Shown piece by piece: positions 1 through 64,000 of a DNA stretch of 64,000 nt (positions are counted from its first letter, which is position 1; each line of letters opens with the position of its first letter). The stretch comes from Acuticoccus mangrovi (GTDB lineage Bacteria > Pseudomonadota > Alphaproteobacteria > Rhizobiales > Amorphaceae): positions 310,001 through 374,000 of the forward strand of contig NZ_JAEKJA010000007.1 of the NCBI RefSeq assembly GCF_016411865.1, given 5' to 3'. Both the position numbers and the translations under genes were made by a program. The notes below the pieces were generated by a model. The model ran no database searches. It worked only from the letters and a program-made list of their open reading frames with translations, and was not told the origin of the DNA.

Positions 1-2
1 GC

Positions 3-221
3 CTTCGCGTCTTCGGCGTGGAGCTCATCGCCGGCGGCGGCGAGCGGGTGCCGCAGCTGATGGCGCCGGCGAACCTCCTGCACGGCAATCTCGGCTGGCT
101 GCTCTTGGCGCTGATCGCGGGCCACACGCTGATGGCGCTCTATCACGGCCTGTTGCGCGCCGATCCGACGCTCGACCGCATGACCAAGGGCTGGAGCGAC
201 AAGGGGAGCGCTACCGCCTGA
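3..221 (+). CDS. Cytochrome b561, C-terminal fragment (cut by the left edge)
   Basis: The reading frame is open to the left edge and ends at a TGA at 219-221. The last 70 or so residues hold one hydrophobic segment (GWLLLALIAGHTLMALYHG) with two histidines spaced as in the last transmembrane helix of diheme cytochrome b561 proteins, then an RADPTLDRM tail. Proteins of this family carry electrons across the inner membrane. A second, complete cytochrome b561 lies at 14764-15333 and has the same ALYHG motif near its end. The stop codon lies inside the first unit of a tandem repeat. The identity rests on the final helix only, because the N-terminal part is outside the window. Confidence 0.8.
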   Translation, partial: LRVFGVELIAGGGERVPQLMAPANLLHGNLGWLLLALIAGHTLMALYHGLLRADPTLDRMTKGWSDKGSATA

Positions 222-321
222 CCGGCGACAAGGAGGGCACCGTCGCCTGACCGGCGACGAGGAGGGCAACCGTCGCCTGACCGGCGACAAGGAGGGCACT
301 GCCACCTGACCGGCGGCGAGG
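195..321. repeat. Tandem repeat of 29-30 bp spanning the cytochrome b561 stop codon
   Basis: Units beginning CTGACCGGCGACAAGGAG start at 218, 247, 277 and 306, so the period is 29, 30 and 29 bp and the last unit is partial. A diverged unit (195-217) lies inside the end of the cytochrome b561 gene, so the repeat copies the last codons and the TGA. It fills most of the gap to the convergent miaA stop at 324. No T-run or clear terminator hairpin was seen. Confidence 0.85.
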
Positions 322-323
322 GC

Positions 324-1202
324 TCACGGGAAGTCCGGCGCGCGGCGCGGCCAGTCGGGGAAGCGGTTGCGGAACCACGTCTCCTGGCGCTTCGCATATT
401 GGCGGCTTTCGGCGACGGCGCGGGTGATCGCGGCGTCGCGGTCGAGGCGGCCGGCGGCGTGGGCGGCGAGGGGCGCGACGCCGATCGCCTTCATCACCGG
501 CCGCGACGGGTCGAGGCCGCGGTCGGCGAGGGCGGCGGCCTCTGCGAGCGCGCCGGCCTCCATCATGGTCTCGAAGCGGGTGGCGATCCGGCGACGCAGG
601 GCGGCCCGGTCCGGCGCGAGAACGATGCGCTCCACCTCCGGCCCGAGCGGCAGGACGGGGCGCGAGCGCTCGGCGTGGAAGGTGGCGAGGGAGCGCCCGG
701 TCGCTTCCACCACTTCCAGCGCGCGTACGATGCGTTGGGGGTCGCTGGGGCGAAGCCGGGCGGCCATCACGGGGTCGCGGCGGGCGAGCTCGGCGTGGAG
801 CGCCTCGGGCGCCTCGCGCGCCTGGCGGGCCCGCCAGTGGGAACGCACCGCCTCGGGCACGGCCGGCACCGGGGCGAGCCCCTCGGTGAGGGCGGCGAAA
901 TAGAGGCCGGTGCCGCCGACGAGGATCGGCAGGCGTCCCGCCCCCTGGACCTCGGCGATGGTGGCCGCGACATCGGCGAGCCACTGGGCGACCGAATAGG
1001 CGGCCGCCCCGTCGACATGGCCATAGAGCGCGTGCGGCACGCTCGCCTCCTCGTCCGCGTCGGGGCGGGCGGTGAGGATGCGCAGATCGCGATAGACCTG
1101 CATCGCATCGGCGTTGATGACGGTCCCGCCGCGCTCTTTCGCGAGGGCGAGGGCCAATCCCGACTTGCCCGAAGCCGTCGGACCGGCGATGAGGACGGCC
1201 AT
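324..1202 (-). CDS. miaA: tRNA dimethylallyltransferase MiaA
   Basis: MiaA transfers a dimethylallyl group to N6 of A37 in tRNAs that read codons starting with U. The 292-residue protein begins MAVLIAG and carries the P-loop GPTASGKS at residues 7-14, followed by the family motifs [11 protein letters not shown] and VGGTGLYF. The C-terminal [14 protein letters not shown] matches the conserved tRNA-binding end of the family. The start is fixed because the P-loop begins at residue 7. The ATG shares two bases with the ATG of the divergent serB gene, so the promoter and any ribosome site must lie inside serB. Confidence 0.95.
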
Positions 1203-2091
1203 GGATCTCGTCGTCACACTCGTCGCCCCCGTCTCGCTCGACCCGTCCCGCGTGGTCCCCTTCGTCCGCGAACTCGGCGCCTTGCGCGCCGAGCGGCTCG
1301 GCACGCGCGCCGCGGACGTCTTCCTCTGCGCGGACCTCGCCGCAACGCGCGCCGCCGTCAAGGCGCTCGCCGGGGACGATGCGCTCGACGCCCTCGTCCA
1401 GCCGCTCGCGCACCGGACGAAGCGCCTCGTGGTGAGCGACATGGACTCCACCATGATCGAGCAGGAATGCATCGACGAGCTCGCCGGGGTCCATGGGCTG
1501 AAGCCGCGGGTCGCGGCGATCACCGAGCGGGCGATGCGGGGCGAGCTCGATTTCGCCGCGGCGCTGACGGAGCGGGTGGGGCTCTTGAAGGGCATCCCCG
1601 AGGCCTCGATCGATGAGCTGTTGGCGCGCGTCATCACCCCGTCGCCGGGGGCGGCGACACTCGCGGCGACCTGCCGCGCGCACGGCGTGCGCACGGTGCT
1701 GGTGTCGGGCGGGTTCACGGCGTTCGCCGAGCCGGTGGCCGCGCGCCTCGGCATCGACGTCGCCTTCGCCAACCGCCTCATCGCGGCCGACGGCGTGCTC
1801 ACCGGCGAGGTCGCGCATCCGATCCTCGGCGCCGACGCCAAGCGCGAACGCCTGCTCGCCGAGGCGGACGCGCTCGGCGTGTCGCTCGACGACACCATGG
1901 CGATCGGCGACGGCGCCAACGACCTCGCGATGATCGAAAAGGCTGGGCTCGGCCTCGCCTACAAGGCGAAGCCGAAGGTTGCTGCTGCCGCCGACGGGGC
2001 GATCCAGCACACCGACCTCAAGACGGTGCTCTATGCGATGGGAATCGCTCCGGAGCGGTTCGTGGTGCCCGAAGGCGACGGGGCGCCCTGA
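1201..2091 (+). CDS. serB: Phosphoserine phosphatase SerB
   Basis: SerB removes phosphate from O-phosphoserine in the last step of serine synthesis. The 296-residue protein belongs to the HAD superfamily. The nucleophile motif [11 protein letters not shown] is at residues 79-89, with Asp80 as nucleophile and Asp82 as general acid. LVSGGFTAF gives motif II, and [10 protein letters not shown] gives the metal-binding motif IV. The first 75 residues are the variable N-terminal domain typical of alphaproteobacterial SerB. The gene is divergent from miaA and the two start codons overlap in CCATGG. An 18-bp tandem repeat follows its stop. Confidence 0.95.
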
Positions 2092-2099
2092 AGCGGCCC

Positions 2100-2142
2100 G
2101 GTGCGGCCTCGGCTGAAGGTGCGGCGTCGGCTGAAGGTCCGG
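2100..2142. repeat. Two-copy 18-bp tandem repeat just after serB
   Basis: GGTGCGGCCTCGGCTGAA at 2100-2117 is followed at once by GGTGCGGCGTCGGCTGAA at 2118-2135, and a third copy starts with GGTCCGG. One base differs between the two full copies, and each contains CTGAA as in the serB stop context (CCTGAAG). It starts nine bases after the stop codon. Confidence 0.85.
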
Positions 2143-2179
2143 TCCCGACCGGACGGGCGGCCGGACGCCGCCCGATGAA

Positions 2180-2278
2180 TCAGAGAACCCCGAAGCAGAT
2201 GGCGAGAACGAAGGCCATCGCCGCAGTCACCGTCACGAGGCCGGTGCCCCGGGCTTGTAGTGTGCGAAACCTATACAT
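2180..2278 (-). CDS. Putative small membrane peptide, 32 residues
   Basis: A short frame encodes a basic N-terminus (MYRFRTLQARGTG) and then one hydrophobic stretch (LVTVTAAMAFVLAICFGVL) that runs to the stop. This is the plan of a single-pass small membrane protein. The ATG has a strong ribosome site, AGGGGGA, four bases upstream, and a good promoter (TTGATG-17-TATGGT) lies 55 bases further up. Together these make it more convincing than a random short frame. The product was not recognised. The gene is convergent with serB and divergent from the thiolase gene. Confidence 0.6.
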   Translation of the reverse strand: MYRFRTLQARGTGLVTVTAAMAFVLAICFGVL

Positions 2279-2333
2279 GGCGTCCCCCTGATCTGACGAT
2301 CGATCGTTGTTGTTCTTGACGCTCGGAATCCCA

Positions 2334-2362
2334 ACCATACAGGCCCGGGATCACCGCATCAA
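2334..2362 (-). promoter_or_regulatory. Promoter for the small membrane peptide
   Basis: On the minus strand TTGATG (2357-2362) is separated by exactly 17 bases from TATGGT (2334-2339). This is a close fit to a housekeeping sigma-70-type promoter. The start codon of the 32-residue frame lies about 55 bases downstream, and no other gene on this strand starts nearby. Confidence 0.5.
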
Positions 2363-2537
2363 CCACTCTCGACAAATGCCCCGGATGTGACCTCCGGCTA
2401 GCGCGGTCCGGCTGGACCTTTGGCAGGTTCTGTCGCCAAGCTTGCGCGAGCCTTGCCGGCGCGTCGGCAGGCGCGGAACCCCGAGATTTCCACTTTGCGC
2501 GAACTTGATCTAGGGAATGCGCCGCAAAGGGAGAACC

Positions 2538-3740
2538 ATGATGAGCACCGCCTACATCGTCGACTATATCCGCACGCCTATCGGACGCTTCGGCGGCAGC
2601 CTCTCCGCCGTGCGGGCCGACGATCTGGCGGCGATTCCTCTCCGGGCGCTCATGGCGCGCAACGAGGCTGTGGATTTCTCTCTCGTCGACGACGTGATCA
2701 TGGGTTGCGCCAACCAGGCGGGTGAGGACAACCGCAACGTCGCCCGCATGGGCGTGCTCCTCGCCGAGATGCCGGTGGAGGTGACGGGCACCACCATCAA
2801 CCGCCTCTGCGGCTCGGGGATGGACGCCGTCGCCATGGCCTCGCGCATGATCAAGACGGGGGAAGCCGACCTCGTCATCGCCGGCGGTGCCGAATCGATG
2901 TCGCGTGCCCCCTTCGTGATGCCGAAGGCCGACACCGCCTTCTCCCGCAAGGCCGAGATCTACGACACCACCATCGGCTGGCGCTTCGTTCACCCGATGA
3001 TGAAGAAGCTCTACGAGACGCACTCGATGCCCGAGACGGGCGAGAACGTGGCGGAGGACTATGGAGTGTCGCGCGCCGATCAGGACGCCTTCGCGTTCCG
3101 CTCGCAGCAGCGCGCCGCCGCCGCGGCCAGCCGTCTCGCCGAGGAGATCGTCCCGGTGACGATCCCGCAGCGCAAGGGCGGCCCGAAGGTGGTGAGCGCC
3201 GACGAGCATCCCCGCCCCGACACCAGCCTCGAAGCGCTCGCCAAGCTGCCGACGCCGTTCCGCAAGGACGGCAGCGTGACCGCCGGCAACTCCTCCGGCG
3301 TCAACGACGGCGGCGCGGCCCTCCTCCTCGCTTCGGAGAAGATGATGGAGCGCTTTGGCCTCACCGCGATGGCGAAGGTGGTGGCGGCGGCGACGGCCGG
3401 TGTGCCGCCGCGCGTGATGGGCATCGGCCCGGCACCCGCCAGCACGAAGCTGATGGAGCGCATCGGCACCACCATCGGCGACTTCGATGTGATCGAGCTC
3501 AACGAGGCCTTCGCCAGCCAGTCGCTCGCCGTGCTGCGCATGCTCGGCCTGCCCGACGACGCGGCCCACGTGAACATCAATGGCGGGGCGATCGCGCTCG
3601 GCCATCCGCTCGGCATGTCCGGCGCCCGCCTCGTGGGCACGGCGGCCGTGGAGCTCGCGGCGGGACGCGGCAAGCGGGCGCTCACCACCATGTGCATCGG
3701 CGTCGGCCAGGGCATCGCCCTCGCGCTCGAGGCCGCGTGA
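2538..3740 (+). CDS. Thiolase of the 3-oxoadipyl-CoA thiolase type (PcaF/PaaJ-like)
   Basis: Thiolases of this type cleave 3-oxoadipyl-CoA to succinyl-CoA and acetyl-CoA at the end of the beta-ketoadipate and phenylacetate pathways. The 400-residue protein has the nucleophile motif NRLCGSGM with Cys91, the His motif GHPLGMSGAR with His356, and the second active-site Cys386 in CIGVGQG. A run around GGPKVVSADEHPRPDTS resembles PcaF-type enzymes more than biosynthetic acetoacetyl-CoA thiolases, but this is from memory. AAGGGAG sits four bases before the first ATG of an ATGATG pair. The phenylacetate genes are 50 kb away, so the pathway link is inference. The stop overlaps the ABC gene start. Confidence 0.85.
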   Translation: MMSTAYIVDYIRTPIGRFGGSLSAVRADDLAAIPLRALMARNEAVDFSLVDDVIMGCANQAGEDNRNVARMGVLLAEMPVEVTGTTINRLCGSGMDAVAMASRMIKTGEADLVIAGGAESMSRAPFVMPKADTAFSRKAEIYDTTIGWRFVHPMMKKLYETHSMPETGENVAEDYGVSRADQDAFAFRSQQRAAAAASRLAEEIVPVTIPQRKGGPKVVSADEHPRPDTSLEALAKLPTPFRKDGSVTAGNSSGVNDGGAALLLASEKMMERFGLTAMAKVVAAATAGVPPRVMGIGPAPASTKLMERIGTTIGDFDVIELNEAFASQSLAVLRMLGLPDDAAHVNINGGAIALGHPLGMSGARLVGTAAVELAAGRGKRALTTMCIGVGQGIALALEAA

Positions 3741-5548
3741 ACGAGATCACCCGCATCACGGCGCCGCCGCGGCCGCCCAAACCAAGCGCCATCGGCGCCC
3801 GGCCCATCGCGGCGGGCGAAGCCTGGCCGTTGGCGAAGCGGCTGTGGCGCGACTATCTCCACACCCACCGCAACACGCTGCTCCTCACGCTGGTGGCGGT
3901 CGCCTTCGTGGCGGCGTCCACCAGCCTCTATCCGCTGATCATCAACTGGGCGTTCGATTCCTTCGCCGCGAAGAGCACCTGGGCGATTACCACGCTGCCC
4001 TTCCTCATCCTGGTCGCCTCGTGCGGCAAGGCGGCCTCGCTCTACTCCCAGGTCGCGCTCACCCAGCGCGTCGTCACGCGGGTGGAGACGGACATGCAGA
4101 AGGACCTTTACGGCCACCTCGTGTCCGCCGATCTCGCGCAGATCGCCGCCGAGAGCCCCGCCGCCTGGACGCAGCGCTTCACCACCGATCTCCTCTATGT
4201 GCGCCTGGCGCTCACCCGCGTCACCGGCGTTCTGGTGCGCGACGGGCTGACGATCGTCGCCCTCTTCGCCACCATGATCTACCTCGACTGGGTGCTCTCG
4301 CTGATCGCCGGGGTGATCCTGCCGCTCGCCCTCATCCCGGTGAGCCGGATCGGCAAGCGGCTGCGCCGCGTCTCCCGCTCCACCCAGGAGGAGACCGGCG
4401 GCATGGCGAGCCTCACCTCCGAGACTTTCGCCGCCGCCCGCGTGGTGAAGACCTACCGCCTCGAAGACTATCTCGGCCGGCGCGCCGACCGCGTGTTCGA
4501 GAGCCTGCGCACGCTGCGCCTCAACGCCGCCCTCCAGAAGGGGCGGATGGAGCCGGTGCTGGAAGCGCTCGGCGGCGTCGCCGTCACGGTCATCCTCCTC
4601 GTCATCGGCTGGCGCATCCTGTCGGGTGACAGCACCGTCGGCGAGTTCTCCGGCTTCCTCGGCGCGCTCCTCATCGCGGCGCAGCCGATCCGCGCACTCG
4701 GCAACCTCTCCGCCGTGGTGCAGGAGGGATTCGCCGCCCTGAGCCGCTACTATGCCGTGCTCGACACGCGCCCCACGGTGACCGATCGGCCCGGCGCCGT
4801 GGCGGTGGCGCTCGGCCCGGACCCGGTGCGCTTCGAGGGCGTGACCTTCGGCTACCGGCCCGGCGCCTCGGCGCTCCACGGCGTCGCCTTCGAGGCGGCC
4901 GGCGGGGCGACCACCGCCATCGTCGGCCGCAGCGGGGCGGGCAAGTCCACCATCTTCAACCTCATCCCGCGTCTCTACGAGCCGTCCAAGGGCCGCATCC
5001 TGATCGGCGACACCGACATCGGCGCGATGACGATCGACAGCCTCCGCTCACAGATCGCCGTGGTGTCGCAGGACGTGGTGCTCTTCAACGACACGGTCGC
5101 CGCCAACATCGCGCTCGGGCGGGAGGGGGCGAGCCGGGCCGACATCGAGGCGGCCGCCCACCTCGCCGGCGCGCACGACTTCATCGCGCAGCACGCCGAG
5201 GGCTACGACGCCTCGGTGGGCGAGCGGGGCGGCAACTTCTCCGGCGGCGAGCGCCAGCGGATCGCCCTCGCGCGCGCCTTTCTGAAGGATGCGCCGATCC
5301 TCCTCCTCGACGAGGCGACGAGTGCGCTCGACGCCGAATCGGAGGCCGCCGTGCGGGCGGCTTTGGCGCGGCTCGCGACGGGCCGCACGACCCTCGTGAT
5401 CGCCCACCGCCTCGCCACGGTCCGGGCGGCGGAGAAGATCATCGTGCTCGACGCCGGCCGCATCGCCGAGACCGGCACCCACGCCGAGCTGGTCGCCGCC
5501 GACGGGCTCTACGCCCGCTTCCACCGCCTCCAGCTCGCCGAGGACTGA
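3737..5548 (+). CDS. ABC exporter, fused membrane and ATPase domains (MsbA/MDR type)
   Basis: The protein has about 603 residues. The N-terminal two thirds is a type I exporter membrane domain with roughly six transmembrane segments, and the C-terminal third is the nucleotide-binding domain. Walker A is GRSGAGKST at about residue 396, the signature is FSGGERQR at about 500, and Walker B is ILLLDEATSALD at about 520. Such half-transporters work as homodimers and export lipids or hydrophobic compounds from the inner membrane. A GTG start at 3737 overlaps the thiolase stop (GTGA), so the two are probably translated together. The substrate cannot be told from the sequence. Confidence 0.9.
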   Translation: MNEITRITAPPRPPKPSAIGARPIAAGEAWPLAKRLWRDYLHTHRNTLLLTLVAVAFVAASTSLYPLIINWAFDSFAAKSTWAITTLPFLILVASCGKAASLYSQVALTQRVVTRVETDMQKDLYGHLVSADLAQIAAESPAAWTQRFTTDLLYVRLALTRVTGVLVRDGLTIVALFATMIYLDWVLSLIAGVILPLALIPVSRIGKRLRRVSRSTQEETGGMASLTSETFAAARVVKTYRLEDYLGRRADRVFESLRTLRLNAALQKGRMEPVLEALGGVAVTVILLVIGWRILSGDSTVGEFSGFLGALLIAAQPIRALGNLSAVVQEGFAALSRYYAVLDTRPTVTDRPGAVAVALGPDPVRFEGVTFGYRPGASALHGVAFEAAGGATTAIVGRSGAGKSTIFNLIPRLYEPSKGRILIGDTDIGAMTIDSLRSQIAVVSQDVVLFNDTVAANIALGREGASRADIEAAAHLAGAHDFIAQHAEGYDASVGERGGNFSGGERQRIALARAFLKDAPILLLDEATSALDAESEAAVRAALARLATGRTTLVIAHRLATVRAAEKIIVLDAGRIAETGTHAELVAADGLYARFHRLQLAED

Positions 5549-5555
5549 GCCCGGC

Positions 5556-6284
5556 CTATTCGCGCTGGATGGCGGCGAGCACCGCGTCGGCAGCACGGTT
5601 GGAGCGGAAGGCGGCGTTGAGGGCGGCGGGGTCGTAGACTTCCTCCACCCAGTCCGCGAAGGAGAGGCCGGCGGCCTCGCCGGTCGCCTCGTAGGCGTCG
5701 AGAAAGGCGTCGAGCACGCCGGTGCGCGCCTGCGCCACGTGGCCGTAGCGCCAGGAGAGCTGGCGCTTGGCCTCGGCCGTGGAGATGTCGTCGAGGATGA
5801 TCAGCCAGAGGGCGGCGCCGAGGCCGGCCCGATCGGCGCCCGACTTGCAGTGCATCAGGACCGGGGCCTCGAGCGTCGGCAGGAGGGCGATCGCCTGGCG
5901 CAGCGTGTCCTTCGGCGGGGCCGCGCGCGACAGGAGCACCAGCCGCTCGAAGCGCAGCCCTGCCCGCGCGCACGCCTCCTGCTCCAGAAGATCGCCGCCG
6001 AAGCCGTCGCCGCGCAGCGACAGCACGGTCTTGACCCCCGCCTGCTTCGCCCAGCGCACGTCGGCGGGGGAGGGCTGCGCCGAGCGCCACAGCACGGGCG
6101 TCACGGCGTGGCGGTTGCGATAGGCGAGGCGCAGCACGCCGTGGTCGGCGAGCATCAGGCTCGCCCACGCCTCGCGCCGGTCGCGGTCGCTCTCGATGGG
6201 GCGGCGCCAGCGGTCGGCCCGCGCCTTGCGGCGGGCGCGCGCGGCGGGCGTGCGCCCGCGCAGGATCTTGATGAAGCTCGTCAA
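5556..6284 (-). CDS. Tyrosine/dual-specificity phosphatase-like protein
   Basis: The 242-residue protein carries the phosphatase loop HCKSGADR (residues 145-152), which fits CX5R with Cys146 as nucleophile and Arg152 as phosphate ligand. An upstream VLSLRGDG resembles the segment before the loop in bacterial dual-specificity phosphatases. The basic N-terminus (many Arg and Lys in residues 9-40) has no signal peptide. The only start ahead of the domain is TTG at 6284, because no ATG or GTG lies between it and the ggt stop, which is in the same frame 13 codons upstream. It is probably co-transcribed with ggt. The substrate is unknown. Confidence 0.7.
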   Translation of the reverse strand: MTSFIKILRGRTPAARARRKARADRWRRPIESDRDRREAWASLMLADHGVLRLAYRNRHAVTPVLWRSAQPSPADVRWAKQAGVKTVLSLRGDGFGGDLLEQEACARAGLRFERLVLLSRAAPPKDTLRQAIALLPTLEAPVLMHCKSGADRAGLGAALWLIILDDISTAEAKRQLSWRYGHVAQARTGVLDAFLDAYEATGEAAGLSFADWVEEVYDPAALNAAFRSNRAADAVLAAIQRE

Positions 6285-6323
6285 AACTATGCCCCGTGCG
6301 ACGCCTTCGGCTCGGCCGCGGCG

Positions 6324-8087
6324 TCAGTCCCCCACCGCGAGGCCGCCGGGGCGACGCGGGTCGCTCGCGCCGGTGAGCACGCCGTCCGGACCGACGGCGA
6401 TCGACTGCGCCGCGCCCATCGCGTCCTGTATGCGCACATCGTGGCCCTTCTCCTCCAACAGGCGGATGGTGTCGTGGGAAATCCCTTCCTCGATGCGGAT
6501 ATAGTCGGGAAGCCACTGATGATGCACCCTCGGCGCCGCCGTCGCGGTGGCGATGTCGCGTTCGTGCACCGTGGCGTTGAGGATCACCTGCAACACGGTG
6601 GTGATGATGCGGCTGCCGCCCGGTGAGCCGGTGACGAGGGCGGGCTTGCCGTCCTTCAGGAGGATCGTCGGCGTCATCGAGGAGAGCGGGCGCTTGCGCG
6701 GCTCGACGGCGTTGGCCGCGCCGCCCACGAGGCCGTAGGCGTTGGGCACGCCGGGCTTCGCCGAGAAGTCGTCGAGCTCGTTGTTGAGGAGGAAACCGGC
6801 GCCGGCCGCCGCGAAGCCGACGCCGTAGGAGAAGTTGAGCGTGTAGGTGTTGGAGACGGCGTTGCCCGCCGCGTCGACGATCGAGAAGTGGGTGGTCTCG
6901 TTGCTCTCGTAGGGCAGCGTCCCCGGATCGGCGGCGATCTCGGAGGACGGGGTGGCGCGGTCCATGTCGATCCGGTCGCGGATCGTCGCCGCGTAGTCCT
7001 TCGACGTGAGGGCGGCGATGGGCACGTCCACGAAGTCCGGATCGCCGAGATAGACGGCCCGATCGGCGTAGGCATATTTCTCCGCCTCTACCATCATGTG
7101 GATCATGTTGGCGCTGTTGAGGCCCCAGGTGCCGAACGGGGAGGGCTCCAGGATGTTGAGGAGCTGGACGAGGTGCACCCCGCCGGAGGAGGGCGGCGGC
7201 ATCGACACCACCTCGTAGTCCTTGAAGGTGCCGCGCACCGGCTCGCGCACCACGGCCTCGTAGGTGGCGAGGTCGTCGAGCGTCATGCGCCCGCCCTTGG
7301 CGGCGACGGCCGCCACGATCGCCTCGGCCACCGGACCCTCGTAGAAGGCCGCGGGACCGGCCTCGCCGATCGCCTCCAGCGTGTCGGCGAGGGTGGGGAG
7401 GGCGAGGGTGCTGCCGGCGGCGGGAGGCTCGCCGCCGGGATAGAAGAGGGCGGCCGCGGCGGCGTCGGCGAGGAGGCGGTCGCGGAAATAAGGCGTGGCG
7501 AGCGCCGCCGCCATCGCCGGCGACACGGTGAAGCCGTCGCGGGCGAGGGCGACGGCGGGGGCGACGAGATCGGCGAGGCTGAGCTTGCCGGAGCCGTAGC
7601 GCTCGTGGGCGAGGGCGAGGCCGGCGACGGTTCCCGGCACGCCCACGGCGAGCCCCGACCGGCGCGACAGCTCGGGCGAGGCCTCGCCCGAGGCGTCGAG
7701 GAACATATCCCTCGTCGCCGCACGCGGGGCCATCTCGCGATAGTCGACGGCGACGTTCTCCCCCTCGGCGGTGTGGATCACCATGAAGCCGCCGCCGCCG
7801 ATGTTGCCGGCCCGCGGCAGCGTCACGGCGAGGGCGAAGCCCACGGCCACCGCCGCGTCGACGGCATTGCCGCCGTGCCGCAGGATGTCGAGCCCCACCT
7901 CGCTCGCCTGGGCCTCCTGGGTCACCACCATCTGGTGTTCGGCCATCACCGGCACGAAGCGCTGACCGTTGGCGATGATCTGCGCCTCGGCCGCCGACCC
8001 CGACGCGATCAGCGCGAGGGCGATCGCCGCCGACCGCGCGACGCCTCGCCAGGCGGAGACCGCGAAGAAGGACCAGGGTGCCGTCAT
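6324..8087 (-). CDS. ggt: Gamma-glutamyltranspeptidase precursor
   Basis: This periplasmic enzyme hydrolyses or transfers the gamma-glutamyl group of glutathione and matures by self-cleavage into two subunits. The N-terminus is a signal peptide (hydrophobic SAAIALALIASGSAAEA). The cleavage site is the TTHFSIVD motif, and its first Thr (residue 398 from this start) becomes the N-terminal nucleophile of the small subunit. The downstream SSMTPT and GSPGGSRI motifs bind the gamma-glutamyl group. An ATG four codons upstream (8099) has no ribosome site, whereas GGAG lies six bases before 8087, so I chose the latter. Length (587 residues) is normal. Confidence 0.95.
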   Translation of the reverse strand: MTAPWSFFAVSAWRGVARSAAIALALIASGSAAEAQIIANGQRFVPVMAEHQMVVTQEAQASEVGLDILRHGGNAVDAAVAVGFALAVTLPRAGNIGGGGFMVIHTAEGENVAVDYREMAPRAATRDMFLDASGEASPELSRRSGLAVGVPGTVAGLALAHERYGSGKLSLADLVAPAVALARDGFTVSPAMAAALATPYFRDRLLADAAAAALFYPGGEPPAAGSTLALPTLADTLEAIGEAGPAAFYEGPVAEAIVAAVAAKGGRMTLDDLATYEAVVREPVRGTFKDYEVVSMPPPSSGGVHLVQLLNILEPSPFGTWGLNSANMIHMMVEAEKYAYADRAVYLGDPDFVDVPIAALTSKDYAATIRDRIDMDRATPSSEIAADPGTLPYESNETTHFSIVDAAGNAVSNTYTLNFSYGVGFAAAGAGFLLNNELDDFSAKPGVPNAYGLVGGAANAVEPRKRPLSSMTPTILLKDGKPALVTGSPGGSRIITTVLQVILNATVHERDIATATAAPRVHHQWLPDYIRIEEGISHDTIRLLEEKGHDVRIQDAMGAAQSIAVGPDGVLTGASDPRRPGGLAVGD

Positions 8088-8180
8088 GATCTGCTCCATG
8101 GTTGGTTAGGTGCCGAAAACCGAAGCGTCCAGCCTATATCTGTTGTCGACTTTTCGGATGTTTCGCTGAGCCGATGAGAA

Positions 8181-8209
8181 TTGACACACCGTCGCGGTCT
8201 GCCTATTTC
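8181..8209 (+). promoter_or_regulatory. Sigma-70-type promoter for the LOV kinase
   Basis: TTGACA (8181-8186) and TATTTC (8204-8209) are separated by exactly 17 bases. The -35 box is a perfect consensus match. It faces the LOV kinase gene about 110 bases downstream, in the space shared with the divergent ggt gene. Confidence 0.65.
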
Positions 8210-8328
8210 GACGCCGGTCCGATAGGACGATTGTCATTTGCGCAATCGGTGAACTGTGAAGTCGCGGATGGGGTTAGGGCTCCATTTGCGGTGCCGGCGG
8301 CGGGTCGGTTCGGAGGATGTGCCGGGGA

Positions 8329-9375
8329 ATGTCGCGACTCAACATGCATCGGATGGCGCTCGAGCGTGTGCCATTCTCGATCGTCATCTCCAACCCCTTC
8401 CTCGAGGACACCCCCATCGTCTTCGTGAACCGGGCCTTCACCCACCTCACCGGCTATTCCGCCGAGGTCTCGGTGGGACGCAACTGCCGCTTCCTGCAAG
8501 GTAAGGACACCGAGCCCGAGGCCATCGAGGCGATCCGCACGGCGATGCGGCGGCGCGAGGAGGTCTCCACCGAGATCCTCAACTACAAGGCCGACGGGAC
8601 GCCGTTCCGCAACCACGTCTACATCGCCCCGCTCAACGACCCCGACGGCAATCTGCAGTTCTTCATCGGCCTGCAGCGCGCGGTGGGGGCGAAGGGCTCC
8701 GAGGTCGTCTCCGACGGCATCGAGGAGGCGCTTCGCGAGATCCACCACCGGGTGAAGAACCACCTGTCCATCGTGGTGGGGATGATCCGCATGCAGGCCC
8801 GCGCCGACAAGGCGGATTCGGTCGGCAACTACGTCACCCTCGCGCGCCGCATCGAGACGCTGCAGTTCCTCTACGACGAGATGACCACCGGCGGCACGCG
8901 CCGCGCCTCAGACAAGGACATCGCCCTCGGCGCCTACGTCTCGCGCATCGCCTCCGCCATCGCCTATCTCGACGGGCGCGAGAGCGTGCGCCTCAATCTC
9001 GACCTCAGCAACCTGCACGCGCCCGTCGACACGGCGGCGCAGGTGGGTCTTCTCGTGTCGGAGCTCCTGACCAACGCCTACCAGCACGCCTTCGACGATC
9101 GGGCCGAGGGGCTGATCGAGGTGCGCCTGTTCGAGTTGAGCGGCGGCGTCGTCCGGCTGCAGGTGATCGACGACGGCGTGGGCCTCGCCGAGGGGTCGAG
9201 CTGGCCCGACGGCGGCAATCTCGGCGGCAAGATCGTGCGCTCGCTGGCGACCGGCCTCGACGCCGAGCTCGACGTGTCGGGTGCGGGACGGGGCACCACC
9301 GTCACGGTGGACATCCCGACCAAGGCCGCCGCGCCGTCCGACCCGTCGAGCGGCGGTTCGATCGCCGACGAATAG
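8329..9375 (+). CDS. LOV-domain (blue-light) histidine kinase of the HisKA_2 class
   Basis: Residues about 10-120 form a short LOV domain with the flavin-binding motif GRNCRFLQ, whose Cys54 forms the light-driven adduct with FMN. A HisKA_2 dimerisation motif EIHHRVKNHL follows, with the phospho-acceptor His near residue 140, then a HATPase domain with ELLTNAYQHAF (N box) and VIDDGVGL (G1 box). Such kinases respond to blue light and control general stress or attachment in related bacteria. No response regulator is adjacent, so the partner is elsewhere. Three ATGs compete for the start (8317, 8329, 8344). GGAGG is placed best, though not ideally, for 8329. Confidence 0.9.
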   Translation: MSRLNMHRMALERVPFSIVISNPFLEDTPIVFVNRAFTHLTGYSAEVSVGRNCRFLQGKDTEPEAIEAIRTAMRRREEVSTEILNYKADGTPFRNHVYIAPLNDPDGNLQFFIGLQRAVGAKGSEVVSDGIEEALREIHHRVKNHLSIVVGMIRMQARADKADSVGNYVTLARRIETLQFLYDEMTTGGTRRASDKDIALGAYVSRIASAIAYLDGRESVRLNLDLSNLHAPVDTAAQVGLLVSELLTNAYQHAFDDRAEGLIEVRLFELSGGVVRLQVIDDGVGLAEGSSWPDGGNLGGKIVRSLATGLDAELDVSGAGRGTTVTVDIPTKAAAPSDPSSGGSIADE

Positions 9376-9396
9376 CGCCGCCGCGGATGGCGGCGC
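9375..9396. terminator. Hairpin between convergent LOV kinase and FNT genes
   Basis: GCGCCGCC (9375-9382) and GGCGGCGC (9389-9396) form an 8-bp GC stem with a 6-base loop. The stem fills almost the whole 22-bp gap between the two convergent stop codons. No T-run follows in either direction, so termination by this hairpin alone is a guess. Confidence 0.45.
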
Positions 9397-9397
9397 G

Positions 9398-10339
9398 TCA
9401 TTCGCGCTTCGCCGCGCCCTCGGGCGGCGGCAGGTGGTCGACCCGCGGCCCCTTGTCGCGCCGGCGGTCCTGCGAGATCTCCTCCATCACCTGGACGTAG
9501 GCGAGCGCGGCGAAGAGCACCGTCCCGCCGAGGATGTTGCCGGCGAGGGCGGGCAGGATGACACCGCCGACGGCGCCGACCGGATCGATCCGGCCTTCGA
9601 GCAGGAGGAGAAAGGCTTCGCCCGAACCCGCCACCACGTGGGTGAAGTCGCCGAGCGCGATGACGTAGGTGATGATGAAGATCAGGAGCACCTTGCTGCC
9701 GCGCGAGGTCGGCATGCACCAGACGAGAGCGGCGATGAGGAAGCCGGCGACGACGCCGTAGCGCAGCGTCTCGAACGGCGTGTTCGCCATCACCTTGGCG
9801 GAGACCTCGACGATGCCGGCGAGCTGCTCGGGCCGGACGATGCCGCCGACCGAGAGGAGCATCGCCCCGAGGAAGGTGCCGACGAGATTGGCGCTGAGCA
9901 CGATCGCCCAGAGCCGCCCGGTGCGCCAGAAGGCGTGCTTGGTCGGGTTGGCGAGGAGCGGCAGCACCGGCGTCGTGGTGTCCTCGGTGAAGAGCTGCAT
10001 GCGGCCGGTGATGACGATGATGAAGCCCACCGTGTAGCCCATGTCGGCGATGAGATGGCGGCCCGCAAAGGCCGGCAGGGCGTGATGGAGAAGCCCTTCG
10101 GCGATCACCGATATCATCAGCATCAGCCCCGCCGAGACGCCCGAGCCGAAGAGGGAGATGGCCGGGCGGTTGATCTCCTCGAGGCCGCGGGCGCTGATCG
10201 AGGCGTAGACCACCGGCGCGCGCGGGCCGGCGCGGCGGATCGCCTCCCGCTCCTCGCCGTGGGTGAGGTTGCGGATCGCGGGATCGGTGTCGCCGGCGCG
10301 AGGGTCGCGCTCGACACGGTCGGACTGAAGCGTGGCCAT
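9398..10339 (-). CDS. Formate/nitrite transporter (FNT) family channel, YfdC-like
   Basis: The 313-residue protein has a polar 60-residue N-terminus, then about six transmembrane segments spaced as in the FNT family of pentameric small-anion channels. Family-like segments include ITGRMQLFTEDTT and ALVWCMPTSRGSK. The long hydrophilic N-terminus and the FTEDT motif recall the uncharacterised YfdC branch rather than FocA or NirC, so the anion carried is unknown. The C-terminus is charged and cytoplasmic. No formate or nitrite enzyme gene is nearby. It is convergent with the LOV kinase and separated by 108 bases from the hydrolase gene upstream. Confidence 0.85.
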   Translation of the reverse strand: MATLQSDRVERDPRAGDTDPAIRNLTHGEEREAIRRAGPRAPVVYASISARGLEEINRPAISLFGSGVSAGLMLMISVIAEGLLHHALPAFAGRHLIADMGYTVGFIIVITGRMQLFTEDTTTPVLPLLANPTKHAFWRTGRLWAIVLSANLVGTFLGAMLLSVGGIVRPEQLAGIVEVSAKVMANTPFETLRYGVVAGFLIAALVWCMPTSRGSKVLLIFIITYVIALGDFTHVVAGSGEAFLLLLEGRIDPVGAVGGVILPALAGNILGGTVLFAALAYVQVMEEISQDRRRDKGPRVDHLPPPEGAAKRE

Positions 10340-10447
10340 CCTCTCCGTCGCGGGTCCTCGCGCAGCGCACCGAAGGGCGGGCCGGGCGGTGGTGACGTCC
10401 TGCGGGAAAGAACGGGAGCGGGCGGGCGTCCGTTCCGCCGGCTGCCG

Positions 10448-11227
10448 TCAGTCGGCCCGGCCGGCGAGGGTGAGCGCGACGATGCGCATCAGCGTTTCGG
10501 GTGCCTCGATGTGCGGCATGTGGCCGACGCCGGGCAGGAGATGGCGGGCGAACACCGCCGGCGCCGCCAGCGCCTGATGCACCGGCACCACCTCGTCCGC
10601 CTCGCCCCACACGAGGGTGACGGGGAAGGGGGCGGCGGCGAGGCTGGAGAGCGGCAGCACGCCTTGCCCATCGCCGCGGGCGATGTGGCCGAGGATGGTG
10701 GCGAAGGAGGCGCGCAGTGCCGGGTCCGCGCGCTGCTCGGCGACGAGGCGAGGGAGCGCGTCCGGAATTGTCGAGGCCGGGCCGAAGAACGCGTCGAGCA
10801 CCGCCGCGATCTCCTCGGTGGTCTGCATCGCGGCGTAGCGGGTGAGGAGGGGCACGTTCATCTCCCGCCCGAAGCCGCCGGGGGAGACGAGGATGAGGCG
10901 TTCCACGAGGTCGGGTCGCTTCAGCCCCACGATGGAGGCGACGGCGCCGCCCATCGAATGGCCGATGAAGGCGGCGCGGGCGATCCCCATGGCGTCGAGG
11001 CTCGCGATCAGCGCCTCGGCGGCCCCGGTGGCGTCGGCCCGGCCCGGATAGTCGACCGCCTTGCCGTGACCCGGCAGGTCGAAGGCGATGGTGCGCCGCA
11101 GCGCGGAAAGCCCGCCCATGAGGCCGGCGAAGGCCAGCATGTCGCCACCGAAGCCGTGGGCGAGGACGATGGGGGGCGACTTGCGGCCCCGGGCACGGTG
11201 AGGCAGCGGCAGATGGGGCGTGGACAT
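10448..11227 (-). CDS. Alpha/beta-fold hydrolase
   Basis: The 259-residue single-domain protein has the oxyanion motif HGFGGD at residues 24-29, the nucleophile elbow GHSMGG with Ser91, an acid-containing segment WGEADEVVP, and the catalytic His in GVGHMPHIEAPE near the end. This is a full catalytic triad. The start at 11227 is supported by GGAG six bases upstream and places the first strand normally. A longer reading in the same frame would add 25 residues of poor composition. No signal peptide is present. The substrate cannot be assigned. The gene is divergent from the L,D-transpeptidase gene. Confidence 0.85.
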   Translation of the reverse strand: MSTPHLPLPHRARGRKSPPIVLAHGFGGDMLAFAGLMGGLSALRRTIAFDLPGHGKAVDYPGRADATGAAEALIASLDAMGIARAAFIGHSMGGAVASIVGLKRPDLVERLILVSPGGFGREMNVPLLTRYAAMQTTEEIAAVLDAFFGPASTIPDALPRLVAEQRADPALRASFATILGHIARGDGQGVLPLSSLAAAPFPVTLVWGEADEVVPVHQALAAPAVFARHLLPGVGHMPHIEAPETLMRIVALTLAGRAD

Positions 11228-11281
11228 GGAGGCTCCAGCGGTGGACCGGACGCAGATGGTTAACGCGTCGGTAACGATATT

Positions 11282-11302
11282 GGTTGAGGATTCGTCAACC
11301 AT
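11282..11302. promoter_or_regulatory. Inverted repeat in the leader of the L,D-transpeptidase gene
   Basis: TGGTTGA and TCAACCA are separated by 7 bases, giving a perfect 7-bp inverted repeat. It lies directly before the GGAG ribosome site of the gene starting at 11317 and within the region shared with the divergent hydrolase. It could be an operator or an RNA hairpin near the ribosome site. Confidence 0.4.
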
Positions 11303-11316
11303 TGGAGATCGGATCG

Positions 11317-12048
11317 ATGCCTGTCGTCACGTCCCTCAAGCTGATCCTTGCCATGGCTGCGCTGATGAGCTTTGCGGCGCCCGCGCTCGGCGTCGAACTC
11401 ACCGATCCGCGTACCGGCAAGACCTTCACCTACCGCCCGTCCTTCGTCGAACGGCCGAAGGTCGAGGAGGATCGGCCGCAGTATCGCTTCTTCGACGCCG
11501 CGAGCCGCAAGTGGGTCACCTATCAGGCGACGCGCGAGGAGATGCGCGAGCGCCACCGCATGAAGTATGCGCGGGCCGAGGTGCGCTTCGTGTCCTCCGA
11601 GCCCACCGGCACGGTGATCGTCGACACCACCTCGCGCTATCTCTATTTCCTCAAGGGCGACGGGACGGCGATCCGCTACGGCATCGGCGTGGGCCGCGAG
11701 GGCTTCACGTGGGCCGGCGTCCAGCGAATCTCGAAGAAGGCGGAATGGCCCGACTGGCGCCCGCCCGCCGAGATGCGCGAGCGCGAGCCCTGGCTTCCGG
11801 AGTGGATGCCCGGCGGCCCGGAGAACCCGCTCGGCGCGCGCGCCCTCTATCTCGGCTCCACCCTCTACCGCATTCACGGCACCACCCACGACGAGACCAT
11901 CGGCTACGCCGTGTCCTCCGGCTGCATCCGCATGCTGAACGAGGACGTGAGCGATCTCTATAGCCGCGTGAAGGTCGGGACCGAGGTGGTGGTGCTCGGC
12001 CCGAATTCGGACCGCAGCGGCCTCCTCGCCGCTCTCAGCGGCTTCTGA
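11317..12048 (+). CDS. L,D-transpeptidase (YkuD domain), exported
   Basis: This enzyme family makes 3-3 cross-links in peptidoglycan or attaches proteins to it. The 243-residue protein has an N-terminal hydrophobic signal (LILAMAALMSFAAPALG) and a C-terminal YkuD domain. The catalytic motif runs from HGTTHDETIG (His187) to SSGCIRM with Cys203 as nucleophile, matching HXGX(n)S(H/S)GC(I/V)R. The start at 11317 has GGAG seven bases upstream and gives a proper signal peptide. The preceding leader holds an inverted repeat. It is convergent with the aconitase-X small subunit gene. Confidence 0.92.
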   Translation: MPVVTSLKLILAMAALMSFAAPALGVELTDPRTGKTFTYRPSFVERPKVEEDRPQYRFFDAASRKWVTYQATREEMRERHRMKYARAEVRFVSSEPTGTVIVDTTSRYLYFLKGDGTAIRYGIGVGREGFTWAGVQRISKKAEWPDWRPPAEMREREPWLPEWMPGGPENPLGARALYLGSTLYRIHGTTHDETIGYAVSSGCIRMLNEDVSDLYSRVKVGTEVVVLGPNSDRSGLLAALSGF

Positions 12049-12078
12049 GGCTGCGACGGTGGAGGGTACGGCGCGGAT

Positions 12079-12096
12079 GATCAGGCCGGCCTGATC
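12079..12096. repeat. Perfect 18-bp palindrome over the aconitase-X small-subunit stop
   Basis: GATCAGGCCGGCCTGATC is a perfect palindrome that includes the TGA stop (12081-12083, minus strand). It lies in the convergent gap behind the L,D-transpeptidase gene. As RNA it could fold into a short hairpin. No T-run follows. Confidence 0.5.
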
Positions 12097-12494
12097 GTCG
12101 CGCCCTCCGCACCGGCGACGATCGCGAGGACGGCGGCTTCGGGCAGGCCGTCCCACGTGTCGCGGCGAATGACCGGCGGCGCGCTGAGCCCCATCTCGCG
12201 GGCGACGAGGCAGCCGACGACGAGGATCGCGTCCACCTTGGTGAGGAGCACCGCCGCCGGTGCGAGGCCGGCGTGGACGAGCTCCAGCATCACCGAAGAG
12301 GACGAGGAGGAGCCGATCAGGTCCGGGATAGCCACCACGCGGCCGGCGAGCGACACGCCGCGCTGGGGGTGGCGGCCGTTGATGATGCGGCCCGTCGCCG
12401 GATCGACGCCGCCCCAGAAGCTGAGCGGCGCGGTGAGCGGCAGGAAAGCGCCCGACGCGGTGCCGGCGAAGAGGGTGTCGGCGGTCAGCTCCAC
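12081..12494 (-). CDS. Aconitase-X swivel domain, small subunit (DUF126 type)
   Basis: Aconitase X enzymes are dehydratases. Characterised members include bacterial cis-3-hydroxy-L-proline dehydratase and archaeal mevalonate 5-phosphate dehydratase. In many bacteria the swivel domain is a separate small subunit, as here. The 137-residue frame has the family pattern of GGVDPATGRIINGRHPQ and a serine-rich active-site run (IGSSSSSSVMLEL). I chose the GTG at 12494 because it starts directly at the conserved VELTAD strand. It overlaps the end of the large-subunit gene by 10 bases, indicating coupled translation. The substrate here is not known. Confidence 0.85.
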   Translation of the reverse strand: MELTADTLFAGTASGAFLPLTAPLSFWGGVDPATGRIINGRHPQRGVSLAGRVVAIPDLIGSSSSSSVMLELVHAGLAPAAVLLTKVDAILVVGCLVAREMGLSAPPVIRRDTWDGLPEAAVLAIVAGAEGATIRPA

Positions 12495-13756
12495 AGCGAA
12501 AGGTCCCGCCGCAGCGTGCCGGCGACGGCGGTCTCGACGCAATCGGCGAGGCTGCCGTAGATCACCGCGTGGCCGATGTTGCCGGGCGCATAGTGGGCGA
12601 ACTTGCCGGAGTTGGTCATGAGCACGCCACCGGCGGCGGGGATGATGCGGGTCGCGACGATGCAGGTGTCGGCGACGAGGGTCACCCCGGCCGCGTCGAG
12701 GGCGGGAAGGTGGCCGCGCGCCTCGAGCTCGGCCACCACGTGGCGCCCGGTGTTGGCGTAGAAGGGCAGGCGGGCGCGACGGCCGGCGAAGGTGTCGATC
12801 AGCGCCTCGAACTCGCCGAGCGAGAGGTGGGGGGAGCCGATGCCCACCGCGCTCACCGCCTCGTCGGCTCCGGTCGCGGTGGACAGCAGCGCGAGCGCCT
12901 CGCCGATGTCGCCCATGGTGAGGCGCTCGACGTCGGCATCTGCGCCGTCGAGCGCGGCGGCGAGGGTGGGGGCCTCCGGCGTCTCGCCGACCACGTGGAA
13001 GAGGCCGACGGCGCCGAACGAGGCCGCCGCCGCGCCGAGCGCCTTCAGCCGATCCTCCGAGGCGAAGCCTTCGAGCCCGGTGATCGCCGGCACCCGCTCG
13101 CCGGCCTTGCGGCCGGTCAGCGCGCCGAGCACGGGCCAGAAGGCGTCCTCGTCCTTGAGGCGGTCGGGCAGGGCGGAGGCGTCGAGCACGAGGCGCGCCC
13201 GGCGGTTCTGCGGCAGATGCAGGCCGACGGCGGGGGCGGCGCCGGCGATGGCGCAGGCGATGTCGAGAAAGTCGCCGTAGCGGTTGGTGCGGGCGCCGAG
13301 CACGGAATTGCAGAAGGCGACGGCGTTGCTCTCGCCCCAGGCGACGTCCTCGCCCACGGCGGGACGGTGGCCCGCCTGATAGGGCGCGCAGGTGAAGGTG
13401 GAGCGGCAGCCGAGCGCCTGATAGGCCTGCATCAGCCGTAGCGCCATCGCCCGGCGCTCCGGCGGCATCCGCACGTTGCCCGGCTTCATCAGGTCGAGGG
13501 CGCCGATATTGAGCGTCGCCGGCACCGCGACACTGGCGCCGAGCGCGACGAGATGCTCGGCGAAGAGGGTGCCGGCGTCGCCGTGGTAGAGGCAGCCGTC
13601 GATGTGAGCGGAGGCGACGGGCACCAGACGGCGCGCGCCGAGGAGGCGGGCGGCGTCGGCAACGAGGCGCATCGCGGCGGCGGCGCCCTCGCCCGCCTCA
13701 CCGGCGAGCATCGCCCGCTCGCGCTCGCCGAGGGTCAACGACCCGGTCTCCTCCAT
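12485..13756 (-). CDS. Aconitase-X catalytic subunit, large
   Basis: The 423-residue protein matches the catalytic part of aconitase X: an early AHIDGCLYHGD motif, the core QAYQALGCRSTFTCAPYQ, WGESNAVAFCNSVLGARTNRYGD in two adjoining blocks, and a C-terminal SGKFAHYAPGN. The cysteines in GCRSTFTC and in AFCNS are the expected iron-sulfur or metal ligands. It forms a pair with the swivel subunit gene that overlaps its end. The upstream gene on the same strand, 52 bases away, is the RibA-like gene, so the three may share a transcript. Its best-known bacterial role is hydroxyproline breakdown, but no other hydroxyproline gene is nearby. Confidence 0.88.
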   Translation of the reverse strand: MEETGSLTLGERERAMLAGEAGEGAAAAMRLVADAARLLGARRLVPVASAHIDGCLYHGDAGTLFAEHLVALGASVAVPATLNIGALDLMKPGNVRMPPERRAMALRLMQAYQALGCRSTFTCAPYQAGHRPAVGEDVAWGESNAVAFCNSVLGARTNRYGDFLDIACAIAGAAPAVGLHLPQNRRARLVLDASALPDRLKDEDAFWPVLGALTGRKAGERVPAITGLEGFASEDRLKALGAAAASFGAVGLFHVVGETPEAPTLAAALDGADADVERLTMGDIGEALALLSTATGADEAVSAVGIGSPHLSLGEFEALIDTFAGRRARLPFYANTGRHVVAELEARGHLPALDAAGVTLVADTCIVATRIIPAAGGVLMTNSGKFAHYAPGNIGHAVIYGSLADCVETAVAGTLRRDLSLWS

Positions 13757-13808
13757 CGCCCAACCCCTCGCCGCATCGTGGCGCGGCCCGCGCCTGCGAG
13801 CGCTGCCG

Positions 13809-14492
13809 TCAACGCTGATAGATGTAGCCGCGGGCGATCTTCTCCTCAATCTCGGCGGCGGCGCGGGCGGAGCAGCCCTGGGTATAGAGGTCGATGGCGG
13901 AGGAGACGTTGATGCCCTCGCCCTCGAGGTCGCGGATCTTCTCCGGGTTGCCGGTGATGAGCTGCACCGAGTGGATGCGCAGCGCCTTGAGGAGCTTCGC
14001 CGCGGCGGTGTAGCCGCGGTGGTCGACGGAGAAGCCGCGGGCGATGTTCGCTTCGTCCGAGGAGTAGCGGCGCGGCCCGCGATGGCCGTCGGTGAAGCCA
14101 TATTGGAGGGCGAGGCAATCGAGCTTGTTGGGCAGGCCGATGCCGCGCCCTTCCTGGCGCAGATAGATGAACACGCCTTCGCGCCGCGCCTCCATCTCCT
14201 CCATGGCGAGGCGGAGCTGGTCGCCGCAGTCGCACATCGAGGAGCCGAAGGCGTCGCCGAGGATGCACTCGGAGTGGACGCGGGAGACCACGTCGTGCCC
14301 GCCGGCGAATTCGTCGAGCGCGGCCTTGTAGAGATCGTCGACCTTCAGCCAGTCGCGCTGACCGTAGAGCATGGCGAAATGCGGGTGGTGGCCGAGCGGT
14401 TCGTCCTTCTCCTCGAAGCCGACGCACAACCAGATGCGGTTCTGCAGCTCGACCGGGGCGATCGACCGACAGTTCAACCCGTGCGCGTCCAT
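13809..14492 (-). CDS. GTP cyclohydrolase II family protein (RibA-like, divergent)
   Basis: GTP cyclohydrolase II opens the imidazole ring of GTP, releasing formate and pyrophosphate, to give a diaminopyrimidine ribosyl phosphate. The zinc ligands are present: Cys76 in HSECILGD and Cys87 and Cys89 in CDCGDQL. The catalytic YLRQEGRGIGL follows. The later region (DGHRGPRRYSSDEANIARGF) departs from the usual RibA pattern, so this may be a specialised paralogue and not the riboflavin housekeeping enzyme. AAGGGA before 14492 supports that start, and 14510 is an alternative. A reductase of the RibD C-terminal family lies nearby at 15339-16037. Confidence 0.8.
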   Translation of the reverse strand: MDAHGLNCRSIAPVELQNRIWLCVGFEEKDEPLGHHPHFAMLYGQRDWLKVDDLYKAALDEFAGGHDVVSRVHSECILGDAFGSSMCDCGDQLRLAMEEMEARREGVFIYLRQEGRGIGLPNKLDCLALQYGFTDGHRGPRRYSSDEANIARGFSVDHRGYTAAAKLLKALRIHSVQLITGNPEKIRDLEGEGINVSSAIDLYTQGCSARAAAEIEEKIARGYIYQR

Positions 14493-14763
14493 TGAGTCCC
14501 TTAGATCCATTCCCTCACGTCCTCGGCAACGCTTGCACCTTCCCCCACGTCTTGGTGCTGCGCGCGGGAAGGTCAACGCAGAGGTCGCGATTGTCGCGCA
14601 CCGGCGCCGCGAGGGCTACGCAAACGGCCCCGTTCTTAGTTCAACTCTGGGTTCACAAGTTCGTGGGGAGGCGGCCGCTTGACAGGAGGATGCCCGCCCT
14701 TCCTCCTGTGGGCGAACCACAGGCGCCCGTCGACCAGGGCGTGCGCGACCGGAGGATGTGAGG

Positions 14764-15333
14764 ATGGCAGTGGATCAGCAGTCGGCCGGGCGCGCTCTGC
14801 CAGTAGCCTATTCGGCGGTGGCGAAGGGCTTCCACTGGATCACGGTGCTCGCCGTCGCCGCGCTTCTCGCGCTGGGCTTCTGGATGGCCTCGCGCGCGGA
14901 GGCGAACGTCTGGGGGTCGCTGACCGACACCCTCTTCGCCTCGCACAAGATCATCGGCTTCACGCTCCTCTGGTTCACCGCGGCGCGCCTTCTGTGGCGG
15001 CTGTTCCGCGGGGCGCCGCCGGCGGCGGTGAGCGGCGTGCAGAAGCTCGTGGCGGCGATCACCCATTGGGGCCTCTACGCCGTCCTGATCGCGGTGCCGC
15101 TGTCGGGGTGGGCGGCGGTGTCGGCCTTTCCCGCCCTCAACATCTTCGGCCTCTTCGACCTGCCGGCGCTGATCTCGCCCGACAAGGAAGCCTACGGGCA
15201 GATCATCGAGGTGCACGAGACGTTGGTCTGGGTGCTGATCGTCCTCGCCGTTCTCCACATCGCGGCGGCGCTCTATCACGGCGTGGTGCGGCGCGACGGG
15301 GTGTTCTCGCGGATGTGGCCGCGGTCGCTCTGA
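14764..15333 (+). CDS. Cytochrome b561
   Basis: This is a 189-residue inner-membrane protein with four hydrophobic segments. Histidines lie in the positions expected for two b hemes: His24 in KGFHW, His61 in SHKI, His101 in THWG, and His151, His165 and His172 near the end. The family passes electrons between quinol and periplasmic or membrane partners. GGAGG lies eight bases before the ATG at 14764. The next gene, the RibD-type reductase, begins 5 bases after the stop, so the two are probably one transcript. A role in supplying electrons to the nearby pathway is only a guess. Confidence 0.9.
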   Translation: MAVDQQSAGRALPVAYSAVAKGFHWITVLAVAALLALGFWMASRAEANVWGSLTDTLFASHKIIGFTLLWFTAARLLWRLFRGAPPAAVSGVQKLVAAITHWGLYAVLIAVPLSGWAAVSAFPALNIFGLFDLPALISPDKEAYGQIIEVHETLVWVLIVLAVLHIAAALYHGVVRRDGVFSRMWPRSL

Positions 15334-15338
15334 ACCCC

Positions 15339-16037
15339 ATGGTGGCGGACGGGCCAGTGGATGGGGCGGTGCTCGAAAGCCTTGCGGCCCTCGCGGTCGC
15401 GCGGGCGACGGGGGCGCCGCTGGTGGTGGCGCAGATCGGCCAGTCGATCGACGGGCGCATCGCCACCCCGTCGGGGCATTCCCACTACATCAACGGGCCG
15501 GACGCCATCGGCGTCCTCCATCAGCTGCGCGCGAACGTCGATGCGGTGGTCGTCGGCGCCGGCACCGCCCAGGCCGACGATCCGCAGCTCACCGTGCGCC
15601 ACTGCATCGGCCGCGATCCGGCGCGGGTGCTGATCGATCGGCGCCGCCGGGCGGGGGCGGGGCTGCGGATGCTCGCCGGTCCCGGGCGGCGCATCGTCTT
15701 CGGCGCCGCCGCGCCGGACGATCCGGAAGGGGTGGAGGTGATCCCGCCGGCGGCGGTGGACGCGCCGCTGGAGCCCGCCGCGATCCTCGCTGCCCTCGCC
15801 GCGCGGGGATTGCGCCAAGTGCTGGTGGAGGGCGGGGCGGCCACGGTGAGCGCCTTCCTCGCCGCCGGCGCGCTCGACCGGCTCTGCGTCCTCGTCGCGC
15901 CGATGCTGATCGGCTCCGGTCCCATCGGCGTCGATCTGCCGGGGATCGACCGGCTCGACGATGCGCTGCGGCCGCGCGTCACCGTGCTGCCGCTCCCCGG
16001 CGGCGACGTGGTGTTCGACTGCGACCTCAGGAGTTGA
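15339..16037 (+). CDS. RibD C-terminal-type (dihydrofolate-reductase-like) reductase
   Basis: The 232-residue protein corresponds to the reductase half of RibD, which reduces the ribosyl side chain of a diaminopyrimidine phosphate with NADPH. It has the opening strand APLVVAQIGQSIDGRIA, the VGAGTAQADDPQLTVR segment and the LVEGGAATVSAFL motif. The deaminase half of RibD is absent, so it is a stand-alone reductase. It follows the cytochrome b561 gene by 5 bases and ends in an 11-base overlap with the convergent methyltransferase gene. Together with the RibA-like gene it suggests chemistry on a GTP-derived pyrimidine. Confidence 0.85.
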   Translation: MVADGPVDGAVLESLAALAVARATGAPLVVAQIGQSIDGRIATPSGHSHYINGPDAIGVLHQLRANVDAVVVGAGTAQADDPQLTVRHCIGRDPARVLIDRRRRAGAGLRMLAGPGRRIVFGAAAPDDPEGVEVIPPAAVDAPLEPAAILAALAARGLRQVLVEGGAATVSAFLAAGALDRLCVLVAPMLIGSGPIGVDLPGIDRLDDALRPRVTVLPLPGGDVVFDCDLRS

Positions 16038-16815
16038 GCGGCAGCGCCAGAACGTCCTCGTGGCCGACGAGGAGGCGGCTGACGCCCTCCGCCCGCGCGG
16101 CGCGCCAGTCGGCGATGGCGTCGGCCGCGTCGGGGCGGATCTCGTGGGCGGCGGCGGCCCAGCCGTCGAGCGTCGCGGCGATCAGCGCGGCGTCCGCCTC
16201 GCCGAGGACCCAGGGGGTGTCGCGTCGCTCCACGGCGAAGCCCGCCGCCGCGAACACCTCCACGATGACGGCGGGTCCGTCGGGCCCGACGGCGCGGCCG
16301 AACGACTTCTCGCCTTGTTGGTGCGCGTTGAAGGCCTCGCGCATCGCCGCGTCGAAGGGGTGGGCGGGGGTGAGTTCCAGCCGACCGTCATAGGTCAGCA
16401 TGGCGAGGAGCGGGGTCCGGTCGGCCGCGAGACGGTCGGCGAGGGCGGCGATGTAGTCGCGCGAGGCGAGGTCGAAGAGGGCGGACGCGGTCACGAGGTC
16501 GGCCCGCCCCTCCCAGGGAGCCGGCGTGGCGGTCAGATCGGCGACGCGGGTGCTGACGGTGATGTCGCCCGGCGGCGCCTTACCATGCGCGAGGAGGCTG
16601 GCATCGGCGTCGACGAGCAGCCAGTCCTGCGGTCCGGGCAGGCGGGAGGCGAGCGCACGCAAGGTCGCGCCGGTGCCGGCGCCGAGGTCGACGATCCGCA
16701 GTCGATCCCCGACGGTTCCGCGGGCGATGCGGCCGGCGCGATCGATCAGCTCGAGGCTGCGCGCGCGGGCGTCGGCCGGGGCGCGCAGTGACAGCCAGTC
16801 GGCGGAAAAGCTCAA
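16027..16815 (-). CDS. Class I SAM-dependent methyltransferase
   Basis: The 262-residue protein has the SAM-binding motif IVDLGAGTGATLRAL, an acidic residue after the next strand (LLVDADASLL), and LVTASALFDL as the later motif, which is the usual Rossmann methyltransferase plan. The only sensible start is TTG at 16815. It overlaps the stop of the glycosyltransferase gene (TTGA), giving a coupled pair. It is the last gene of a four-gene operon running from 19278 down to 16027. The methyl acceptor is unknown, and the setting suggests a glycosylated pyrimidine or pterin. Confidence 0.85.
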   Translation of the reverse strand: MSFSADWLSLRAPADARARSLELIDRAGRIARGTVGDRLRIVDLGAGTGATLRALASRLPGPQDWLLVDADASLLAHGKAPPGDITVSTRVADLTATPAPWEGRADLVTASALFDLASRDYIAALADRLAADRTPLLAMLTYDGRLELTPAHPFDAAMREAFNAHQQGEKSFGRAVGPDGPAVIVEVFAAAGFAVERRDTPWVLGEADAALIAATLDGWAAAAHEIRPDAADAIADWRAARAEGVSRLLVGHEDVLALPLNS

Positions 16816-17867
16816 CCCTGCAGCTCCTGCACCAGACGGGAGACGATGGCGCCCGTCTCCTCCCATCCGTCGAACGTCTTGGCTGCGGCGGCGGCGCCGG
16901 CGGAGAGGCGCTCCGACAGGGCCGGACCGGTGAGGACGGTGCGCAGGGCGGCGGCGAAGGCATCGGCGGCGTCGACGTCGACGAGGATGCCGGCGGTCTC
17001 GGGAACGACGTCGGGGATCGCGCCGCCGCGGGTCGCGACGATCGGCAGGCCGGACGCCATCGCCTCCGCGAACACCATGCCGAATCCCTCGTAGCGCGAG
17101 GCGAGGGCGAAGAGGCTCGCCTCGCGGTAGACGGCGCGGATCTCCGCTTGCCCCGCCTCGCCGATGAAGGCGATGCGGCGACCGAGCCCGGCGGCGGCGA
17201 TCTGGTTGGCGAGGGCGACCACCGCGTCGGGCGCGCGATCGAGGCTGCCGATGATGGTGGCGTTCCACGCGAGGTCGCTCACCTTCGCGAGCGCCGCGAC
17301 GAGGATGTCGAACCCCTTGCGCGGCACGATGCTGGCGACGGACACGATGCGCGGCGGACGGGCCGGCCGGCGCGCGGTGGACTGGTGCCAGGCCCCGTCG
17401 AGGCCGGGCACGGCGACGTGGATGGCGTCGGCGGCGACGCCATAGTCGGCGACGAGGGTGTCGCGGGTGTGGCGGCTCGTCACCACCACGGCGCGGGCAT
17501 GGGTGAGGGCGGCGCGCTCGCGTGCGGCGATGGCGGGGGCCGCGTCCGGCGCGACGCCCGTCTCGAGCGCCAGCGGGTGGTGCACGACGGCGACGATCGG
17601 CGCGGCGACCCGTTCGAGCCCCTCGGCCGGCAGGGCGCCATAGGCCAGACCGTCGACGAGCAGCGTTGTGGTGGCGGGAACGGCGGCGAGGCGGGAGAGG
17701 GCGCCGTCGAGCGTCGGCCCGTCGGGATCGGGGAAGCCGTCGCCCAAGGCGAGCGGGGTCACCGTGTGGCCCGCCGCCTTGAGGGCTTCGATGAGCCGCC
17801 GGTCGTAGCCGTAGCCGCCGGTGAGCGTGTCGAGATCGCCGGGATAGGCGAACGTGATTGGGCGCAT
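16812..17867 (-). CDS. GT4-family glycosyltransferase
   Basis: The 351-residue protein has the two-domain GT-B plan of GT4 enzymes. The N-terminal domain opens with ITFAYPGDLDTLTGGYGYD, the glycine-rich acceptor-side loop. The C-terminal domain has VASIVPRKGFDILVAAL and the nucleotide-sugar motif RYEGFGMVFAEAMASGLPIVAT, which gives the E-X7-E glutamates. The start at 17867 lies one base after the stop of the PTPS-like gene (TGAGATG). No membrane segment is present. It probably adds a sugar from a nucleotide donor to a small molecule, because no polysaccharide genes surround it. Confidence 0.88.
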   Translation of the reverse strand: MRPITFAYPGDLDTLTGGYGYDRRLIEALKAAGHTVTPLALGDGFPDPDGPTLDGALSRLAAVPATTTLLVDGLAYGALPAEGLERVAAPIVAVVHHPLALETGVAPDAAPAIAARERAALTHARAVVVTSRHTRDTLVADYGVAADAIHVAVPGLDGAWHQSTARRPARPPRIVSVASIVPRKGFDILVAALAKVSDLAWNATIIGSLDRAPDAVVALANQIAAAGLGRRIAFIGEAGQAEIRAVYREASLFALASRYEGFGMVFAEAMASGLPIVATRGGAIPDVVPETAGILVDVDAADAFAAALRTVLTGPALSERLSAGAAAAAKTFDGWEETGAIVSRLVQELQG

Positions 17868-17868
17868 C

Positions 17869-18267
17869 TCAGAGATCGGCTTCGTACCAGGCCCGGGCGA
17901 CGTGGGACTCGTTGAGCGCGACACGTAGCCGCCTGACATTGGCGCCATCCTCCCCCATGCCGCCGCTTCTCAATTCGGCGGCGAGCTTATCGAAGATCCA
18001 CTTCGCCAGAACCTCGGTGGTGGACCGGGTCGCCGCGAAATCGGGTAACGCATCGAGATTGCGAAAGTTCAGCTCGCCGAGAACGCGCTTCAGCACGTCG
18101 GCGGCGAGGCCGATATCGATCACGATGTCGTTGGGACCTAAGGTATCGCAGAAGAAGGCGGCGTCGACCACGAAGGTCGCCCCATGAAGCTGCTGCGCCG
18201 GGCCGAAGGCGTCGCCGGAGAGGCTATGGGCGATCATGATGTGGTCGCGGACTTCGAGGGCGTACAT
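17869..18267 (-). CDS. 6-pyruvoyl-tetrahydropterin synthase (PTPS/QueD) fold protein with altered active site
   Basis: The 132-residue length and pattern match the PTPS/QueD family, which acts on dihydroneopterin triphosphate. His14 (MIAHSL) and His28 (LHGATF) fit two of the three zinc ligands. The third, normally the second His of HGH, is Ala30. The catalytic Cys normally four residues before HGH is Ala24, and the catalytic His pair of LDHHYLN reads LNFRNLD. The Glu near the C-terminus (LNESHVARAWYE) is kept. So the fold is likely but ordinary activity is not. The gene starts directly at the stop of the dehydrogenase gene (TGA then ATG) and ends one base before the glycosyltransferase gene. 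Confidence 0.75.
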   Translation of the reverse strand: MYALEVRDHIMIAHSLSGDAFGPAQQLHGATFVVDAAFFCDTLGPNDIVIDIGLAADVLKRVLGELNFRNLDALPDFAATRSTTEVLAKWIFDKLAAELRSGGMGEDGANVRRLRVALNESHVARAWYEADL

Positions 18268-19278
18268 TCAGGCTCCTTGGGCGTCGTAGGTGATGAGAAT
18301 CCCGAGCGCACCGGGCTCCTTGAGCAGGCCGGGCAGGCGGGCGGGCGCTTCGGCGAGGGGGACTTCGTGGCTGATGAGGGCGTCGAGGGCATCGTCTTCC
18401 AGGAGGCGCATGACGGTAGCGAGGCGGCGGCGGTGGGTCCAGCGAGCCGCCCGCGCCGCGGGGATGCGTCCCACCTGCGAGGACTGGATGGTGAGGCGGC
18501 GGGCGTGGAAGGCGCCGCCGAGGGTGACGCGCTGGGTGCCCTCGCCGTGCCAGCTCGCCTCCACGATGCGCGCCTCGAGGCCGGCGGCGGCGATCGCCAT
18601 GTCGAGCCCGGCATCGGAGCCGGTGGCGTTGATCGCCACGTCGACGTCGGCGGGAAGGGAGTGCGGGGCGGCGAAGGCGGCCCCCATCGCCTCCGCGGCG
18701 GCGCGCTTGGCGGGGTCGGCGTCGGCGAGCGTCACCTCCACCCCGGCGATGCGGGACAGGAGGCGCGCGACGAGCAGGCCCACCACCCCGGCGCCGATCA
18801 CAAGGACGCGATCGCCGAGCGAGGCACCGGAGTCCCACACGATGTTGAGGGCCGTCTCGAGGTTGGCGGCGAGGGTGGCGCGGCGCGGCGGCACGCCTTC
18901 GGGCACCAGCGACACCGCGTCGGCGGCGACCACCGCGGCCGACTGATGCGGGTGGAGCGCGAAGCCGATGCGCCCGATCAGCGCCGCCGGCCCCTCCGCG
19001 ATGCGGCCGACGAGGGCGTAGCCGTACTTCACCGGAAACGGGAACTCGCCTTCCTGGTGGGGGCAGCGCATCCGCTCCGTTTCGGACGCCGGGACGCGGC
19101 CTTCGAGCACTAGACGCTCGGTGCCGCGGCTCACCGCCGAGGCGATGGCGACGAGCCGGACGGCGTCGGAACCGACGGGCGGGAGCGGGGCGGACGCTAA
19201 CGCATACGTGTCTTTTCTTTCGCACCACAACGCCGTAGCGCGATGCTCGTCACATCCTCTGGCCGCAATATGCCGCAT
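18268..19278 (-). CDS. Medium-chain dehydrogenase/reductase without zinc ligands
   Basis: The protein (336 residues) has the MDR plan: a GroES-like N-terminal domain and a Rossmann domain with GDRVLVIGAGVVGLLVARL. The usual catalytic-zinc Cys segment is replaced by ASAVSRGTERLVLEG, the form seen in the BchC-like and related SRGTE branch, so it is probably a zinc-free NAD(P)-dependent reductase. A second block, EGEFPFPVKYGYALVGRI, also fits that branch. GGGGAG upstream supports the start at 19278. It is the first gene of the dehydrogenase-PTPS-glycosyltransferase-methyltransferase operon, where all spacings are between -4 and +1 bases. Confidence 0.8.
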   Translation of the reverse strand: MRHIAARGCDEHRATALWCERKDTYALASAPLPPVGSDAVRLVAIASAVSRGTERLVLEGRVPASETERMRCPHQEGEFPFPVKYGYALVGRIAEGPAALIGRIGFALHPHQSAAVVAADAVSLVPEGVPPRRATLAANLETALNIVWDSGASLGDRVLVIGAGVVGLLVARLLSRIAGVEVTLADADPAKRAAAEAMGAAFAAPHSLPADVDVAINATGSDAGLDMAIAAAGLEARIVEASWHGEGTQRVTLGGAFHARRLTIQSSQVGRIPAARAARWTHRRRLATVMRLLEDDALDALISHEVPLAEAPARLPGLLKEPGALGILITYDAQGA

Positions 19279-19386
19279 CTCACTCCCCGGTTGACGAACC
19301 GAACAACGAACACAGTTGGGGCAGCACGCCGCGGACGCCAGAGCGGCGGGACCACGTTCGGCCTGCCCGCCGAAGAAAGGGAGACC

Positions 19387-21174
19387 ATGGTGCACCGATC
19401 CGCCTCAGACACCACGTTCGCGACGCAGCGGCCCCTGTCGGACCGGGGACGGCTGCGGCGCGCGGGGCGCCTTCTACGGCGCCGGCGGATCATGGTGGCG
19501 ACGCTCAACGGCGCCACCATCCTCACGCTCGCGGTGGCGATGGGGGTGGTGCTGTTCTCGACAGGCTTCGCGCTCGCGAAGGTCGGCATGTGGCTCGCCT
19601 TCGTCACGACGCTGCCGTGGCTCTCCATCGGCTTCTGGAACGCGATCATCGGCACGTTCGTGCTCGCCCGTGGCGAGGACGGCGACGACCCCTTGGCGCT
19701 GGAGGCGCCGGCCTTCGCCCCCGTCACCACCCGCACGGCGCTCGCGATGGCCTTGCGCAACGAGGCGCCGGGCCCGGCGATCGCGCGGGTGCGGGCGATG
19801 CTCGACGATCTCGCCCGCGAGGGGATGGCGGCGCATTTCGACGTGCATCTCCTGAGCGACACCGACGATCCGGAGATCGCGGCGGAGGAGGAGAGGCTCG
19901 TCGCCGCCTGGCGGGCGCAGAGCCCATTGGCCGATCAGATCTTCTATCGCCGACGGGCCGTCAACACCGGCTACAAGGCGGGCAATCTGGAAGAGTTCTG
20001 CCGCCGGGCGGGGGAGGATTACGACTTCTTCCTGCCGCTCGACGCCGACAGCTTCATGGGGGCGGCGGCGGTGCTGCGCCTGGTGCGCATCATGCAACGT
20101 CACCGCCGCATCGGCATCTTGCAGAGCCTCGTGGTGGGCACGCCCGCGACCGCCTTCTTCACCCGCGTGTTCCAGTTCGGCATGCGCCACGGGATGCGGG
20201 CCTATACCGCGGGCTCGGCCTGGTGGACGGGCGATTGCGGCCCCTATTGGGGTCACAATGCGTTGATCCGCACCCGCGCCTTCCGCGACCACTGTTCGCT
20301 GCCGACGCTGAACGGCAGGGGCCCGCTCGGCGGCGCGATCATGAGCCACGACCAGGTCGAGGCGGTGCTGATGCGGCGCGCCGGCTACCACGTGCGGGTG
20401 CTGGCGGAGGAGGGGGAAAGCTACGAGGAGAACCCGCCGACGCTGCCCGACTTCATCCGCCGCGAGCTGCGCTGGTGCCAGGGCAACATGCAGTATTTTC
20501 AGCTCCTCGCGATGCCCGGTCTGCGGCCGATGAGCCGGGTTCAGCTGTCGCTCGCGATCCTGATGTATCTCGGCGCGCCGGCATGGATGGCGTTCATGGG
20601 CTTCGGCGTCGCGCTTCTCTTCGGGCCGGCGGGCGTCGGGGACTATCCGGTGGGCCTCGGCCTCGCGATCTTCGCGGCGGTGATGGCGATGACCTTCGCG
20701 CCCAAGCTGATGGGGCTCGCCGGCGTCGTCGCCTCGGCGCGCGAGAGCGCCCGCTACGGCGGCCGGGGCCAGGTGGTGCTCGGCGGCGTGGTGGAGCTTC
20801 TGTGCTCGGCGATCGTCGCGCCGGTGGTGGCGTTCGCGGTGGCGGTGTTCGCCGTGGGCCTCGCCTTCGGCCAGCGGCTCGACTGGCGGGCCCAGTCGCG
20901 CGCGGTGAGGCGCGTCGGCTGGGGCGAGGCGATCACCACCTTCCTGCCGCAGACGGCGGCGGGGATCGCCCTCTTCGCCGTGTTCGCGGTGATGGCGCCG
21001 GGGGTGCTCCCGTGGGCCGCGCCGGTGATCGCGGGCTTCGTGCTCGCGGTGCCCTTCGCCGTCCTCAGTGCCGGCGAAGGCGTGGGGCGGTGGGCGACCG
21101 CCGTCGGCCTCTGCGCGATCCCGGAGGAGGGGCAGCCGCACCCGACGCTGTCGCGGCTGGCGCTCGCGGCATAG
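19387..21174 (+). CDS. mdoH: Glucans biosynthesis glucosyltransferase MdoH/OpgH
   Basis: MdoH builds the beta-1,2-linked backbone of osmoregulated periplasmic glucans from UDP-glucose and passes it through the inner membrane. The 595-residue protein has two N-terminal transmembrane segments, a cytoplasmic GT2 domain with FLPLDADSF (metal-binding DXD), SHDQVEA and the LRWCQGNMQ motif (the RW acceptor-site pair), and about five transmembrane segments after it. AAGGGAG four bases before 19387 fixes the start. The usual partner mdoG is not next to it. The gene is divergent from the dehydrogenase operon and convergent with rpoH. Confidence 0.9.
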   Translation: MVHRSASDTTFATQRPLSDRGRLRRAGRLLRRRRIMVATLNGATILTLAVAMGVVLFSTGFALAKVGMWLAFVTTLPWLSIGFWNAIIGTFVLARGEDGDDPLALEAPAFAPVTTRTALAMALRNEAPGPAIARVRAMLDDLAREGMAAHFDVHLLSDTDDPEIAAEEERLVAAWRAQSPLADQIFYRRRAVNTGYKAGNLEEFCRRAGEDYDFFLPLDADSFMGAAAVLRLVRIMQRHRRIGILQSLVVGTPATAFFTRVFQFGMRHGMRAYTAGSAWWTGDCGPYWGHNALIRTRAFRDHCSLPTLNGRGPLGGAIMSHDQVEAVLMRRAGYHVRVLAEEGESYEENPPTLPDFIRRELRWCQGNMQYFQLLAMPGLRPMSRVQLSLAILMYLGAPAWMAFMGFGVALLFGPAGVGDYPVGLGLAIFAAVMAMTFAPKLMGLAGVVASARESARYGGRGQVVLGGVVELLCSAIVAPVVAFAVAVFAVGLAFGQRLDWRAQSRAVRRVGWGEAITTFLPQTAAGIALFAVFAVMAPGVLPWAAPVIAGFVLAVPFAVLSAGEGVGRWATAVGLCAIPEEGQPHPTLSRLALAA

Positions 21175-21283
21175 CGCCCGTCCCGCCGAAGTGGGAGCGC
21201 TTGGGCGGGACGACGTGCTTCCGCTCAACGATGTGGGCGCGGAATGCTCCAGCGCCGCACCGCGCCGTGCGGCGAGCAGATAC

Positions 21284-21312
21284 AAAAACGGCCCGGCGGA
21301 AGGCCGGGCCGT
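21284..21312 (-). terminator. Rho-independent terminator of rpoH
   Basis: On the minus strand a perfect 10-bp stem (ACGGCCCGGC with GCCGGGCCGT, 5-base loop, 21288-21312) is followed directly by TTTTTGT. It starts 19 bases after the rpoH stop. This is the clearest intrinsic terminator in the window. Confidence 0.92.
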
Positions 21313-21331
21313 CGAGGGGTCGTTCGGTCGT

Positions 21332-22234
21332 TCAGGCCGGGGAGGCGAGCTGCTCCTGCGGCCGCTCCAGTTCGCGGGCGGCGCGCATGACGGCCTTCTG
21401 CACCTTCTCGAAGGCGCGTACCTCGATCTGCCGCACGCGCTCGCGCGAGACGCCGAATTCGGTGGAGAGCGCCTCCAGCGTCATCGGCTCTTCGGCGAGG
21501 CGGCGCATTTCGAAGATGCGCTTCTCGCGCTCGTTGAGCACGCCGAGGGCGTTCTTCAGGAGGGCGCGACGGTTGTCGAGCTCCTCGCTCTCGGCTAGGA
21601 TTTCCTCCTGGCTGTTGCTCTCGTCGACCAGCCAGTCCTGCCACTCGCCCGAATCGGCCTCCTGACGGATCGGCGCGTTGAGCGAGGAATCGCCCGACAG
21701 GCGCCGGTTCATCGAGATCACGTCCGCTTCGGGCACGTTGAGCTTCTCGGCGATGGTGCTCACCTGATCCGGGCGCAGGTCGCCGTCCTCCAGCGCCTGA
21801 ATCGAGCTCTTCACCTTGCGCAGGTTGAAGAACAGACGCTTCTGGTTGGCGGTTGTGCCAAGCTTGACGAGGCTCCAAGAGCGCAAGATGTACTCTTGGA
21901 TTGCCGCCTTGATCCACCACATAGCATAGGTGGCGAGGCGGAAGCCCTTTTCGGGGTCGAAACGCTTCACCGCCTGCATGAGGCCGACGTTGCCTTCCGA
22001 GATGACCTCGGAGATGGGAAGACCATAGCCACGGTAACCCATCGCGATCTTGGCGACGAGGCGGAGGTGGCTGGTGACGAGCTTGTGGGCCGAATCGGAG
22101 TCGTCATGCTCAAGGTACGCCTTGGCGAGCATGTACTCCTCTTGCGGCTCCAACATGGGAAACTTGCGGATCTCATCCAGATAGCGCGACAGTCCTGCCT
22201 CGCCGGATGCGATCGCCGGTAGGGATTGGGCCAT
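21332..22234 (-). CDS. rpoH: RNA polymerase sigma-32 (heat-shock) factor
   Basis: The 300-residue sigma factor directs RNA polymerase to heat-shock promoters. Region 2 holds the core-binding and -10 recognition segment (EVISEGNVGLMQAVKRFDPEKGFRLATYAMWWIKAAIQEY, given here in outline only). The RpoH box QKRLFFNLRK follows. Region 4.2 has FGVSRERVRQIEVRAFEK for -35 recognition. GGAGGGA seven bases before the ATG at 22234 supports the start. A sigma-32-like promoter lies 75-105 bases upstream and a strong terminator follows. Alphaproteobacteria often have two rpoH copies, and which one this is cannot be told. Confidence 0.96.
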   Translation of the reverse strand: MAQSLPAIASGEAGLSRYLDEIRKFPMLEPQEEYMLAKAYLEHDDSDSAHKLVTSHLRLVAKIAMGYRGYGLPISEVISEGNVGLMQAVKRFDPEKGFRLATYAMWWIKAAIQEYILRSWSLVKLGTTANQKRLFFNLRKVKSSIQALEDGDLRPDQVSTIAEKLNVPEADVISMNRRLSGDSSLNAPIRQEADSGEWQDWLVDESNSQEEILAESEELDNRRALLKNALGVLNEREKRIFEMRRLAEEPMTLEALSTEFGVSRERVRQIEVRAFEKVQKAVMRAARELERPQEQLASPA

Positions 22235-22310
22235 AAAGTCCCTCCTATTGGGGGTGCGCCACCCGTCGGGCGTGACGCGTGCGCGGTCCGAAGGCACCGC
22301 GGGACCGCTC

Positions 22311-22340
22311 TACATGGGTATTCTGCTGAGCGAATTCAAC
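22311..22340 (-). promoter_or_regulatory. Possible sigma-32-type promoter of rpoH
   Basis: On the minus strand GTTGAA (22335-22340) and CCCATGTA (22311-22318) are about 16 bases apart. The pair resembles the sigma-32 pattern CTTGAAA and CCCCATNT. It would let rpoH stimulate its own transcription. A second possible housekeeping promoter (TTCAGC-16-TATGGT) lies further upstream. Confidence 0.4.
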
Positions 22341-22409
22341 ACTCCCAGGCCGGGCCGAAGCTTGCAACTTACCATAAGTACACGTTGATCGGGCTGAACT
22401 GGACATGAA

Positions 22410-23384
22410 TCAGCCTTGCGATTTTGTGCGCAGTACCGTCACGAGGTGCGCGAGGTCGTCCGGCAACGGCGCGTCGAAGGCCATCGTCTCGCCCGTCACC
22501 GGGTGGCGGATGGTGAGGTGGCCGGCATGCAGCGCCTGCCGCCCGAGCGCGGCGAGGGCGGCCCGCGCCGCCTCCGGCAAACGGTTCGCCTTGCTCGCAA
22601 ATCCCGCCCCGTAGAGCGGGTCGCCGAGGAGCGGGTGGCCGATGGCCGCGAGATGCACCCGGATCTGATGGGTGCGCCCGGTCTCGAGCTCGCATTCGAC
22701 GAGGCTCGCCTCCCCGAGCCGCTCCTTCAATTGATAGTGGGTGATCGCTTCCTTGCCGCCCGCGCGCACCGCGAAGCGCTGGCGGTCGGACGGGTGGCGC
22801 CCCAGCGGCCGGTCGATGGTGCCAGTCGCCGGCGACGGCTCGCCCCACACGAGGGCGGTGTAGCGCCGCCGGAGCGGCCCGGTGCGGCCGTGGTCGGCGA
22901 ACTGGGCGGCGAGCGACTGGTGGGCGACGTCGCTCTTTGCCGCCACCATCACGCCCGAGGTGTCCTTGTCGAGCCGATGCACGATGCCGGGGCGCAGCAC
23001 GCCGCCGATGCCCGAAAGGCTGCCGGCGCAGTGGTGGAGGAGGGCGTTGACGAGCGTACCCGAGGCGTGGCCGGCGGCCGGATGCACCACGAGCCCCGCC
23101 GGCTTGGCGATGATGATGACGGCGTCGTCCTCGTAGAGCACGTCGAGCGGGATCGGCTCCGGGACGGGCTCGGCGGCGACGGGGGGCGGCGGCACCAGAA
23201 CCAGCGTGTCGCCCGGCTTCACCTTGTAGCTGGGGTCGGCGAGCGGTGCACCGTTGAGTTCCACCGCGCCAGACCGTATCAGCCCCTGGATGCGGGTGCG
23301 GCTGAGGTTCGCCACCGCGGATGCGAGGGCCGCGTCGGCACGCCCTGCGCGTTCCACATTCACCTCGATTTCGTCCTCGTCCAT
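22410..23384 (-). CDS. rluD: 23S rRNA pseudouridine synthase, RluD family
   Basis: RluD makes pseudouridines in helix 69 of 23S rRNA. The 324-residue protein has an N-terminal S4 RNA-binding domain (about residues 12-65) and the catalytic motif HRLDKDTSG with Asp139. The later ETGRTHQIRVH and GDPLYG motifs are also present. The start is 9 bases from the start of the divergent small membrane protein gene, whose ribosome site overlaps the rluD start codon. The rpoH gene follows on the same strand after a 175-base space holding rpoH promoter candidates. Related RluA/RluC enzymes share these motifs, but RluD fits the length and position best. Confidence 0.9.
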   Translation of the reverse strand: MDEDEIEVNVERAGRADAALASAVANLSRTRIQGLIRSGAVELNGAPLADPSYKVKPGDTLVLVPPPPVAAEPVPEPIPLDVLYEDDAVIIIAKPAGLVVHPAAGHASGTLVNALLHHCAGSLSGIGGVLRPGIVHRLDKDTSGVMVAAKSDVAHQSLAAQFADHGRTGPLRRRYTALVWGEPSPATGTIDRPLGRHPSDRQRFAVRAGGKEAITHYQLKERLGEASLVECELETGRTHQIRVHLAAIGHPLLGDPLYGAGFASKANRLPEAARAALAALGRQALHAGHLTIRHPVTGETMAFDAPLPDDLAHLVTVLRTKSQG

Positions 23385-23393
23385 GGAGCGCCC

Positions 23394-23747
23394 GTGACTG
23401 ACATCGAACCGGAGAGCGAGCTCGATCCCGCCATGGAGCGGGTGCGCAAGAAGCTGACCCGTCTGCTCCTGGTGTCGTCGGCGATCATGGGCCTCGGATT
23501 CGTGACCGTTGGTATCGCGGTGGTCTATCGCGTGTCGAGGGATACGGCCAGCGTGCCGGAGCCGGCGGCGCCCGTCGCCCTTCCGATCGAGCCGGGCGAG
23601 CTGGTGGCGGCGACGGTTTCGGGCGAGCGGCTCGTCCTCACCGTCGGCGGCGATAATCCGCGCATCGAAGTGCGCCGGCTCGGCGACGGGGCGCTCACCG
23701 ACACCTTCATGCTGGCGCGCCCGGCAACGCCGGAGCCGCCGCGCTGA
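23394..23747 (+). CDS. Small single-pass membrane protein (DUF6476-like)
   Basis: The 117-residue product has a charged N-terminus (SELDPAMERVRKKLTR), one transmembrane segment (LLLVSSAIMGLGFVTVGIAV) and a C-terminal domain of about 70 residues outside the membrane. That domain is rich in short beta-like runs such as LVAATVSGERLVLTVGG. It starts with GTG at 23394, supported by GGAG five bases upstream, and is divergent from rluD. Proteins of this plan next to rluD are common in alphaproteobacteria and, from memory, are grouped as DUF6476. Function is unknown. Confidence 0.7.
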   Translation: MTDIEPESELDPAMERVRKKLTRLLLVSSAIMGLGFVTVGIAVVYRVSRDTASVPEPAAPVALPIEPGELVAATVSGERLVLTVGGDNPRIEVRRLGDGALTDTFMLARPATPEPPR

Positions 23748-23780
23748 GCTGAGCCGAGGCGCGGCGGCGTCGCTTCCGGA

Positions 23781-24809
23781 TCAGGCGATCTCCATCACCA
23801 CGCGGCCATCGATCTTGCCACCCTTCATGCGGTCGAAGATGGCGTTGATGTTGTCGAGCTTGTCCCAGGAGAAGTGGGAGGCGACCTTGCCCTCGCCGGC
23901 GAACTCCAGCGCCTCCACGAGGTCCTGGCGGGTGCCGACGATGGAGCCGCGCACGGTGATGCCGTTCAGCACCACGTCGAAGATCGGCAGCGGGAAGTCG
24001 CCCGGCGGCAGGCCGACGAGGGCCATGGTGCCGTGCCGCCGCGTCATCGCGACGGCCTGGGCGAAGGCGCCCCGCGACACGGCGGTGACGAGCACCCCGT
24101 GGGCGCCGCCGTCGGTGATCTTGCGGACCTCTTCCACCGCATCGTTGGCGCGGGCGTCGACGGTGGCGTCGGCGCCGAGCGATGCCGCCAGCGCGAGCTT
24201 GTCCTCGGCGACGTCGACGGCGAGGACGTGCATCCCCATCGCCTTCGCATATTGCACCGCCATGTGGCCGAGGCCGCCGATGCCGGAGACGACGGCCCAC
24301 TGGCCGGGCTTCGCCCCGGTCTCCTTGAGGCCCTTGTAGACCGTCACCCCGGCGCACAGCACCGGGGCCGCGGGGCCGAACTCGAGCGCGTCGGGCAGAT
24401 GGCCCACATAGTCGGGGTCGGCGAGCACATATTCGGCGAAACCGCCGTTGACGGTATAACCCGTCATCTGCTGGTCGTAGCAGAGCGTCTCCCATCCGGT
24501 GCGGCAGTGCTCGCAGTGGCCGCACGCGGTGTGGAGCCACGGCACGCCGATACGGTCGCCCTCCTTCACCGCGGTCACGTCGGCGCCGACCGCCGCCACG
24601 TAGCCGACGCCCTCGTGCCCGGGCACGAAGGGCGGGGTCGGCTTCACCGGCCAGTCGCCGGAGGCGGCGTGGAGATCGGTGTGGCAGACGCCGGACGCCG
24701 CCACCTTCATCAGGATCTGGCCGCGCCCGACCTCGGGTACCGGCATGTCCTCGATCACCAGCGGCTCGCCGAACGCATGCACGACCGCCGCCTTCATCAT
24801 CTTCGCCAT
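23781..24809 (-). CDS. adhP: Zinc-dependent alcohol dehydrogenase, AdhP type
   Basis: The enzyme oxidises short primary alcohols with NAD. The 342-residue protein has the catalytic-zinc Cys-His segment SGVCHTDLHAA, the GHEGVG motif, and four structural-zinc cysteines in CGHCEHCRTGWETLC. The NAD site is GIGGLGHMAVQYA. Length and motifs match propanol-preferring AdhP. The start used is the ATG at 24809 (MAKMMKAAV), and the ATGs at 24800 and 24797 are alternatives because no clear ribosome site separates them. The 365 bases upstream contain no gene. Confidence 0.92.
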   Translation of the reverse strand: MAKMMKAAVVHAFGEPLVIEDMPVPEVGRGQILMKVAASGVCHTDLHAASGDWPVKPTPPFVPGHEGVGYVAAVGADVTAVKEGDRIGVPWLHTACGHCEHCRTGWETLCYDQQMTGYTVNGGFAEYVLADPDYVGHLPDALEFGPAAPVLCAGVTVYKGLKETGAKPGQWAVVSGIGGLGHMAVQYAKAMGMHVLAVDVAEDKLALAASLGADATVDARANDAVEEVRKITDGGAHGVLVTAVSRGAFAQAVAMTRRHGTMALVGLPPGDFPLPIFDVVLNGITVRGSIVGTRQDLVEALEFAGEGKVASHFSWDKLDNINAIFDRMKGGKIDGRVVMEIA

Positions 24810-25174
24810 GATAGCGTACCTCGCTTTCAGTCCGGACGGATGTCCGCACCGCCGCGCCGACGGACCTGCCGCCGTATGGCGGGCGGCCGGTCGGGCGTGC
24901 AGCTCGATCGGGAACCGCGCGGGGGCGCGTTCGGATCCCCAGGAGGTCGAGGTGCCGCAGGTCGGACGAGGCGGACAGTCCGCCAGCTTCACCGGCCCGA
25001 GGGCGGCCTTCAGCCTCACCGGGAACGCGTCTCCACCCGGCCTGCCAACCGTCCACCCCCGACCATCCTCCAAGCCGCAGGTCCGCACAAGGTTCGTATC
25101 GTGGCGGACTTCACCGGGCGGCCGATCGCCGGGCCGCCGGCCGCTGCCGGAGGGCGCGTCGCCGTCGGCGAAGA
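24810..25174. other. Intergenic stretch without recognisable gene
   Basis: This space lies between the adhP start and the glxD stop on the same strand. Frames crossing it have no recognisable domain and poor composition. It should hold the adhP promoter, but no convincing -35/-10 pair was found. Confidence 0.6.
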
Positions 25175-26491
25175 TCAGAGCCCGCGGCCGGGAATCCAGT
25201 CGGTGCCGGCAAGCGGCACGCCCGCCATCGCCGCCGCCTCGATGGTGAGGGCGACGAGGTCCTCCGGCTCCAGATTGTGCACGTGCGACTTGCCGCAGGC
25301 ACGGGCGATGGTCTGCGCCTCCAGCGTCAGGACGCCGAGATAGTTGGCGAGGCGGCGGCCGGCGAGCACCGGGTCGAGGCGGCTCGCGAGCTCCGGCCGC
25401 TGGGTGGTGATGCCGGCGGGGTCGTTGCCCTCGTGCCAATCGTCGTAGGCGCCGGCGGTGGTGCCGAGTGCCCGGTACTCCTCCTCCAGCGCCGGGTCGT
25501 TGTCGCCGAGGGCGATCAACGCGGCGGTGCCGATCGAGACGGCGTCGGCGCCGAGCGCCAGCGCCTTGGCGACGTCGGCGCCGGAGCGGATGCCGCCCGA
25601 CACGACGAGCTGCACCTTGCGGTGCATGCCGAGGTCCTCGAGCGCCTTCACCGCGGGCCGGATCGCGGCGAGCGTCGGAATGCCGACATGCTCGATGAAG
25701 ACCTCCTGCGTCGCCGCGGTGCCGCCCTGCATGCCGTCGAGCACGACGACGTCGGCGCCGGACTTCACCGCCAGCGCCACGTCGTAATAGGGGCGGCTCG
25801 CGCCCACCTTCACGTAGATCGGGATCCGCCAGTCGGTGATCTCGCGCAATTCCTCGATCTTGATCTCGAGATCGTCGGGGCCGGTCCAGTCGGGATGGCG
25901 GCAGGCGGAGCGCTGGTCGATGCCCTCCGGCAGGTCGCGCATCTCGGCGACGCGCTCGTTGATCTTCTGTCCGAGCAGCATGCCGCCGCCGCCGGGCTTG
26001 GCGCCCTGGCCCACCACCACCTCGATGGCGTCGGCGCGGCGCAGGTCGTCGGGGCTCATGCCGTAGCGGGAGGGGAGGAGCTGGTAGACGAGCGTCGTGG
26101 AATGGCCGCGCTCCTCCTCCGTCATGCCGCCGTCGCCGGTGGTGGTGGAGGTGCCCATCGCCGAGGCGCCGCGGCCGAGCGCTTCCTTCGCCTGGGCCGA
26201 CAGCGAGCCGAAGCTCATGCCGGCGACGGTGACGGGGATCTTGAGCCGCACCGGCTCGCGGGCGAAGCGGGTGCCGAGCACGACGTCGGTGCCGCAGCGC
26301 TCGCGGTAGCCCTCGAGCGGATAGCGCGACACCGAGGCGCCGAGGAAGAGGAGGTCGTCGAAGTGGGGTACGCGGCGCTTCGCCCCGCCGCCGCGGATGT
26401 CGTAGATGCCGGTCGCCGCCGCCCGCTGGATCTCGGAGATCGTGTGCGGGTCGAAGGTGGCGGAGAAGCGGGGCAGCGTCCTGTGGGTCAT
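25175..26491 (-). CDS. glxD: Glutamate-synthase-like FMN protein GlxD/MgsC
   Basis: The 438-residue protein is the stand-alone FMN and 2-oxoglutarate-binding domain of glutamate synthase. It has VAGMSFGSLSAQAKEALGRG, GQGAKPGGGGML, the flavin-site LDGMQGGTAAT and SGGIRSGADVAKALALGAD. In methylotrophs the three-part enzyme built from such proteins (MgsABC) makes N-methylglutamate from methylamine, and the rhizobial GlxBCD set has the same make-up. It is the third gene of glxB-glxC-glxD, 20 bases after glxC. No gamma-glutamylmethylamide synthetase or N-methylglutamate dehydrogenase gene is present, so the amine used is open. Confidence 0.9.
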   Translation of the reverse strand: MTHRTLPRFSATFDPHTISEIQRAAATGIYDIRGGGAKRRVPHFDDLLFLGASVSRYPLEGYRERCGTDVVLGTRFAREPVRLKIPVTVAGMSFGSLSAQAKEALGRGASAMGTSTTTGDGGMTEEERGHSTTLVYQLLPSRYGMSPDDLRRADAIEVVVGQGAKPGGGGMLLGQKINERVAEMRDLPEGIDQRSACRHPDWTGPDDLEIKIEELREITDWRIPIYVKVGASRPYYDVALAVKSGADVVVLDGMQGGTAATQEVFIEHVGIPTLAAIRPAVKALEDLGMHRKVQLVVSGGIRSGADVAKALALGADAVSIGTAALIALGDNDPALEEEYRALGTTAGAYDDWHEGNDPAGITTQRPELASRLDPVLAGRRLANYLGVLTLEAQTIARACGKSHVHNLEPEDLVALTIEAAAMAGVPLAGTDWIPGRGL

Positions 26492-26511
26492 GTCGGGCTC
26501 GGATGGCGGGC

Positions 26512-27192
26512 TCAGTAGGCGTCGAGGTTGTCGACCTTGAAGTGGTAGAGGCTGCGGGCCGAGGCGTAGAGGCGGAAGTCGCCGGGATCGGCGAGCCCCG
26601 CCTCGTCGAGCACGGCGGCGAGGGCGGCGCGGTCGTCGTCCCCCATCGTCGTCTCGACGCAGTCGGCGCCGAGGCTCGCGACCGTCCCGCGCACGAAGAG
26701 CCGCGCCTCGTAGAGCGAATCGCCCAACGCCTCGCCGGCGTCGCCGAACACGACGAGATTGCCCTTCTGCGCCATGAACGCGCTCATCGGCCCCACCGAG
26801 CCCTTCACCACGATGTCGATCCCCTTCATGGAGATGCCGCAGCGCGCCGCCGCGTTGCCCTCGATGACGAGGAGCCCGCCGCGGCCCGACGCGCCCGCCG
26901 ACTGGCTGGCGTCGCCCTTCACCGTCACCCGGCCCGACATCATGTTCTCGGCGACGCCCACCCCGGCGTTGCCGCGAATGGTGACGTCGGCGTCCTTGTT
27001 CATGCCGGCGCAGTAGTAGCCGACATGGCCCTTGAGATCGACGGTGATCGGCACCGTCAGCCCGCAGGCGATGGCGTGGCGGCCGGCGGGGTTCTCCACG
27101 TTCCAATGGGTGTCGTTGGTGTCGACGGGAAGGGCGTGGAGGGCGGCGTTCAGTTCGCGCAGCGGGCGGTCGGCAAGGTCGAAGTAGCTCAC
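26512..27192 (-). CDS. glxC: GXGXG-repeat protein GlxC/MgsB
   Basis: The 226-residue protein corresponds to the C-terminal beta-helix (GXGXG) domain of glutamate synthase. Repeats such as GNAGVGVAENMMSGRVTVKG, GRGGLLVIEGNAAARCGISM and KGNLVVFGDAGEALGDSLY show the regular glycine spacing of that helix. It has no catalytic residues of its own and links the amidotransferase and FMN subunits. The GTG start at 27192 overlaps the glxB stop by four bases (GTGA), so the proteins are made together. Confidence 0.9.
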   Translation of the reverse strand: MSYFDLADRPLRELNAALHALPVDTNDTHWNVENPAGRHAIACGLTVPITVDLKGHVGYYCAGMNKDADVTIRGNAGVGVAENMMSGRVTVKGDASQSAGASGRGGLLVIEGNAAARCGISMKGIDIVVKGSVGPMSAFMAQKGNLVVFGDAGEALGDSLYEARLFVRGTVASLGADCVETTMGDDDRAALAAVLDEAGLADPGDFRLYASARSLYHFKVDNLDAY

Positions 27193-28076
27193 TCCGGACG
27201 CTCCCAGGCGTAGACGCGGCCCGGCTCGGGCTCGAAGAGGTGCGCGTCCTCGATGCCGGGAAGGCCCGCCAGCGCGCGGAACTCGGAGCCGAAGGCGACA
27301 TAGTCGTCGGTCTCGGCCATCACCGCCGGCTTGCAGGCGATGGGGTCGCGCAGCACCGCGAAGCCGGTGCGGGTGCCGACGAGGAAGGTGTAGAAGCCGT
27401 CGAGGTCGGCGAGGGCGGCGGTCAGCGCCTCCTCCAGCGAGGCGCCCTCGCGCATGCGAAAGGTGAGGTAGCCGGCGGCGACCTCCGAATCGTTCTCGGT
27501 CTCGAAGGCGATGCCCTCGCGGACGAGCATGCGGCGCACGCCGTTGTGGTTCGACAGCGAGCCGTTGTGGACGAGGCACTGGTCGGGCCCGGTCGAGAAG
27601 GGATGGGCGCCGCGCGTGGTGACGGCCGACTCCGTCGCCATGCGGGTGTGGCCGACGGCGTGGGTGCCGGCCATCGCCGGCAGGTCGAAGGCGGCGGCGA
27701 CCGCCTCGGGGCGGCCGACTTCCTTGTAGAGCTCCATGCGACGGCCGGCGCCGACGACGGCGACGCCGCTCTCGGCGAGGAGGGCGCGGGCGGCTATCTC
27801 GTCCCTCTCCGGCACGCTGACGACGATGTGGGTGTCGCGGCGGACGGGCCGCACCTCGCCGAAGCGGGCGGCAAGCGCCGCGAGCGCCCCGTCGCGGGCG
27901 GCGGCGTCCGGACTCCGCAGGGTGAGCTTGAGGCGGCCGGTGTCGGCGCCATAGACGGCGAAGCCGGCGCTGTCGGGGCCGCGATCGCCCATCACCGCCA
28001 GCATCTGGGCGGTGAGCGCGCCGACGTGCGCTTCGAGCGACGGCGATTTAGCGAACAGTCCCACGATGCCACACAT
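27189..28076 (-). CDS. glxB: Class II glutamine amidotransferase GlxB/MgsA
   Basis: The 295-residue protein begins MCGIVGLF. Cys2 is therefore the N-terminal nucleophile that takes ammonia from glutamine once Met is removed. Further class II motifs are MGDRGPDSAGFAVYG, VGHTRMATESAVT and LVHNGSLSNHNGVRR. The ATG at 28076 is fixed by the Cys2 rule. It is the first gene of glxBCD. About 57 bases upstream begins a good promoter with an adjacent inverted repeat, and the gene before it is a cupin-type regulator on the same strand. Confidence 0.92.
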   Translation of the reverse strand: MCGIVGLFAKSPSLEAHVGALTAQMLAVMGDRGPDSAGFAVYGADTGRLKLTLRSPDAAARDGALAALAARFGEVRPVRRDTHIVVSVPERDEIAARALLAESGVAVVGAGRRMELYKEVGRPEAVAAAFDLPAMAGTHAVGHTRMATESAVTTRGAHPFSTGPDQCLVHNGSLSNHNGVRRMLVREGIAFETENDSEVAAGYLTFRMREGASLEEALTAALADLDGFYTFLVGTRTGFAVLRDPIACKPAVMAETDDYVAFGSEFRALAGLPGIEDAHLFEPEPGRVYAWERPE

Positions 28077-28132
28077 GGCGCGTCCTCGTGCTGGGCGGCG
28101 CGACCCGGAGAGGGCGCGTCGCAACGTCCATC

Positions 28133-28180
28133 GCGATACTCCCGGCCGGCGAGGTCGTCAACGCGGGGAAACAACGTTTC
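28133..28180 (-). promoter_or_regulatory. glxBCD promoter with adjacent inverted repeat
   Basis: On the minus strand TTGACG (28156-28161) is 17 bases from TATCGC (28133-28138). Directly upstream of the -35 box is GAAAC-AAC-GTTTC (28168-28180), a 5-bp inverted repeat. That position suits an activator or regulator site. The cupin-type regulator encoded just upstream is the natural candidate. Confidence 0.55.
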
Positions 28181-28194
28181 TTCTTGGGAAAGAT

Positions 28195-28815
28195 CTAGAG
28201 TTCGCGCGGATAGACGATGATGGAGAGATAGCGCGTCGGGCGGACGACGAACTCAGCCGGTCCGTGCGCGGCGGCGGGGTTGAAGAGCAGCGTGTCGCCG
28301 GGGCGCAGATGGTAGGACTTCGCGCCGTGGAGGTAGACCACCTCGCCCTCCAGCATGTGGATCAGCTCGGCGCCGGCGTGCTGGAAGCCGGTGTAGGGCT
28401 GGGCGTCGTCGTGGAAGGAGATGAGATAGGGCTCGACGGTGATGTCGCCGTTGAGGGCGTGGCCGAGCAGCTCGTAGACATGACCGGCACGGGTGCCGCG
28501 GCGCTCGATGTGGACGCCCTGGCCGGCCGGCACGAAGGAGCAGTCGCGCTCCTCCTCGAACTCGCTGAAGAGGGTGGAAAGGGGCACGTTGAGCGCGCCC
28601 GCCAGCGCCTGCAGGCTGGTGAGGGACGGCGAGGTTTGGCCGTTCTCGATCTTCGACAGCATGCCGATCGAGAGGCCGCAGGCGTGGGCGAGGTCGGCGA
28701 CGGAGAGGTCGCGCTGGCGCCGCAGCCGACGGACGTGGGCGCCGAGCGCGCGCTCCAGCGAGCGGTCGACGGCGGGTGGGGCGCCCGATGCGGTGTCGGC
28801 CTGCCGTTCAGCCAC
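28195..28815 (-). CDS. XRE-family regulator with C-terminal cupin domain
   Basis: The 206-residue protein has an XRE helix-turn-helix (about residues 25-80, RRLRRQRDLSVADLAHACGL then SIGMLSKIENGQTSPSL) and a cupin sensor domain (about 120-200, with HAGAELIHMLEGEVVYLHG and RPGDTLLFNPAAAHG). This pairing is typical of regulators of amine and amino-acid use. Its GTG start overlaps the end of the amidase gene by 8 bases. It precedes glxBCD and probably controls that operon, its own gene, or both. Confidence 0.9.
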   Translation of the reverse strand: MAERQADTASGAPPAVDRSLERALGAHVRRLRRQRDLSVADLAHACGLSIGMLSKIENGQTSPSLTSLQALAGALNVPLSTLFSEFEEERDCSFVPAGQGVHIERRGTRAGHVYELLGHALNGDITVEPYLISFHDDAQPYTGFQHAGAELIHMLEGEVVYLHGAKSYHLRPGDTLLFNPAAAHGPAEFVVRPTRYLSIIVYPREL

Positions 28816-30187
28816 GGAGCGCCGTCACTCCTGCTTCGAGCAGCGCCTTGCCGACGCCGAGGAGGCGGTCCTCGCGTCCGGTGCCGGCGATGATCTGGAG
28901 GCCGATCGGGAGCGAGCCCGCCGGTGCGGGAAGCGGCACCGCGAGGGCGGGCAGGCCCGCGGCGTTGACCCAGCCGGTATAGACGGCGTGGCCGCGCGGG
29001 CCGACCGCATGTCCGTCGATCACCGGCGGGAACGCCTCCGCCTTGGGCCAAGGCTGCGCGGCGGTGGCGGGCGTGATCAAGAGATCGACGTCGGCGAAGG
29101 TCTCGCGCGCCGCCTCGCGCAGGAGGCGCACGCGGGTGACGATCTCGTAGAGGTGGGTGGCGGGAAGCGCGGCCGCCTCGGCGGCGAGGGCGCGGTAGCG
29201 CTCGGTGGCGCGCGCGGCCATCTCCGGATCGGCGGCGAAGGCGTGGGCGAGGCCGATCGCGGAGATGTCGCGCCATACCTCGATGATCGGGTCGGTATCG
29301 AGGGGGAGGGGTCCCTCCTCGATCCGCCAGCCGGCGGCGGCGAGGCCTTCCACGGCGGTGCGGCAGGTCGCGGCGATCACTGGATCGAGTGGCGCGTCGC
29401 CGAGCCGCTCGACATAGCGCACGCGCCAGGGATGGCGCCGCTCGGGGGCGGGCTCCCGCGCCGACAGCACCCGGTCGAAGAGGATGAGGTCGGCGAGCGA
29501 GCGGCACAGCGCGCCGACCACCTCGAAGTCGAGATAGAGGACGGGCAGGCCCGCGGCGCGGGCGTAGTGGTGCGGCGTCGACTTCAGCGTGACAAGGCCG
29601 GTGTGGCCGGCGGGGCGGCGCAGCGAGCCGCCGCCGTCGGTGCCGATGCCGACGGGCACCACGCCCGCGGCGACCGACGCCGCCGCCCCGCCGGAGGAGC
29701 CGCCGGGGGTGAGGTCCGGCGCGTGCGGATTGCCCGTCGCGCCGTAGACGCTGTTCGCGGTGTAGCCCTCCAGGCAGAATTCCGGCACGTTGGTCTTGCC
29801 GAGGAAGACGGCGCCGGCGGCGCGCAGCCGGGCGACGGGCAGCTCGTCGTGAGCGGCGATGCGCTCGGCGAGAGCGGGCGTGCCGAAGCTCGCGCTCATG
29901 CCGGCGGCGACGAGGTTGTCCTTCAGCGTGATCGGCACGCCGTCGAGCGGCCCGACCGGGCTGCCGGCGCGCCAGCGGGCGGCGCTCGCCTTCGCGTCGG
30001 CGCGGGCGGCGGGGTTCATCACCGTCATCGCGTTGATGCGCGGGTCGATGGCGGCAAGGCGCGCCTCGGCGCGCGCGAGAGCGGCGACGGGATCGTCGGA
30101 GCCCGCGCCGAAGGCGGCGAGGAGGTGCGTGGCGTCGGCCGCCGAAAGATCAGCGTCGGCGGGCCCGTCGATGGGGGTGCTGGTCAT
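28808..30187 (-). CDS. Amidase of the amidase-signature family
   Basis: The 459-residue protein has the Ser-cisSer-Lys triad of the amidase signature family: Lys in VPITLKDNLVAAG, the glycine-serine run PGGSSGGAAASVAAG, and GTDGGGSLRRPA. These enzymes hydrolyse carboxamides to acids and ammonia. The start at 30187 gives a normal family N-terminus. The gene overlaps the cupin-regulator gene and probably shares its transcript with it, which suggests the substrate is connected with the amine metabolism of the glx genes. It could also be a GatA-like paralogue, but no gatB or gatC is nearby. Confidence 0.88.
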   Translation of the reverse strand: MTSTPIDGPADADLSAADATHLLAAFGAGSDDPVAALARAEARLAAIDPRINAMTVMNPAARADAKASAARWRAGSPVGPLDGVPITLKDNLVAAGMSASFGTPALAERIAAHDELPVARLRAAGAVFLGKTNVPEFCLEGYTANSVYGATGNPHAPDLTPGGSSGGAAASVAAGVVPVGIGTDGGGSLRRPAGHTGLVTLKSTPHHYARAAGLPVLYLDFEVVGALCRSLADLILFDRVLSAREPAPERRHPWRVRYVERLGDAPLDPVIAATCRTAVEGLAAAGWRIEEGPLPLDTDPIIEVWRDISAIGLAHAFAADPEMAARATERYRALAAEAAALPATHLYEIVTRVRLLREAARETFADVDLLITPATAAQPWPKAEAFPPVIDGHAVGPRGHAVYTGWVNAAGLPALAVPLPAPAGSLPIGLQIIAGTGREDRLLGVGKALLEAGVTALRG

Positions 30188-30403
30188 GGAAGGGAGGATG
30201 CACCGGCTTCCCGGGACGGACAACCTCGCTGCGTCGCGAGCCCGCTGTCGCGCGGAGCAGGCGAGACGATGCCGACCCCCTCCGCGCCCGTCGATTCCAC
30301 GCCATCCTCATGCTTGAAGTGGACAAAATCATCCCGGCCTGTCAGGCGATGGCCCGCGCGGGCGCGCAGGGGCGCCGATCGCGATCGACGAGGAGTGCGC
30401 TGA

Positions 30404-31561
30404 GTGAGTGAGTACGGACCCGAGCTTCGCGCCCATTTCGGGCTCGAGGATGGCGTGACCTATCTGAACCACGGCGCCTACGGCCTCACGCCCCTCGAGG
30501 TGATGAAGGCGCAGCGCAACTGGCGTCAGAGGATCGAGCGCCAGCCGGCCCGGTTCTATGCGAACGAGCTGCCCGACCTCATCCGCAAGGCGATCGCCCC
30601 ACTCGCACGCCTCGTCGGGGCCGATCCGGAGCGGACCGTGCTGTTGGAGAATACGACCGCCGGCCTCAACGCGGTGCTGCGCTCGCTGAGCTTCGCCCCC
30701 GGCGAGCGGGTGGTGACGACGAGCCACGTCTACGATTCGGCCCGCGAGATCGTGCGCTACCGGGGCCTGCGCACCGGGGTGGAGCTCGTAGAGGTGCCGG
30801 TGCCGATGCCGCTCACCGATCACGCGGAGATCCTGGAGCCGCTCGTCGCGGAGCTGACGCCGCGCACCCGGCTCGTCATCATCGATCACGTCACCTCGCC
30901 GTCGGCGCTGATCATGCCGGTGGCGGAGATCGTCGCGGCCTGCCGGGAGCGCGGCATTCCGGTGCTCGTCGACGGCGCCCACGCCCCGGGCATGCTCGAT
31001 CTCGACGTGACGGCGATCGGCGCCCACTGGTACGTCGGCAATGCCCACAAGTGGCTCTCCTCGGCGAAGGGGGCGGCCTTCCTCGTCGCCGCGCCCGACG
31101 CGCCGCCGATCCATCCGGCGGTGATCAGCCACGCCTACGGTCAGGGACTCGTCGCCGAGTTCGGCAAGATCGGCACCCGCGACCCCTCCGCCTGGCTGAG
31201 CCTGCCGAAGGCGGTGGCGGTGCACGAGCAGCTCGGCGGGGCCAAGATGCGGGCGCGCAACCGCGCCGTCGCCAACGAGGCGGGGACTGCCCTCGCGGCG
31301 GCGCTCGGGACGAGCCTTGCCGGCGGCGACGGCCTCCACGCCGCAATGGTCACGATACGCCTTCCGGACGCCGGCCCCGCGACGCCCGCACGAGCCGCCG
31401 CGATCCGTGACGCCCTCTGGGAGCTGCACCAGACCGAGGTGGCGGTGAAGGCGCTCGGCGAGGCGCTGTTGCTGCGCATTTCGGTGCACGCCTACAACGC
31501 GGCGGAGGAGGTCACGGGCCTCGCCGAGCCGCTCACGGCGATCCTCGCCGAGGGTTCCTGA
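30404..31561 (+). CDS. Class V aminotransferase family PLP enzyme (isopenicillin-N-epimerase-like)
   Basis: The 385-residue protein opens with YLNHGAYGLTPLEVM, which is characteristic of the class V branch that includes isopenicillin N epimerase. The PLP lysine is Lys216 in NAHKWLSSAKGAAF. Upstream, HVTSPSALIMPV and LVDGAHAPGML (the PLP-pyridine Asp) are in their expected places. It starts with GTG at 30404, eight bases after GGAG. It may be a lyase, desulfurase or epimerase, and the sequence does not decide. It is divergent from the amidase gene across 216 bases. Confidence 0.85.
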   Translation: MSEYGPELRAHFGLEDGVTYLNHGAYGLTPLEVMKAQRNWRQRIERQPARFYANELPDLIRKAIAPLARLVGADPERTVLLENTTAGLNAVLRSLSFAPGERVVTTSHVYDSAREIVRYRGLRTGVELVEVPVPMPLTDHAEILEPLVAELTPRTRLVIIDHVTSPSALIMPVAEIVAACRERGIPVLVDGAHAPGMLDLDVTAIGAHWYVGNAHKWLSSAKGAAFLVAAPDAPPIHPAVISHAYGQGLVAEFGKIGTRDPSAWLSLPKAVAVHEQLGGAKMRARNRAVANEAGTALAAALGTSLAGGDGLHAAMVTIRLPDAGPATPARAAAIRDALWELHQTEVAVKALGEALLLRISVHAYNAAEEVTGLAEPLTAILAEGS

Positions 31562-31811
31562 CCGCCCCTCCATCAAATCGTGTTCCCGTTCTGCGGTCCG
31601 GTCGTCGACACGCGGCGTCTTTGGATGGACACTGCGGCGAGATCGGAGGGAACGGGCGTCGCCACCGCTCGATCATCGGCGTTGCGCCGACCCGCCCCTC
31701 TCTCGGGCTGACGATCGGCGACGATGGTGGGCGAGCGTGCTCGACGGATGGCCCTTGCCCGGCGTTCCGCCTGCCTTGCTGCAGTCGACCGAACCGCGAG
31801 GGCTTTCGCTT

Positions 31812-32513
31812 ATGATCAAGGAAAGCGATGATTCCATAGGCGCCTTCCCGCAGCTCAAGCGGGCGCTCTTGCCGGAGGCCATCGCCGACTCCGTCGCCGA
31901 GGCGATCGCCACACGGCACCTGAAGCCCGGCGAGCGCGTTGTCGAGACGACGCTCGCGGCACGCTACGCGGTGAGCCGCGTGCCGATCAGGGAAGCGCTC
32001 AAGATCCTGCAGACTCAAGGGGTGCTCGTCGGCCGCAGCCACCGCGGCTACTCGGTCGCCTCGTTCGGGCCGGAAAAGGTGTCCCAGGTGTTCGAGGTGC
32101 GCCTCATCCTGGAGACGCTGCTGTTGCGCGACGCGCTCGAGAACTACCGCGCCGGCCACAGCGATCGCGATCCGCTCGACGTCGCGATCGGACAGATGCG
32201 GATGGCGGCGCGGGCCGGCGATCGGCGTGCGATACTCGCGGCCGACGTACGCTTCCACCGCGCGATCTCCGATGCGGCGTGCAACGAGGTGACCGGGCTG
32301 TTGTGGAGCGCCATCGCCCGGCACGTCCTCATCATCTTCAACCTCGCCCAGCTCGAGGACATCGACCTGACGGTGCTGGTGCGCCGCCACGAGGCACTGC
32401 GCGACTTCATCGACGCGGAGGTCGAGCGGCCCGACCCGCAGGTCGACCTACAGGCGGTGCTGGAGGCGCACTTCATGCCCTGGCGCAAGGGCATGGAGAC
32501 GGCGGCGGAATGA
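31812..32513 (+). CDS. GntR-family regulator, FCD subfamily
   Basis: The 233-residue protein has an N-terminal winged helix (about residues 18-85) with the GntR signature RYAVSRVPIREALKILQTQG. A C-terminal helical FCD ligand domain carries metal-site residues, among them ADVRFHRAI. FCD regulators usually repress nearby genes for sugar-acid or amino-acid breakdown and respond to an organic acid. The start at 31812 has a weak GAGGG upstream. An upstream in-frame start would add 25 residues of unlikely sequence. Its targets may be the SDR and deacetylase genes that follow on the other strand. Confidence 0.88.
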   Translation: MIKESDDSIGAFPQLKRALLPEAIADSVAEAIATRHLKPGERVVETTLAARYAVSRVPIREALKILQTQGVLVGRSHRGYSVASFGPEKVSQVFEVRLILETLLLRDALENYRAGHSDRDPLDVAIGQMRMAARAGDRRAILAADVRFHRAISDAACNEVTGLLWSAIARHVLIIFNLAQLEDIDLTVLVRRHEALRDFIDAEVERPDPQVDLQAVLEAHFMPWRKGMETAAE

Positions 32514-32564
32514 GCGCGGCCCCGCGTGGGGCGGAAGGTGGGGGCCGCTCCTGTCGGCCGTGGG

Positions 32565-33305
32565 CTATCCGGCGAGCCAGCCGCCGTCCGCCATCAGGCA
32601 GGAGCCGGTGGTGAAGGACGAGGCGTCGGAGGCGAGGAAGAGCGCCGCGCGGGCGATCTCGTCGGGACGGCCGAGCCGGCCCATCGGATGGCGGGCGGTG
32701 GAGCGCTCGCGTGCCCTCTCCGCGTCGCCGGTGCGGGCGAAGGAGCGGGCGAGGAGCGGGGTCTCGATGGCGCCGGGCACGAGGGTGTTCACCCGAATGT
32801 GGTCGGCGGCGTGGTCGAGGGCCATCGTCTTCGCAAGGCTCACCACCGCGCCCTTGCTGGCGATGTAGGCGGCGTTGGAGCGGCCGCCGGCAAGGGCGAG
32901 CTGCGAGGCGATCATGATGATGGAGCCGCCGCCGGAGCGGCCCATCGCCTTCACCGCGGCGCGGGCCCACAGGAAGGTGCCGGTCACGTTGGTGCGCATC
33001 ACCGCCTCCCAGTCGGTGAGCGCGGTGTCGGGCACGGTGGTGCCGGTCGAGAAGGCCGCGGCGGTCACGAGCACGTCCACCCGGCCGAACCGGTCCATGA
33101 TCTCGTCGGCGTTGGTGAGCACGTCGTCTTCGTTGCCGACGTCGCCGGTGAGGGCGAGGGCGACGCCGGGAGGCGCCGGAGCGTCGCTGGTGTCGATGGT
33201 GACCACGAGGGCCCCCGCCTCGGCGAAGAGGTGAGCGCACGCCGCCCCGATGCCCGATGCGCCACCGGTGATCACCGCGACCCGGTGGGAGAGGTTCAGA
33301 TGCAT
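32565..33305 (-). CDS. Short-chain dehydrogenase/reductase
   Basis: The 246-residue classical SDR has the cofactor motif TGGASGIG (residues 13-20), an Asp at the end of the second strand (VVTIDTS), which favours NAD, and the catalytic Ser134, Tyr147 and Lys151 (YIASK). The C-terminal GSCLMADGGWLAG is standard. It starts at 33305 with a poor ribosome site. The gene is convergent with the GntR-type regulator gene. The substrate is probably a sugar or hydroxy acid but cannot be fixed. Confidence 0.9.
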   Translation of the reverse strand: MHLNLSHRVAVITGGASGIGAACAHLFAEAGALVVTIDTSDAPAPPGVALALTGDVGNEDDVLTNADEIMDRFGRVDVLVTAAAFSTGTTVPDTALTDWEAVMRTNVTGTFLWARAAVKAMGRSGGGSIIMIASQLALAGGRSNAAYIASKGAVVSLAKTMALDHAADHIRVNTLVPGAIETPLLARSFARTGDAERARERSTARHPMGRLGRPDEIARAALFLASDASSFTTGSCLMADGGWLAG

Positions 33306-33403
33306 GAGGTTCGGTCCAGATCCATGTGTGTTCTGTTGCCCGCGCACGGGAATGAGCGGGCCGGGCGAGTGAGAGCGGGTTGTCGGCCTGAGCGGGGACG
33401 GAG

Positions 33404-34333
33404 CTAGGGTTCGCCGGGGTAGGGGTGCTTCTGCGACCAGTGGCGGGCAATGTCGGCGCGCCGGCACACCCACACGTCGGGGAGCGCGGCGAGGTGGTCG
33501 AGGAAGCGCTCAAGGCCCGGGAAGCGGCCTGGATGGCCGATGATGCGGCCGTGGAGGCCGACCGACAGCATCCGTGGCGTGTGGGTGCCCTCGCGATAGA
33601 GCGTGTCGAAGGCGTCGCGCAGGAAGGCGAAATAGAGGTCGGCCGTGGCGAGGCCGGAGCGCATCGCCAGAACGTCGTTCGCCATCAGGCTGTAGGGGAC
33701 GATGAGGTGGGGTGCGCCCCCCACCGTCGTCCAGTAGGGCAGATCGTCGGCGTAGGAATCGGAATCGTAGAGGAAGCCGCCTTCCTCGACGAGCAGCCGG
33801 CGGGTGTGGTGGCTCGGCGCGTAGCGGCAATACCATCCCTCGGGGCGGCGCCCCACGGTGCGCTCCGCGGCGGCGATGGTGCGGGCGATGCGATCCCGCT
33901 CCTCGTCCTCGGTGAGGTCCATCGGATATTCCCAGCGCCAGCCGTGGCCGCACAGATCGTAGTCGGCCGCGCCGATGGCGGCGGCGACCTCCGCGTTGCG
34001 CTCCAGCGCCAGGCCGCAGACGTACATCGTCGCCGGTAGGGCGCGCTCCTGCAGCAGCCGGTGGATGCGCCAGAAGCCCACGCGGCTGCCATATTCGAAC
34101 ATCGATTCGGCGCCGAGATCGCGCAGATAGGACTTGCCCGGGCGCGAGAAGGTGAGACCGCCCTCGGTGAACTCGTCGCCGTCGGAAACCGACGGCTCGC
34201 CGCCCTCCTCGATGTTGAGGCAGATGTTGACCGCGATCCGTGCGCCGTTCGGCCAGGCGGCATCGGGCGGGTTCGCCCCGTAGCCCACGAAGTCTCTGTC
34301 GAGATGGGGGGCGAACTGGGCGGGGCGGGTCAT
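33404..34333 (-). CDS. Polysaccharide-deacetylase-fold protein, PuuE (allantoinase) type
   Basis: The 309-residue protein carries the typical PuuE order: RDFVGYGANPPD near the start, NIEEGGEPS, the SRVGFWRIHRLLQERALPAT strand, CGHGWRWEYPM for the metal region, GFLYDSDSYADDLPYW, and ARHWSQKHPYP at the end. PuuE-type enzymes hydrolyse allantoin in purine breakdown, and close relatives act on other cyclic or acylated compounds. A cysteine hydrolase gene upstream on the same strand would fit a ureide pathway. No other purine gene is present, so the substrate is open. Confidence 0.82.
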   Translation of the reverse strand: MTRPAQFAPHLDRDFVGYGANPPDAAWPNGARIAVNICLNIEEGGEPSVSDGDEFTEGGLTFSRPGKSYLRDLGAESMFEYGSRVGFWRIHRLLQERALPATMYVCGLALERNAEVAAAIGAADYDLCGHGWRWEYPMDLTEDEERDRIARTIAAAERTVGRRPEGWYCRYAPSHHTRRLLVEEGGFLYDSDSYADDLPYWTTVGGAPHLIVPYSLMANDVLAMRSGLATADLYFAFLRDAFDTLYREGTHTPRMLSVGLHGRIIGHPGRFPGLERFLDHLAALPDVWVCRRADIARHWSQKHPYPGEP

Positions 34334-34900
34334 GCGGCCTCGGCGAGCGGCGTGGCGGGCGGAGCGCACGCAGGGGACGTCACTCGACCGCCGCCCCTGC
34401 CGTCGGGCGCGCGCCGGCGCCGCGTCGCGAAGCGGGGCGCGGGCAGGGGCGTGAGCATGGGCGCGACGCAAGAGGTCGAGGCCACCGCACGACAAAGGCT
34501 GAGCATCGGCTGCATCACAGTTAGTTTGTTACACAATTTCGCTCGAATGCGAGACCGGAAATTGGATGTTTGACGAAGGTAGCCTGTTTTGTACCGTCAT
34601 GGGAGATGGATAGGACAGGATGACCTGCCGAACCGTCATCCGGATGACGATTGGATGACCATTTCACGATCGGGGGTCAGCGAGTCCCGGCGTTTCCGCC
34701 CAACGGATCGTCATCAAAGCCCTCGCCCCGCCGGGGGCGGCGACGCTCCGCCTTGTATCAAGTCTGCTACATGATGCGCTAAATCAACAAACGACGACGC
34801 CGTCGGGCGGCGGCCCGACGGATTGCGAGAATGCAAAACGGCATGGCGCGCCGTCCTCGGCGGGCGAGCCCGTGGCGGTGGCCCGCGCCGCCGCTCCAGC
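34334..34900. other. Gene-free 567-bp region, lower GC, with repeated GGATGAC motifs
   Basis: No frame here has a recognisable product. Parts around 34500-34620 and 34740-34800 are richer in A and T than the flanks, as promoter regions are. A nested inverted repeat (CAATTTC ... GAAATTG, with CTCG/CGAG inside) lies at about 34532-34565. The GGATGAC group is listed separately. Confidence 0.6.
34618..34660. promoter_or_regulatory. Cluster of GGATGAC motifs with a perfect 16-bp palindrome
   Basis: GGATGAC occurs at 34618, 34642 and 34653, and its complement GTCATCC at 34635. The middle pair forms the perfect palindrome CGTCATCCGGATGACG (34634-34649). It lies 285-325 bases upstream of the PuuE-like gene. 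The arrangement looks like a multi-site operator, perhaps for the nearby GntR-type regulator. Confidence 0.45.
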
Positions 34901-35536
34901 TCAGGCGGCGGCGCGGTCGCCGAGGCGGGAAAGGAGCGCGTCGCGGGAGAGGACGTCGGCGTATTTTTGCTGCATGTCGAAGAGGTTGGCGGCATGCGGG
35001 CCGAGCGCGCGGTCGCCCACGCAGTCCTCCACCACCACCGGGACGAGGCCGGCGTTCATGGCGTCGATCACCGTGGCGCGGACGCAGCCGCTGGTGGTGC
35101 AGCCGGCGACCACCAGCGTGCGCACGCCCTGCCGGGTGAGGAAGGCCCGCAGCGGCGTGTCGGCGAAGGCGGACGGGAGCTGCTTGTCGATCACCAGTTC
35201 GCCCGGCCGCGGCGCCAGCGAGGTGACGATCGGGGTGATGGACGCCTCGGGGGTGAGGCGCAGCAGGGCGGGCAGCTTGTCGGAGAAGCGGTTGGCGTTG
35301 GAGCCATCCTCGGCGAACACCACGCGGGTGTGGGCGATGGGCCAGCCCCAGCTCCGCGCCTTTTCGAGGAGAGGGAGGGTCGCGGCCATCGCCTCGGCAA
35401 TGTTGCCGCCGCCGAAGACGTCGGGGTCGGCGAAGCCTTCCTGGAAGTCGATGACGACGAGGGCGGCGGGCGGCACGAAGTCGAGCGCGCCGCCGAAGCC
35501 CTGACGGGCGTAGACGTCGGTGTCGGATGAGCTCAT
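34901..35536 (-). CDS. Isochorismatase-family cysteine hydrolase (N-carbamoylsarcosine-amidase-like)
   Basis: The 211-residue protein has the Asp-Lys-Cys triad of the family: Asp30 in LVVIDFQEGF, Lys118 in VIDKQLPSAF and Cys151 in GCTTSGCVRAT. The segments GGGNIAEAMAATLPLL and VEDCVGDRALGPHAANLFDMQ resemble N-carbamoylsarcosine and related ureido-amidases more than isochorismatase itself. It probably releases carbon dioxide and ammonia, or ammonia alone, from a carbamoyl or amide compound. It is upstream of the PuuE-like gene on the same strand. Confidence 0.85.
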   Translation of the reverse strand: MSSSDTDVYARQGFGGALDFVPPAALVVIDFQEGFADPDVFGGGNIAEAMAATLPLLEKARSWGWPIAHTRVVFAEDGSNANRFSDKLPALLRLTPEASITPIVTSLAPRPGELVIDKQLPSAFADTPLRAFLTRQGVRTLVVAGCTTSGCVRATVIDAMNAGLVPVVVEDCVGDRALGPHAANLFDMQQKYADVLSRDALLSRLGDRAAA

Positions 35537-35612
35537 CGGATCCTCCCCTGATGTCGGCCGGATGCCGGCCTATCAGACAGGGCGGAGGTGCCGGCTGTCC
35601 AGCCGGCGTGCG

Positions 35613-37034
35613 TCAGGCGGCCGCGGGCTCCGGCTCGAGGAGGCCGGCGGCGGCCGCGGGGGCGGGGCCGCCATAGGCCCAGTCGATCAGCTCCACCGTG
35701 TGCACCACCGGGCGGGTGCCGGCGCCGAGCTGCGTCATGCAGCCGATGTTGCCGGTCGCGACGATGGCGGCGCCGGTGGTGTCGATGTTGGCGAGCTTGC
35801 GATCGCGCAGCTGCACCGCGATGCCGGGCTGCATGATGTTGTAGGTGCCGGCCGAGCCGCAGCAGAGGTGGCCCTCCGGCACGTCCTTCACGGTGAAGCC
35901 GGCGGCCTGCAGCAGAGTCTTGGGCTCGCGGCGGATCTTCTGCCCGTGCTGCATCGAGCAGGCGCTGTGGTAGGCGACGGCCGCCTCGGTGCGGCGGACG
36001 GGCGCGCCGAGCTCGAGCCCGGTGAGCACCTCCGTCACGTCCTTGGCGAGGGCGGCGATGGTGGCGGCCTTCTGAGCGTAGGCCGGGTCGTGGCGCAGCA
36101 TGAAGCCGTAGTCCTTCACCGTGGTGCCGCAGCCCGACGCGGTGATGACGATGGCGTCGAGCCCGCCCGCCTCGTGGAGGCGCCACCAGGCGTCGACGTT
36201 GGCGCGGGCGGCGTCGAGGGCGTCGGCCTCGCGGCCCATGTGATGGACGAGCGCGCCGCAGCAGCCCTCGCCCGGCGCCGGCACCACGGCGACGCCGGCG
36301 CGCGCGAGCACCCGCCGCGCCGCCGCGTTGATCGACGGGGCGAGCACGCTCTGGGCGCAGCCGGTGAGCATCGCGACGCGCATCGCGGGGGTGGTGATGG
36401 TGGCCGGCTCCTCGGCCGGGGCGGCGGGGAGGCTCGCCGGCGCGAGCGCCAGCATGGCTTCGAGGCGCGACAGGAGGCTCGCGTTGGGAGCGGTGCGGCG
36501 CGGCGTGTTGACGGCGGAGGGAAGGCCCGCCGTCATCGGCCGGTTCTCGTTGCCGACGCGGCTCGGCGCGGGCCGCCCCGCGAGGCGGCGGAGCACCGGG
36601 GCGCCCACCGGGCGGGCGAGCCGGGCGAGCCGCAGCGCTGCACCGAAGCGCGCCGGATAGGGCAGGATCCGCGCGAGCAGCGAGCGGATCAGCCGATCGG
36701 CGAAGGGACGCCGATAGGTCGCCTCCACGTGGGCGCGCGCGTGGTCGACGAGGTGCATGTAGTGGACGCCCGAGGGGCACGTCGTCATGCAGGCGAGACA
36801 GGAGAGGCAGCGGTCGAGGTGGGTCACGTCCTCGCGCGTCGCCGCGCGGCCCTTCTCCAGCATGTCCTTGATGAGATAGATGCGTCCGCGCGGCGAATCC
36901 CGCTCGTCCCCGATGAGGACGAAGGTGGGGCAGGTCGCGGTGCAGAAGCCGCAATGGACGCAGGATCGGAGGATGCCGTCGGCCTCGCGGATGGCCGGAT
37001 CTTCGAGCTGGTCCAATGTGAAGTTCGTCTGCAT
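35613..37034 (-). CDS. glcF: Glycolate oxidase iron-sulfur subunit GlcF
   Basis: GlcF carries electrons from the flavin subunits of glycolate oxidase to the membrane. The 473-residue protein has two 4Fe-4S motifs, Cys25/28/31 with Cys35 (CVHCGFCTATCP) and Cys76/79/82 with Cys86 (CLSCLACMTTCP). Two cysteine-rich CCG-type domains follow (GCCGALVHHMG and LCCGSAGTYNIM). Length matches GlcF. The flavin subunits glcD and glcE, normally adjacent, are not in the window, so the enzyme's other parts must be encoded elsewhere. It is 76 bases upstream of the cysteine hydrolase gene on the same strand. Confidence 0.92.
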   Translation of the reverse strand: MQTNFTLDQLEDPAIREADGILRSCVHCGFCTATCPTFVLIGDERDSPRGRIYLIKDMLEKGRAATREDVTHLDRCLSCLACMTTCPSGVHYMHLVDHARAHVEATYRRPFADRLIRSLLARILPYPARFGAALRLARLARPVGAPVLRRLAGRPAPSRVGNENRPMTAGLPSAVNTPRRTAPNASLLSRLEAMLALAPASLPAAPAEEPATITTPAMRVAMLTGCAQSVLAPSINAAARRVLARAGVAVVPAPGEGCCGALVHHMGREADALDAARANVDAWWRLHEAGGLDAIVITASGCGTTVKDYGFMLRHDPAYAQKAATIAALAKDVTEVLTGLELGAPVRRTEAAVAYHSACSMQHGQKIRREPKTLLQAAGFTVKDVPEGHLCCGSAGTYNIMQPGIAVQLRDRKLANIDTTGAAIVATGNIGCMTQLGAGTRPVVHTVELIDWAYGGPAPAAAAGLLEPEPAAA

Positions 37035-37253
37035 GGCGCGACGCTAGAGGAAGTCTCGACGCTCGGGAAGCCAAAATGGCGTCACGGTGCCGCCTTGCCG
37101 GGCAGGCCTGGGCTCTCGTCACGGCCCGCCGTGCGAACCCACGGGTTGCCTGCAACCGTGAGTGCGTTTGAGCGCGGGGAGCGGGACGCGCTCTACCGAG
37201 CCCTTGTCCCGATCGGCGCACCGGCACGTCGCCGCGCCGAAGGACGAGCACGC

Positions 37254-37988
37254 TCAATTCGCGTCGACGTTCCCGTCCACCGGACTGGATTCAAGGTAAT
37301 ATTGCTCCCACAAATGGCGTGGAATGACGTCGCCGACTTGAAATTCGAATGCGACGACGCGCTCCATGTCCTCGGCGACCTCGCATGTGAAGTCGAGATG
37401 GTACCAATTGTCTTTGCTTCGGAAGGCGGCCCCCTCCGCCGTGACCGTGCGCCCGGAAAAGACCGTGTCGGCGAACGCGTAAGCCACGAGCAGTTCGGGC
37501 CGGTATTCGTTCGGGCGCCACACCGCGATCTGCTCCATCGCTTCGACGTCACACAGCTGCTCCATCCGGTCGTCCGTGCCGAGCGTCCTCAGTGCTTCTC
37601 GTGCTTTGCGGTTGGCGGGCTCGTTGAGCGTGGCGTCGGCCAGCATCGTCGCCGGTCTCACGAGGACGCCTTGAGATTGCGGTTCGGGCGACGGTGCGGG
37701 GGCCGCTTCGGTCTCGGAGGGGAGCGCGCCGGGGGCCACCGCCTCCGCATCGGCGGGTGAGGCCGCAGGCTCGGCGACAGGGACGGCCGCCTCGGGGAGG
37801 AGATCGACTACGATCGGAACCGGAGACACGGGTGTCAGCGGCGTCACGTCGCTGAATGCGATCGTGAGCGCGAGGACGACGACGACGTGGAACCCGAGGG
37901 ATGCGACGAGGTATGGCAGGGTTCGCAATCCGCCGGGATGCTCCCTGCGATGCAACCCGTCGGCATCCCGCTCAGCTTCGAGGGCCAC
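37254..37988 (-). CDS. DUF930 family protein with one membrane segment
   Basis: The C-terminal 110 residues match the DUF930 pattern known from Rhizobiales: RMEQLCDVEAMEQI, then LLVAYAFADTVFSG and GAAFRSKDNWYHLDFTC. An N-terminal transmembrane segment (LVASLGFHVVVVLALTIAF) is followed by a long Pro/Ala/Glu-rich linker, so the domain is probably periplasmic. The plan is TonB-like in outline. GTG at 37988 with GGAG five bases upstream is the best start. Longer in-frame readings lack ribosome sites. Function is unknown. Confidence 0.75.
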   Translation of the reverse strand: MALEAERDADGLHRREHPGGLRTLPYLVASLGFHVVVVLALTIAFSDVTPLTPVSPVPIVVDLLPEAAVPVAEPAASPADAEAVAPGALPSETEAAPAPSPEPQSQGVLVRPATMLADATLNEPANRKAREALRTLGTDDRMEQLCDVEAMEQIAVWRPNEYRPELLVAYAFADTVFSGRTVTAEGAAFRSKDNWYHLDFTCEVAEDMERVVAFEFQVGDVIPRHLWEQYYLESSPVDGNVDAN

Positions 37989-38539
37989 GGCGTCTCCAAC
38001 CACGATGGGCTTCCGTGCAAGGCCGGTTCCGAGCCTGGTTCCGGTTCGAGCATGAAATGGCTCGATGCGCTCCGAGTAAACCAGTGTTCGGCGTTTCCGG
38101 GTGAGGCCCTGTCCTGCATCCCTGCCCCGTGGCGGACGGCGGGGCCATGGGGGCAAGAAGGCTCCGACCGAAGGGCCCGGCTTGCGCGGCGACGCTCGAA
38201 TGCCTTGCCCGCGCGAGCGCGGCAACCCCCGGCTCTCGAGCGGCTGCAATGCGCTGTGGCGCTTCGCCGGGCCCATGATCGTTTACGAGGTCATCGCCGG
38301 CTCAACGAGCGCCCTGCCTCCACCGGGGGTTTCGGTTGATGCTGAGGCACCTTCGCGATGCGGGATCCGGCCCGAGCGTAGCCCGCCCTCGTCGTTGGCC
38401 CGGGTGTGCGTGCCGGCGGGCGAGGCGTCGGGGTCGATCGTGGATTTGTCGGGATGGTCGGTTCGGGGGCTGGGCTCTCCGTGATCGGGCAAGGCATCGA
38501 CCACGGAGATTCCCTCCGCTCGGGTGCGGGCGCCCCATG
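37989..38539. other. Gene-free region between DUF930 and SH3 genes
   Basis: About 550 bases hold only frames without domains or believable composition. No clear promoter, hairpin with T-run, or RNA gene was found. Confidence 0.5.
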
Positions 38540-39085
38540 TCAGTCGACGGTTTCCTTCGGGTAGACGCCCCACAGGAGGCGCTGGGGCACGAGGCCCTGC
38601 CAGCCGCGGCCGGAGATCGAGCACCAGGAGCCGTCGCAGCGTTTCACGTCGGCGAGCACCGAGGGCTCAAGGTAGGCGATGGGCTTGGCCGTCGCCTTGG
38701 CCACCGCGCGCAGCGGCACGTTCTCGTCGCTCGCCCAGGGCGAGACGAGCACGGTGCGCCGGCCGGAGAGGAGCGCGGCGTGGATCCAGCCTTCCTCGCC
38801 CTCCGCGTCGCGCACCTGGCGCCAGTTGCCGAACTCGCGCAGCACCTCCACCGGCAGCCCGGCCTTGATGAAGGTCCACTTCACCTTGTGGCTCGTCGAC
38901 GGACCCATCCGGACATTCACCTCTGAGGAGGCGAGGCTCACGAAGCGCGGCACGGGCAGGCCGCTGTCGCCGGTGCCGAGCGCGCTCGCCGCCTTCGGGG
39001 TGCCCGGCATCGCGAGCACGGCGATCGCCACGGCGAGCCCCATCACCACCCACACCGGGTGGCGCAACGATGGAAAGAGTTTCAT
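38540..39085 (-). CDS. Exported SH3-domain protein
   Basis: The 181-residue protein has an N-terminal signal or anchor (VWVVMGLAVAIAVLAM) and two SH3b-like repeats. The first includes SSEVNVRMGPSTSHKVKWTF and WRQVRDAEGEEGWIHAALL, the second VPLRAVAKATAKPIAYLEP and WCSISGRGWQGLVPQRLLWG. SH3b domains bind peptidoglycan or peptides at the envelope. GGGGGA before the ATG at 39085 supports the start. Members of this family are widespread in Rhizobiales and mostly unstudied. It is divergent from the 2-hydroxyacid dehydrogenase gene. Confidence 0.85.
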   Translation of the reverse strand: MKLFPSLRHPVWVVMGLAVAIAVLAMPGTPKAASALGTGDSGLPVPRFVSLASSEVNVRMGPSTSHKVKWTFIKAGLPVEVLREFGNWRQVRDAEGEEGWIHAALLSGRRTVLVSPWASDENVPLRAVAKATAKPIAYLEPSVLADVKRCDGSWCSISGRGWQGLVPQRLLWGVYPKETVD

Positions 39086-39181
39086 CGGTCCCCCATTTCA
39101 TGGACGCCCGATCGTGCCATCTTCGGGTTGCGTCATCGTTACCGATCTGCCAGTCACGCTTGCCGGTTGCTGGGGAACTTC

Positions 39182-40192
39182 ATGGCTGGAACCGTCATCG
39201 TCACACGCAGGCTCCCTGCTCCCGTGGAGGAGCGGATGCGTCAGCTCTTCGACGTGCGGCTCAACACCGCCGACGTGCCGATGACCCAGGCGGAGCTCGT
39301 GAACGCCATGCGCACCGCGCGCGTGCTCGTCCCCACCATCACCGACCGCATCGACGCCGCGGTGCTCGCCCAGGCGGGGCCCGACCTCGGCCTCGTCGCC
39401 AACTTCGGCAACGGCGTCGACCACATCGATCTCAACGCTGCGGCGGCGCGTCGCATCGCCGTCACCAACACCCCCGGCGTCCTCACCGAGGACACCGCCG
39501 ACATGACGATGGCGATGATCCTCGCCCTGCGCCGGCGCATCCCGGAGGGGGTGAAGGTGATGGAGGAGGGCCGCTTTCACGGCTGGTCGCCCACCTGGAT
39601 GATGGGCCACCGCGTGTCGGGCCGGCGCATCGGGATCGTCGGATTGGGGCGTATCGGGGCGGCGGTGGCGCGGCGCGCGCGCGCCTTCGGCATGTCGGTG
39701 CACTATCATGCGCCGCGTCCGGCGGCCGCCTCGGTCGTCGAGCCGCTGGAGGCGACCTACTGGGCGAGCCTCGACCAGATGCTCGCCAACATGGACATCG
39801 TATCGATCCATTGTCCGCAGACGCCGGCGACCTATCACCTGTTGTCGGCGCGCCGCCTGGCGCTGATGCGGCCGGAGGCGGTGCTCGTCAACATCGCCCG
39901 CGGTGACATCGTCGACGAGGCGGCGCTCATCGAGCGGCTCGCGGCCGGCCTTCTCGGCGGCGCCGCGCTCGACGTCTACACCCGCGTTCCGGCCGTCGAC
40001 AGCCGGCTTCAGGCGCTCGCGCGCGAGGGCAAGGCTCTCCTCTTGCCGCACATGGGCTCGGCCACCGTTGAAGGCCGCATCGATATGGGCGAGAAGGTCA
40101 TCATCAACATCCGCACTTTTCTCGACGGCCACCGTCCGCCGGATCTGGTGCTCGCCCACCACGCCGGTGTCCACAGGAAGCTTACCGCTTGA
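39182..40192 (+). CDS. D-isomer-specific 2-hydroxyacid dehydrogenase with unusual active site
   Basis: The 336-residue protein has the family plan: a split catalytic domain around a Rossmann domain with VGLGRIGAAVARRARAFG. The substrate Arg is in VNIARGDIVDE and the catalytic His in LLPHMGSAT. The Glu that normally pairs with that His, in DVFENEP-like motifs, is replaced by Val (DVYTRVPAVD). Typical members reduce glyoxylate or hydroxypyruvate. GGGGA five bases before 39182 marks the start. The substitution may lower or change activity. Confidence 0.88.
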   Translation: MAGTVIVTRRLPAPVEERMRQLFDVRLNTADVPMTQAELVNAMRTARVLVPTITDRIDAAVLAQAGPDLGLVANFGNGVDHIDLNAAAARRIAVTNTPGVLTEDTADMTMAMILALRRRIPEGVKVMEEGRFHGWSPTWMMGHRVSGRRIGIVGLGRIGAAVARRARAFGMSVHYHAPRPAAASVVEPLEATYWASLDQMLANMDIVSIHCPQTPATYHLLSARRLALMRPEAVLVNIARGDIVDEAALIERLAAGLLGGAALDVYTRVPAVDSRLQALAREGKALLLPHMGSATVEGRIDMGEKVIINIRTFLDGHRPPDLVLAHHAGVHRKLTA

Positions 40193-40259
40193 TAAGGACG
40201 GCAACGTTAGACTCGCCCTTGCCGCCGGCCGCCTCAATCCCAAACGGGGGGATCTCCTC

Positions 40260-40808
40260 ATGATTGCGTTCGCCACGACCCGCCGCGTCGGACAGGGAGT
40301 GCTTCTCGCAGCGCTCACCCTCGCGCTCGCCGGCTGCTTCGGCGGCGGGCGAAAGGCGCCGCAGCCGTTGCGCCCGGCCCCCTCCCAGCCCGTCCAGCGC
40401 GCCGACCTCGCCCCGCCGCCGGTGCAGGAGCAGCCGGAGGCGCCGATCTCCGAAGAACCGTTGCCCGACGAGACCCCGGAAGAGCCCGCCCAGGTGGCGG
40501 CGGTGACGCCGACGACCGGCATCGAGATCGGCCGCACCGACCTCCTCGGCGGTTGGACGCTGACCTCGGGTGGCGAGACCTGCCAGCTCTTCATGTCGCT
40601 CACCACCTGGACGGGCGGCTATCGCGCCTCCACGCGCGGCTGCTCCTCGCCGCAGCTCTCGGGCATCTCGGCGTGGGATCTCTCCGGCCGCACGGTGACG
40701 CTGAAGGGCGGCGACACGGCGTCCCCGGTCGCGACGCTCGCGGCGAGCGAGGCCTCGCGCTTCAACGGCTCCACGGTCGACGGGGCGGCGATCACGGTGT
40801 CGCGCTGA
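40260..40808 (+). CDS. Outer-membrane lipoprotein of the Inh/Omp19 protease-inhibitor type
   Basis: The 182-residue protein has a lipoprotein signal with the lipobox LAGC (Cys at about residue 25), then a Pro/Glu-rich linker of about 55 residues and a C-terminal domain of about 90. That domain begins DLLGGWTLTSGGETCQLFMS and contains two cysteines that can form a disulfide. This matches the AprI/Inh inhibitor domain found in Brucella Omp19, which inhibits proteases. GGGGGA seven bases before the ATG supports the start. Its stop overlaps the next start (TGATGA arrangement), so it heads a three-gene operon. Confidence 0.78.
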   Translation: MIAFATTRRVGQGVLLAALTLALAGCFGGGRKAPQPLRPAPSQPVQRADLAPPPVQEQPEAPISEEPLPDETPEEPAQVAAVTPTTGIEIGRTDLLGGWTLTSGGETCQLFMSLTTWTGGYRASTRGCSSPQLSGISAWDLSGRTVTLKGGDTASPVATLAASEASRFNGSTVDGAAITVSR

Positions 40809-41218
40809 TGAGCGGGTTGCCGCCGCTCCTGCCGCTCGTTTCCGACGCGGACGCCCCGCCCGAGGTGGCGGCGGTCTACGCCGACATCCGGGCGACGCGC
40901 GGCGGCGACTTCATCAACAATTTCTGGCGCGTGCTCGCCAACGATCCGGCGCTCCTCGCGCGCACCTGGGCCGATCTCAAGGCGGTGATGGGGAAGGGGA
41001 GCCTCGATCCCCTCACCAAGGAGCTCGTCTACATCGCGGTGTCGGTGACGAACGGCTGCACCTACTGCATCAACTCCCACACCGCCTCGGCCCGCGCCAA
41101 GGGGATGACCGACGCGATGCTCGCCGAGTTGATCGGCGTCGTCGGCATGGCGAACGAGACCAACCGCCTCGTGACCGGCCTGCAGGTCCCGGTGGACGAG
41201 GAATTTCTCGCCCGATGA
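40808..41218 (+). CDS. AhpD-like / carboxymuconolactone-decarboxylase-family protein
   Basis: The 136-residue all-helical protein carries the AhpD-type motif NGCTYCINSHT, with the redox CXXC pair and the following His that form the peroxidase or disulfide reductase site. Family members reduce hydroperoxides or act in thiol exchange. It overlaps the lipoprotein gene by one base and the acetyltransferase gene by four (ATGA), so all three are translated together. The natural substrate is not known. Confidence 0.88.
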   Translation: MSGLPPLLPLVSDADAPPEVAAVYADIRATRGGDFINNFWRVLANDPALLARTWADLKAVMGKGSLDPLTKELVYIAVSVTNGCTYCINSHTASARAKGMTDAMLAELIGVVGMANETNRLVTGLQVPVDEEFLAR

Positions 41219-41772
41219 TCGTCGCGGCCGACTGGTCTGGCCGCGACCCGGACCATCGGCCCGTGCTTCTCACCGACCGGCTGCGGCTCGATCTGCCGGT
41301 GCGGGACGACGCCGAGCGGATGGCGCGGCTCGCCGGCGACCTCGACGTCTCGCGCTGGCTGGCGCGGGTGCCGCATCCCTATCGCCTGCGCGACGCGGTG
41401 GGCTTCGTCGACATTCTGGCGCGACAGGACATGGTGTGGGCCATCCGGCGGCGCGACGACGAGCGAGGCCGGCTGATCGGCACCATAGGCCTGGTGCCGC
41501 TGGGGGACGATGCGGCGGAGATCGGCTATTGGCTCGGCCGCCCCGAATGGGGGCACGGCTACGCCACCGAGGCGGCGACGGCGGTGGTGCGCCACGCGTT
41601 CGGGCCGATGGGCCTTTCCCGGCTCGTCGCCGGCGCGTTCGAGGGCAACGAGCGCTCGCTTCGCGTGCTCGAGAAGGTGGGCTTTCGCCGGACGGGAGCC
41701 TCGCTGCGCCACTGCCTCGCGCTCGGACGGGAGCTGCCGCACATCGACGTCGCGATGGCGCCGCCCGGCTGA
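41215..41772 (+). CDS. GNAT acetyltransferase (RimJ/RimL type)
   Basis: The 185-residue protein begins its domain with LLTDRLRLDLPVRDDAER, has IGYWLGRPEWGHGYATEAATAVV for acetyl-CoA binding, and EGNERSLRVLEKVGFRRTG at the end, as in the RimJ/RimL branch that acetylates protein N-termini or small molecules. It is the third gene of an overlapping operon. Its last codons and stop (ATGGCGCCGCCCGGCTGA) are copied exactly once more 22 bases downstream. It is convergent with hslU. Confidence 0.88.
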   Translation: MIVAADWSGRDPDHRPVLLTDRLRLDLPVRDDAERMARLAGDLDVSRWLARVPHPYRLRDAVGFVDILARQDMVWAIRRRDDERGRLIGTIGLVPLGDDAAEIGYWLGRPEWGHGYATEAATAVVRHAFGPMGLSRLVAGAFEGNERSLRVLEKVGFRRTGASLRHCLALGRELPHIDVAMAPPG

Positions 41773-41794
41773 CGCAATGGCGCCGCCCGGCTGA
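41755..41794. repeat. Exact duplication of the acetyltransferase 3' end
   Basis: ATGGCGCCGCCCGGCTGA at 41755-41772 (the last five codons and stop) is repeated without change at 41777-41794. The two copies are four bases apart. If the first stop were lost, the second would end the protein seven or eight residues later only in another frame, so it is not a simple backup stop. Confidence 0.9.
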
Positions 41795-41799
41795 TGCGA

Positions 41800-41835
41800 G
41801 GGGCGAGCGAAGGGGCCGGCCCCTCCGCTCGCCCC
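41800..41835. terminator. Long GC hairpin between convergent acetyltransferase and hslU genes
   Basis: GGGGCGAGCG (41800-41809) pairs with CGCTCGCCCC (41826-41835), and inside it GGGGCC pairs with GGCCCC, so nearly the whole 36 bases fold. It lies 8 bases from the hslU stop. No T-run follows on either strand. A bidirectional terminator role is likely but not certain. Confidence 0.6.
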
Positions 41836-41843
41836 GCGACGCC

Positions 41844-43148
<1,305 letters not shown>

Positions 43149-43215
43149 CTGAAGTCCTTTCGCCGGCGTGCGTCGAGCCCCGCCGGAGGCCGCCCGAAGC
43201 GCGGCCGGTCATCAC

Positions 43216-43770
43216 TTAGGCCGCGTCCATGCTTTCGACGATCACCTGATCGTTGGTGTAGACGCAGATGTCGGCGGCGATCGCCATGGCGCGGCGGGCG
43301 ATCTCCTCGGCGCCGAGATCGGTGGTGGCGAGCGCCCGGGCGGCGGAGAGGGCATACATGCCGCCGGAGCCGATGCCGGCGATGCCTTCCTCGGGCTGCA
43401 GCACGTCGCCGTTGCCGGTGAGCACGAGCGTCTCGTTCTCGTCGGCGACGATCATCATCGCCTCGAGGTGGCGCAGATAGCGGTCGGTGCGCCAGTCCTT
43501 GGCGAGCTCGACGGCGGCGCGCATCAGCTGCCCCGGATATTGTTCCAGCTTCGCCTCGAGCCGCTCCAGTAGGGTGAAGGCGTCGGCGGTCGCGCCCGCG
43601 AAGCCGGCGATCACGTCGCCCTTGCCGATGCGGCGGACCTTGCGGGCCCCGCCCTTGATGACGGTCTGGCCCATCGTAACCTGGCCGTCGCCGGCGATCA
43701 CCACCTTGCCGCCCTTGCGGACGGTGACGATGGTGGTGCCGTGCCACGGCGCTTCTGAAGTGTGTGTCAT
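43216..43770 (-). CDS. hslV: ATP-dependent protease peptidase subunit HslV
   Basis: HslV is the proteasome-like peptidase of the HslUV complex. After a short propeptide ([11 protein letters not shown]) the mature protein starts [20 protein letters not shown], with the first Thr as N-terminal nucleophile. Further motifs are [20 protein letters not shown] and [16 protein letters not shown]. The start at 43770 gives a propeptide of normal length. An upstream ATG at 43800 is possible, and neither has a good ribosome site. An inverted repeat lies 36 bases upstream. hslU follows. Confidence 0.95.
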
Positions 43771-43805
43771 GAACTCGTACCGTTGAAGTGCCGTTTTCAT
43801 ATGGT

Positions 43806-43825
43806 TTGCGGCGCGCGTGCCGCAA
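43806..43825 (-). promoter_or_regulatory. Inverted repeat upstream of hslVU
   Basis: TTGCGGC-GCGCGT-GCCGCAA has perfect 7-bp arms. It lies 36-55 bases before the chosen hslV start. On the minus strand it is followed by AACCATATG, a weak match to the -10 of sigma-32 promoters. It could be a leader hairpin or a binding site. Confidence 0.4.
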
Positions 43826-44087
43826 CGCGGCGACCCGGGGGCCGCCATGCCACACCTCGGCGAAACGGCACGAAACGGGAGAGGCGCGGGGCTCGCCCGA
43901 GTGATCGCGCCTCGCCGGGCCTCGCCCGAGGCGGGTTAGCCGAGACTTCTTAAGAGGTTGTTCAGCGCGAGCTGGGCGGCAGAGTGCTGAGCGCGGTGTG
44001 GAGCCGGCGTTGATCGCATCATGAGAGCCATCGGGGGAGGTCGCGCCCGCGGCGTTCTGATGGGCCGTGTGGGATCGCCTAGGCCCG

Positions 44088-44310
44088 ATCCTGCCCCGAA
44101 ACAGTGAGCGGATTTATGCCGCCATGCGCTCGGCCTCGGCTGGTGATCGATTACCGAGGGCGGAGCGGAGGCGACGGGGATCGTGGAAACCCTCGATGAG
44201 GCCGAACAGATTGTGACGGGCAGTGTCGCGTGTCGGGTAGATCTGGCGATGCACCCGCTCGACCACGAGGGTATGGAGGAAGCAGTGTCCGGAGGAGGTT
44301 TTTGGGAGGC
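44088..44310 (-). pseudogene. Remnant of an IS3-family transposase, 3' end with probable terminal repeat
   Basis: The frame ending at 44114 reads VVERVHRQIYPTRDTARHNL, then FGLIEGFHDPRRLRSALGNRSPAE and ERMAA. This is the C-terminal end of the IS3-family OrfB integrase domain, which normally reads LKVERVHRQ..F.YIEGFYN..RLHSALGYRSPA. Upstream of it the match is lost within about 20 codons. Just past the stop the plus strand reads GATCCTGCCCCGAAACAGTG, which resembles the end repeats of such elements. No other part of the element, no orfA and no second end was found. Confidence 0.75.
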
Positions 44311-44683
44311 CGCCTGAGCTTGCCGCTTTGGGCCGTTCCCGGACGCTCGGCGCCCTGACTGCGATCCTCGCACAACCATGTGAGTGGCGGCCGGCTCTGC
44401 CGCGGCCGCGAACAGACTTCGCCCCGCGGGAGCAAGTCATGCCGCGTCCTCGTCGCGCGCATCCCCATCGTCACGCATCGATGCGCGGCACGTTCTCACG
44501 CGGATCGCCGGCGGTTTCTGGGGGAGGCTGGCGCGATGTCTTGCCGGGATGACATGGTTCATCGACTTTGTTGGCCTATTCTCTTTTGCATGAAGCCGGT
44601 GGGTGCGGGTGGCGTCGCCGCCGTGCCGCGCGGTAAGACGGGCGTGGGCGACTTCGACACGCGTCCGAGCAGTGGGGGAGGCG
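44311..44683. other. Non-coding stretch before the MscS gene
   Basis: This space between the IS remnant and the channel gene holds only frames without recognisable domains. The 260 bases on the other side of the remnant (43826-44087) are likewise empty. The whole interval looks like decayed insertion-sequence and spacer DNA plus the promoter of the channel gene. Confidence 0.5.
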
Positions 44684-46702
44684 ATGAGCGCCGTGACGGG
44701 CCGGACGACTTTGCTGAATGCCGTGTGGATGCGGGCCGTGACGGCTCTCGTGCTCGGCGCGTTGCTTCTCACCGCGCCGGCTCGGGCGCAGGAGAGCGGC
44801 GCGACCACCCCAGCCGCCGCGACCACTCCAACCGACACCGCGAGTCAGGCCGCCACCGCCTCGCCCGCCACCGCCTCGCCCGCCACCGCGCCGCCCGCCG
44901 GGGTCTCATCGCGCGTGGACTTGGGGCCGGACGGGAGGCTCGACGCCAGCGACGTTCTCTCGGCTGCCGACCGGGCGATCCCCGTGTCGCCGCTCTCGCC
45001 GGCCCCCGTCGGGTCGCCGCGGCAGACATTCGCGAGCTTTCGTGCCCTCGCCCAGGACGCCATCGGCGCCCTCCTCGAGGCGTTCGACGTCGCCGCCAAC
45101 GACGATGAGATCCTCGACAGCCGCGAGGTCCTGAGGCTGAAGCAGCAGGCGATCCGCAACCTCGACCGGGCGGGATCGACGTTCGACCTCTCGGAGGTGC
45201 CGCCGGTCAACCGTGCGACGGTGGCGCTGCGCTCCGTTCTCCTGCTCGAGGAGATCATGGACCGCATTCCCGTTCCCGATCTCACGGCGATCCCGGACGA
45301 GGCCGAGGTGGAGGCCGGCGACGCGCCCAACGGCTGGACGATTCCGGGCACCGAAATCCGGATGGTGCGTCTCAAGGGACCCGACGGGGAGCCCGTCTTC
45401 CTGTTCTCGAGCGACACCGTCCAGCGCCTACCCGCGTTCTACGCCGAGGTGCAGGACATGCCCCAGAAGTCCGCCGACAAGGTGGACTTCTACCAGCACT
45501 TCGTCGCCGCGCCGGGCCTCTCGATGCCGGTGTCGATCTACCGCTTCGTGATCAACTTCCCGTCCTGGCTGCTGGCGACCTACGAGGAGCAGGCGGTGTG
45601 GCAGTGGATCGCCCTGGTGGTGCTCACGGCGCTCTTCGGCGGCATCGTCTACGCGGCCGTGCGCTGGGAGCGCCATCGCGTCCAGTCGCTCAACGCGGTG
45701 CGGCGCTCGCTGAGCCGACTGTGGCTGCCGATCGCGGTGGTCATCCTCCTCGGCCTCTACGACCGGGCGCTCGACGACTTCGTGAACCTCACCGGCGACG
45801 TGCTCGCCATCGAGGAGCTGGTGGTGGAGGCGCTCCAGGCGGTGGCGCTCGCCTTCATCGCGGTGTTCGCCTTCAACGCCCTCGCCGCGATGATCATCAC
45901 CTCGCCGCGGATCGGCCAGGAGAGCCTCGACGCCAGCCTCATCCGCCTCGTCATGCGCGTGCTGGGTCTCACGGTGGCGGGCTACATCGTCTTCGTGGGG
46001 GCGACGCGGCTCGGGGTGCCGCTCTACGGCGTCATCGCCGGTCTCGGCGTGGGCGGTCTCGCCATCGCCCTCGCGGTGCGGCCGACGCTCGAGAACTTCA
46101 TCGGTGGCATCATCCTTTATGCCGACCGGCCGGTGAAGGTGGGCGACTTCTGCAAGTTCGGCGACATGCTCGGCACGGTGGAGATGATCGGCCTGCGCTC
46201 CACCAAGATCCGTGCCCTCGACCGCACCCAGGTCACGGTGCAGAACGCCGACTTCGCGCAGATGTCGATCACCAACTACACGCGGCGCGACTCCAACCTG
46301 ATGCAGAGCACCATCGGGCTGCGCTACGAGACGACGCCGGAGCAGCTGAGCGCGATCATCGAGGCGCTCGCGGCCATGCTGCGGGCCGACGAGCGGGTCG
46401 ACGACAAGACCGTGCGCGTCTGCTTCCGCGGCTTCGGCAACTATGCGCTCAACGTCGAGATCTGGGCCTACGTGCGCAGCGCCGACTGGGGGCAGTTCCT
46501 CAAGATCCAGGAAGATCTCTTCCTCAAGGTCATGCGCATCGTCGCCGAGGAGGGCTCCGCCTTCGCCATTCCGGCGCAGACGACCTATCTCGGCACCGAT
46601 CAGCCGCCGGGCCGCCCGGTGGGCGCGCAGGTCGCCCTTCTGAGCTCCGGGGAGGGCGCCGGCGGCACGGGTGCGGCGGTCTCCGCGGTCGGGTCGACGT
46701 AG
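44684..46702 (+). CDS. Mechanosensitive ion channel of the MscS family
   Basis: The 672-residue protein has a signal peptide and an Ala/Thr/Pro-rich run with short imperfect repeats, then a periplasmic region of about 240 residues and four or five transmembrane segments. The MscS core follows, with the pore helix region LGVPLYGVIAGLGVGGLAIA and LENFIGGIILYADRPVKVGD, then the beta domain with TQVTVQNADFAQMSITNYT. Such channels open under membrane tension to release solutes after a drop in osmolarity. GGGGAGG before the ATG at 44684 marks the start. Confidence 0.92.
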   Translation: MSAVTGRTTLLNAVWMRAVTALVLGALLLTAPARAQESGATTPAAATTPTDTASQAATASPATASPATAPPAGVSSRVDLGPDGRLDASDVLSAADRAIPVSPLSPAPVGSPRQTFASFRALAQDAIGALLEAFDVAANDDEILDSREVLRLKQQAIRNLDRAGSTFDLSEVPPVNRATVALRSVLLLEEIMDRIPVPDLTAIPDEAEVEAGDAPNGWTIPGTEIRMVRLKGPDGEPVFLFSSDTVQRLPAFYAEVQDMPQKSADKVDFYQHFVAAPGLSMPVSIYRFVINFPSWLLATYEEQAVWQWIALVVLTALFGGIVYAAVRWERHRVQSLNAVRRSLSRLWLPIAVVILLGLYDRALDDFVNLTGDVLAIEELVVEALQAVALAFIAVFAFNALAAMIITSPRIGQESLDASLIRLVMRVLGLTVAGYIVFVGATRLGVPLYGVIAGLGVGGLAIALAVRPTLENFIGGIILYADRPVKVGDFCKFGDMLGTVEMIGLRSTKIRALDRTQVTVQNADFAQMSITNYTRRDSNLMQSTIGLRYETTPEQLSAIIEALAAMLRADERVDDKTVRVCFRGFGNYALNVEIWAYVRSADWGQFLKIQEDLFLKVMRIVAEEGSAFAIPAQTTYLGTDQPPGRPVGAQVALLSSGEGAGGTGAAVSAVGST

Positions 46703-46713
46703 CGCGGAGGGGC

Positions 46714-46746
46714 TTGCCGATTTCCCAATTGTGAGAGATATTCTCA
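46714..46746 (+). promoter_or_regulatory. Promoter and operator of the XRE-acetyltransferase operon
   Basis: TTGCCG (46714-46719) and GATATT (46737-46742) are 17 bases apart. The inverted repeat TGAGA-GATAT-TCTCA (46732-46746) covers the -10 box. The ATG at 46750 begins 8 bases after the -10 box, about where transcription should start, and no ribosome site is present. The message is probably leaderless and the site probably bound by the encoded regulator. Confidence 0.55.
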
Positions 46747-46749
46747 TGA

Positions 46750-47310
46750 ATGAGACATGAGGCGCCTACCCTCGACGAGCGGATGGCGGAGCGGCTGCGG
46801 GCGCTGCGAGCGGCTCGTGGCTGGTCGCTGGAGGCGCTCGCCGAGCGGTGCGGGGTGAGCCGGGCGACCCTGTCGCGCCTGGAAAAGGCGGAGGTGAGCC
46901 CGACGGCGGAGGTGCTCGGCCGGCTTTGCGCGGCCTACGGCATCACCATGTCGCGCCTTCTCGCCATGGTGGAGGTCAGCTTCGCGCCGTTGGTGCGGCG
47001 GGGGGAGCAGGCCGAATGGGTCGACCCCGCGACGGGCTTCCGGCGGCGCATCGTGTCGCCGCCCGGCGAGCCGTTGATGGGGGAGGTGATCGAGTGCGCG
47101 ATCCCCGCCGGCAGACGCATCCACTATGACGCTCCGTCGCGGGCGGGGCTCGAGCACCATCTGGTGATGCTCGACGGCCGGCTCGGCGTGAGCCTCGGCG
47201 ACGTGGTTCACGATCTCGGCCCGGGTGACTGCCTCCGCTACCGCCTCCACGGCCCGAGCACGTTCGAGACCGGCGAGACCGCCGCCCGCTACCTTTTGGC
47301 GATGATGTGA
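46750..47310 (+). CDS. XRE-family regulator with cupin domain
   Basis: The 186-residue protein has an XRE helix-turn-helix (about residues 12-68, LRALRAARGWSLEALAERCG then VSRATLSRLEKAEVSPT) and a C-terminal cupin (HLVMLDGRLGVSLGD, LGPGDCLRYRLHG). The ATG at 46750 coincides with the expected transcription start. A 15-base inverted repeat just before it is a probable self-binding site. The acetyltransferase gene follows after 10 bases with its own ribosome site. This regulator-GNAT pair is a common arrangement in proteobacteria, and the effector is unknown. Confidence 0.88.
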   Translation: MRHEAPTLDERMAERLRALRAARGWSLEALAERCGVSRATLSRLEKAEVSPTAEVLGRLCAAYGITMSRLLAMVEVSFAPLVRRGEQAEWVDPATGFRRRIVSPPGEPLMGEVIECAIPAGRRIHYDAPSRAGLEHHLVMLDGRLGVSLGDVVHDLGPGDCLRYRLHGPSTFETGETAARYLLAMM

Positions 47311-47320
47311 AGGGGACGAG

Positions 47321-47869
47321 ATGGGTGTGAGCATCGAGGCGCTCGACGTCGAGGCGTTCGACGCCGCCCTGCCGGCGCTCGCGGAGGTGCTGCAGGCGTG
47401 CGTCGCGGGCGGGGCGAGCGTCAACTTCGTGTGCCCGTTCAGCCTCGAGGAGGCACGGGCCTTCTTTCTCGACAAGGTGCGGCCGGCGGTGGTGGCGGGG
47501 CATCGGGTGGTGCTCGCCGCGTGGGTCGACGGCGAGATCGTCGGCACCGTGCAACTCGCCTGCGATACGCCGCCCAACCAGCCCCACCGGGCGGACGTGA
47601 CGAAGCTCCTCGTCCACCCGAAGGCGCGGCGGCGGGGCATCGGGCGCCACCTCATGGAGGCGCTGCACGAGGCGGCGCGGGCGCGGGGGCGCAGCCTCCT
47701 CACCCTCGACACGCTGGTGGGGGATGCCGCCGAGCCGCTCTATGTCTCGGTCGGCTACCGGCGGGTCGGCCCGATCCCCGGCTACTCGCTGGCGCCCGAC
47801 GGCAGCGGCCGACTCGATGCGACGATGATCATGTATTGCCCGCTCGGCGAGCGCGTCCCGCTCGAGTGA
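47321..47869 (+). CDS. GNAT-family acetyltransferase
   Basis: The 182-residue protein has the GNAT core: VGTVQLACDTPPNQPHRADV, the acetyl-CoA loop KLLVHPKARRRGIGRHLMEAL, and LDTLVGDAAEPLYVSVGYRRVG at the end. It resembles acetyltransferases that follow XRE-cupin regulators. AAGGGG five bases before the ATG supports the start. It is probably controlled by the upstream regulator. The substrate could be an amine, an amino acid or an antibiotic. Confidence 0.88.
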   Translation: MGVSIEALDVEAFDAALPALAEVLQACVAGGASVNFVCPFSLEEARAFFLDKVRPAVVAGHRVVLAAWVDGEIVGTVQLACDTPPNQPHRADVTKLLVHPKARRRGIGRHLMEALHEAARARGRSLLTLDTLVGDAAEPLYVSVGYRRVGPIPGYSLAPDGSGRLDATMIMYCPLGERVPLE

Positions 47870-47900
47870 TGCCACTCGGGCGGGGCGTGCTCCGAAAGGG

Positions 47901-48602
47901 TCAGCGGGCGCGCTGGCCGAAGAGCACCGACTGGGCGCCCTTGTCTCTGGCGAGCTGCATCTTCTCGCGCTCTTCCTTGCCGAGCGTCATGCCGCGCTCG
48001 ACGGCCGGGCGCGCCTTCATGGTGGCGAGCCAGCGCTTCACGTTGGGGAACTCCTCGATGTCCATCTTCTGACGCTCCCAGCCGTTGGCCCAGCCGATGC
48101 AGGCCATGTCGGCGATGGAGTACTCGTCGCAGATAAATTCGCGGCCCTGCAGGCGCTTGTTGAGCACGCCGTAGAGGCGGTGCGTCTCGTCGGTGTAGCG
48201 CTTCTTGGCGTAGGGCACGTCTTCGGGAGCGTAGGAATTGAAGTGGTGGTTCTGGCCGAGCATCGGGCCGAAGCCGCCCATCTGCCACATCAGCCACTCG
48301 TCGACGGCGACGCGCTTGCGCTCGTCGGTGGGATAGAACTTGCCGAACTTGCGGCCGAGATATTGCAGGATCGCGCCCGACTCGAAGACCGAGATCTCCT
48401 TGCGGTCCGGCCCGTCGTGATCGACGATCGCCGGCATGCGGTTGTTGGGCGAGATGGCCAGGAACTCCGGCTTGAACTGGTCGCCGGCACCGATGTTGAC
48501 GTAGTGCACGGTGTAAGGAACACCGAGCTCCTCCAACATGATGGAGATCTTCCAGCCGTTCGGGGTCGGCCAGTAGTAGAGATCGATCGGTTTGTCGCTC
48601 AT
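47901..48602 (-). CDS. Glutathione S-transferase, YfcG/YghU type
   Basis: The 233-residue protein has an N-terminal thioredoxin-like domain with YYWPTPNGWKISIMLEELGV, where Thr and Asn of TPNG take the place of the usual catalytic Tyr or Ser. It also has the glutathione-contact motif SPNNRMPAIVD and VFESGAILQYL. The helical C-terminal domain includes YSIADMACIGW. Bacterial YfcG and YghU with this motif reduce disulfides with glutathione. The downstream end is 31 bases from the stop of the convergent acetyltransferase gene. Confidence 0.9.
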   Translation of the reverse strand: MSDKPIDLYYWPTPNGWKISIMLEELGVPYTVHYVNIGAGDQFKPEFLAISPNNRMPAIVDHDGPDRKEISVFESGAILQYLGRKFGKFYPTDERKRVAVDEWLMWQMGGFGPMLGQNHHFNSYAPEDVPYAKKRYTDETHRLYGVLNKRLQGREFICDEYSIADMACIGWANGWERQKMDIEEFPNVKRWLATMKARPAVERGMTLGKEEREKMQLARDKGAQSVLFGQRAR

Positions 48603-48679
48603 CGCGGCGATGCTCCTGTTGTCCGCAAGCGGACATGGCGCATTCCGCCGCGATGGGCAATGCGTGCTATGTCACCTTT

Positions 48680-48800
48680 TTGCGATAGAGACCGTTCCGC
48701 GGTCTCTTTTTGCAGTCGAGGCCGCTCCGCGGCCTCTGTTTCGCATTCGACGCCGCTTTGATGGCGGCGGTTTCGTAATCGACGCCGTCAGACGGCCTCG
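48680..48800. repeat. Four-unit hairpin array, period 30-32 bp, at the aminotransferase 3' end
   Basis: Four related units start near 48688, 48718, 48749 and 48781. Each has an inverted repeat: GAGACCG/CGGTCTC, GAGGCCG/CGGCCTC, CGCCGC/GCGGCG and GCCGTC/GACGGC. The first three are followed on the plus strand by T-rich runs, TTTTT after the first. The fourth unit lies inside the end of the aminotransferase gene. The array looks like serial intrinsic terminators facing the plus strand, yet both flanking genes are on the minus strand. Confidence 0.8.
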
Positions 48801-49945
48801 ATCACCGCGTCGGCCACCTGGAGCACCTCCTCGTCGGTGAGGTCGGGGCCCATGGGCAGGCTCAGCACCTCGTCGCAGAGGCGCTCGGCGACGGCGAGCT
48901 TCTCGTTGCCCGACAGGAGGCCGCGGAAGGCCGGGTGGCGGTGGAGCGGCACGCGGTAGAAGAGGCCGGTGCCGATCTGCCGCTCGCCGAGGGCGGCGCG
49001 GATCCGGTCGCGGTTCTTGACGCGCACGGTGTAGAGCGCCCAGGCGGAGCGCACGTCGTCGTCGTCGATGGGCGGCAGCTCGCACGCCTCGTCGAGGCGG
49101 GCGTCGTAGAGGGCGGCGATCTCGGCGCGGCGGTGGAGTTCGGCCTTGAACACCTGCAGCTTGGCGAGGAGGATCGCCGCCTGGATGGTGTCGAGCCGGC
49201 CGGTCATGCCGATGCGCATCGCCTCGTCGCCGTCGCCCTGGCGGCCGTGGGTGCGGATCTGGCGGACGGCCTCGGCGAGGTCGTCGTCGTCGGTGAGCAC
49301 CGCGCCGCCATCGCCGAACGCGCCGAGCGGCTTGGTCGGATAGAACGAGATGCAGCTGATCGGGGCGAGGGCGCCGACGCGGCGTCCGCCGGCCATCGCG
49401 CCGAAGCTCTGCGCCGCGTCGGCGATGAGGGGCAGGCCGTGAACGTCGGCGGCGGCCTTCAGCGCGGCATAGTCGGCGGGGCGGCCGAAGAGGTCGACCG
49501 GCATCACCGCCTTGGGGGTGAGGCCGGCGCGCCGCGCTTCGGCGACGCCCGCGTCGACCGCGTCGGCGTCCATGTTGTAGGTCACGAGGTCGACGTCGAC
49601 GAAGATCGGCGTGGCGCCAACCGCGATCACCACCGCCGCGGTGGCGGAGAAGGTGAACGCGGGCACGAGCACCGCGTCGCCCCGGCCGATGCCCATCGCC
49701 ATCAGCGCCATGATCAGCGCATCGCGCCCGGAGGAGACGCCGATGGAGTGCTTGACGCCGGAGAAGGCGGCGATCTCCTTTTCGAGCTCGGTCACTTCCG
49801 GGCCCAGGATGAACTGGCCGTGGTCGAGCACCTTGGCGATCCGCCGGTCGATGTCGTGGCGTAGCCGGGCCTGTTGACGCTTGAGGTCGAACAGCGGGAT
49901 CGGCTGCGTTTCAGTGGCCGGGACCCGTGCAAGAATGGCAGTCAT
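48788..49945 (-). CDS. DegT/DnrJ/EryC1-family sugar aminotransferase, possibly GnnB
   Basis: These PLP enzymes add an amino group to a keto-sugar nucleotide. The 385-residue protein has the N-terminal FDLKRQQARLRHDIDRRI region, SSGRDALIMALMAMGIG for PLP-phosphate binding, and the Schiff-base Lys205 in SFYPTKPLGAFGDGG. It follows a Gfo/Idh oxidoreductase gene by 9 bases. Such a pair makes UDP-2,3-diaminoglucose (GnnA then GnnB) for lipid A in several Rhizobiales, and related pairs (WlbA/WlbE type) serve O-antigen. No lpx or O-antigen gene is nearby, so the exact role is inference. Confidence 0.85.
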   Translation of the reverse strand: MTAILARVPATETQPIPLFDLKRQQARLRHDIDRRIAKVLDHGQFILGPEVTELEKEIAAFSGVKHSIGVSSGRDALIMALMAMGIGRGDAVLVPAFTFSATAAVVIAVGATPIFVDVDLVTYNMDADAVDAGVAEARRAGLTPKAVMPVDLFGRPADYAALKAAADVHGLPLIADAAQSFGAMAGGRRVGALAPISCISFYPTKPLGAFGDGGAVLTDDDDLAEAVRQIRTHGRQGDGDEAMRIGMTGRLDTIQAAILLAKLQVFKAELHRRAEIAALYDARLDEACELPPIDDDDVRSAWALYTVRVKNRDRIRAALGERQIGTGLFYRVPLHRHPAFRGLLSGNEKLAVAERLCDEVLSLPMGPDLTDEEVLQVADAVIEAV

Positions 49946-49954
49946 CGTGGACCT

Positions 49955-50866
49955 CTAGGCAGTCAACAGGAGGGGCGTGGCGAGGTTGGCGCGGATCGTG
50001 TTGCAGACGGCGAGAGCGGCCGCGCCGGCCGCTCCGTCGACCCGCGGCGACACTTCGCCGAGGACGGCCCGCACGAATTCGTCGAGCTCGGTCTGGAGGT
50101 TGTCGCGGGGGTCGCCGAGCGCGACCTCCGTGACGGAGCCGGCGTGGCAGCGGTCGAGCCGCTTGGCCACGAGATCGGCACGCCATACGCCGTTCGCGGC
50201 GTGGACGGTGAGGGTGCGGTCGGTCGCGGGCGAGAGCCGGCTCGCCGACACCTCCGCCGCGACGCCGTTCCTGAAGGTGAGGTGGGCCGACACCGATTCG
50301 CGGCCGCTCTCGTCGCACGCCGTCGCCGCGACCGCGGCGACGGGCGCGCCGGCGAGGCGCATCACGAGGTCGATGTCGTGGATCATCAGGTCGAGCACCA
50401 CGTCGACCACCGGCGGCGTCGGCCGGGGCAGATTGTGGCGCCGCGCCGCGATGTGGCGCACGCCGCTGACGGAGGCGGCGAGCGTCTCGAACGCGGGAGA
50501 GAAGCGCTCGATGTGGCCGACCTGGAGGACGAGCCCCTTGCGCCGGGCGAGATCGACGAGGAAGCGGGCCTCCTCGTCGGTGGCGGCGATGGGCTTTTCC
50601 ACGAACACCGGCACGCCGCGCTCCAGGAGGTCGCTGGCGATCTCCTTGTGGAACTCGGTGGGGGCGGCGATCACCGCCGCGTCGAGCGCGAGATCGCCGG
50701 CGTGGCGCGCCACGTCCGCGCCGACGGGGTCGGCGGCGGCGTGGGCCCGCTCCGGCGAACGGTCGACGACCGTCACCTTCGCGACGGACGGATGTTGACT
50801 GAGATGGCGGACGTGGTGACGACCGAACGAGCCGGCACCGATCACGCCCACATGAATCACTTTCAT
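49955..50866 (-). CDS. Gfo/Idh/MocA-family oxidoreductase, possibly GnnA
   Basis: The 303-residue protein has an N-terminal Rossmann domain (VGVIGAGSFGRHHVRHL), the family motif VFVEKPIAATDEEA with the catalytic-site Lys, and GHIERFSPAF and LMIHDIDLVMRLAG in the substrate domain. It would oxidise a sugar nucleotide at C3, supplying the keto-sugar for the adjoining aminotransferase. The pair is tightly linked (9 bases). The 164-base space upstream includes the palindrome CCCCTAGGGG (50922-50931). Confidence 0.82.
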   Translation of the reverse strand: MKVIHVGVIGAGSFGRHHVRHLSQHPSVAKVTVVDRSPERAHAAADPVGADVARHAGDLALDAAVIAAPTEFHKEIASDLLERGVPVFVEKPIAATDEEARFLVDLARRKGLVLQVGHIERFSPAFETLAASVSGVRHIAARRHNLPRPTPPVVDVVLDLMIHDIDLVMRLAGAPVAAVAATACDESGRESVSAHLTFRNGVAAEVSASRLSPATDRTLTVHAANGVWRADLVAKRLDRCHAGSVTEVALGDPRDNLQTELDEFVRAVLGEVSPRVDGAAGAAALAVCNTIRANLATPLLLTA

Positions 50867-51030
50867 GAGGATTGAAGTAGCATGGGGTTGGCAACGAAGA
50901 AGTTACCGCAGCGCAACAACCCCCCTAGGGGACTGATTCTACGCTCAATTGGTGTTGCATCACGTAACAATGGGCGTCGAATCAACCATAGAATGCAGGG
51001 CGTGACGCACGCACCCGCACCGGGCGGCCG

Positions 51031-52128
51031 TCAGGCCGCGTCGTAGTCCACCGCGACCCGGTCCGTGGTGGGGGTGGACTGGCAGGTGAGGACGAAGCCC
51101 TCGTCCACCTCGTCGGGCCGCAGCGAGTAGTTGACCGCCATCGCGACGCCGCCTTCGGTGACTTTGGCGCGGCAGGTGCAGCACATCCCGGCGCGGCAGG
51201 AGTAGGGAACGTCGAGGCCGGCGTCCATGGCGGCGTCGAGGATGCGCTGGTCGTGGCCGACCTTCAGCTCGGTGGTGACGCCGTCGAGGGTGACGGCGAC
51301 GGTGGCCTTCGCCGCGTCCGGCTCCGTGGACGGGCGGGCGCGGGGCGCGCGCGGCGCCTCGCCGTCGGGCGTGAAGCGCTCGAGCAGGATCTTCGCCGCG
51401 TCGACGCCGAGCGCCTTCAGCGCGTCGGTACAGCCTTCGAGGAAGGTGGCGGGACCGCAGAGCACGAAGTTGTCCACCGTCGAGACGGGCACGACGTGCC
51501 GCATGAAGCCGGCGACCTTCTCCCCGTCGATGCGCCCGTTGAGGGCGGCGACGTCCTGCGCCTCGCGCGACAGCACGTTGTGGACCGAGAAGCGGCCCAT
51601 GTAGCGGTCCTTGAGGTCCTCGATGGCTTCGCGGAAAAGGATCGAGCGCGACGTCTGGTTGCCGTAGAACAGGAAGACGCGGGACTGAGGCTCGCGCACC
51701 AGGACGGTCCGCAGCTGCGAGGCGACGGGGGTGATGCCCGAGCCGGCGGCGAAGGCGACGATGGTGCGCGGTCCCGTCGGCTCGGGGAGCACGAAGCGAC
51801 CGGCGGGCGGCATCACGTCGATGGTGTCGCCGGCGGCGAGGCGCTCGTTGGCGAAGGCGGAGAAGAGGCCCCCTTCGACGCGCTTCACCGCGATGCGCCA
51901 TTCGTGATCGTCGAGACCGGAGGAGATCGAGTAGGAGCGCCGCACCTCCTCGCCGTCGAGCTTGGTGCGCAGCGTGAGATACTGGCCCGGCGCGTAGCGG
52001 AAGCGCTCGGCGAGGTCGGCCGGCATCTCGAAGGCGATCGACACGGCGTCGTCGGTCTCGCGGCGGACGTCGGCGATCTTGAGGGGGTGGAAGCGCGGGC
52101 GTTCCGCGGCGACGGTTTCTAGTGGCAT
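51031..52128 (-). CDS. paaE: Phenylacetyl-CoA epoxidase reductase subunit PaaE
   Basis: PaaE takes electrons from NADPH and passes them to the di-iron oxygenase PaaA. The 365-residue protein has a ferredoxin-reductase part with the flavin motif RRSYSISSGL and NAD(P) site AAGSGITPVASQL, and a C-terminal plant-type 2Fe-2S domain with the cysteines in YSCRAGMCCTCRAK and a last one in LTCQS. The ATG at 52128 overlaps the end of paaD by 10 bases. It is the last gene of the operon. The space to the next gene is 164 bases. Confidence 0.93.
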   Translation of the reverse strand: MPLETVAAERPRFHPLKIADVRRETDDAVSIAFEMPADLAERFRYAPGQYLTLRTKLDGEEVRRSYSISSGLDDHEWRIAVKRVEGGLFSAFANERLAAGDTIDVMPPAGRFVLPEPTGPRTIVAFAAGSGITPVASQLRTVLVREPQSRVFLFYGNQTSRSILFREAIEDLKDRYMGRFSVHNVLSREAQDVAALNGRIDGEKVAGFMRHVVPVSTVDNFVLCGPATFLEGCTDALKALGVDAAKILLERFTPDGEAPRAPRARPSTEPDAAKATVAVTLDGVTTELKVGHDQRILDAAMDAGLDVPYSCRAGMCCTCRAKVTEGGVAMAVNYSLRPDEVDEGFVLTCQSTPTTDRVAVDYDAA

Positions 52129-52613
52129 TTGAAATAATCGAATGGTTCGCGGCAGCTCTCGCAGCGGTAGAGCGCCTTGCAGGCGGTGGAGCCGAATTCG
52201 GAGACTTTGGTGGTGTGGGTCGAGCCGCAGTGGGGGCAGGCGACGGCGGGCTCGCCGAAGAGGGCGCCGCGGCCGGCGGCCCCGGCGGGCGGGGCGATGC
52301 CGTAGGTGCGCAGCTTCTGGCGGCCTTCCTCGGAGAGCCAGTCGGTGGTCCAGGCGGGGGAGAGGACGCGCTTCACCTTCACGTCCTGGAAGCCGGCGTC
52401 GCGCAACGCCACCTCCACCTGCACCGAGATGAGGTCCATGGCGGGGCAGCCCGAATAGGTCGGGGTGATGGTGGCGACGATGGTGCCCGCCTCCTCGCGC
52501 ACCTCGCGCAGCACGCCGAGGTCCTCGATGGTGAGGACGGGCACCTCGGGGTCCATCACCGTGGCGGCGGCGCGCCAGGCGCGCTCCTCGGCGGGGGTGC
52601 GCGCGCTCACCAT
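52119..52613 (-). CDS. paaD: PaaD, phenylacetate epoxidase maturation protein
   Basis: PaaD belongs to the DUF59/MIP18 group and helps build the iron centres of the epoxidase. The 164-residue protein has the MIP18 core (TVMDPEVPVLTIEDLGVLRE, TPTYSGCPAMDLI) and a C-terminal zinc-ribbon-like set of cysteines (CPHCGS then CKALYRCESC). The ATGGTGA at its start overlaps the paaC stop. Both ends overlap neighbours, as is usual in paa operons. Confidence 0.92.
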   Translation of the reverse strand: MVSARTPAEERAWRAAATVMDPEVPVLTIEDLGVLREVREEAGTIVATITPTYSGCPAMDLISVQVEVALRDAGFQDVKVKRVLSPAWTTDWLSEEGRQKLRTYGIAPPAGAAGRGALFGEPAVACPHCGSTHTTKVSEFGSTACKALYRCESCREPFDYFKCH

Positions 52614-53380
52614 GTCGCCCCCGGATAGGCGCGCTGCATAAACTGCAGGTCGGCGAGGATGAAGCCGAGATGCTCGGTGTGGTAGCCGGTGCGCCCGCCG
52701 GTCTGCATGAACGGCACCTCCGGCACGGTGAGGCCGGTGGCGGCGAGGGCCTGGTCGATCGTCTGCTGCCACACCGCGTGCACGCTGCGCGGGTCGGCGG
52801 CGACGCCCTCGGCGATGAGGGGTTCGAGCGTCGCGTCCACCTCGAAGAGCTCGCCGGTATAGGGCCACAGGGCGGCGAGGGCGGCCTCGGTGCGGGTGCG
52901 GCTCTCGTCGGTGCCGTCGCCGAGGCGCAGGAACCAGTCGCCGGAGTGGCGCACGTGGTAGCGCGCCTCCTTCTCCGACTTCGCGGCGATCGCGGCGATC
53001 GTCGCGTCGGTCGAGGCCGTGAGCACGGCCCAGTAGGGCAGTGCGAAGGCCGAATAGAGGAGCTGGCGCACGATGGTGTGGGCGAAGTCGCCGTTGGGGC
53101 GCTCCACGAGCAGGCAGTTGAGGTAGCCGCGCGCGTCGCGCCGATAGGCGTAGTCGTCCTCGGTGAGGCCCTCGCCGTGGAGCTCGGCGGCGCGGTCGTA
53201 GAGCGAGCGGGCGGCGCCGATGTGGTCGAGCGCGATGTTGGCGAGGGCGATGTCCTCCTCGAGCATCGGCGCATGACCCGTCCACTCGGAGAGGCGATGG
53301 CCGAGGATGAGGTTGTCGTCGGCAAGGCGCAGCAGGAAGGCGAGATGCGGCGACGGGGCGGTGAGGGTGAGGGTCGTCAT
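52607..53380 (-). CDS. paaC: PaaC, structural subunit of phenylacetyl-CoA epoxidase
   Basis: PaaC is a ferritin-like helical protein that forms the scaffold for PaaA and has lost the metal site. The 257-residue protein shows the expected segments: LRLADDNLILGHRLSEWTGHAP, ALDHIGAARSLYDRA, KSEKEARYHVRHSGDW, and RTGYHTEHLGFILADLQFMQ. GAGG six bases before the ATG at 53380 supports the start. paaB ends eight bases upstream. Confidence 0.93.
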   Translation of the reverse strand: MTTLTLTAPSPHLAFLLRLADDNLILGHRLSEWTGHAPMLEEDIALANIALDHIGAARSLYDRAAELHGEGLTEDDYAYRRDARGYLNCLLVERPNGDFAHTIVRQLLYSAFALPYWAVLTASTDATIAAIAAKSEKEARYHVRHSGDWFLRLGDGTDESRTRTEAALAALWPYTGELFEVDATLEPLIAEGVAADPRSVHAVWQQTIDQALAATGLTVPEVPFMQTGGRTGYHTEHLGFILADLQFMQRAYPGATW

Positions 53381-53388
53381 CTCCCGCC

Positions 53389-53673
53389 TCACATGTTCTC
53401 GATGTCGTCGGGAATGTCGTAGAAGCTCGGGTGGCGGTAGACCTTCGACGCGGTGGGCTCGAACATCTCGTCCTTCTCCGCCGGGTCGGAGGCGGTGATG
53501 GCGTTCGACGGCACCACCCAGATCGACAGCCCCTCGCCGCGGCGCGTGTAGACGTCGCGCGCCGCCTGGAGCGCCAGCGCCGCGTCGGCGGCGTGCACCG
53601 AGCCGACGTGGCGGTGCGCCATGCCGTTGCGGGTGCGGATGAAGACTTCCCAGAGGGGGGTGAGGTTGGTCAT
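53389..53673 (-). CDS. paaB: PaaB subunit of phenylacetyl-CoA epoxidase
   Basis: PaaB is a small subunit that bridges the PaaAC pairs. The 94-residue protein has the complete family sequence: WEVFIRTRNGMAHRHVGSVH, AADAALALQAARDVYTRRGE, and the end region KVYRHPSFYDIP. The gene normally follows paaA directly, but here a glutathione S-transferase gene lies between them and the gap to it is 57 bases. Confidence 0.95.
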   Translation of the reverse strand: MTNLTPLWEVFIRTRNGMAHRHVGSVHAADAALALQAARDVYTRRGEGLSIWVVPSNAITASDPAEKDEMFEPTASKVYRHPSFYDIPDDIENM

Positions 53674-53730
53674 CGTTGTCGGAGCTCTCGCGTCATCTCG
53701 TCGTTGCGGCCCGTCGGCGGGACGACTGTT

Positions 53731-54333
53731 TCATTGCGGCAATCGGTAGGCCGTCGCCCGCATGGAGGGGCGCGCGGCGAAGCGGTCGAACCAGGCGGCG
53801 AGGGCGGGTCGGCCTTCGCGCCAGGGGTGGCCCGGCCAGCGAAAATCGAGGTAGCCGACGAACGCGGCGGCCGAGATCTCGCCGATGGTGGGCGCCTCGT
53901 CGTCGAGGGGGCGCCGGGCGAGATCGTCCAGTGCCGCATCGATGGCCGTATGGAAGCGCGCCATCATCGTCGCCGAACGCTCCCCGTCCGGGCGCTGCTC
54001 GTCGGCGAAGAGGCGGCCGGCGGCGGTCATCGCCCCGTCGGCGAGGCCCTGCACGAGGAGCGCTCGCCACCGCGCCTCGCCCGCCGGCGGATGCAGCCTG
54101 GCGGGCGGGTCGAGGGCATCGAGATAGGCCACGATCACCGCCGACTCGTAGAGCGGCTCGCCCACGTCCCGCTCCAGCGTCGGCACCTTGGCGAGCGGGT
54201 TCACCGCGCGCAGCGCCGCGCTGGTCCACGGGTTCACCTCCTCAAGGGCGAGGGCGCCGTCGAGCGACAGTTCCGCCGCCGCGATCCGCACCTTGCGCGA
54301 GAACGGCGAGGTCGGCGCGTACCACAAGCGCAT
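53731..54333 (-). CDS. Glutathione S-transferase inside the paa operon
   Basis: The 200-residue protein has a thioredoxin-like N-terminal domain with the start YAPTSPFSRKVRIAAAEL, the glutathione motif NPLAKVPTLERD, and LYESAVIVAYLD, followed by a helical domain. The Ser in SPFSRKV is the probable catalytic residue. It lies 27 bases after paaA and 57 before paaB on the same strand, so it must be co-transcribed with them. Its position suggests it deals with the reactive epoxide or a by-product of the pathway. This is inference. Confidence 0.88.
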   Translation of the reverse strand: MRLWYAPTSPFSRKVRIAAAELSLDGALALEEVNPWTSAALRAVNPLAKVPTLERDVGEPLYESAVIVAYLDALDPPARLHPPAGEARWRALLVQGLADGAMTAAGRLFADEQRPDGERSATMMARFHTAIDAALDDLARRPLDDEAPTIGEISAAAFVGYLDFRWPGHPWREGRPALAAWFDRFAARPSMRATAYRLPQ

Positions 54334-54360
54334 GGCCCGGGCCTCACGTTCGCGCCGCGG

Positions 54361-55353
54361 TCAGGCCGCGAGCGTCTCGCTCTCGCGGGCCGCGCGCTTC
54401 TGCGCGTAGGCGAGCGCGGCGTCGCGGACCCAGGCGCCGTTCTCCTGGGCGGCCTTGCGTGCGGCGACGCGGTCGGCGTTGCAGGGACCGCCGCCGGCCA
54501 GCACCCGCTTGAACTCCTCCCAGTCGATCTCGCCGATCTCCCAATGCCCCGTCTCCTCGTTGAACTTGAGGTCGGGGTCGGGGATCTCGAGGCCGATGCG
54601 GTGGGCCTGGGGCACCGTGGCGTCGATGAACTTCTGGCGCAGCTCGTCGTTGGTGAAGCGCTTGATCTTCCACGCCATCGACTTCGCCGAGTGTACCGAA
54701 TCGCCGTCCGAGGGGCCGAACATCATGATCGACGGCCACCACCAGCGGTTCAGCGAATCCTGCGCCAGCTCCTTCTGCTCGGGCGTGCCGGCGCAGAGCG
54801 TCATGATCTGCTCGTAGCCCTGGCGCTGATGGAAGCTCTCTTCCTTGCAGATGCGGATCATCGCCCGCGCGTAGGGCCCGAAGGAGCAGCGGCACAGCGG
54901 GATCTGGTTCATGATCGCCGCGCCGTCGACGAGCCAGCCGATCATGCCGATGTCGGCCCAGGTCAGCGTCGGGTAGTTGAAGATCGAGGAATATTTGGCG
55001 CGCCCGTCGACGAGCTCGTCCATCATCTCCTCGCGCGATTTGCCGAGCGTTTCGGCCGCGCAATAGAGATAGAGGCCGTGCCCGCCCTCGTCCTGCACCT
55101 TGGCGAGGAGGGCGGCCTTGCGGCGCAGCGAGGGGGCGCGGGTGATCCAGTTGCCCTCCGGCAGCATGCCGATGATCTCGGAATGGGCGTGCTGGGCGAT
55201 CTGGCGCACCAGCGTCTTGCGGTAGCCCTCCGGCATGAAGTCGTTGGGCTCGATGCGTTCTTCCGCATCGATGCGCGCCATGAAGCGGGCCTCGCGCGGG
55301 TCGCCCTCGTCGTTCTGCGGCAGATCGAGGTTGTTGAGCGCCTGCGTGTACAC
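54361..55353 (-). CDS. paaA: Phenylacetyl-CoA epoxidase catalytic subunit PaaA
   Basis: PaaA is the di-iron oxygenase that converts phenylacetyl-CoA to its ring-1,2-epoxide. The 330-residue protein has the iron-binding segments [56 protein letters not shown] and [20 protein letters not shown]. It starts with GTG at 55353, preceded by GGGGGGA at good distance. The upstream space holds a promoter with two inverted repeats that are candidates for PaaX binding. Confidence 0.96.
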
Positions 55354-55369
55354 GGCAACGTCCCCCCTT

Positions 55370-55430
55370 ATTTTATGCTGCGGATAAAATGTGTGACTAA
55401 ATCGGTCTCGTCAAGTTAAAATCTGTCACA
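55370..55430 (-). promoter_or_regulatory. paaA promoter with two nested inverted repeats
   Basis: On the minus strand TTGACG (55409-55414) precedes an ATTTTA-like -10 at 17-19 bases. Around it lie TGTGAC-N27-GTCACA (55392-55430) and, at the transcription start, ATTTTAT-7-ATAAAAT (55370-55390). The N27 spacing equals that which I recall for PaaX sites in other bacteria (TGATTC-N27-GAATCA), although the arm sequence differs. One arm overlaps the paaX stop. Confidence 0.6.
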
Positions 55431-56286
55431 TATCGACGGTGGCGGGGGTCGGGTCGCAGAAGCGGCGGGCGTCGTCCGGCTTGGGGAGCGGGCCGGCGGC
55501 GTTCTGGGCATTGTCGTCGAGCCAGCTGTCGGAGAGCGGCTCCAGGCGCCGGTAGAGGGTGGCGAAGGCGCGGTAGGCGGCGTCGGCAGGCCAGTCCGCC
55601 GGGCGCGCATCCCGCGACAGATGAGGGTCGCGCAGCACGATGCGGCGGAAGCCGTGCACCAGCATGATGCGCAGCGCGAGGGCCTGGAGCGGGTCCGCGT
55701 CCTCGGCGTAGGGGGTGATCTGCGCGGTTGCGGTGATGAAGCCGTGATAGCGGGCGGCGATGTCGGCGAGGGGGTAGAGGGCCGTCGCGAGGGCGGCGTC
55801 GTCGCCGGTGGCGGTGAGGCGGATGACCGCGTCGGGGGGCGGCGGGGCGTCGTCGGCGTGGGGGCGGGCGTAGACGCCGGGCACGAGGGCGGCATAGCCC
55901 GCGCGGGCGAGCTGCTTGCGGTCGGCGGCGCCCGGCGGAAGGGTGACGACCATCTCCCATCCGGGTGGCGGCGTCGGAGCGGTGGTGCGATAGATGAGGC
56001 GCTCGGCCCGGCGCGACAGGGCGAGCGCCTCGCCCGACAGGCGGTAGTGGCTGGTGCGGCCGACCCGGTGGCGCTCGAGGAAGCCGTCGCGGGCGAGGCG
56101 GCTCATCGCGGTGCGGGTGGAGCCCGGCTCCACGTCGAGCGCGGCGAGGAGCTCGGTCAGCGTGCCGAGCCAAAGCTCGCCGCCGCGCGGCATCACGCAG
56201 TCGCCGTAGATCGATACGATCAGCGACCACGCCCGGACGGGAGTGGTATCGAGGGCGTCGGAGAATCGGTTGATGGCATCTCTCAT
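55426..56286 (-). CDS. paaX: PaaX-family transcriptional repressor
   Basis: PaaX represses phenylacetate genes and is released by phenylacetyl-CoA. The 286-residue protein has an N-terminal winged helix (about residues 10-85, with GSTRTAMSRLARDGFLERHR then VGRTSHYRLS) and the C-terminal PaaX domain. Segments IVSIYGDCVMPRGGELWLGT and LPPGAADRKQLARAGYAAL fit the family. It lies directly upstream of paaA, in the same direction, with 72 bases between. The start at 56286 is the first Met of the conserved part. The related FeaR-like or ThnY regulators do not share this plan. Confidence 0.88.
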   Translation of the reverse strand: MRDAINRFSDALDTTPVRAWSLIVSIYGDCVMPRGGELWLGTLTELLAALDVEPGSTRTAMSRLARDGFLERHRVGRTSHYRLSGEALALSRRAERLIYRTTAPTPPPGWEMVVTLPPGAADRKQLARAGYAALVPGVYARPHADDAPPPPDAVIRLTATGDDAALATALYPLADIAARYHGFITATAQITPYAEDADPLQALALRIMLVHGFRRIVLRDPHLSRDARPADWPADAAYRAFATLYRRLEPLSDSWLDDNAQNAAGPLPKPDDARRFCDPTPATVDM

Positions 56287-56398
56287 TGATTCACAACGTG
56301 ATATCCCGATACCGCGCGCTGCGGAATAGACTTGATGAGGCGACGTTAGCGTTGTCGGATAGGCGAGGGGAGCGGCGGGCGACGATGGAGACCCTCGG

Positions 56399-57340
56399 GT
56401 GATCGTGACGTGCGGCGAGGCGATGGTGGACCTGATGCCGGAGACGGTGGGCGGGGAAACGCTGTTCCGACCCATCGTCGGCGGCTCCCTTTATAACGTC
56501 GCCCTCGGCGTTGCACGTCTCGGCGGCCGGGCGGGGTATCTGTGGGAGCTGTCGCACGACACTTTGGGGGTGCAGCTTCTCGCCGGGCTGCGTGGCGAGG
56601 GGGTGGACGTCGCCGCCGTGCGCGTCGCGGCGCGGGCGACGCCGGTCGCGGTGGTGGACCTTTCCGGCCCCGAGCCGCGCTTCAACATCGCCGACCCGGA
56701 CGCCGTGATGGTGGATACCGTGCCGCCGGGCCTGCCGGACGGGGCCGAGTGCCTGGTGATCGGCTCGGCGGTGCTGGCGCGCGAGCCCGTCGCCGCCGCC
56801 ATCGAGGCGCTGGCCGCCACCGCGCCGCGCGTCGCGATCGACTACAATGTGCGCCAGCCGAGCATCGTCGACCTCGCCGCCTACAAGGCGCGGCTCGTGC
56901 GTCTCTCCGGTCCGGGCGCGATCGTCAAGGCGAGCGTGGCGGACCTCGCCTTTCTGGGAGAGCAGGCGCCGCACGCGTTCATGAAAGGCCTGCTCGAGGC
57001 TGGGGCCGCGCTCGTGGTGCTGACCGCGGGGGCGGACGGGGCGTGGGCGTGGACCGCGGCGGGCGAGGGGTTCGTCCCCTCGATGGCCGGGCCGATCGTC
57101 GACGCGGTGGGGGCGGGCGACGCGTTCATGGCCGGATTGATGGCACATTTGCAGGGTATTGGTGCGCTCAAGGATGGTCGCGCTGCCGAGCTCGGCTCAC
57201 AGGACATTGCTTTAATGCTGGATTTCGCTCAGCGTGTCGCCGCTGCAACGTGCGGCTGTAAGGGGGCGGTGATGCCCCATTTGTCGGCGTTGCGGGGGTC
57301 GGCGGCGCCGCGTCACGCGACGTCGAGTGCGGTGGGGTAG
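56399..57340 (+). CDS. PfkB-family sugar kinase (fructokinase-like)
   Basis: The 313-residue protein has the ribokinase/PfkB fold: VTCGEAMVDLMPE and GGSLYNVALGVARLGG at the start, DYNVRQPSI in the middle, and the catalytic DAVGAGDAFMAG with the base Asp at the end. The pattern is closest to fructokinase and 2-keto-3-deoxygluconate kinase branches, and the sugar is not certain. It starts with GTG at 56399 with GGAG eight bases upstream. It is divergent from paaX. No transporter gene is nearby. Confidence 0.88.
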   Translation: MIVTCGEAMVDLMPETVGGETLFRPIVGGSLYNVALGVARLGGRAGYLWELSHDTLGVQLLAGLRGEGVDVAAVRVAARATPVAVVDLSGPEPRFNIADPDAVMVDTVPPGLPDGAECLVIGSAVLAREPVAAAIEALAATAPRVAIDYNVRQPSIVDLAAYKARLVRLSGPGAIVKASVADLAFLGEQAPHAFMKGLLEAGAALVVLTAGADGAWAWTAAGEGFVPSMAGPIVDAVGAGDAFMAGLMAHLQGIGALKDGRAAELGSQDIALMLDFAQRVAAATCGCKGAVMPHLSALRGSAAPRHATSSAVG

Positions 57341-57502
57341 TTTGGAGGTGTTCTTGCGACGCAAAAAGCAATCGCCTATGCGTCAAAGGCCGCGCGCGTC
57401 ATATGGGCTGCCCGATGCGTGCGTGCGACCGGCACAGGGCGCACATCCCGTGCGACCGGGCCCCAAGTCCAGTCTCGTCGGTCGGGCTAGAGGATCGTGC
57501 GT

Positions 57503-60500
57503 ATGACGGTGTCCGCTTCGAGGGTTGCACTTGTGGGGTCGGCGTGCCGACTTCCGTCGGCCCGGGGCCTGGACGCATTCTGGGACGTCCTCATCAACGG
57601 CCGTTGCGTCATCACAGAACTCGACGAGGATCGCTTCGGCACCCGCCAGCACCTCCATCCCGACCGCGCCCGCCCCGGACGCGCGGTGACCTTCGCCGCC
57701 GGCCAGGTCGAGGCGCCGTTCGCCTTCGATCCGAGCTATTTCGGCATCTCGCCGCGCGAGGCGCAGGCGATGGACCCGCAGCAACGCATTCTCCTCGAGG
57801 TGGTGGTCGAGGCGCTGGAGAACGCGGGCATCCCCGCCGACAAGCTCGCCGGCGAGAAGGTGGGCGTCTATGTCGGCGCCTCCTCGATCGACTACGGTAC
57901 CCACGCCCAGCTCGACACCGCCAGCATCGAGCCCCAGTCGATGACGGGCAACACGCTGTCGATCATCGCCAACCGCGTCTCCTACGTGTTCGACCTGCGC
58001 GGGCCGAGCTACGTGGTGGATACGGCGTGCTCCTCCTCGCTCATCGCCCTCCACCACGCGATGGAGGACATCCGCCTCGGCCGCATCGACACCGCTATCG
58101 TCGGCGGTGTGTCGCTGCTGCTCCATCCCGTGCCTTTCATCGGCTTCTCGCGGGCGCAAATGCTGTCGGCCAACGGCCTCTGCCGCGCCTTCGACGCCGG
58201 CGCCGACGGCTACGTGCGCTCCGAGGGGGCCGTCGCCCTCGTGCTGCGCTCCGACAAGGCGGCGCGGGCCTCGGGCGACCACATCCGCGCCCGCTTCGTC
58301 GCCTCCGGCATCAACGCCGACGGGCGGACCGCGGGCCTCTCGCTGCCCTCGATGGAGGCGCAGGCCGCGCTGCTCGAGGAGGTCTACGCCAAGGGCGGCA
58401 TCGACCCGAACCGGCTCGCCTTCATGGAGGCGCACGGCACCGGCACCCGCGTCGGCGATCCGATCGAGGCCGAGGCGATCGGCCGGGTCGTCGCCACCAA
58501 GCGCGACGCGCCGCTGCTGATCGGCTCCTCGAAGACCAATTTCGGCCATCTGGAGCCCGCCTCCGGCCTCGTCGGCGTGCTGAAATCGCAGCTCGCCCTG
58601 GCGAACGACGCGCTGCCGGCCTCGCTCCATTTCGACGCGCCCAACCCCGACATCCGCTTCGCCGAGCTCAATCTGACGGTGGCGGCGGAGGCGACGCCGC
58701 TCGCGCGCGGCGACGAGCCGCGGCTTGCGGGCATCAACTCGTTCGGCTTCGGCGGGGCCAACGCCCACGTGGTGGTGGAGGACGGCGAGCCCGTCGCGCC
58801 CGCCTCGGGGGCGCCGGTCAAGGCACCGCTGGTGGTCTCGGCGGCGAGCAAGGCCGCGCTCGCCGCGCTCGCCGGTGCCACCGCCGACCGTCTCGCCGGC
58901 GGGGCCGACGCGCGCCGCTACGCCAACGCCGTCGCCTACCGGCGTCAACGCCTGCCGTTCCGCGCCGTGATCGCGCCGGCCGAGGCGGGCGAGATGGGGG
59001 CGGCGCTCGCCGCCGTCGCCAAGGGCGAGGAGCATTCTCTGGCGATCACCGGCGAGGCGAGCGTCGCCGCCGAGAAGCCGGTGTTCGTCTATTCCGGCAA
59101 CGGCTCGCAGTGGGCCGGGATGGGCCGCGTCGCCTACCAGAGCGAGACCGATTTCCGCCTCTCCTTCGACCGGACGGACCGCGTGTTCATGTCGGTTGCC
59201 GGCTGGTCGCTGGTGACGATGCTGTTCTCCGAAGACCTCGACGTCGAGATCGAGCGGACCGAGATCGCCCAGCCGCTCCTCTTCGCCCTGCAGGTGGCGA
59301 TGACGGAAGCGCTGCACCGCCAGGGCCTGTCGCCCTCGCTGGTAATGGGCCACTCGGTGGGCGAGGTGGCGGCGGCCTGGGCGAGCGGTGCGCTGAGCCT
59401 GTCCGACGCGGTGCGGGTGATCCACGCCCGCTCCACCCATCAGGAGGTGACGCGTCACCTCGGCGGCATGGCGGCGCTGCTGCTGCCGCCGGAGGAGGCG
59501 CGGGCGGCGATCGCGCCGTTCGCGGGGCTCGAGCTCGCGGCGATCAACTCCAACCGCTCCGTCACGATTTCCGGCCCGATGGACTCGCTCGCCGCATTCG
59601 GCAAGGCGGCGCGGGCAAAGCGCTGGGCCGTCAAGCGGCTCGATCTCGACTATCCGTTCCACTGCGCCCTGGTGGAGCCGATCCGCGAGCCGCTGATGGG
59701 CTCGCTGGAGGCGATCGGGCCGCGCGAGTGCCGCGTGCCGATGATCTCCACCGTGACCGGCGGCCCCATCGCCGGGCCGGAGCTCGACGCGCACTATTGG
59801 TGGGAGAATGTGCGCCGGCCGGTGCTGTTCCGCGAGGGCGTGGTCGCCGCTCTCGCCGACCATCGGCTGTTCCTGGAGATCGGTCCGCGCGCCGTCCTCA
59901 CCACCTACATGACCGACGCCGCGCGGTCCGCCTCGCTCAAGGCGACGGTGTTCTGCTCCTTCCGGCAGAACGATCCCGACACCGGGCCGATCGGCACCGT
60001 GGTGCGCAACGCGCTCGCGAACGGCGCCGCGGTCGACGATGTCGTGGTGTTCGGCGCCAAGCGGGCCGGACCCGACCTCCTGCCCAACTATCCCTGGCAG
60101 CACGACACCTACCGCCATGCCGTGTCGGTGGAGCGGGTGCGGCTCGACGCGAAGGTCGAGCACGTTCTCCTCGGCACGCGCCTGCGCATCGACGATCGCG
60201 ACTGGCGCAGCTTCATCGACACCAAGAGCGTGCCCTTTCTCGCCGATCACAAGGTGGAATCGGCGGTGGTGTTTCCGGCGGCGGGCTTCACCGAGATGAT
60301 CCTGTCGGCGGGCCGGGCGCTCCACCCGGGCGCCCCGATCGAATTGCGCAATCTCGACATCTTCGCCCCGCTGGTGATCGACGGCGACGTGGAGCGGCAG
60401 CTTCGCACCCGGGAGATCGCGCCCGGAACGCTCCTCATCGAGAGCCGGCCACGGCTTTCGGAGGACGGGTGGACGCCGCACGTGAAGGCGACCGTCGGCA

Positions 60501-63500
60501 AGGCGCCGTCGGCTCCGGCGGCCGGTCCCGCGCTGGAGCTGCCCGAAGGTGCGGCGACGGTGCCGGCGGCGAAACTCTACGAGATGACCGGCAGCTTCGG
60601 CCTGCCCTACGGTCCGGTGTTCCGCCGCGCGAGCCTCGTGACCCTGGTGGACGACGCGCATGCGCACGTCCGCCTCGCCCCGGCCGACCCGGCGACGCAG
60701 CGCTACCACTTCGCGCTCGATCCGACGCTGTTCGATTCCTGCTTCCACGCCCTCTTCGCCTTCCTCGCCGGCAAGCTCGCCGGGACCGACACCGCGGTGC
60801 TGCCGATCCGCGTCGGCCGTCTGGTGCTCGCCGCCGAGGCCGGCGCGCCGGTCGAGGCCGACATCGCGATCCGCCTGCCCACCGAAGGCATCGTCGAGGC
60901 CGACTTCACGCTGCGCGACGGCGAGGGGACGGTGGTCGCCGTCGCGACCGGGGTGCGCTTCCAGGCGGTGCCTCTGTCGCGCGCCACCGGCGGCGAGACG
61001 CTGATGGCGGCGCCGCTCCTGCGGCGCGTCACCCGCGCCGCCGAGCCCGCGACCGTGCGGGCCACCCTGCCGGCCGATCTGGTGGCCGAGGCGGGTGCCG
61101 AGCCGTCGGAAACGGCGCTGCTCGTGGAGGCCGGCGTGCAGGCCGCCGCCGCGGAGGCGCTCGCCCCGCTGTTCTCGGGGGCGGCGCGGATCATGGACCT
61201 CGTTGCGACGGGCGCGCTGGCGCCGAGCGCGGCTCCGCTCGTGGCGCGCCTGTTGATGGCGCTGGAGGCCTCCGGCGCGGCCGAGGAGGCCGGCGCGGGC
61301 TGGACCGTCGCCGAGCGTTCCATCGCCGTCGCCGACGTCGTGAGCCTCCTCATCGCCGAATATCCGGAGCGGCTCGCCGAGGCCGCCATCCTCGCCGCCC
61401 TGCCCGAGTGGCTCACCGCGGTGATGGCGGACGGGCTCGCGGCCGACGGGCCCTTGGTCGCCGAGGCGCTGTTCGACGAGCTCACCACCGACGCGCCCTT
61501 TTCGGCGCCCGCCTTCGCGGCGCTGCGGGAGATGGTGCGCACGACGCTCGATCGGGGCGGCGACACGGCGATGCGCGTCTGCGTGCTCGGGGCGTCCAAC
61601 ATGCGCTTCGTGCGCGCCGTCGCCGACCTCGTCGACCCAGCACGGGTGAGCCTCGTCGTGAGCGACCGGGACCAGACCATGCTGGAGCGGGGCCGTCTGG
61701 TGTTCGAGCGCACGGTGGGGGTCGCCTTCGTCGACTTCGAGGAGCTCGCGTCCTCCGGCCATCCGTTCGACCTGATGGTGCTGCCGCCGAGCCTCGCCTC
61801 GGTGCATCTCGGCGATCTCGCGCGGCTGATGAAGCCCGGCGGGGCGTTGATCGGCGCCGCCTACGCGCCCGGCCTCTTCGCCGATGCGGTGGGCGGGCTC
61901 GAGGCCGCCTGGTGGTTGGGCTCGGCCGATGCGGAAAACCCTATCGGCCGCCTCGTCACCGCCGAGGAGTGGACCGCCGCGCTCGACGACGCGGGCTTCT
62001 CCGGCTCGGTGATGCCGCTCGCGAGCGGCGAGACGGACGCCTTCCTCTTCGTGGCGCACGGGCGCGGCCTCGAAGCCGTGGCCGCCGAGGAGGCCGCGGA
62101 GGCGCAGACGCTCCCCTCGCTGCACGCCATGGGCGAGAGCGCCCGCAGGGTGGCGATCGCCCTCTCGGCGATGGGCGAGGACGTCACCGTCGACGATCTC
62201 TCCGCGACGCCGACCGGCGCGGCCCTCGTCGCGATCGACGTACCAGATCCGGCCGAGCTTCCCGTCCACCTCGCCGAGCTCGGCGCCTTCCTCGCCCGCC
62301 TCGGCACCGAGGCGCGCGACGTCACCCTCGTGACGTTCGGCGCGCAGGGCGTCTCGGCGAGCGAGACGCGGCCGTCCGCCGCCGCCGTCGCCGCGTTCGG
62401 CCGGGTGGCGATCAACGAGTTTCCGCACCTTCAGATCCGCCTCGTCGACATCGCGCCGAGCTTCGATGCGAGCGAGGCCGCGGTGCGGCTCTTCGCCGAG
62501 CTCGCCCAGCCCAACGCCGAGCGCGAGGTGGTGCTGTCGAGCGACCATCGGGCCGCGGTGCGCTACGTGCCGGCGGTGCCGGCGCCGCGCGAGGCGGGGG
62601 AGGCGAAGGTGCTCGCCATCCCGCGGCGCGGCTCGATCGATCATCTGGAGTGGCAGGCGGCGGCCAGTCCGCCGTTGGCGCCGGGCGAGGTGCGGCTCAA
62701 GGTCGAGGCGACGGGCCTCAACTTCCGCGACGTGATGTGGACGCTCGGGCTCCTCCCCGCCGAGGCGCTGCAGGACGGCTTCGCCGGGCCGACGCTCGGC
62801 ATGGAGTGCGCCGGCATCGTCGAGGCCGTGGGCGAGGGGGTCGAGGATCTCGGCCCGGGCGATCCGGTCATCGCCTTCGCGCCGGCCTGCTTCGCGAGCC
62901 ACGTGACGGTGCGGGCCGACGCCGTGGCGCGTCGCCCCGCCGCGCTCGGACCGGAAGCGGCGGCCACCATTCCCGTCGCCTTCCTCACCGCCTTCTACGC
63001 GCTGGTGGAGCTCGGCGGGCTGGAGGAGGGCGAGACCGTTCTCATCCACGGCGGGGCCGGCGGCGTCGGGCTCGCCGCGCTGCAGATCGCCAAGTGGCGC
63101 GGGGCCAAGGTGTTCGCCACCGCCGGCACCACCGAGAAGCGGGCGCTGCTGACCCGCCTCGGCGCCGACCGCGTGTTCGATTCGCGCACCCTGACCTTCG
63201 CCGACGAGACGATGGCGGCGACCGGCGGGGAAGGCGTCGACATGGTGCTGAACTCGCTCGCGGGCGAGGCGATGGAGCGCTCCATCGACGTGCTGAAGCC
63301 GTTCGGCCGCTTCCTGGAGCTCGGCAAGCGCGACTTCTACGCCGACACCAAGCTGGGGCTGCGCCCGTTCCGCCAGAATCTCAGCTACTTCGGCATCGAC
63401 GCCGACCAGCTGATGAAGCATCGGGCGAAGCTCGCCAAGCGCCTCCTCGGCACGATCATCGACCTCTTCGAGGAGGGCGACTTCACGCCGCTGCCCTATC

Positions 63501-64000
63501 GCTCCTTCGCTGCCGGCGCGGTGCGCGACGCCTTCCGCCTGATGCAGAGCGCCGGCCATATCGGCAAGATCATCGTCGAGGCGCCGGCCTCGGAGCGGCC
63601 CGCCGAGGTGCCGGTCGCGGCGGTCGTCGATCCCGACAAGGCGTATCTTCTGGCCGGCGGAACGTCGGGCTTCGGCTTCGCCACCGCCGAGTGGCTGATC
63701 GGCGAGGGGGCGCGCCATCTGGTGCTCGCGAGCCGCTCCGGCGTGAAGGACGACACGGTGGAGGCCGCCATCGCCCGCCACCGCGAGGCGGGGGTGGAGA
63801 TCACCGTCGCCGCGCTCGACGTGACCGACGCCGCCGCCGTCAAGGCGCTCGTCGACGAGATCGTGGCCGAGCGCCCCCTCGGCGGCATGTTCCACATGGC
63901 GATGGTGCTCGACGACGCCCTCATCACCTCGCTCGACGCCGACCGGTACGCGACGGTGCTCGACCCGAAGATCGGCGGCGTGCTGGCGCTGGAGGCGGCG
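57503..64000 (+). CDS. Type I reducing polyketide synthase, truncated by the window edge
   Basis: At least 2166 residues are encoded without a stop. KS: about 1-430, with Cys176 in DTACSSSL, His311 in EAHGTGT and His349 in KTNFGHLE. AT: about 525-850, Ser618 in GHSVGE. DH: about 880-1160, His916 in LADHKVESAVVFP (Ser in place of the usual Gly) and Asp1078 in LFDSCFH. A methyltransferase-like region (about 1355-1480) has lost its SAM motif (VCVLGASNM). ER: about 1710-2030, GGAGGVGLAALQIA near residue 1850. KR: begins near 2045 with GGTSGFGFATAEWL. The ACP and rest lie beyond the window. ATG at 57503 has AGAGGA upstream. Product unknown. Confidence 0.95.
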   Translation, partial: MTVSASRVALVGSACRLPSARGLDAFWDVLINGRCVITELDEDRFGTRQHLHPDRARPGRAVTFAAGQVEAPFAFDPSYFGISPREAQAMDPQQRILLEVVVEALENAGIPADKLAGEKVGVYVGASSIDYGTHAQLDTASIEPQSMTGNTLSIIANRVSYVFDLRGPSYVVDTACSSSLIALHHAMEDIRLGRIDTAIVGGVSLLLHPVPFIGFSRAQMLSANGLCRAFDAGADGYVRSEGAVALVLRSDKAARASGDHIRARFVASGINADGRTAGLSLPSMEAQAALLEEVYAKGGIDPNRLAFMEAHGTGTRVGDPIEAEAIGRVVATKRDAPLLIGSSKTNFGHLEPASGLVGVLKSQLALANDALPASLHFDAPNPDIRFAELNLTVAAEATPLARGDEPRLAGINSFGFGGANAHVVVEDGEPVAPASGAPVKAPLVVSAASKAALAALAGATADRLAGGADARRYANAVAYRRQRLPFRAVIAPAEAGEMGAALAAVAKGEEHSLAITGEASVAAEKPVFVYSGNGSQWAGMGRVAYQSETDFRLSFDRTDRVFMSVAGWSLVTMLFSEDLDVEIERTEIAQPLLFALQVAMTEALHRQGLSPSLVMGHSVGEVAAAWASGALSLSDAVRVIHARSTHQEVTRHLGGMAALLLPPEEARAAIAPFAGLELAAINSNRSVTISGPMDSLAAFGKAARAKRWAVKRLDLDYPFHCALVEPIREPLMGSLEAIGPRECRVPMISTVTGGPIAGPELDAHYWWENVRRPVLFREGVVAALADHRLFLEIGPRAVLTTYMTDAARSASLKATVFCSFRQNDPDTGPIGTVVRNALANGAAVDDVVVFGAKRAGPDLLPNYPWQHDTYRHAVSVERVRLDAKVEHVLLGTRLRIDDRDWRSFIDTKSVPFLADHKVESAVVFPAAGFTEMILSAGRALHPGAPIELRNLDIFAPLVIDGDVERQLRTREIAPGTLLIESRPRLSEDGWTPHVKATVGKAPSAPAAGPALELPEGAATVPAAKLYEMTGSFGLPYGPVFRRASLVTLVDDAHAHVRLAPADPATQRYHFALDPTLFDSCFHALFAFLAGKLAGTDTAVLPIRVGRLVLAAEAGAPVEADIAIRLPTEGIVEADFTLRDGEGTVVAVATGVRFQAVPLSRATGGETLMAAPLLRRVTRAAEPATVRATLPADLVAEAGAEPSETALLVEAGVQAAAAEALAPLFSGAARIMDLVATGALAPSAAPLVARLLMALEASGAAEEAGAGWTVAERSIAVADVVSLLIAEYPERLAEAAILAALPEWLTAVMADGLAADGPLVAEALFDELTTDAPFSAPAFAALREMVRTTLDRGGDTAMRVCVLGASNMRFVRAVADLVDPARVSLVVSDRDQTMLERGRLVFERTVGVAFVDFEELASSGHPFDLMVLPPSLASVHLGDLARLMKPGGALIGAAYAPGLFADAVGGLEAAWWLGSADAENPIGRLVTAEEWTAALDDAGFSGSVMPLASGETDAFLFVAHGRGLEAVAAEEAAEAQTLPSLHAMGESARRVAIALSAMGEDVTVDDLSATPTGAALVAIDVPDPAELPVHLAELGAFLARLGTEARDVTLVTFGAQGVSASETRPSAAAVAAFGRVAINEFPHLQIRLVDIAPSFDASEAAVRLFAELAQPNAEREVVLSSDHRAAVRYVPAVPAPREAGEAKVLAIPRRGSIDHLEWQAAASPPLAPGEVRLKVEATGLNFRDVMWTLGLLPAEALQDGFAGPTLGMECAGIVEAVGEGVEDLGPGDPVIAFAPACFASHVTVRADAVARRPAALGPEAAATIPVAFLTAFYALVELGGLEEGETVLIHGGAGGVGLAALQIAKWRGAKVFATAGTTEKRALLTRLGADRVFDSRTLTFADETMAATGGEGVDMVLNSLAGEAMERSIDVLKPFGRFLELGKRDFYADTKLGLRPFRQNLSYFGIDADQLMKHRAKLAKRLLGTIIDLFEEGDFTPLPYRSFAAGAVRDAFRLMQSAGHIGKIIVEAPASERPAEVPVAAVVDPDKAYLLAGGTSGFGFATAEWLIGEGARHLVLASRSGVKDDTVEAAIARHREAGVEITVAALDVTDAAAVKALVDEIVAERPLGGMFHMAMVLDDALITSLDADRYATVLDPKIGGVLALEAA

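Follow-up and report, generated by a model that had tools for sequence, protein, structure and literature searches.

Genes for a GTP cyclohydrolase II (GCH II), a stand-alone RibD C-terminal-type (RibD_C) reductase, a PTPS-fold protein, a glycosyltransferase, a methyltransferase and a dehydrogenase lie side by side in a 64,000-nt stretch of the Acuticoccus mangrovi genome (hereafter referred to as the window). Do these genes belong to one pathway, and what would it make? A preliminary description of this DNA, drawn from its letters and open reading frames, suggested a reduced, glycosylated and methylated pyrimidine or pterin. Pfam matches located all six genes, and a cytochrome b561 between RibA and RibD_C, at the positions it gave:

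13809–14510, minus strand: RibA-like GCH II paralogue (PF00925, E 2.4e-37)
14758–15333, plus strand: cytochrome b561 (PF01292, E 3.2e-29)
about 15339–16037, plus strand: stand-alone RibD_C-type pyrimidine reductase (PF01872, E 7e-36)
16027–16815, minus strand: class I SAM methyltransferase (MT), TTG start (PF13649, E 9.1e-8)
16812–17867, minus strand: GT4 glycosyltransferase (PF00534, E 2.5e-30)
17869–18267, minus strand: PTPS-IV (FGPAQ) T-fold protein (PF01242, E 1e-21)
18268–19278, minus strand: zinc-free MDR dehydrogenase (DH), weakly BchC-like (PF00107, below its cut-off)
19420–21174, plus strand: MdoH-type glucosyltransferase, divergent from DH, start uncertain

The operon runs DH–PTPS–GT4–MT, with DH first, and its spacings of 0, +1 and −4 bases are as first described, the MT start overlapping GT4 by 4 bases. 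On the plus strand, b561 and RibD_C are separated by ~5 bases and converge with this operon, such that the ends of RibD_C and MT overlap by 11 bases. Scanning the window for Rfam families and tRNAs gave no matches. Elsewhere in the window, a 2,170-residue open frame (57383–63895) matched no Pfam family and is apparently a shadow frame.

To what extent this arrangement is shared was analysed in a class sample of 337 alphaproteobacterial genomes. PTPS and DH were each found in 40 genomes, and these were the identical 40, with 297 genomes negative. At the 40 loci, PTPS and DH mostly adjoin GT4 (38/40), MT (35/40) and a stand-alone RibD_C. With its neighbours conserved in other genomes, the gene set behaves like one pathway, as had been proposed, and the cluster is confirmed as a non-chance assembly. 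The b561 gene, present at 10 of the 40 loci, is an accessory member, and a creatininase gene occurs at six. Compact versions of the cluster were also found: in Paracoccus sp. JM45, RibA, DH, PTPS, MT and RibD_C form a tandem row on a single strand, with small gaps or overlaps between neighbours, and two AT-rich, streamlined genomes of 1.4–1.6 Mb keep seven genes, arranged as creatininase, DH–PTPS–GT4–MT, RibD_C and RibA. Protein distances of five cluster proteins correlate over 69 loci (r = 0.67–0.84), a correlation that shared ancestry also gives.

RibA and RibD_C are riboflavin families, and the cluster could represent an alternative or backup supply of flavin or lumazine, yielding no new product and carrying GT4 and MT as hitch-hikers. 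The preliminary description had considered that its RibA-like and RibD-type genes might be the only riboflavin genes of the organism. A search of the organism's own genome found a bifunctional RibD (contig C17; 259 bits to TIGR00326, cut-off 156), a RibB–GCH II (C12) and a RibA (C23) elsewhere, so the cluster holds neither the only RibA nor the only RibD. In a tree of 33 cluster RibD_C and 21 housekeeping RibD sequences, a branch with support of 1.0 separates the two groups. Cluster-type RibD_C, defined by E <= 1e-35, a threshold chosen after inspection of the match list, was present in 32 of the 40 PTPS-positive genomes and in 1 of the 297 others, that one being 74% complete. The eight PTPS-positive genomes without a match at this threshold include the two streamlined ones, whose cluster contains a divergent RibD_C, and one with 68% completeness. 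In 36 of 39 genomes, RibD_C matched two or more times, although the only copy found in one of the streamlined genomes (G161) is that of the cluster, and some genomes have a cluster-adjacent RibA with scores like those of a housekeeping RibA. DH, PTPS and MT rank with the most constant cluster genes, and none of them is known to be needed for a riboflavin step. RibD_C copy numbers, family scans and the tree together make a housekeeping riboflavin role unlikely, and we consider the supply explanation improbable.

The window RibA differs from the RibA of the related clusters examined. It scores 146.4 bits against NCBIfam PRK00393, just below the cut-off of 148, and the 233-residue protein has an insertion, while the alignment shows that the zinc cysteines of GCH II (C-x10-CxC) are kept. 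APy-forming GCH II enzymes carry Tyr at E. coli position 105. Neither the window RibA nor that of Acuticoccus L077 has this residue; both have Leu. In the SCO6655-type GCH II, Met reportedly replaces Tyr and the formylated product FAPy is formed, as Spoonamore is said to have found in 2006. The GCH II of a Streptomyces plasmid cassette resembles this enzyme in having Met at the Tyr105 position, whereas the window enzyme differs in its Leu and its insertion, and Tyr is retained in the related-cluster RibAs examined at this site. All 13 class-sample relatives examined have a related-cluster RibA of ~370 residues or more, and Pfam did not recognize its N-terminal part in the two tested. RibA lies near the cluster at only 14 of the 40 class-sample loci; elsewhere, another RibA would have to supply the precursor.

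The creatininase family raised the question of whether a FAPy-forming RibA has an obligate partner, which we rejected as a simple rule. Of 15 creatininase loci, 12 also carry RibA, with Tyr at the switch position in 11 and Met in one (Streptomyces); in the window, RibA has Leu and no creatininase match was found in the searched stretch. The combination of a creatininase-family protein with RibD_C in some cassettes recalls the archaeal start of riboflavin synthesis, in which the ArfB deformylase and the ArfC reductase act. The cluster differs from it in the scarcity of creatininase at class-sample loci. Two of three cassette creatininase-family proteins tested matched ArfB weakly, but all three scored higher to MftE and creatininase models, and no cut-off was passed.

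What, then, does the PTPS-fold protein do? The window protein belongs to the PTPS-IV subfamily: it matches the profile of PDB 3d7j (SCO6650 of Streptomyces coelicolor) over its full length (E 3.6e-60), shares the FGPAQ, HGA and LNY motifs with it, and has a predicted structure with a mean pLDDT of 96. Residues were counted in 128 aligned sequences. FGPAQ is exact in the window protein and in 124 of the 128, and HGAT occurs in 128/128, with HGH in none. Positions 22 and 24, the PTPS Cys positions, hold no Cys in any sequence, and neither a Cys before HGH nor ExxHGH, the marks of PTPS-I (QueD), PTPS-II and PTPS-III, is found. The Asp–His dyad of PTPS-II and QueD, represented by the LDHxxL motif, is likewise lost: Y or F occupies the His position in 126/128 sequences, and at the Asp position 96 sequences have N and 8 have D. 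By contrast with these losses, the C-terminal Glu120, the pterin-anchoring residue of the PTPS superfamily, is kept in 127/128, the remaining sequence having a gap. Because the PTPS Cys, one zinc His and the Asp–His dyad are lost, these sequences make classical PTPS chemistry unlikely for PTPS-IV, and the PTPS-type activity on pterins on which the preliminary description drew cannot be assumed.

The FGPAQ signature was named for PTPS-IV in a passage of PMC5445326, which in 2017 also reported PTPS-IV beside GCH II (PF00925) and RibD_C (PF01872). That part of the gene set was thus already known, contrary to the initial impression that the whole was new; for the full set, we found no pathway or product described in the open-access literature. 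The passages on PTPS-IV in PMC5445326 and PMC5041015 contain no mention of DH, MT, GT4, creatininase, the envelope modules described below, the phyletic pattern or the reductase clade. As for DH, none of the residues shared by at least 93% of 39 sequences is a Cys, and it scores only 40 bits to the BchC model TIGR01202 (cut-off 291); the nearest solved structures to GT4 include inositol-phosphate (MshA-type) glycosyltransferases.

F420 (deazaflavin) biosynthesis also starts from a ribityl-pyrimidine, and the cluster could serve this route. A passage of PMC5041015 states an F420 role for PTPS-IV, citing unpublished work. CofD is encoded in the A. mangrovi genome, and two genomes belonging to a single genus carry it ~7 kb away from the cluster. 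However, CofD (TIGR01819) matched in only 9 of the 40 PTPS-IV genomes, eight of them over the cut-off, and in neither streamlined genome. Since F420 fits this distribution poorly, we rejected it as a general role and regard it as very improbable.

Membrane-associated neighbours point in a different direction. MdoH occurs at 10 of the 40 class-sample loci and at 47 of 80 named loci. Among 95 loci with full flanks, MdoH was found at 40 and a CDP-alcohol phosphotransferase, identified from Pfam, at 31, never both (p = 2.7e-10); the two were still never together at the 41 loci left after thinning by PTPS similarity (p = 4e-4). The phosphotransferase module is accompanied by sulfatase-like and flippase-like proteins, and an ABC protein of Polynucleobacter L102 scores 814 bits to the glucan-exporter model PRK13657, above its cut-off. 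The mutual exclusion and the exporter would suit an envelope-glycan or lipid gene set in which the PTPS-like protein serves for binding or as a structural component and no pterin is made. Yet neither module is near the minimal clusters of the two streamlined genomes and Paracoccus, which keep RibA and RibD_C; for this reason, we rejected the membrane neighbours as core genes, and we find it hard to credit an envelope gene set with no pterin product. As accessory genes, MdoH with or without the glucan exporter, or the phosphotransferase module, suggest that the product is exported or becomes attached to the envelope.

We favour, as the probable explanation, a dedicated pathway that branches from GTP via a riboflavin-type route; its end product would be a pterin or ribityl-pyrimidine that is methylated and, in most cases, glycosylated. 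Computation established which genes make up the set, that they are conserved, that the reductases form a clade apart and which PTPS residues are gone; every reaction, the order of the steps, the product and the horizontal transfer we infer. RibA would open GTP to a diamino- or formylamino-pyrimidine ribosylamine 5'-phosphate, and the cluster RibD_C would reduce its ribosyl group to ribityl. Archaeal and fungal reductases reduce the ribosyl group before any deamination. PTPS-IV may use its conserved Glu to bind the pyrimidine or pterin and catalyse a reaction specific to it, perhaps ring closure. An alcohol/carbonyl redox step would fall to the zinc-free MDR enzyme, MT would add a methyl group and GT4, usually, a sugar. 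The product could then be exported or attached to the envelope through the accessory membrane genes. A GTP-derived, methylated pyrimidine or pterin thus stands as the best inference, with glycosylation frequent rather than general, GT4 being absent from some clusters.

Pterin glycosides of cyanobacteria and Chlorobium are made by a pteridine glycosyltransferase, and the pathway proposed for them likewise combines such an enzyme with a PTPS-fold protein. The cluster differs in that its PTPS-IV lacks the PTPS residues and its start would be GCH II and RibD_C; the genes identified in the window cluster include no GTP cyclohydrolase I. More speculatively, and with low probability, the product may be a hitherto undescribed redox- or light-active ribityl-pterin common to several phyla, built by a T-fold enzyme without PTPS chemistry, methylated and glycosylated, carried to the envelope by either of the two mutually exclusive modules (a beta-glucan synthase, in some cases with an exporter, or the CDP-alcohol phosphotransferase with sulfatase-like and flippase-like proteins), and possibly exchanging electrons with cytochrome b561.

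Cassettes, some incomplete, also occur in betaproteobacteria, gammaproteobacteria and actinobacteria, including Streptomyces, Microbacterium and Thiodictyon, and the cluster is present on plasmids of three bacterial groups; it has probably spread by horizontal transfer. The Streptomyces fungicidicus cassette has no RibD_C within the examined stretch, and PTPS-IV occurs without the cassette on three annotated Streptomyces plasmids. A phage or viral origin was considered and dropped, with no confirmed match in viral contigs (one protein searched) or phages.

That five to seven core genes persist even in genomes of 1.4–1.6 Mb, and occur on plasmids, suggests that the compound should be valued by many environmental bacteria. 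The tandem gene set of Paracoccus makes this a question open to heterologous expression. If the proposed pathway is correct, PTPS-IV (SCO6650), a family whose structure has been solved, would gain a role, and the pathway would perhaps explain why bacteria have a FAPy-forming GCH II.

The cluster genes, assigned to families with Pfam and NCBIfam, are arranged as follows.

Gene layout of the cluster (window positions)
13809-14510, minus: RibA, a GTP cyclohydrolase II (GCH II), divergent from b561
14758-15333, plus: cytochrome b561 (b561), with RibD_C starting ~5 bases downstream
about 15339-16037, plus: stand-alone RibD C-terminal-type reductase (RibD_C), extending 11 bases into the MT end
16027-16815, minus: SAM methyltransferase (MT), its end overlapped 11 bases by RibD_C
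16812-17867, minus: GT4 glycosyltransferase, spacing to MT -4
17869-18267, minus: FGPAQ-type PTPS-fold protein (PTPS-IV), spacing to GT4 +1; the sole PTPS match of this genome (Pfam)
18268-19278, minus: zinc-free MDR dehydrogenase (DH), first of DH-PTPS-GT4-MT, spacing to PTPS 0

Directly downstream of RibA lie the large and swivel subunits of an aconitase X (cis-3-hydroxyproline dehydratase-like; 12081-13759, minus strand), with no AcnX match in 39 related loci.

The preliminary description had grouped these genes into one candidate pathway, and their families recur together in other genomes. PTPS (E <= 1e-5) and DH (E <= 1e-30) match in the same 40 of 337 alphaproteobacterial genomes, lying on different contigs in one genome (G035). 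In the 40 neighbourhoods (39 fetched loci and the window, each up to 20 kb), we found DH in 39, GT4 in 38, MT in 35, RibD_C in 32 and RibA in 14, accompanied by CDP-alcohol phosphotransferase (13), YceI (11), b561 (10), an MdoH-type glucosyltransferase (MdoH; 10), creatininase (6) and a sulfatase-like protein (5). At E <= 1e-35, a threshold chosen after viewing the match list, the window RibD_C matched 33 genomes, of which 32 belong to the 40 with PTPS; the remaining one, 74% complete, is among the 297 genomes without it. A scan of named genomes confirmed at least 589 stretches out of 595 among the matches listed. The 80 loci retained, a biased set as those nearest the window and with several short contigs, contained DH (76), GT4 (76), MT (69), RibD_C (51), MdoH (47), RibA (32) and b561 (30). 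Across the phylum, 27 of 398 sampled genomes matched at E <= 1e-20. Two congeneric genomes (loci L058 and L059, in G326 and G246) encode CofD, an F420 biosynthesis protein, ~7 kb from the cluster.

Outside the window, the A. mangrovi genome has three further GCH II matches and one further RibD_C match (Pfam).

Other riboflavin-family genes of the genome
contig C17: bifunctional RibD (TIGR00326, 259 bits; cut-off 156)
contig C12: RibB-GCH II protein, GCH II part weak (76 bits)
contig C23: RibA, 364 aa (PRK00393, 210 bits; cut-off 148)
G000:C65:171787-172218: PRK07198-type protein with a GTP_CH_N domain (757 bits; cut-off 403), the fourth GCH II match

The PRK07198 type is linked to uracil catabolism. 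The window RibA scores 146.4 bits against PRK00393, whose cut-off is 148. In a tree of 33 cluster RibD_C proteins, hand-picked from 88, and 21 housekeeping RibD proteins (20 from the 39 other positive genomes and one from A. mangrovi), a single branch of length 0.88 and support 1.0 divides the two groups. Pairwise distances of PTPS, DH, GT4, MT and RibD_C are correlated across the 69 loci with all five (r 0.67-0.84), the observed value being reached in 0 of 500 permutations for each protein pair; shared descent by itself accounts for part of this correlation.

The best solved structure for the PTPS profile is 3d7j, SCO6650 (E 3.6e-60), and the AlphaFold2 model of the window protein has a mean pLDDT of 96. 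An alignment of 128 PTPS-IV sequences has no Cys at the Cys positions and HGA instead of HGH; the usual set of three zinc histidines is reduced to two. The dyad His is replaced by Tyr or Phe in 126 sequences and the Asp retained in 8, while the anchor Glu is retained in 127. These counts agree with the structure paper on SCO6650, which reportedly found zinc, triad and PTPS activity to be absent and the pterin-binding residues to be kept.

At the position of E. coli Tyr105, the RibA switch residue, all 13 class-sample relatives with a local RibA have Tyr. Of 34 rows in a motif search, 28 (from 27 cluster loci plus the C23 gene) were matched at this site, with Tyr throughout; of the other six, five were unmatched and one matched at another site. 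The residue is Met in the Streptomyces cassette RibA and Leu in the window and in another Acuticoccus locus (L077). SCO6655, with Met here, reportedly yields FAPy, not the deformylated product; because of this case and its own Leu, the window RibA is predicted to form FAPy.

Excerpts of PMC5445326 describe a PTPS-IV node of 561 sequences with PF00925 and PF01872 as neighbours, labelling PF00925 as FolE2. PTPS-IV is assigned to F420 in a passage of PMC5041015 on the basis of unpublished work; the presence of CofD in just 9 of the 40 genomes speaks against this as a general role. The consulted sections of a 2026 pterin review (PMC13259868) contain no pathway of this kind, and we found no description of the full gene set in the open-access literature.

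Twenty plasmid records carry a match, and 11 were examined, the comparison omitting one unannotated record among them. The cassette is present in whole or part on plasmids of Streptomyces fungicidicus (RibD_C absent from the stretch), Microbacterium, Thiodictyon and Methylosinus OB3b (each without RibA), Agrobacterium (pAt) and a Rhodobacteraceae member (without GT4 and RibA). DH, PTPS and GT4, at a minimum, are encoded on an Arthrobacter plasmid that is unannotated. On the 59-kb mobilizable Microbacterium plasmid (L167), a CDP-alcohol phosphotransferase and a flippase-like gene accompany the RibA-less cassette. Three annotated Streptomyces plasmids (L162, L200, L201) carry PTPS-IV alone; its neighbours are cupin and MBL-fold genes, joined on two of these plasmids by a MEKHLA-domain gene. 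In two 1.4-1.6 Mb genomes rich in AT (locus GC 0.26-0.28), the cluster retains creatininase, DH-PTPS-GT4-MT, RibD_C and RibA, with no add-on genes beside it. Paracoccus sp. JM45 has RibA, DH, PTPS, MT and RibD_C in tandem on a single strand; GT4 is absent there and from further clusters. We take the core to be RibA, DH, PTPS-IV, MT and RibD_C, with GT4 usual and not universal.

MdoH and the CDP-alcohol phosphotransferase never co-occur among the 95 long-flank loci, the former being present in 40 and the latter in 31 (p 2.7e-10). This exclusivity survives thinning by PTPS similarity, itself a crude treatment of kinship, to 86, 71 and 41 loci (both in 0; p 3e-9, 9e-7 and 4e-4), and no two loci have an identical PTPS protein. 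Full readings of two betaproteobacterial loci place MT, an ABC exporter of the glucan type and MdoH in one block opposite DH-PTPS-GT4; the exporter in locus L102 is PRK13657 (814 bits; cut-off 733), and in seven loci a glucan-type ABC protein lies on the strand opposite PTPS, ~4 kb away. Sulfatase-like and flippase-like proteins accompany the CDP-alcohol phosphotransferase module. The two modules may be alternative routes that take the product to the envelope.
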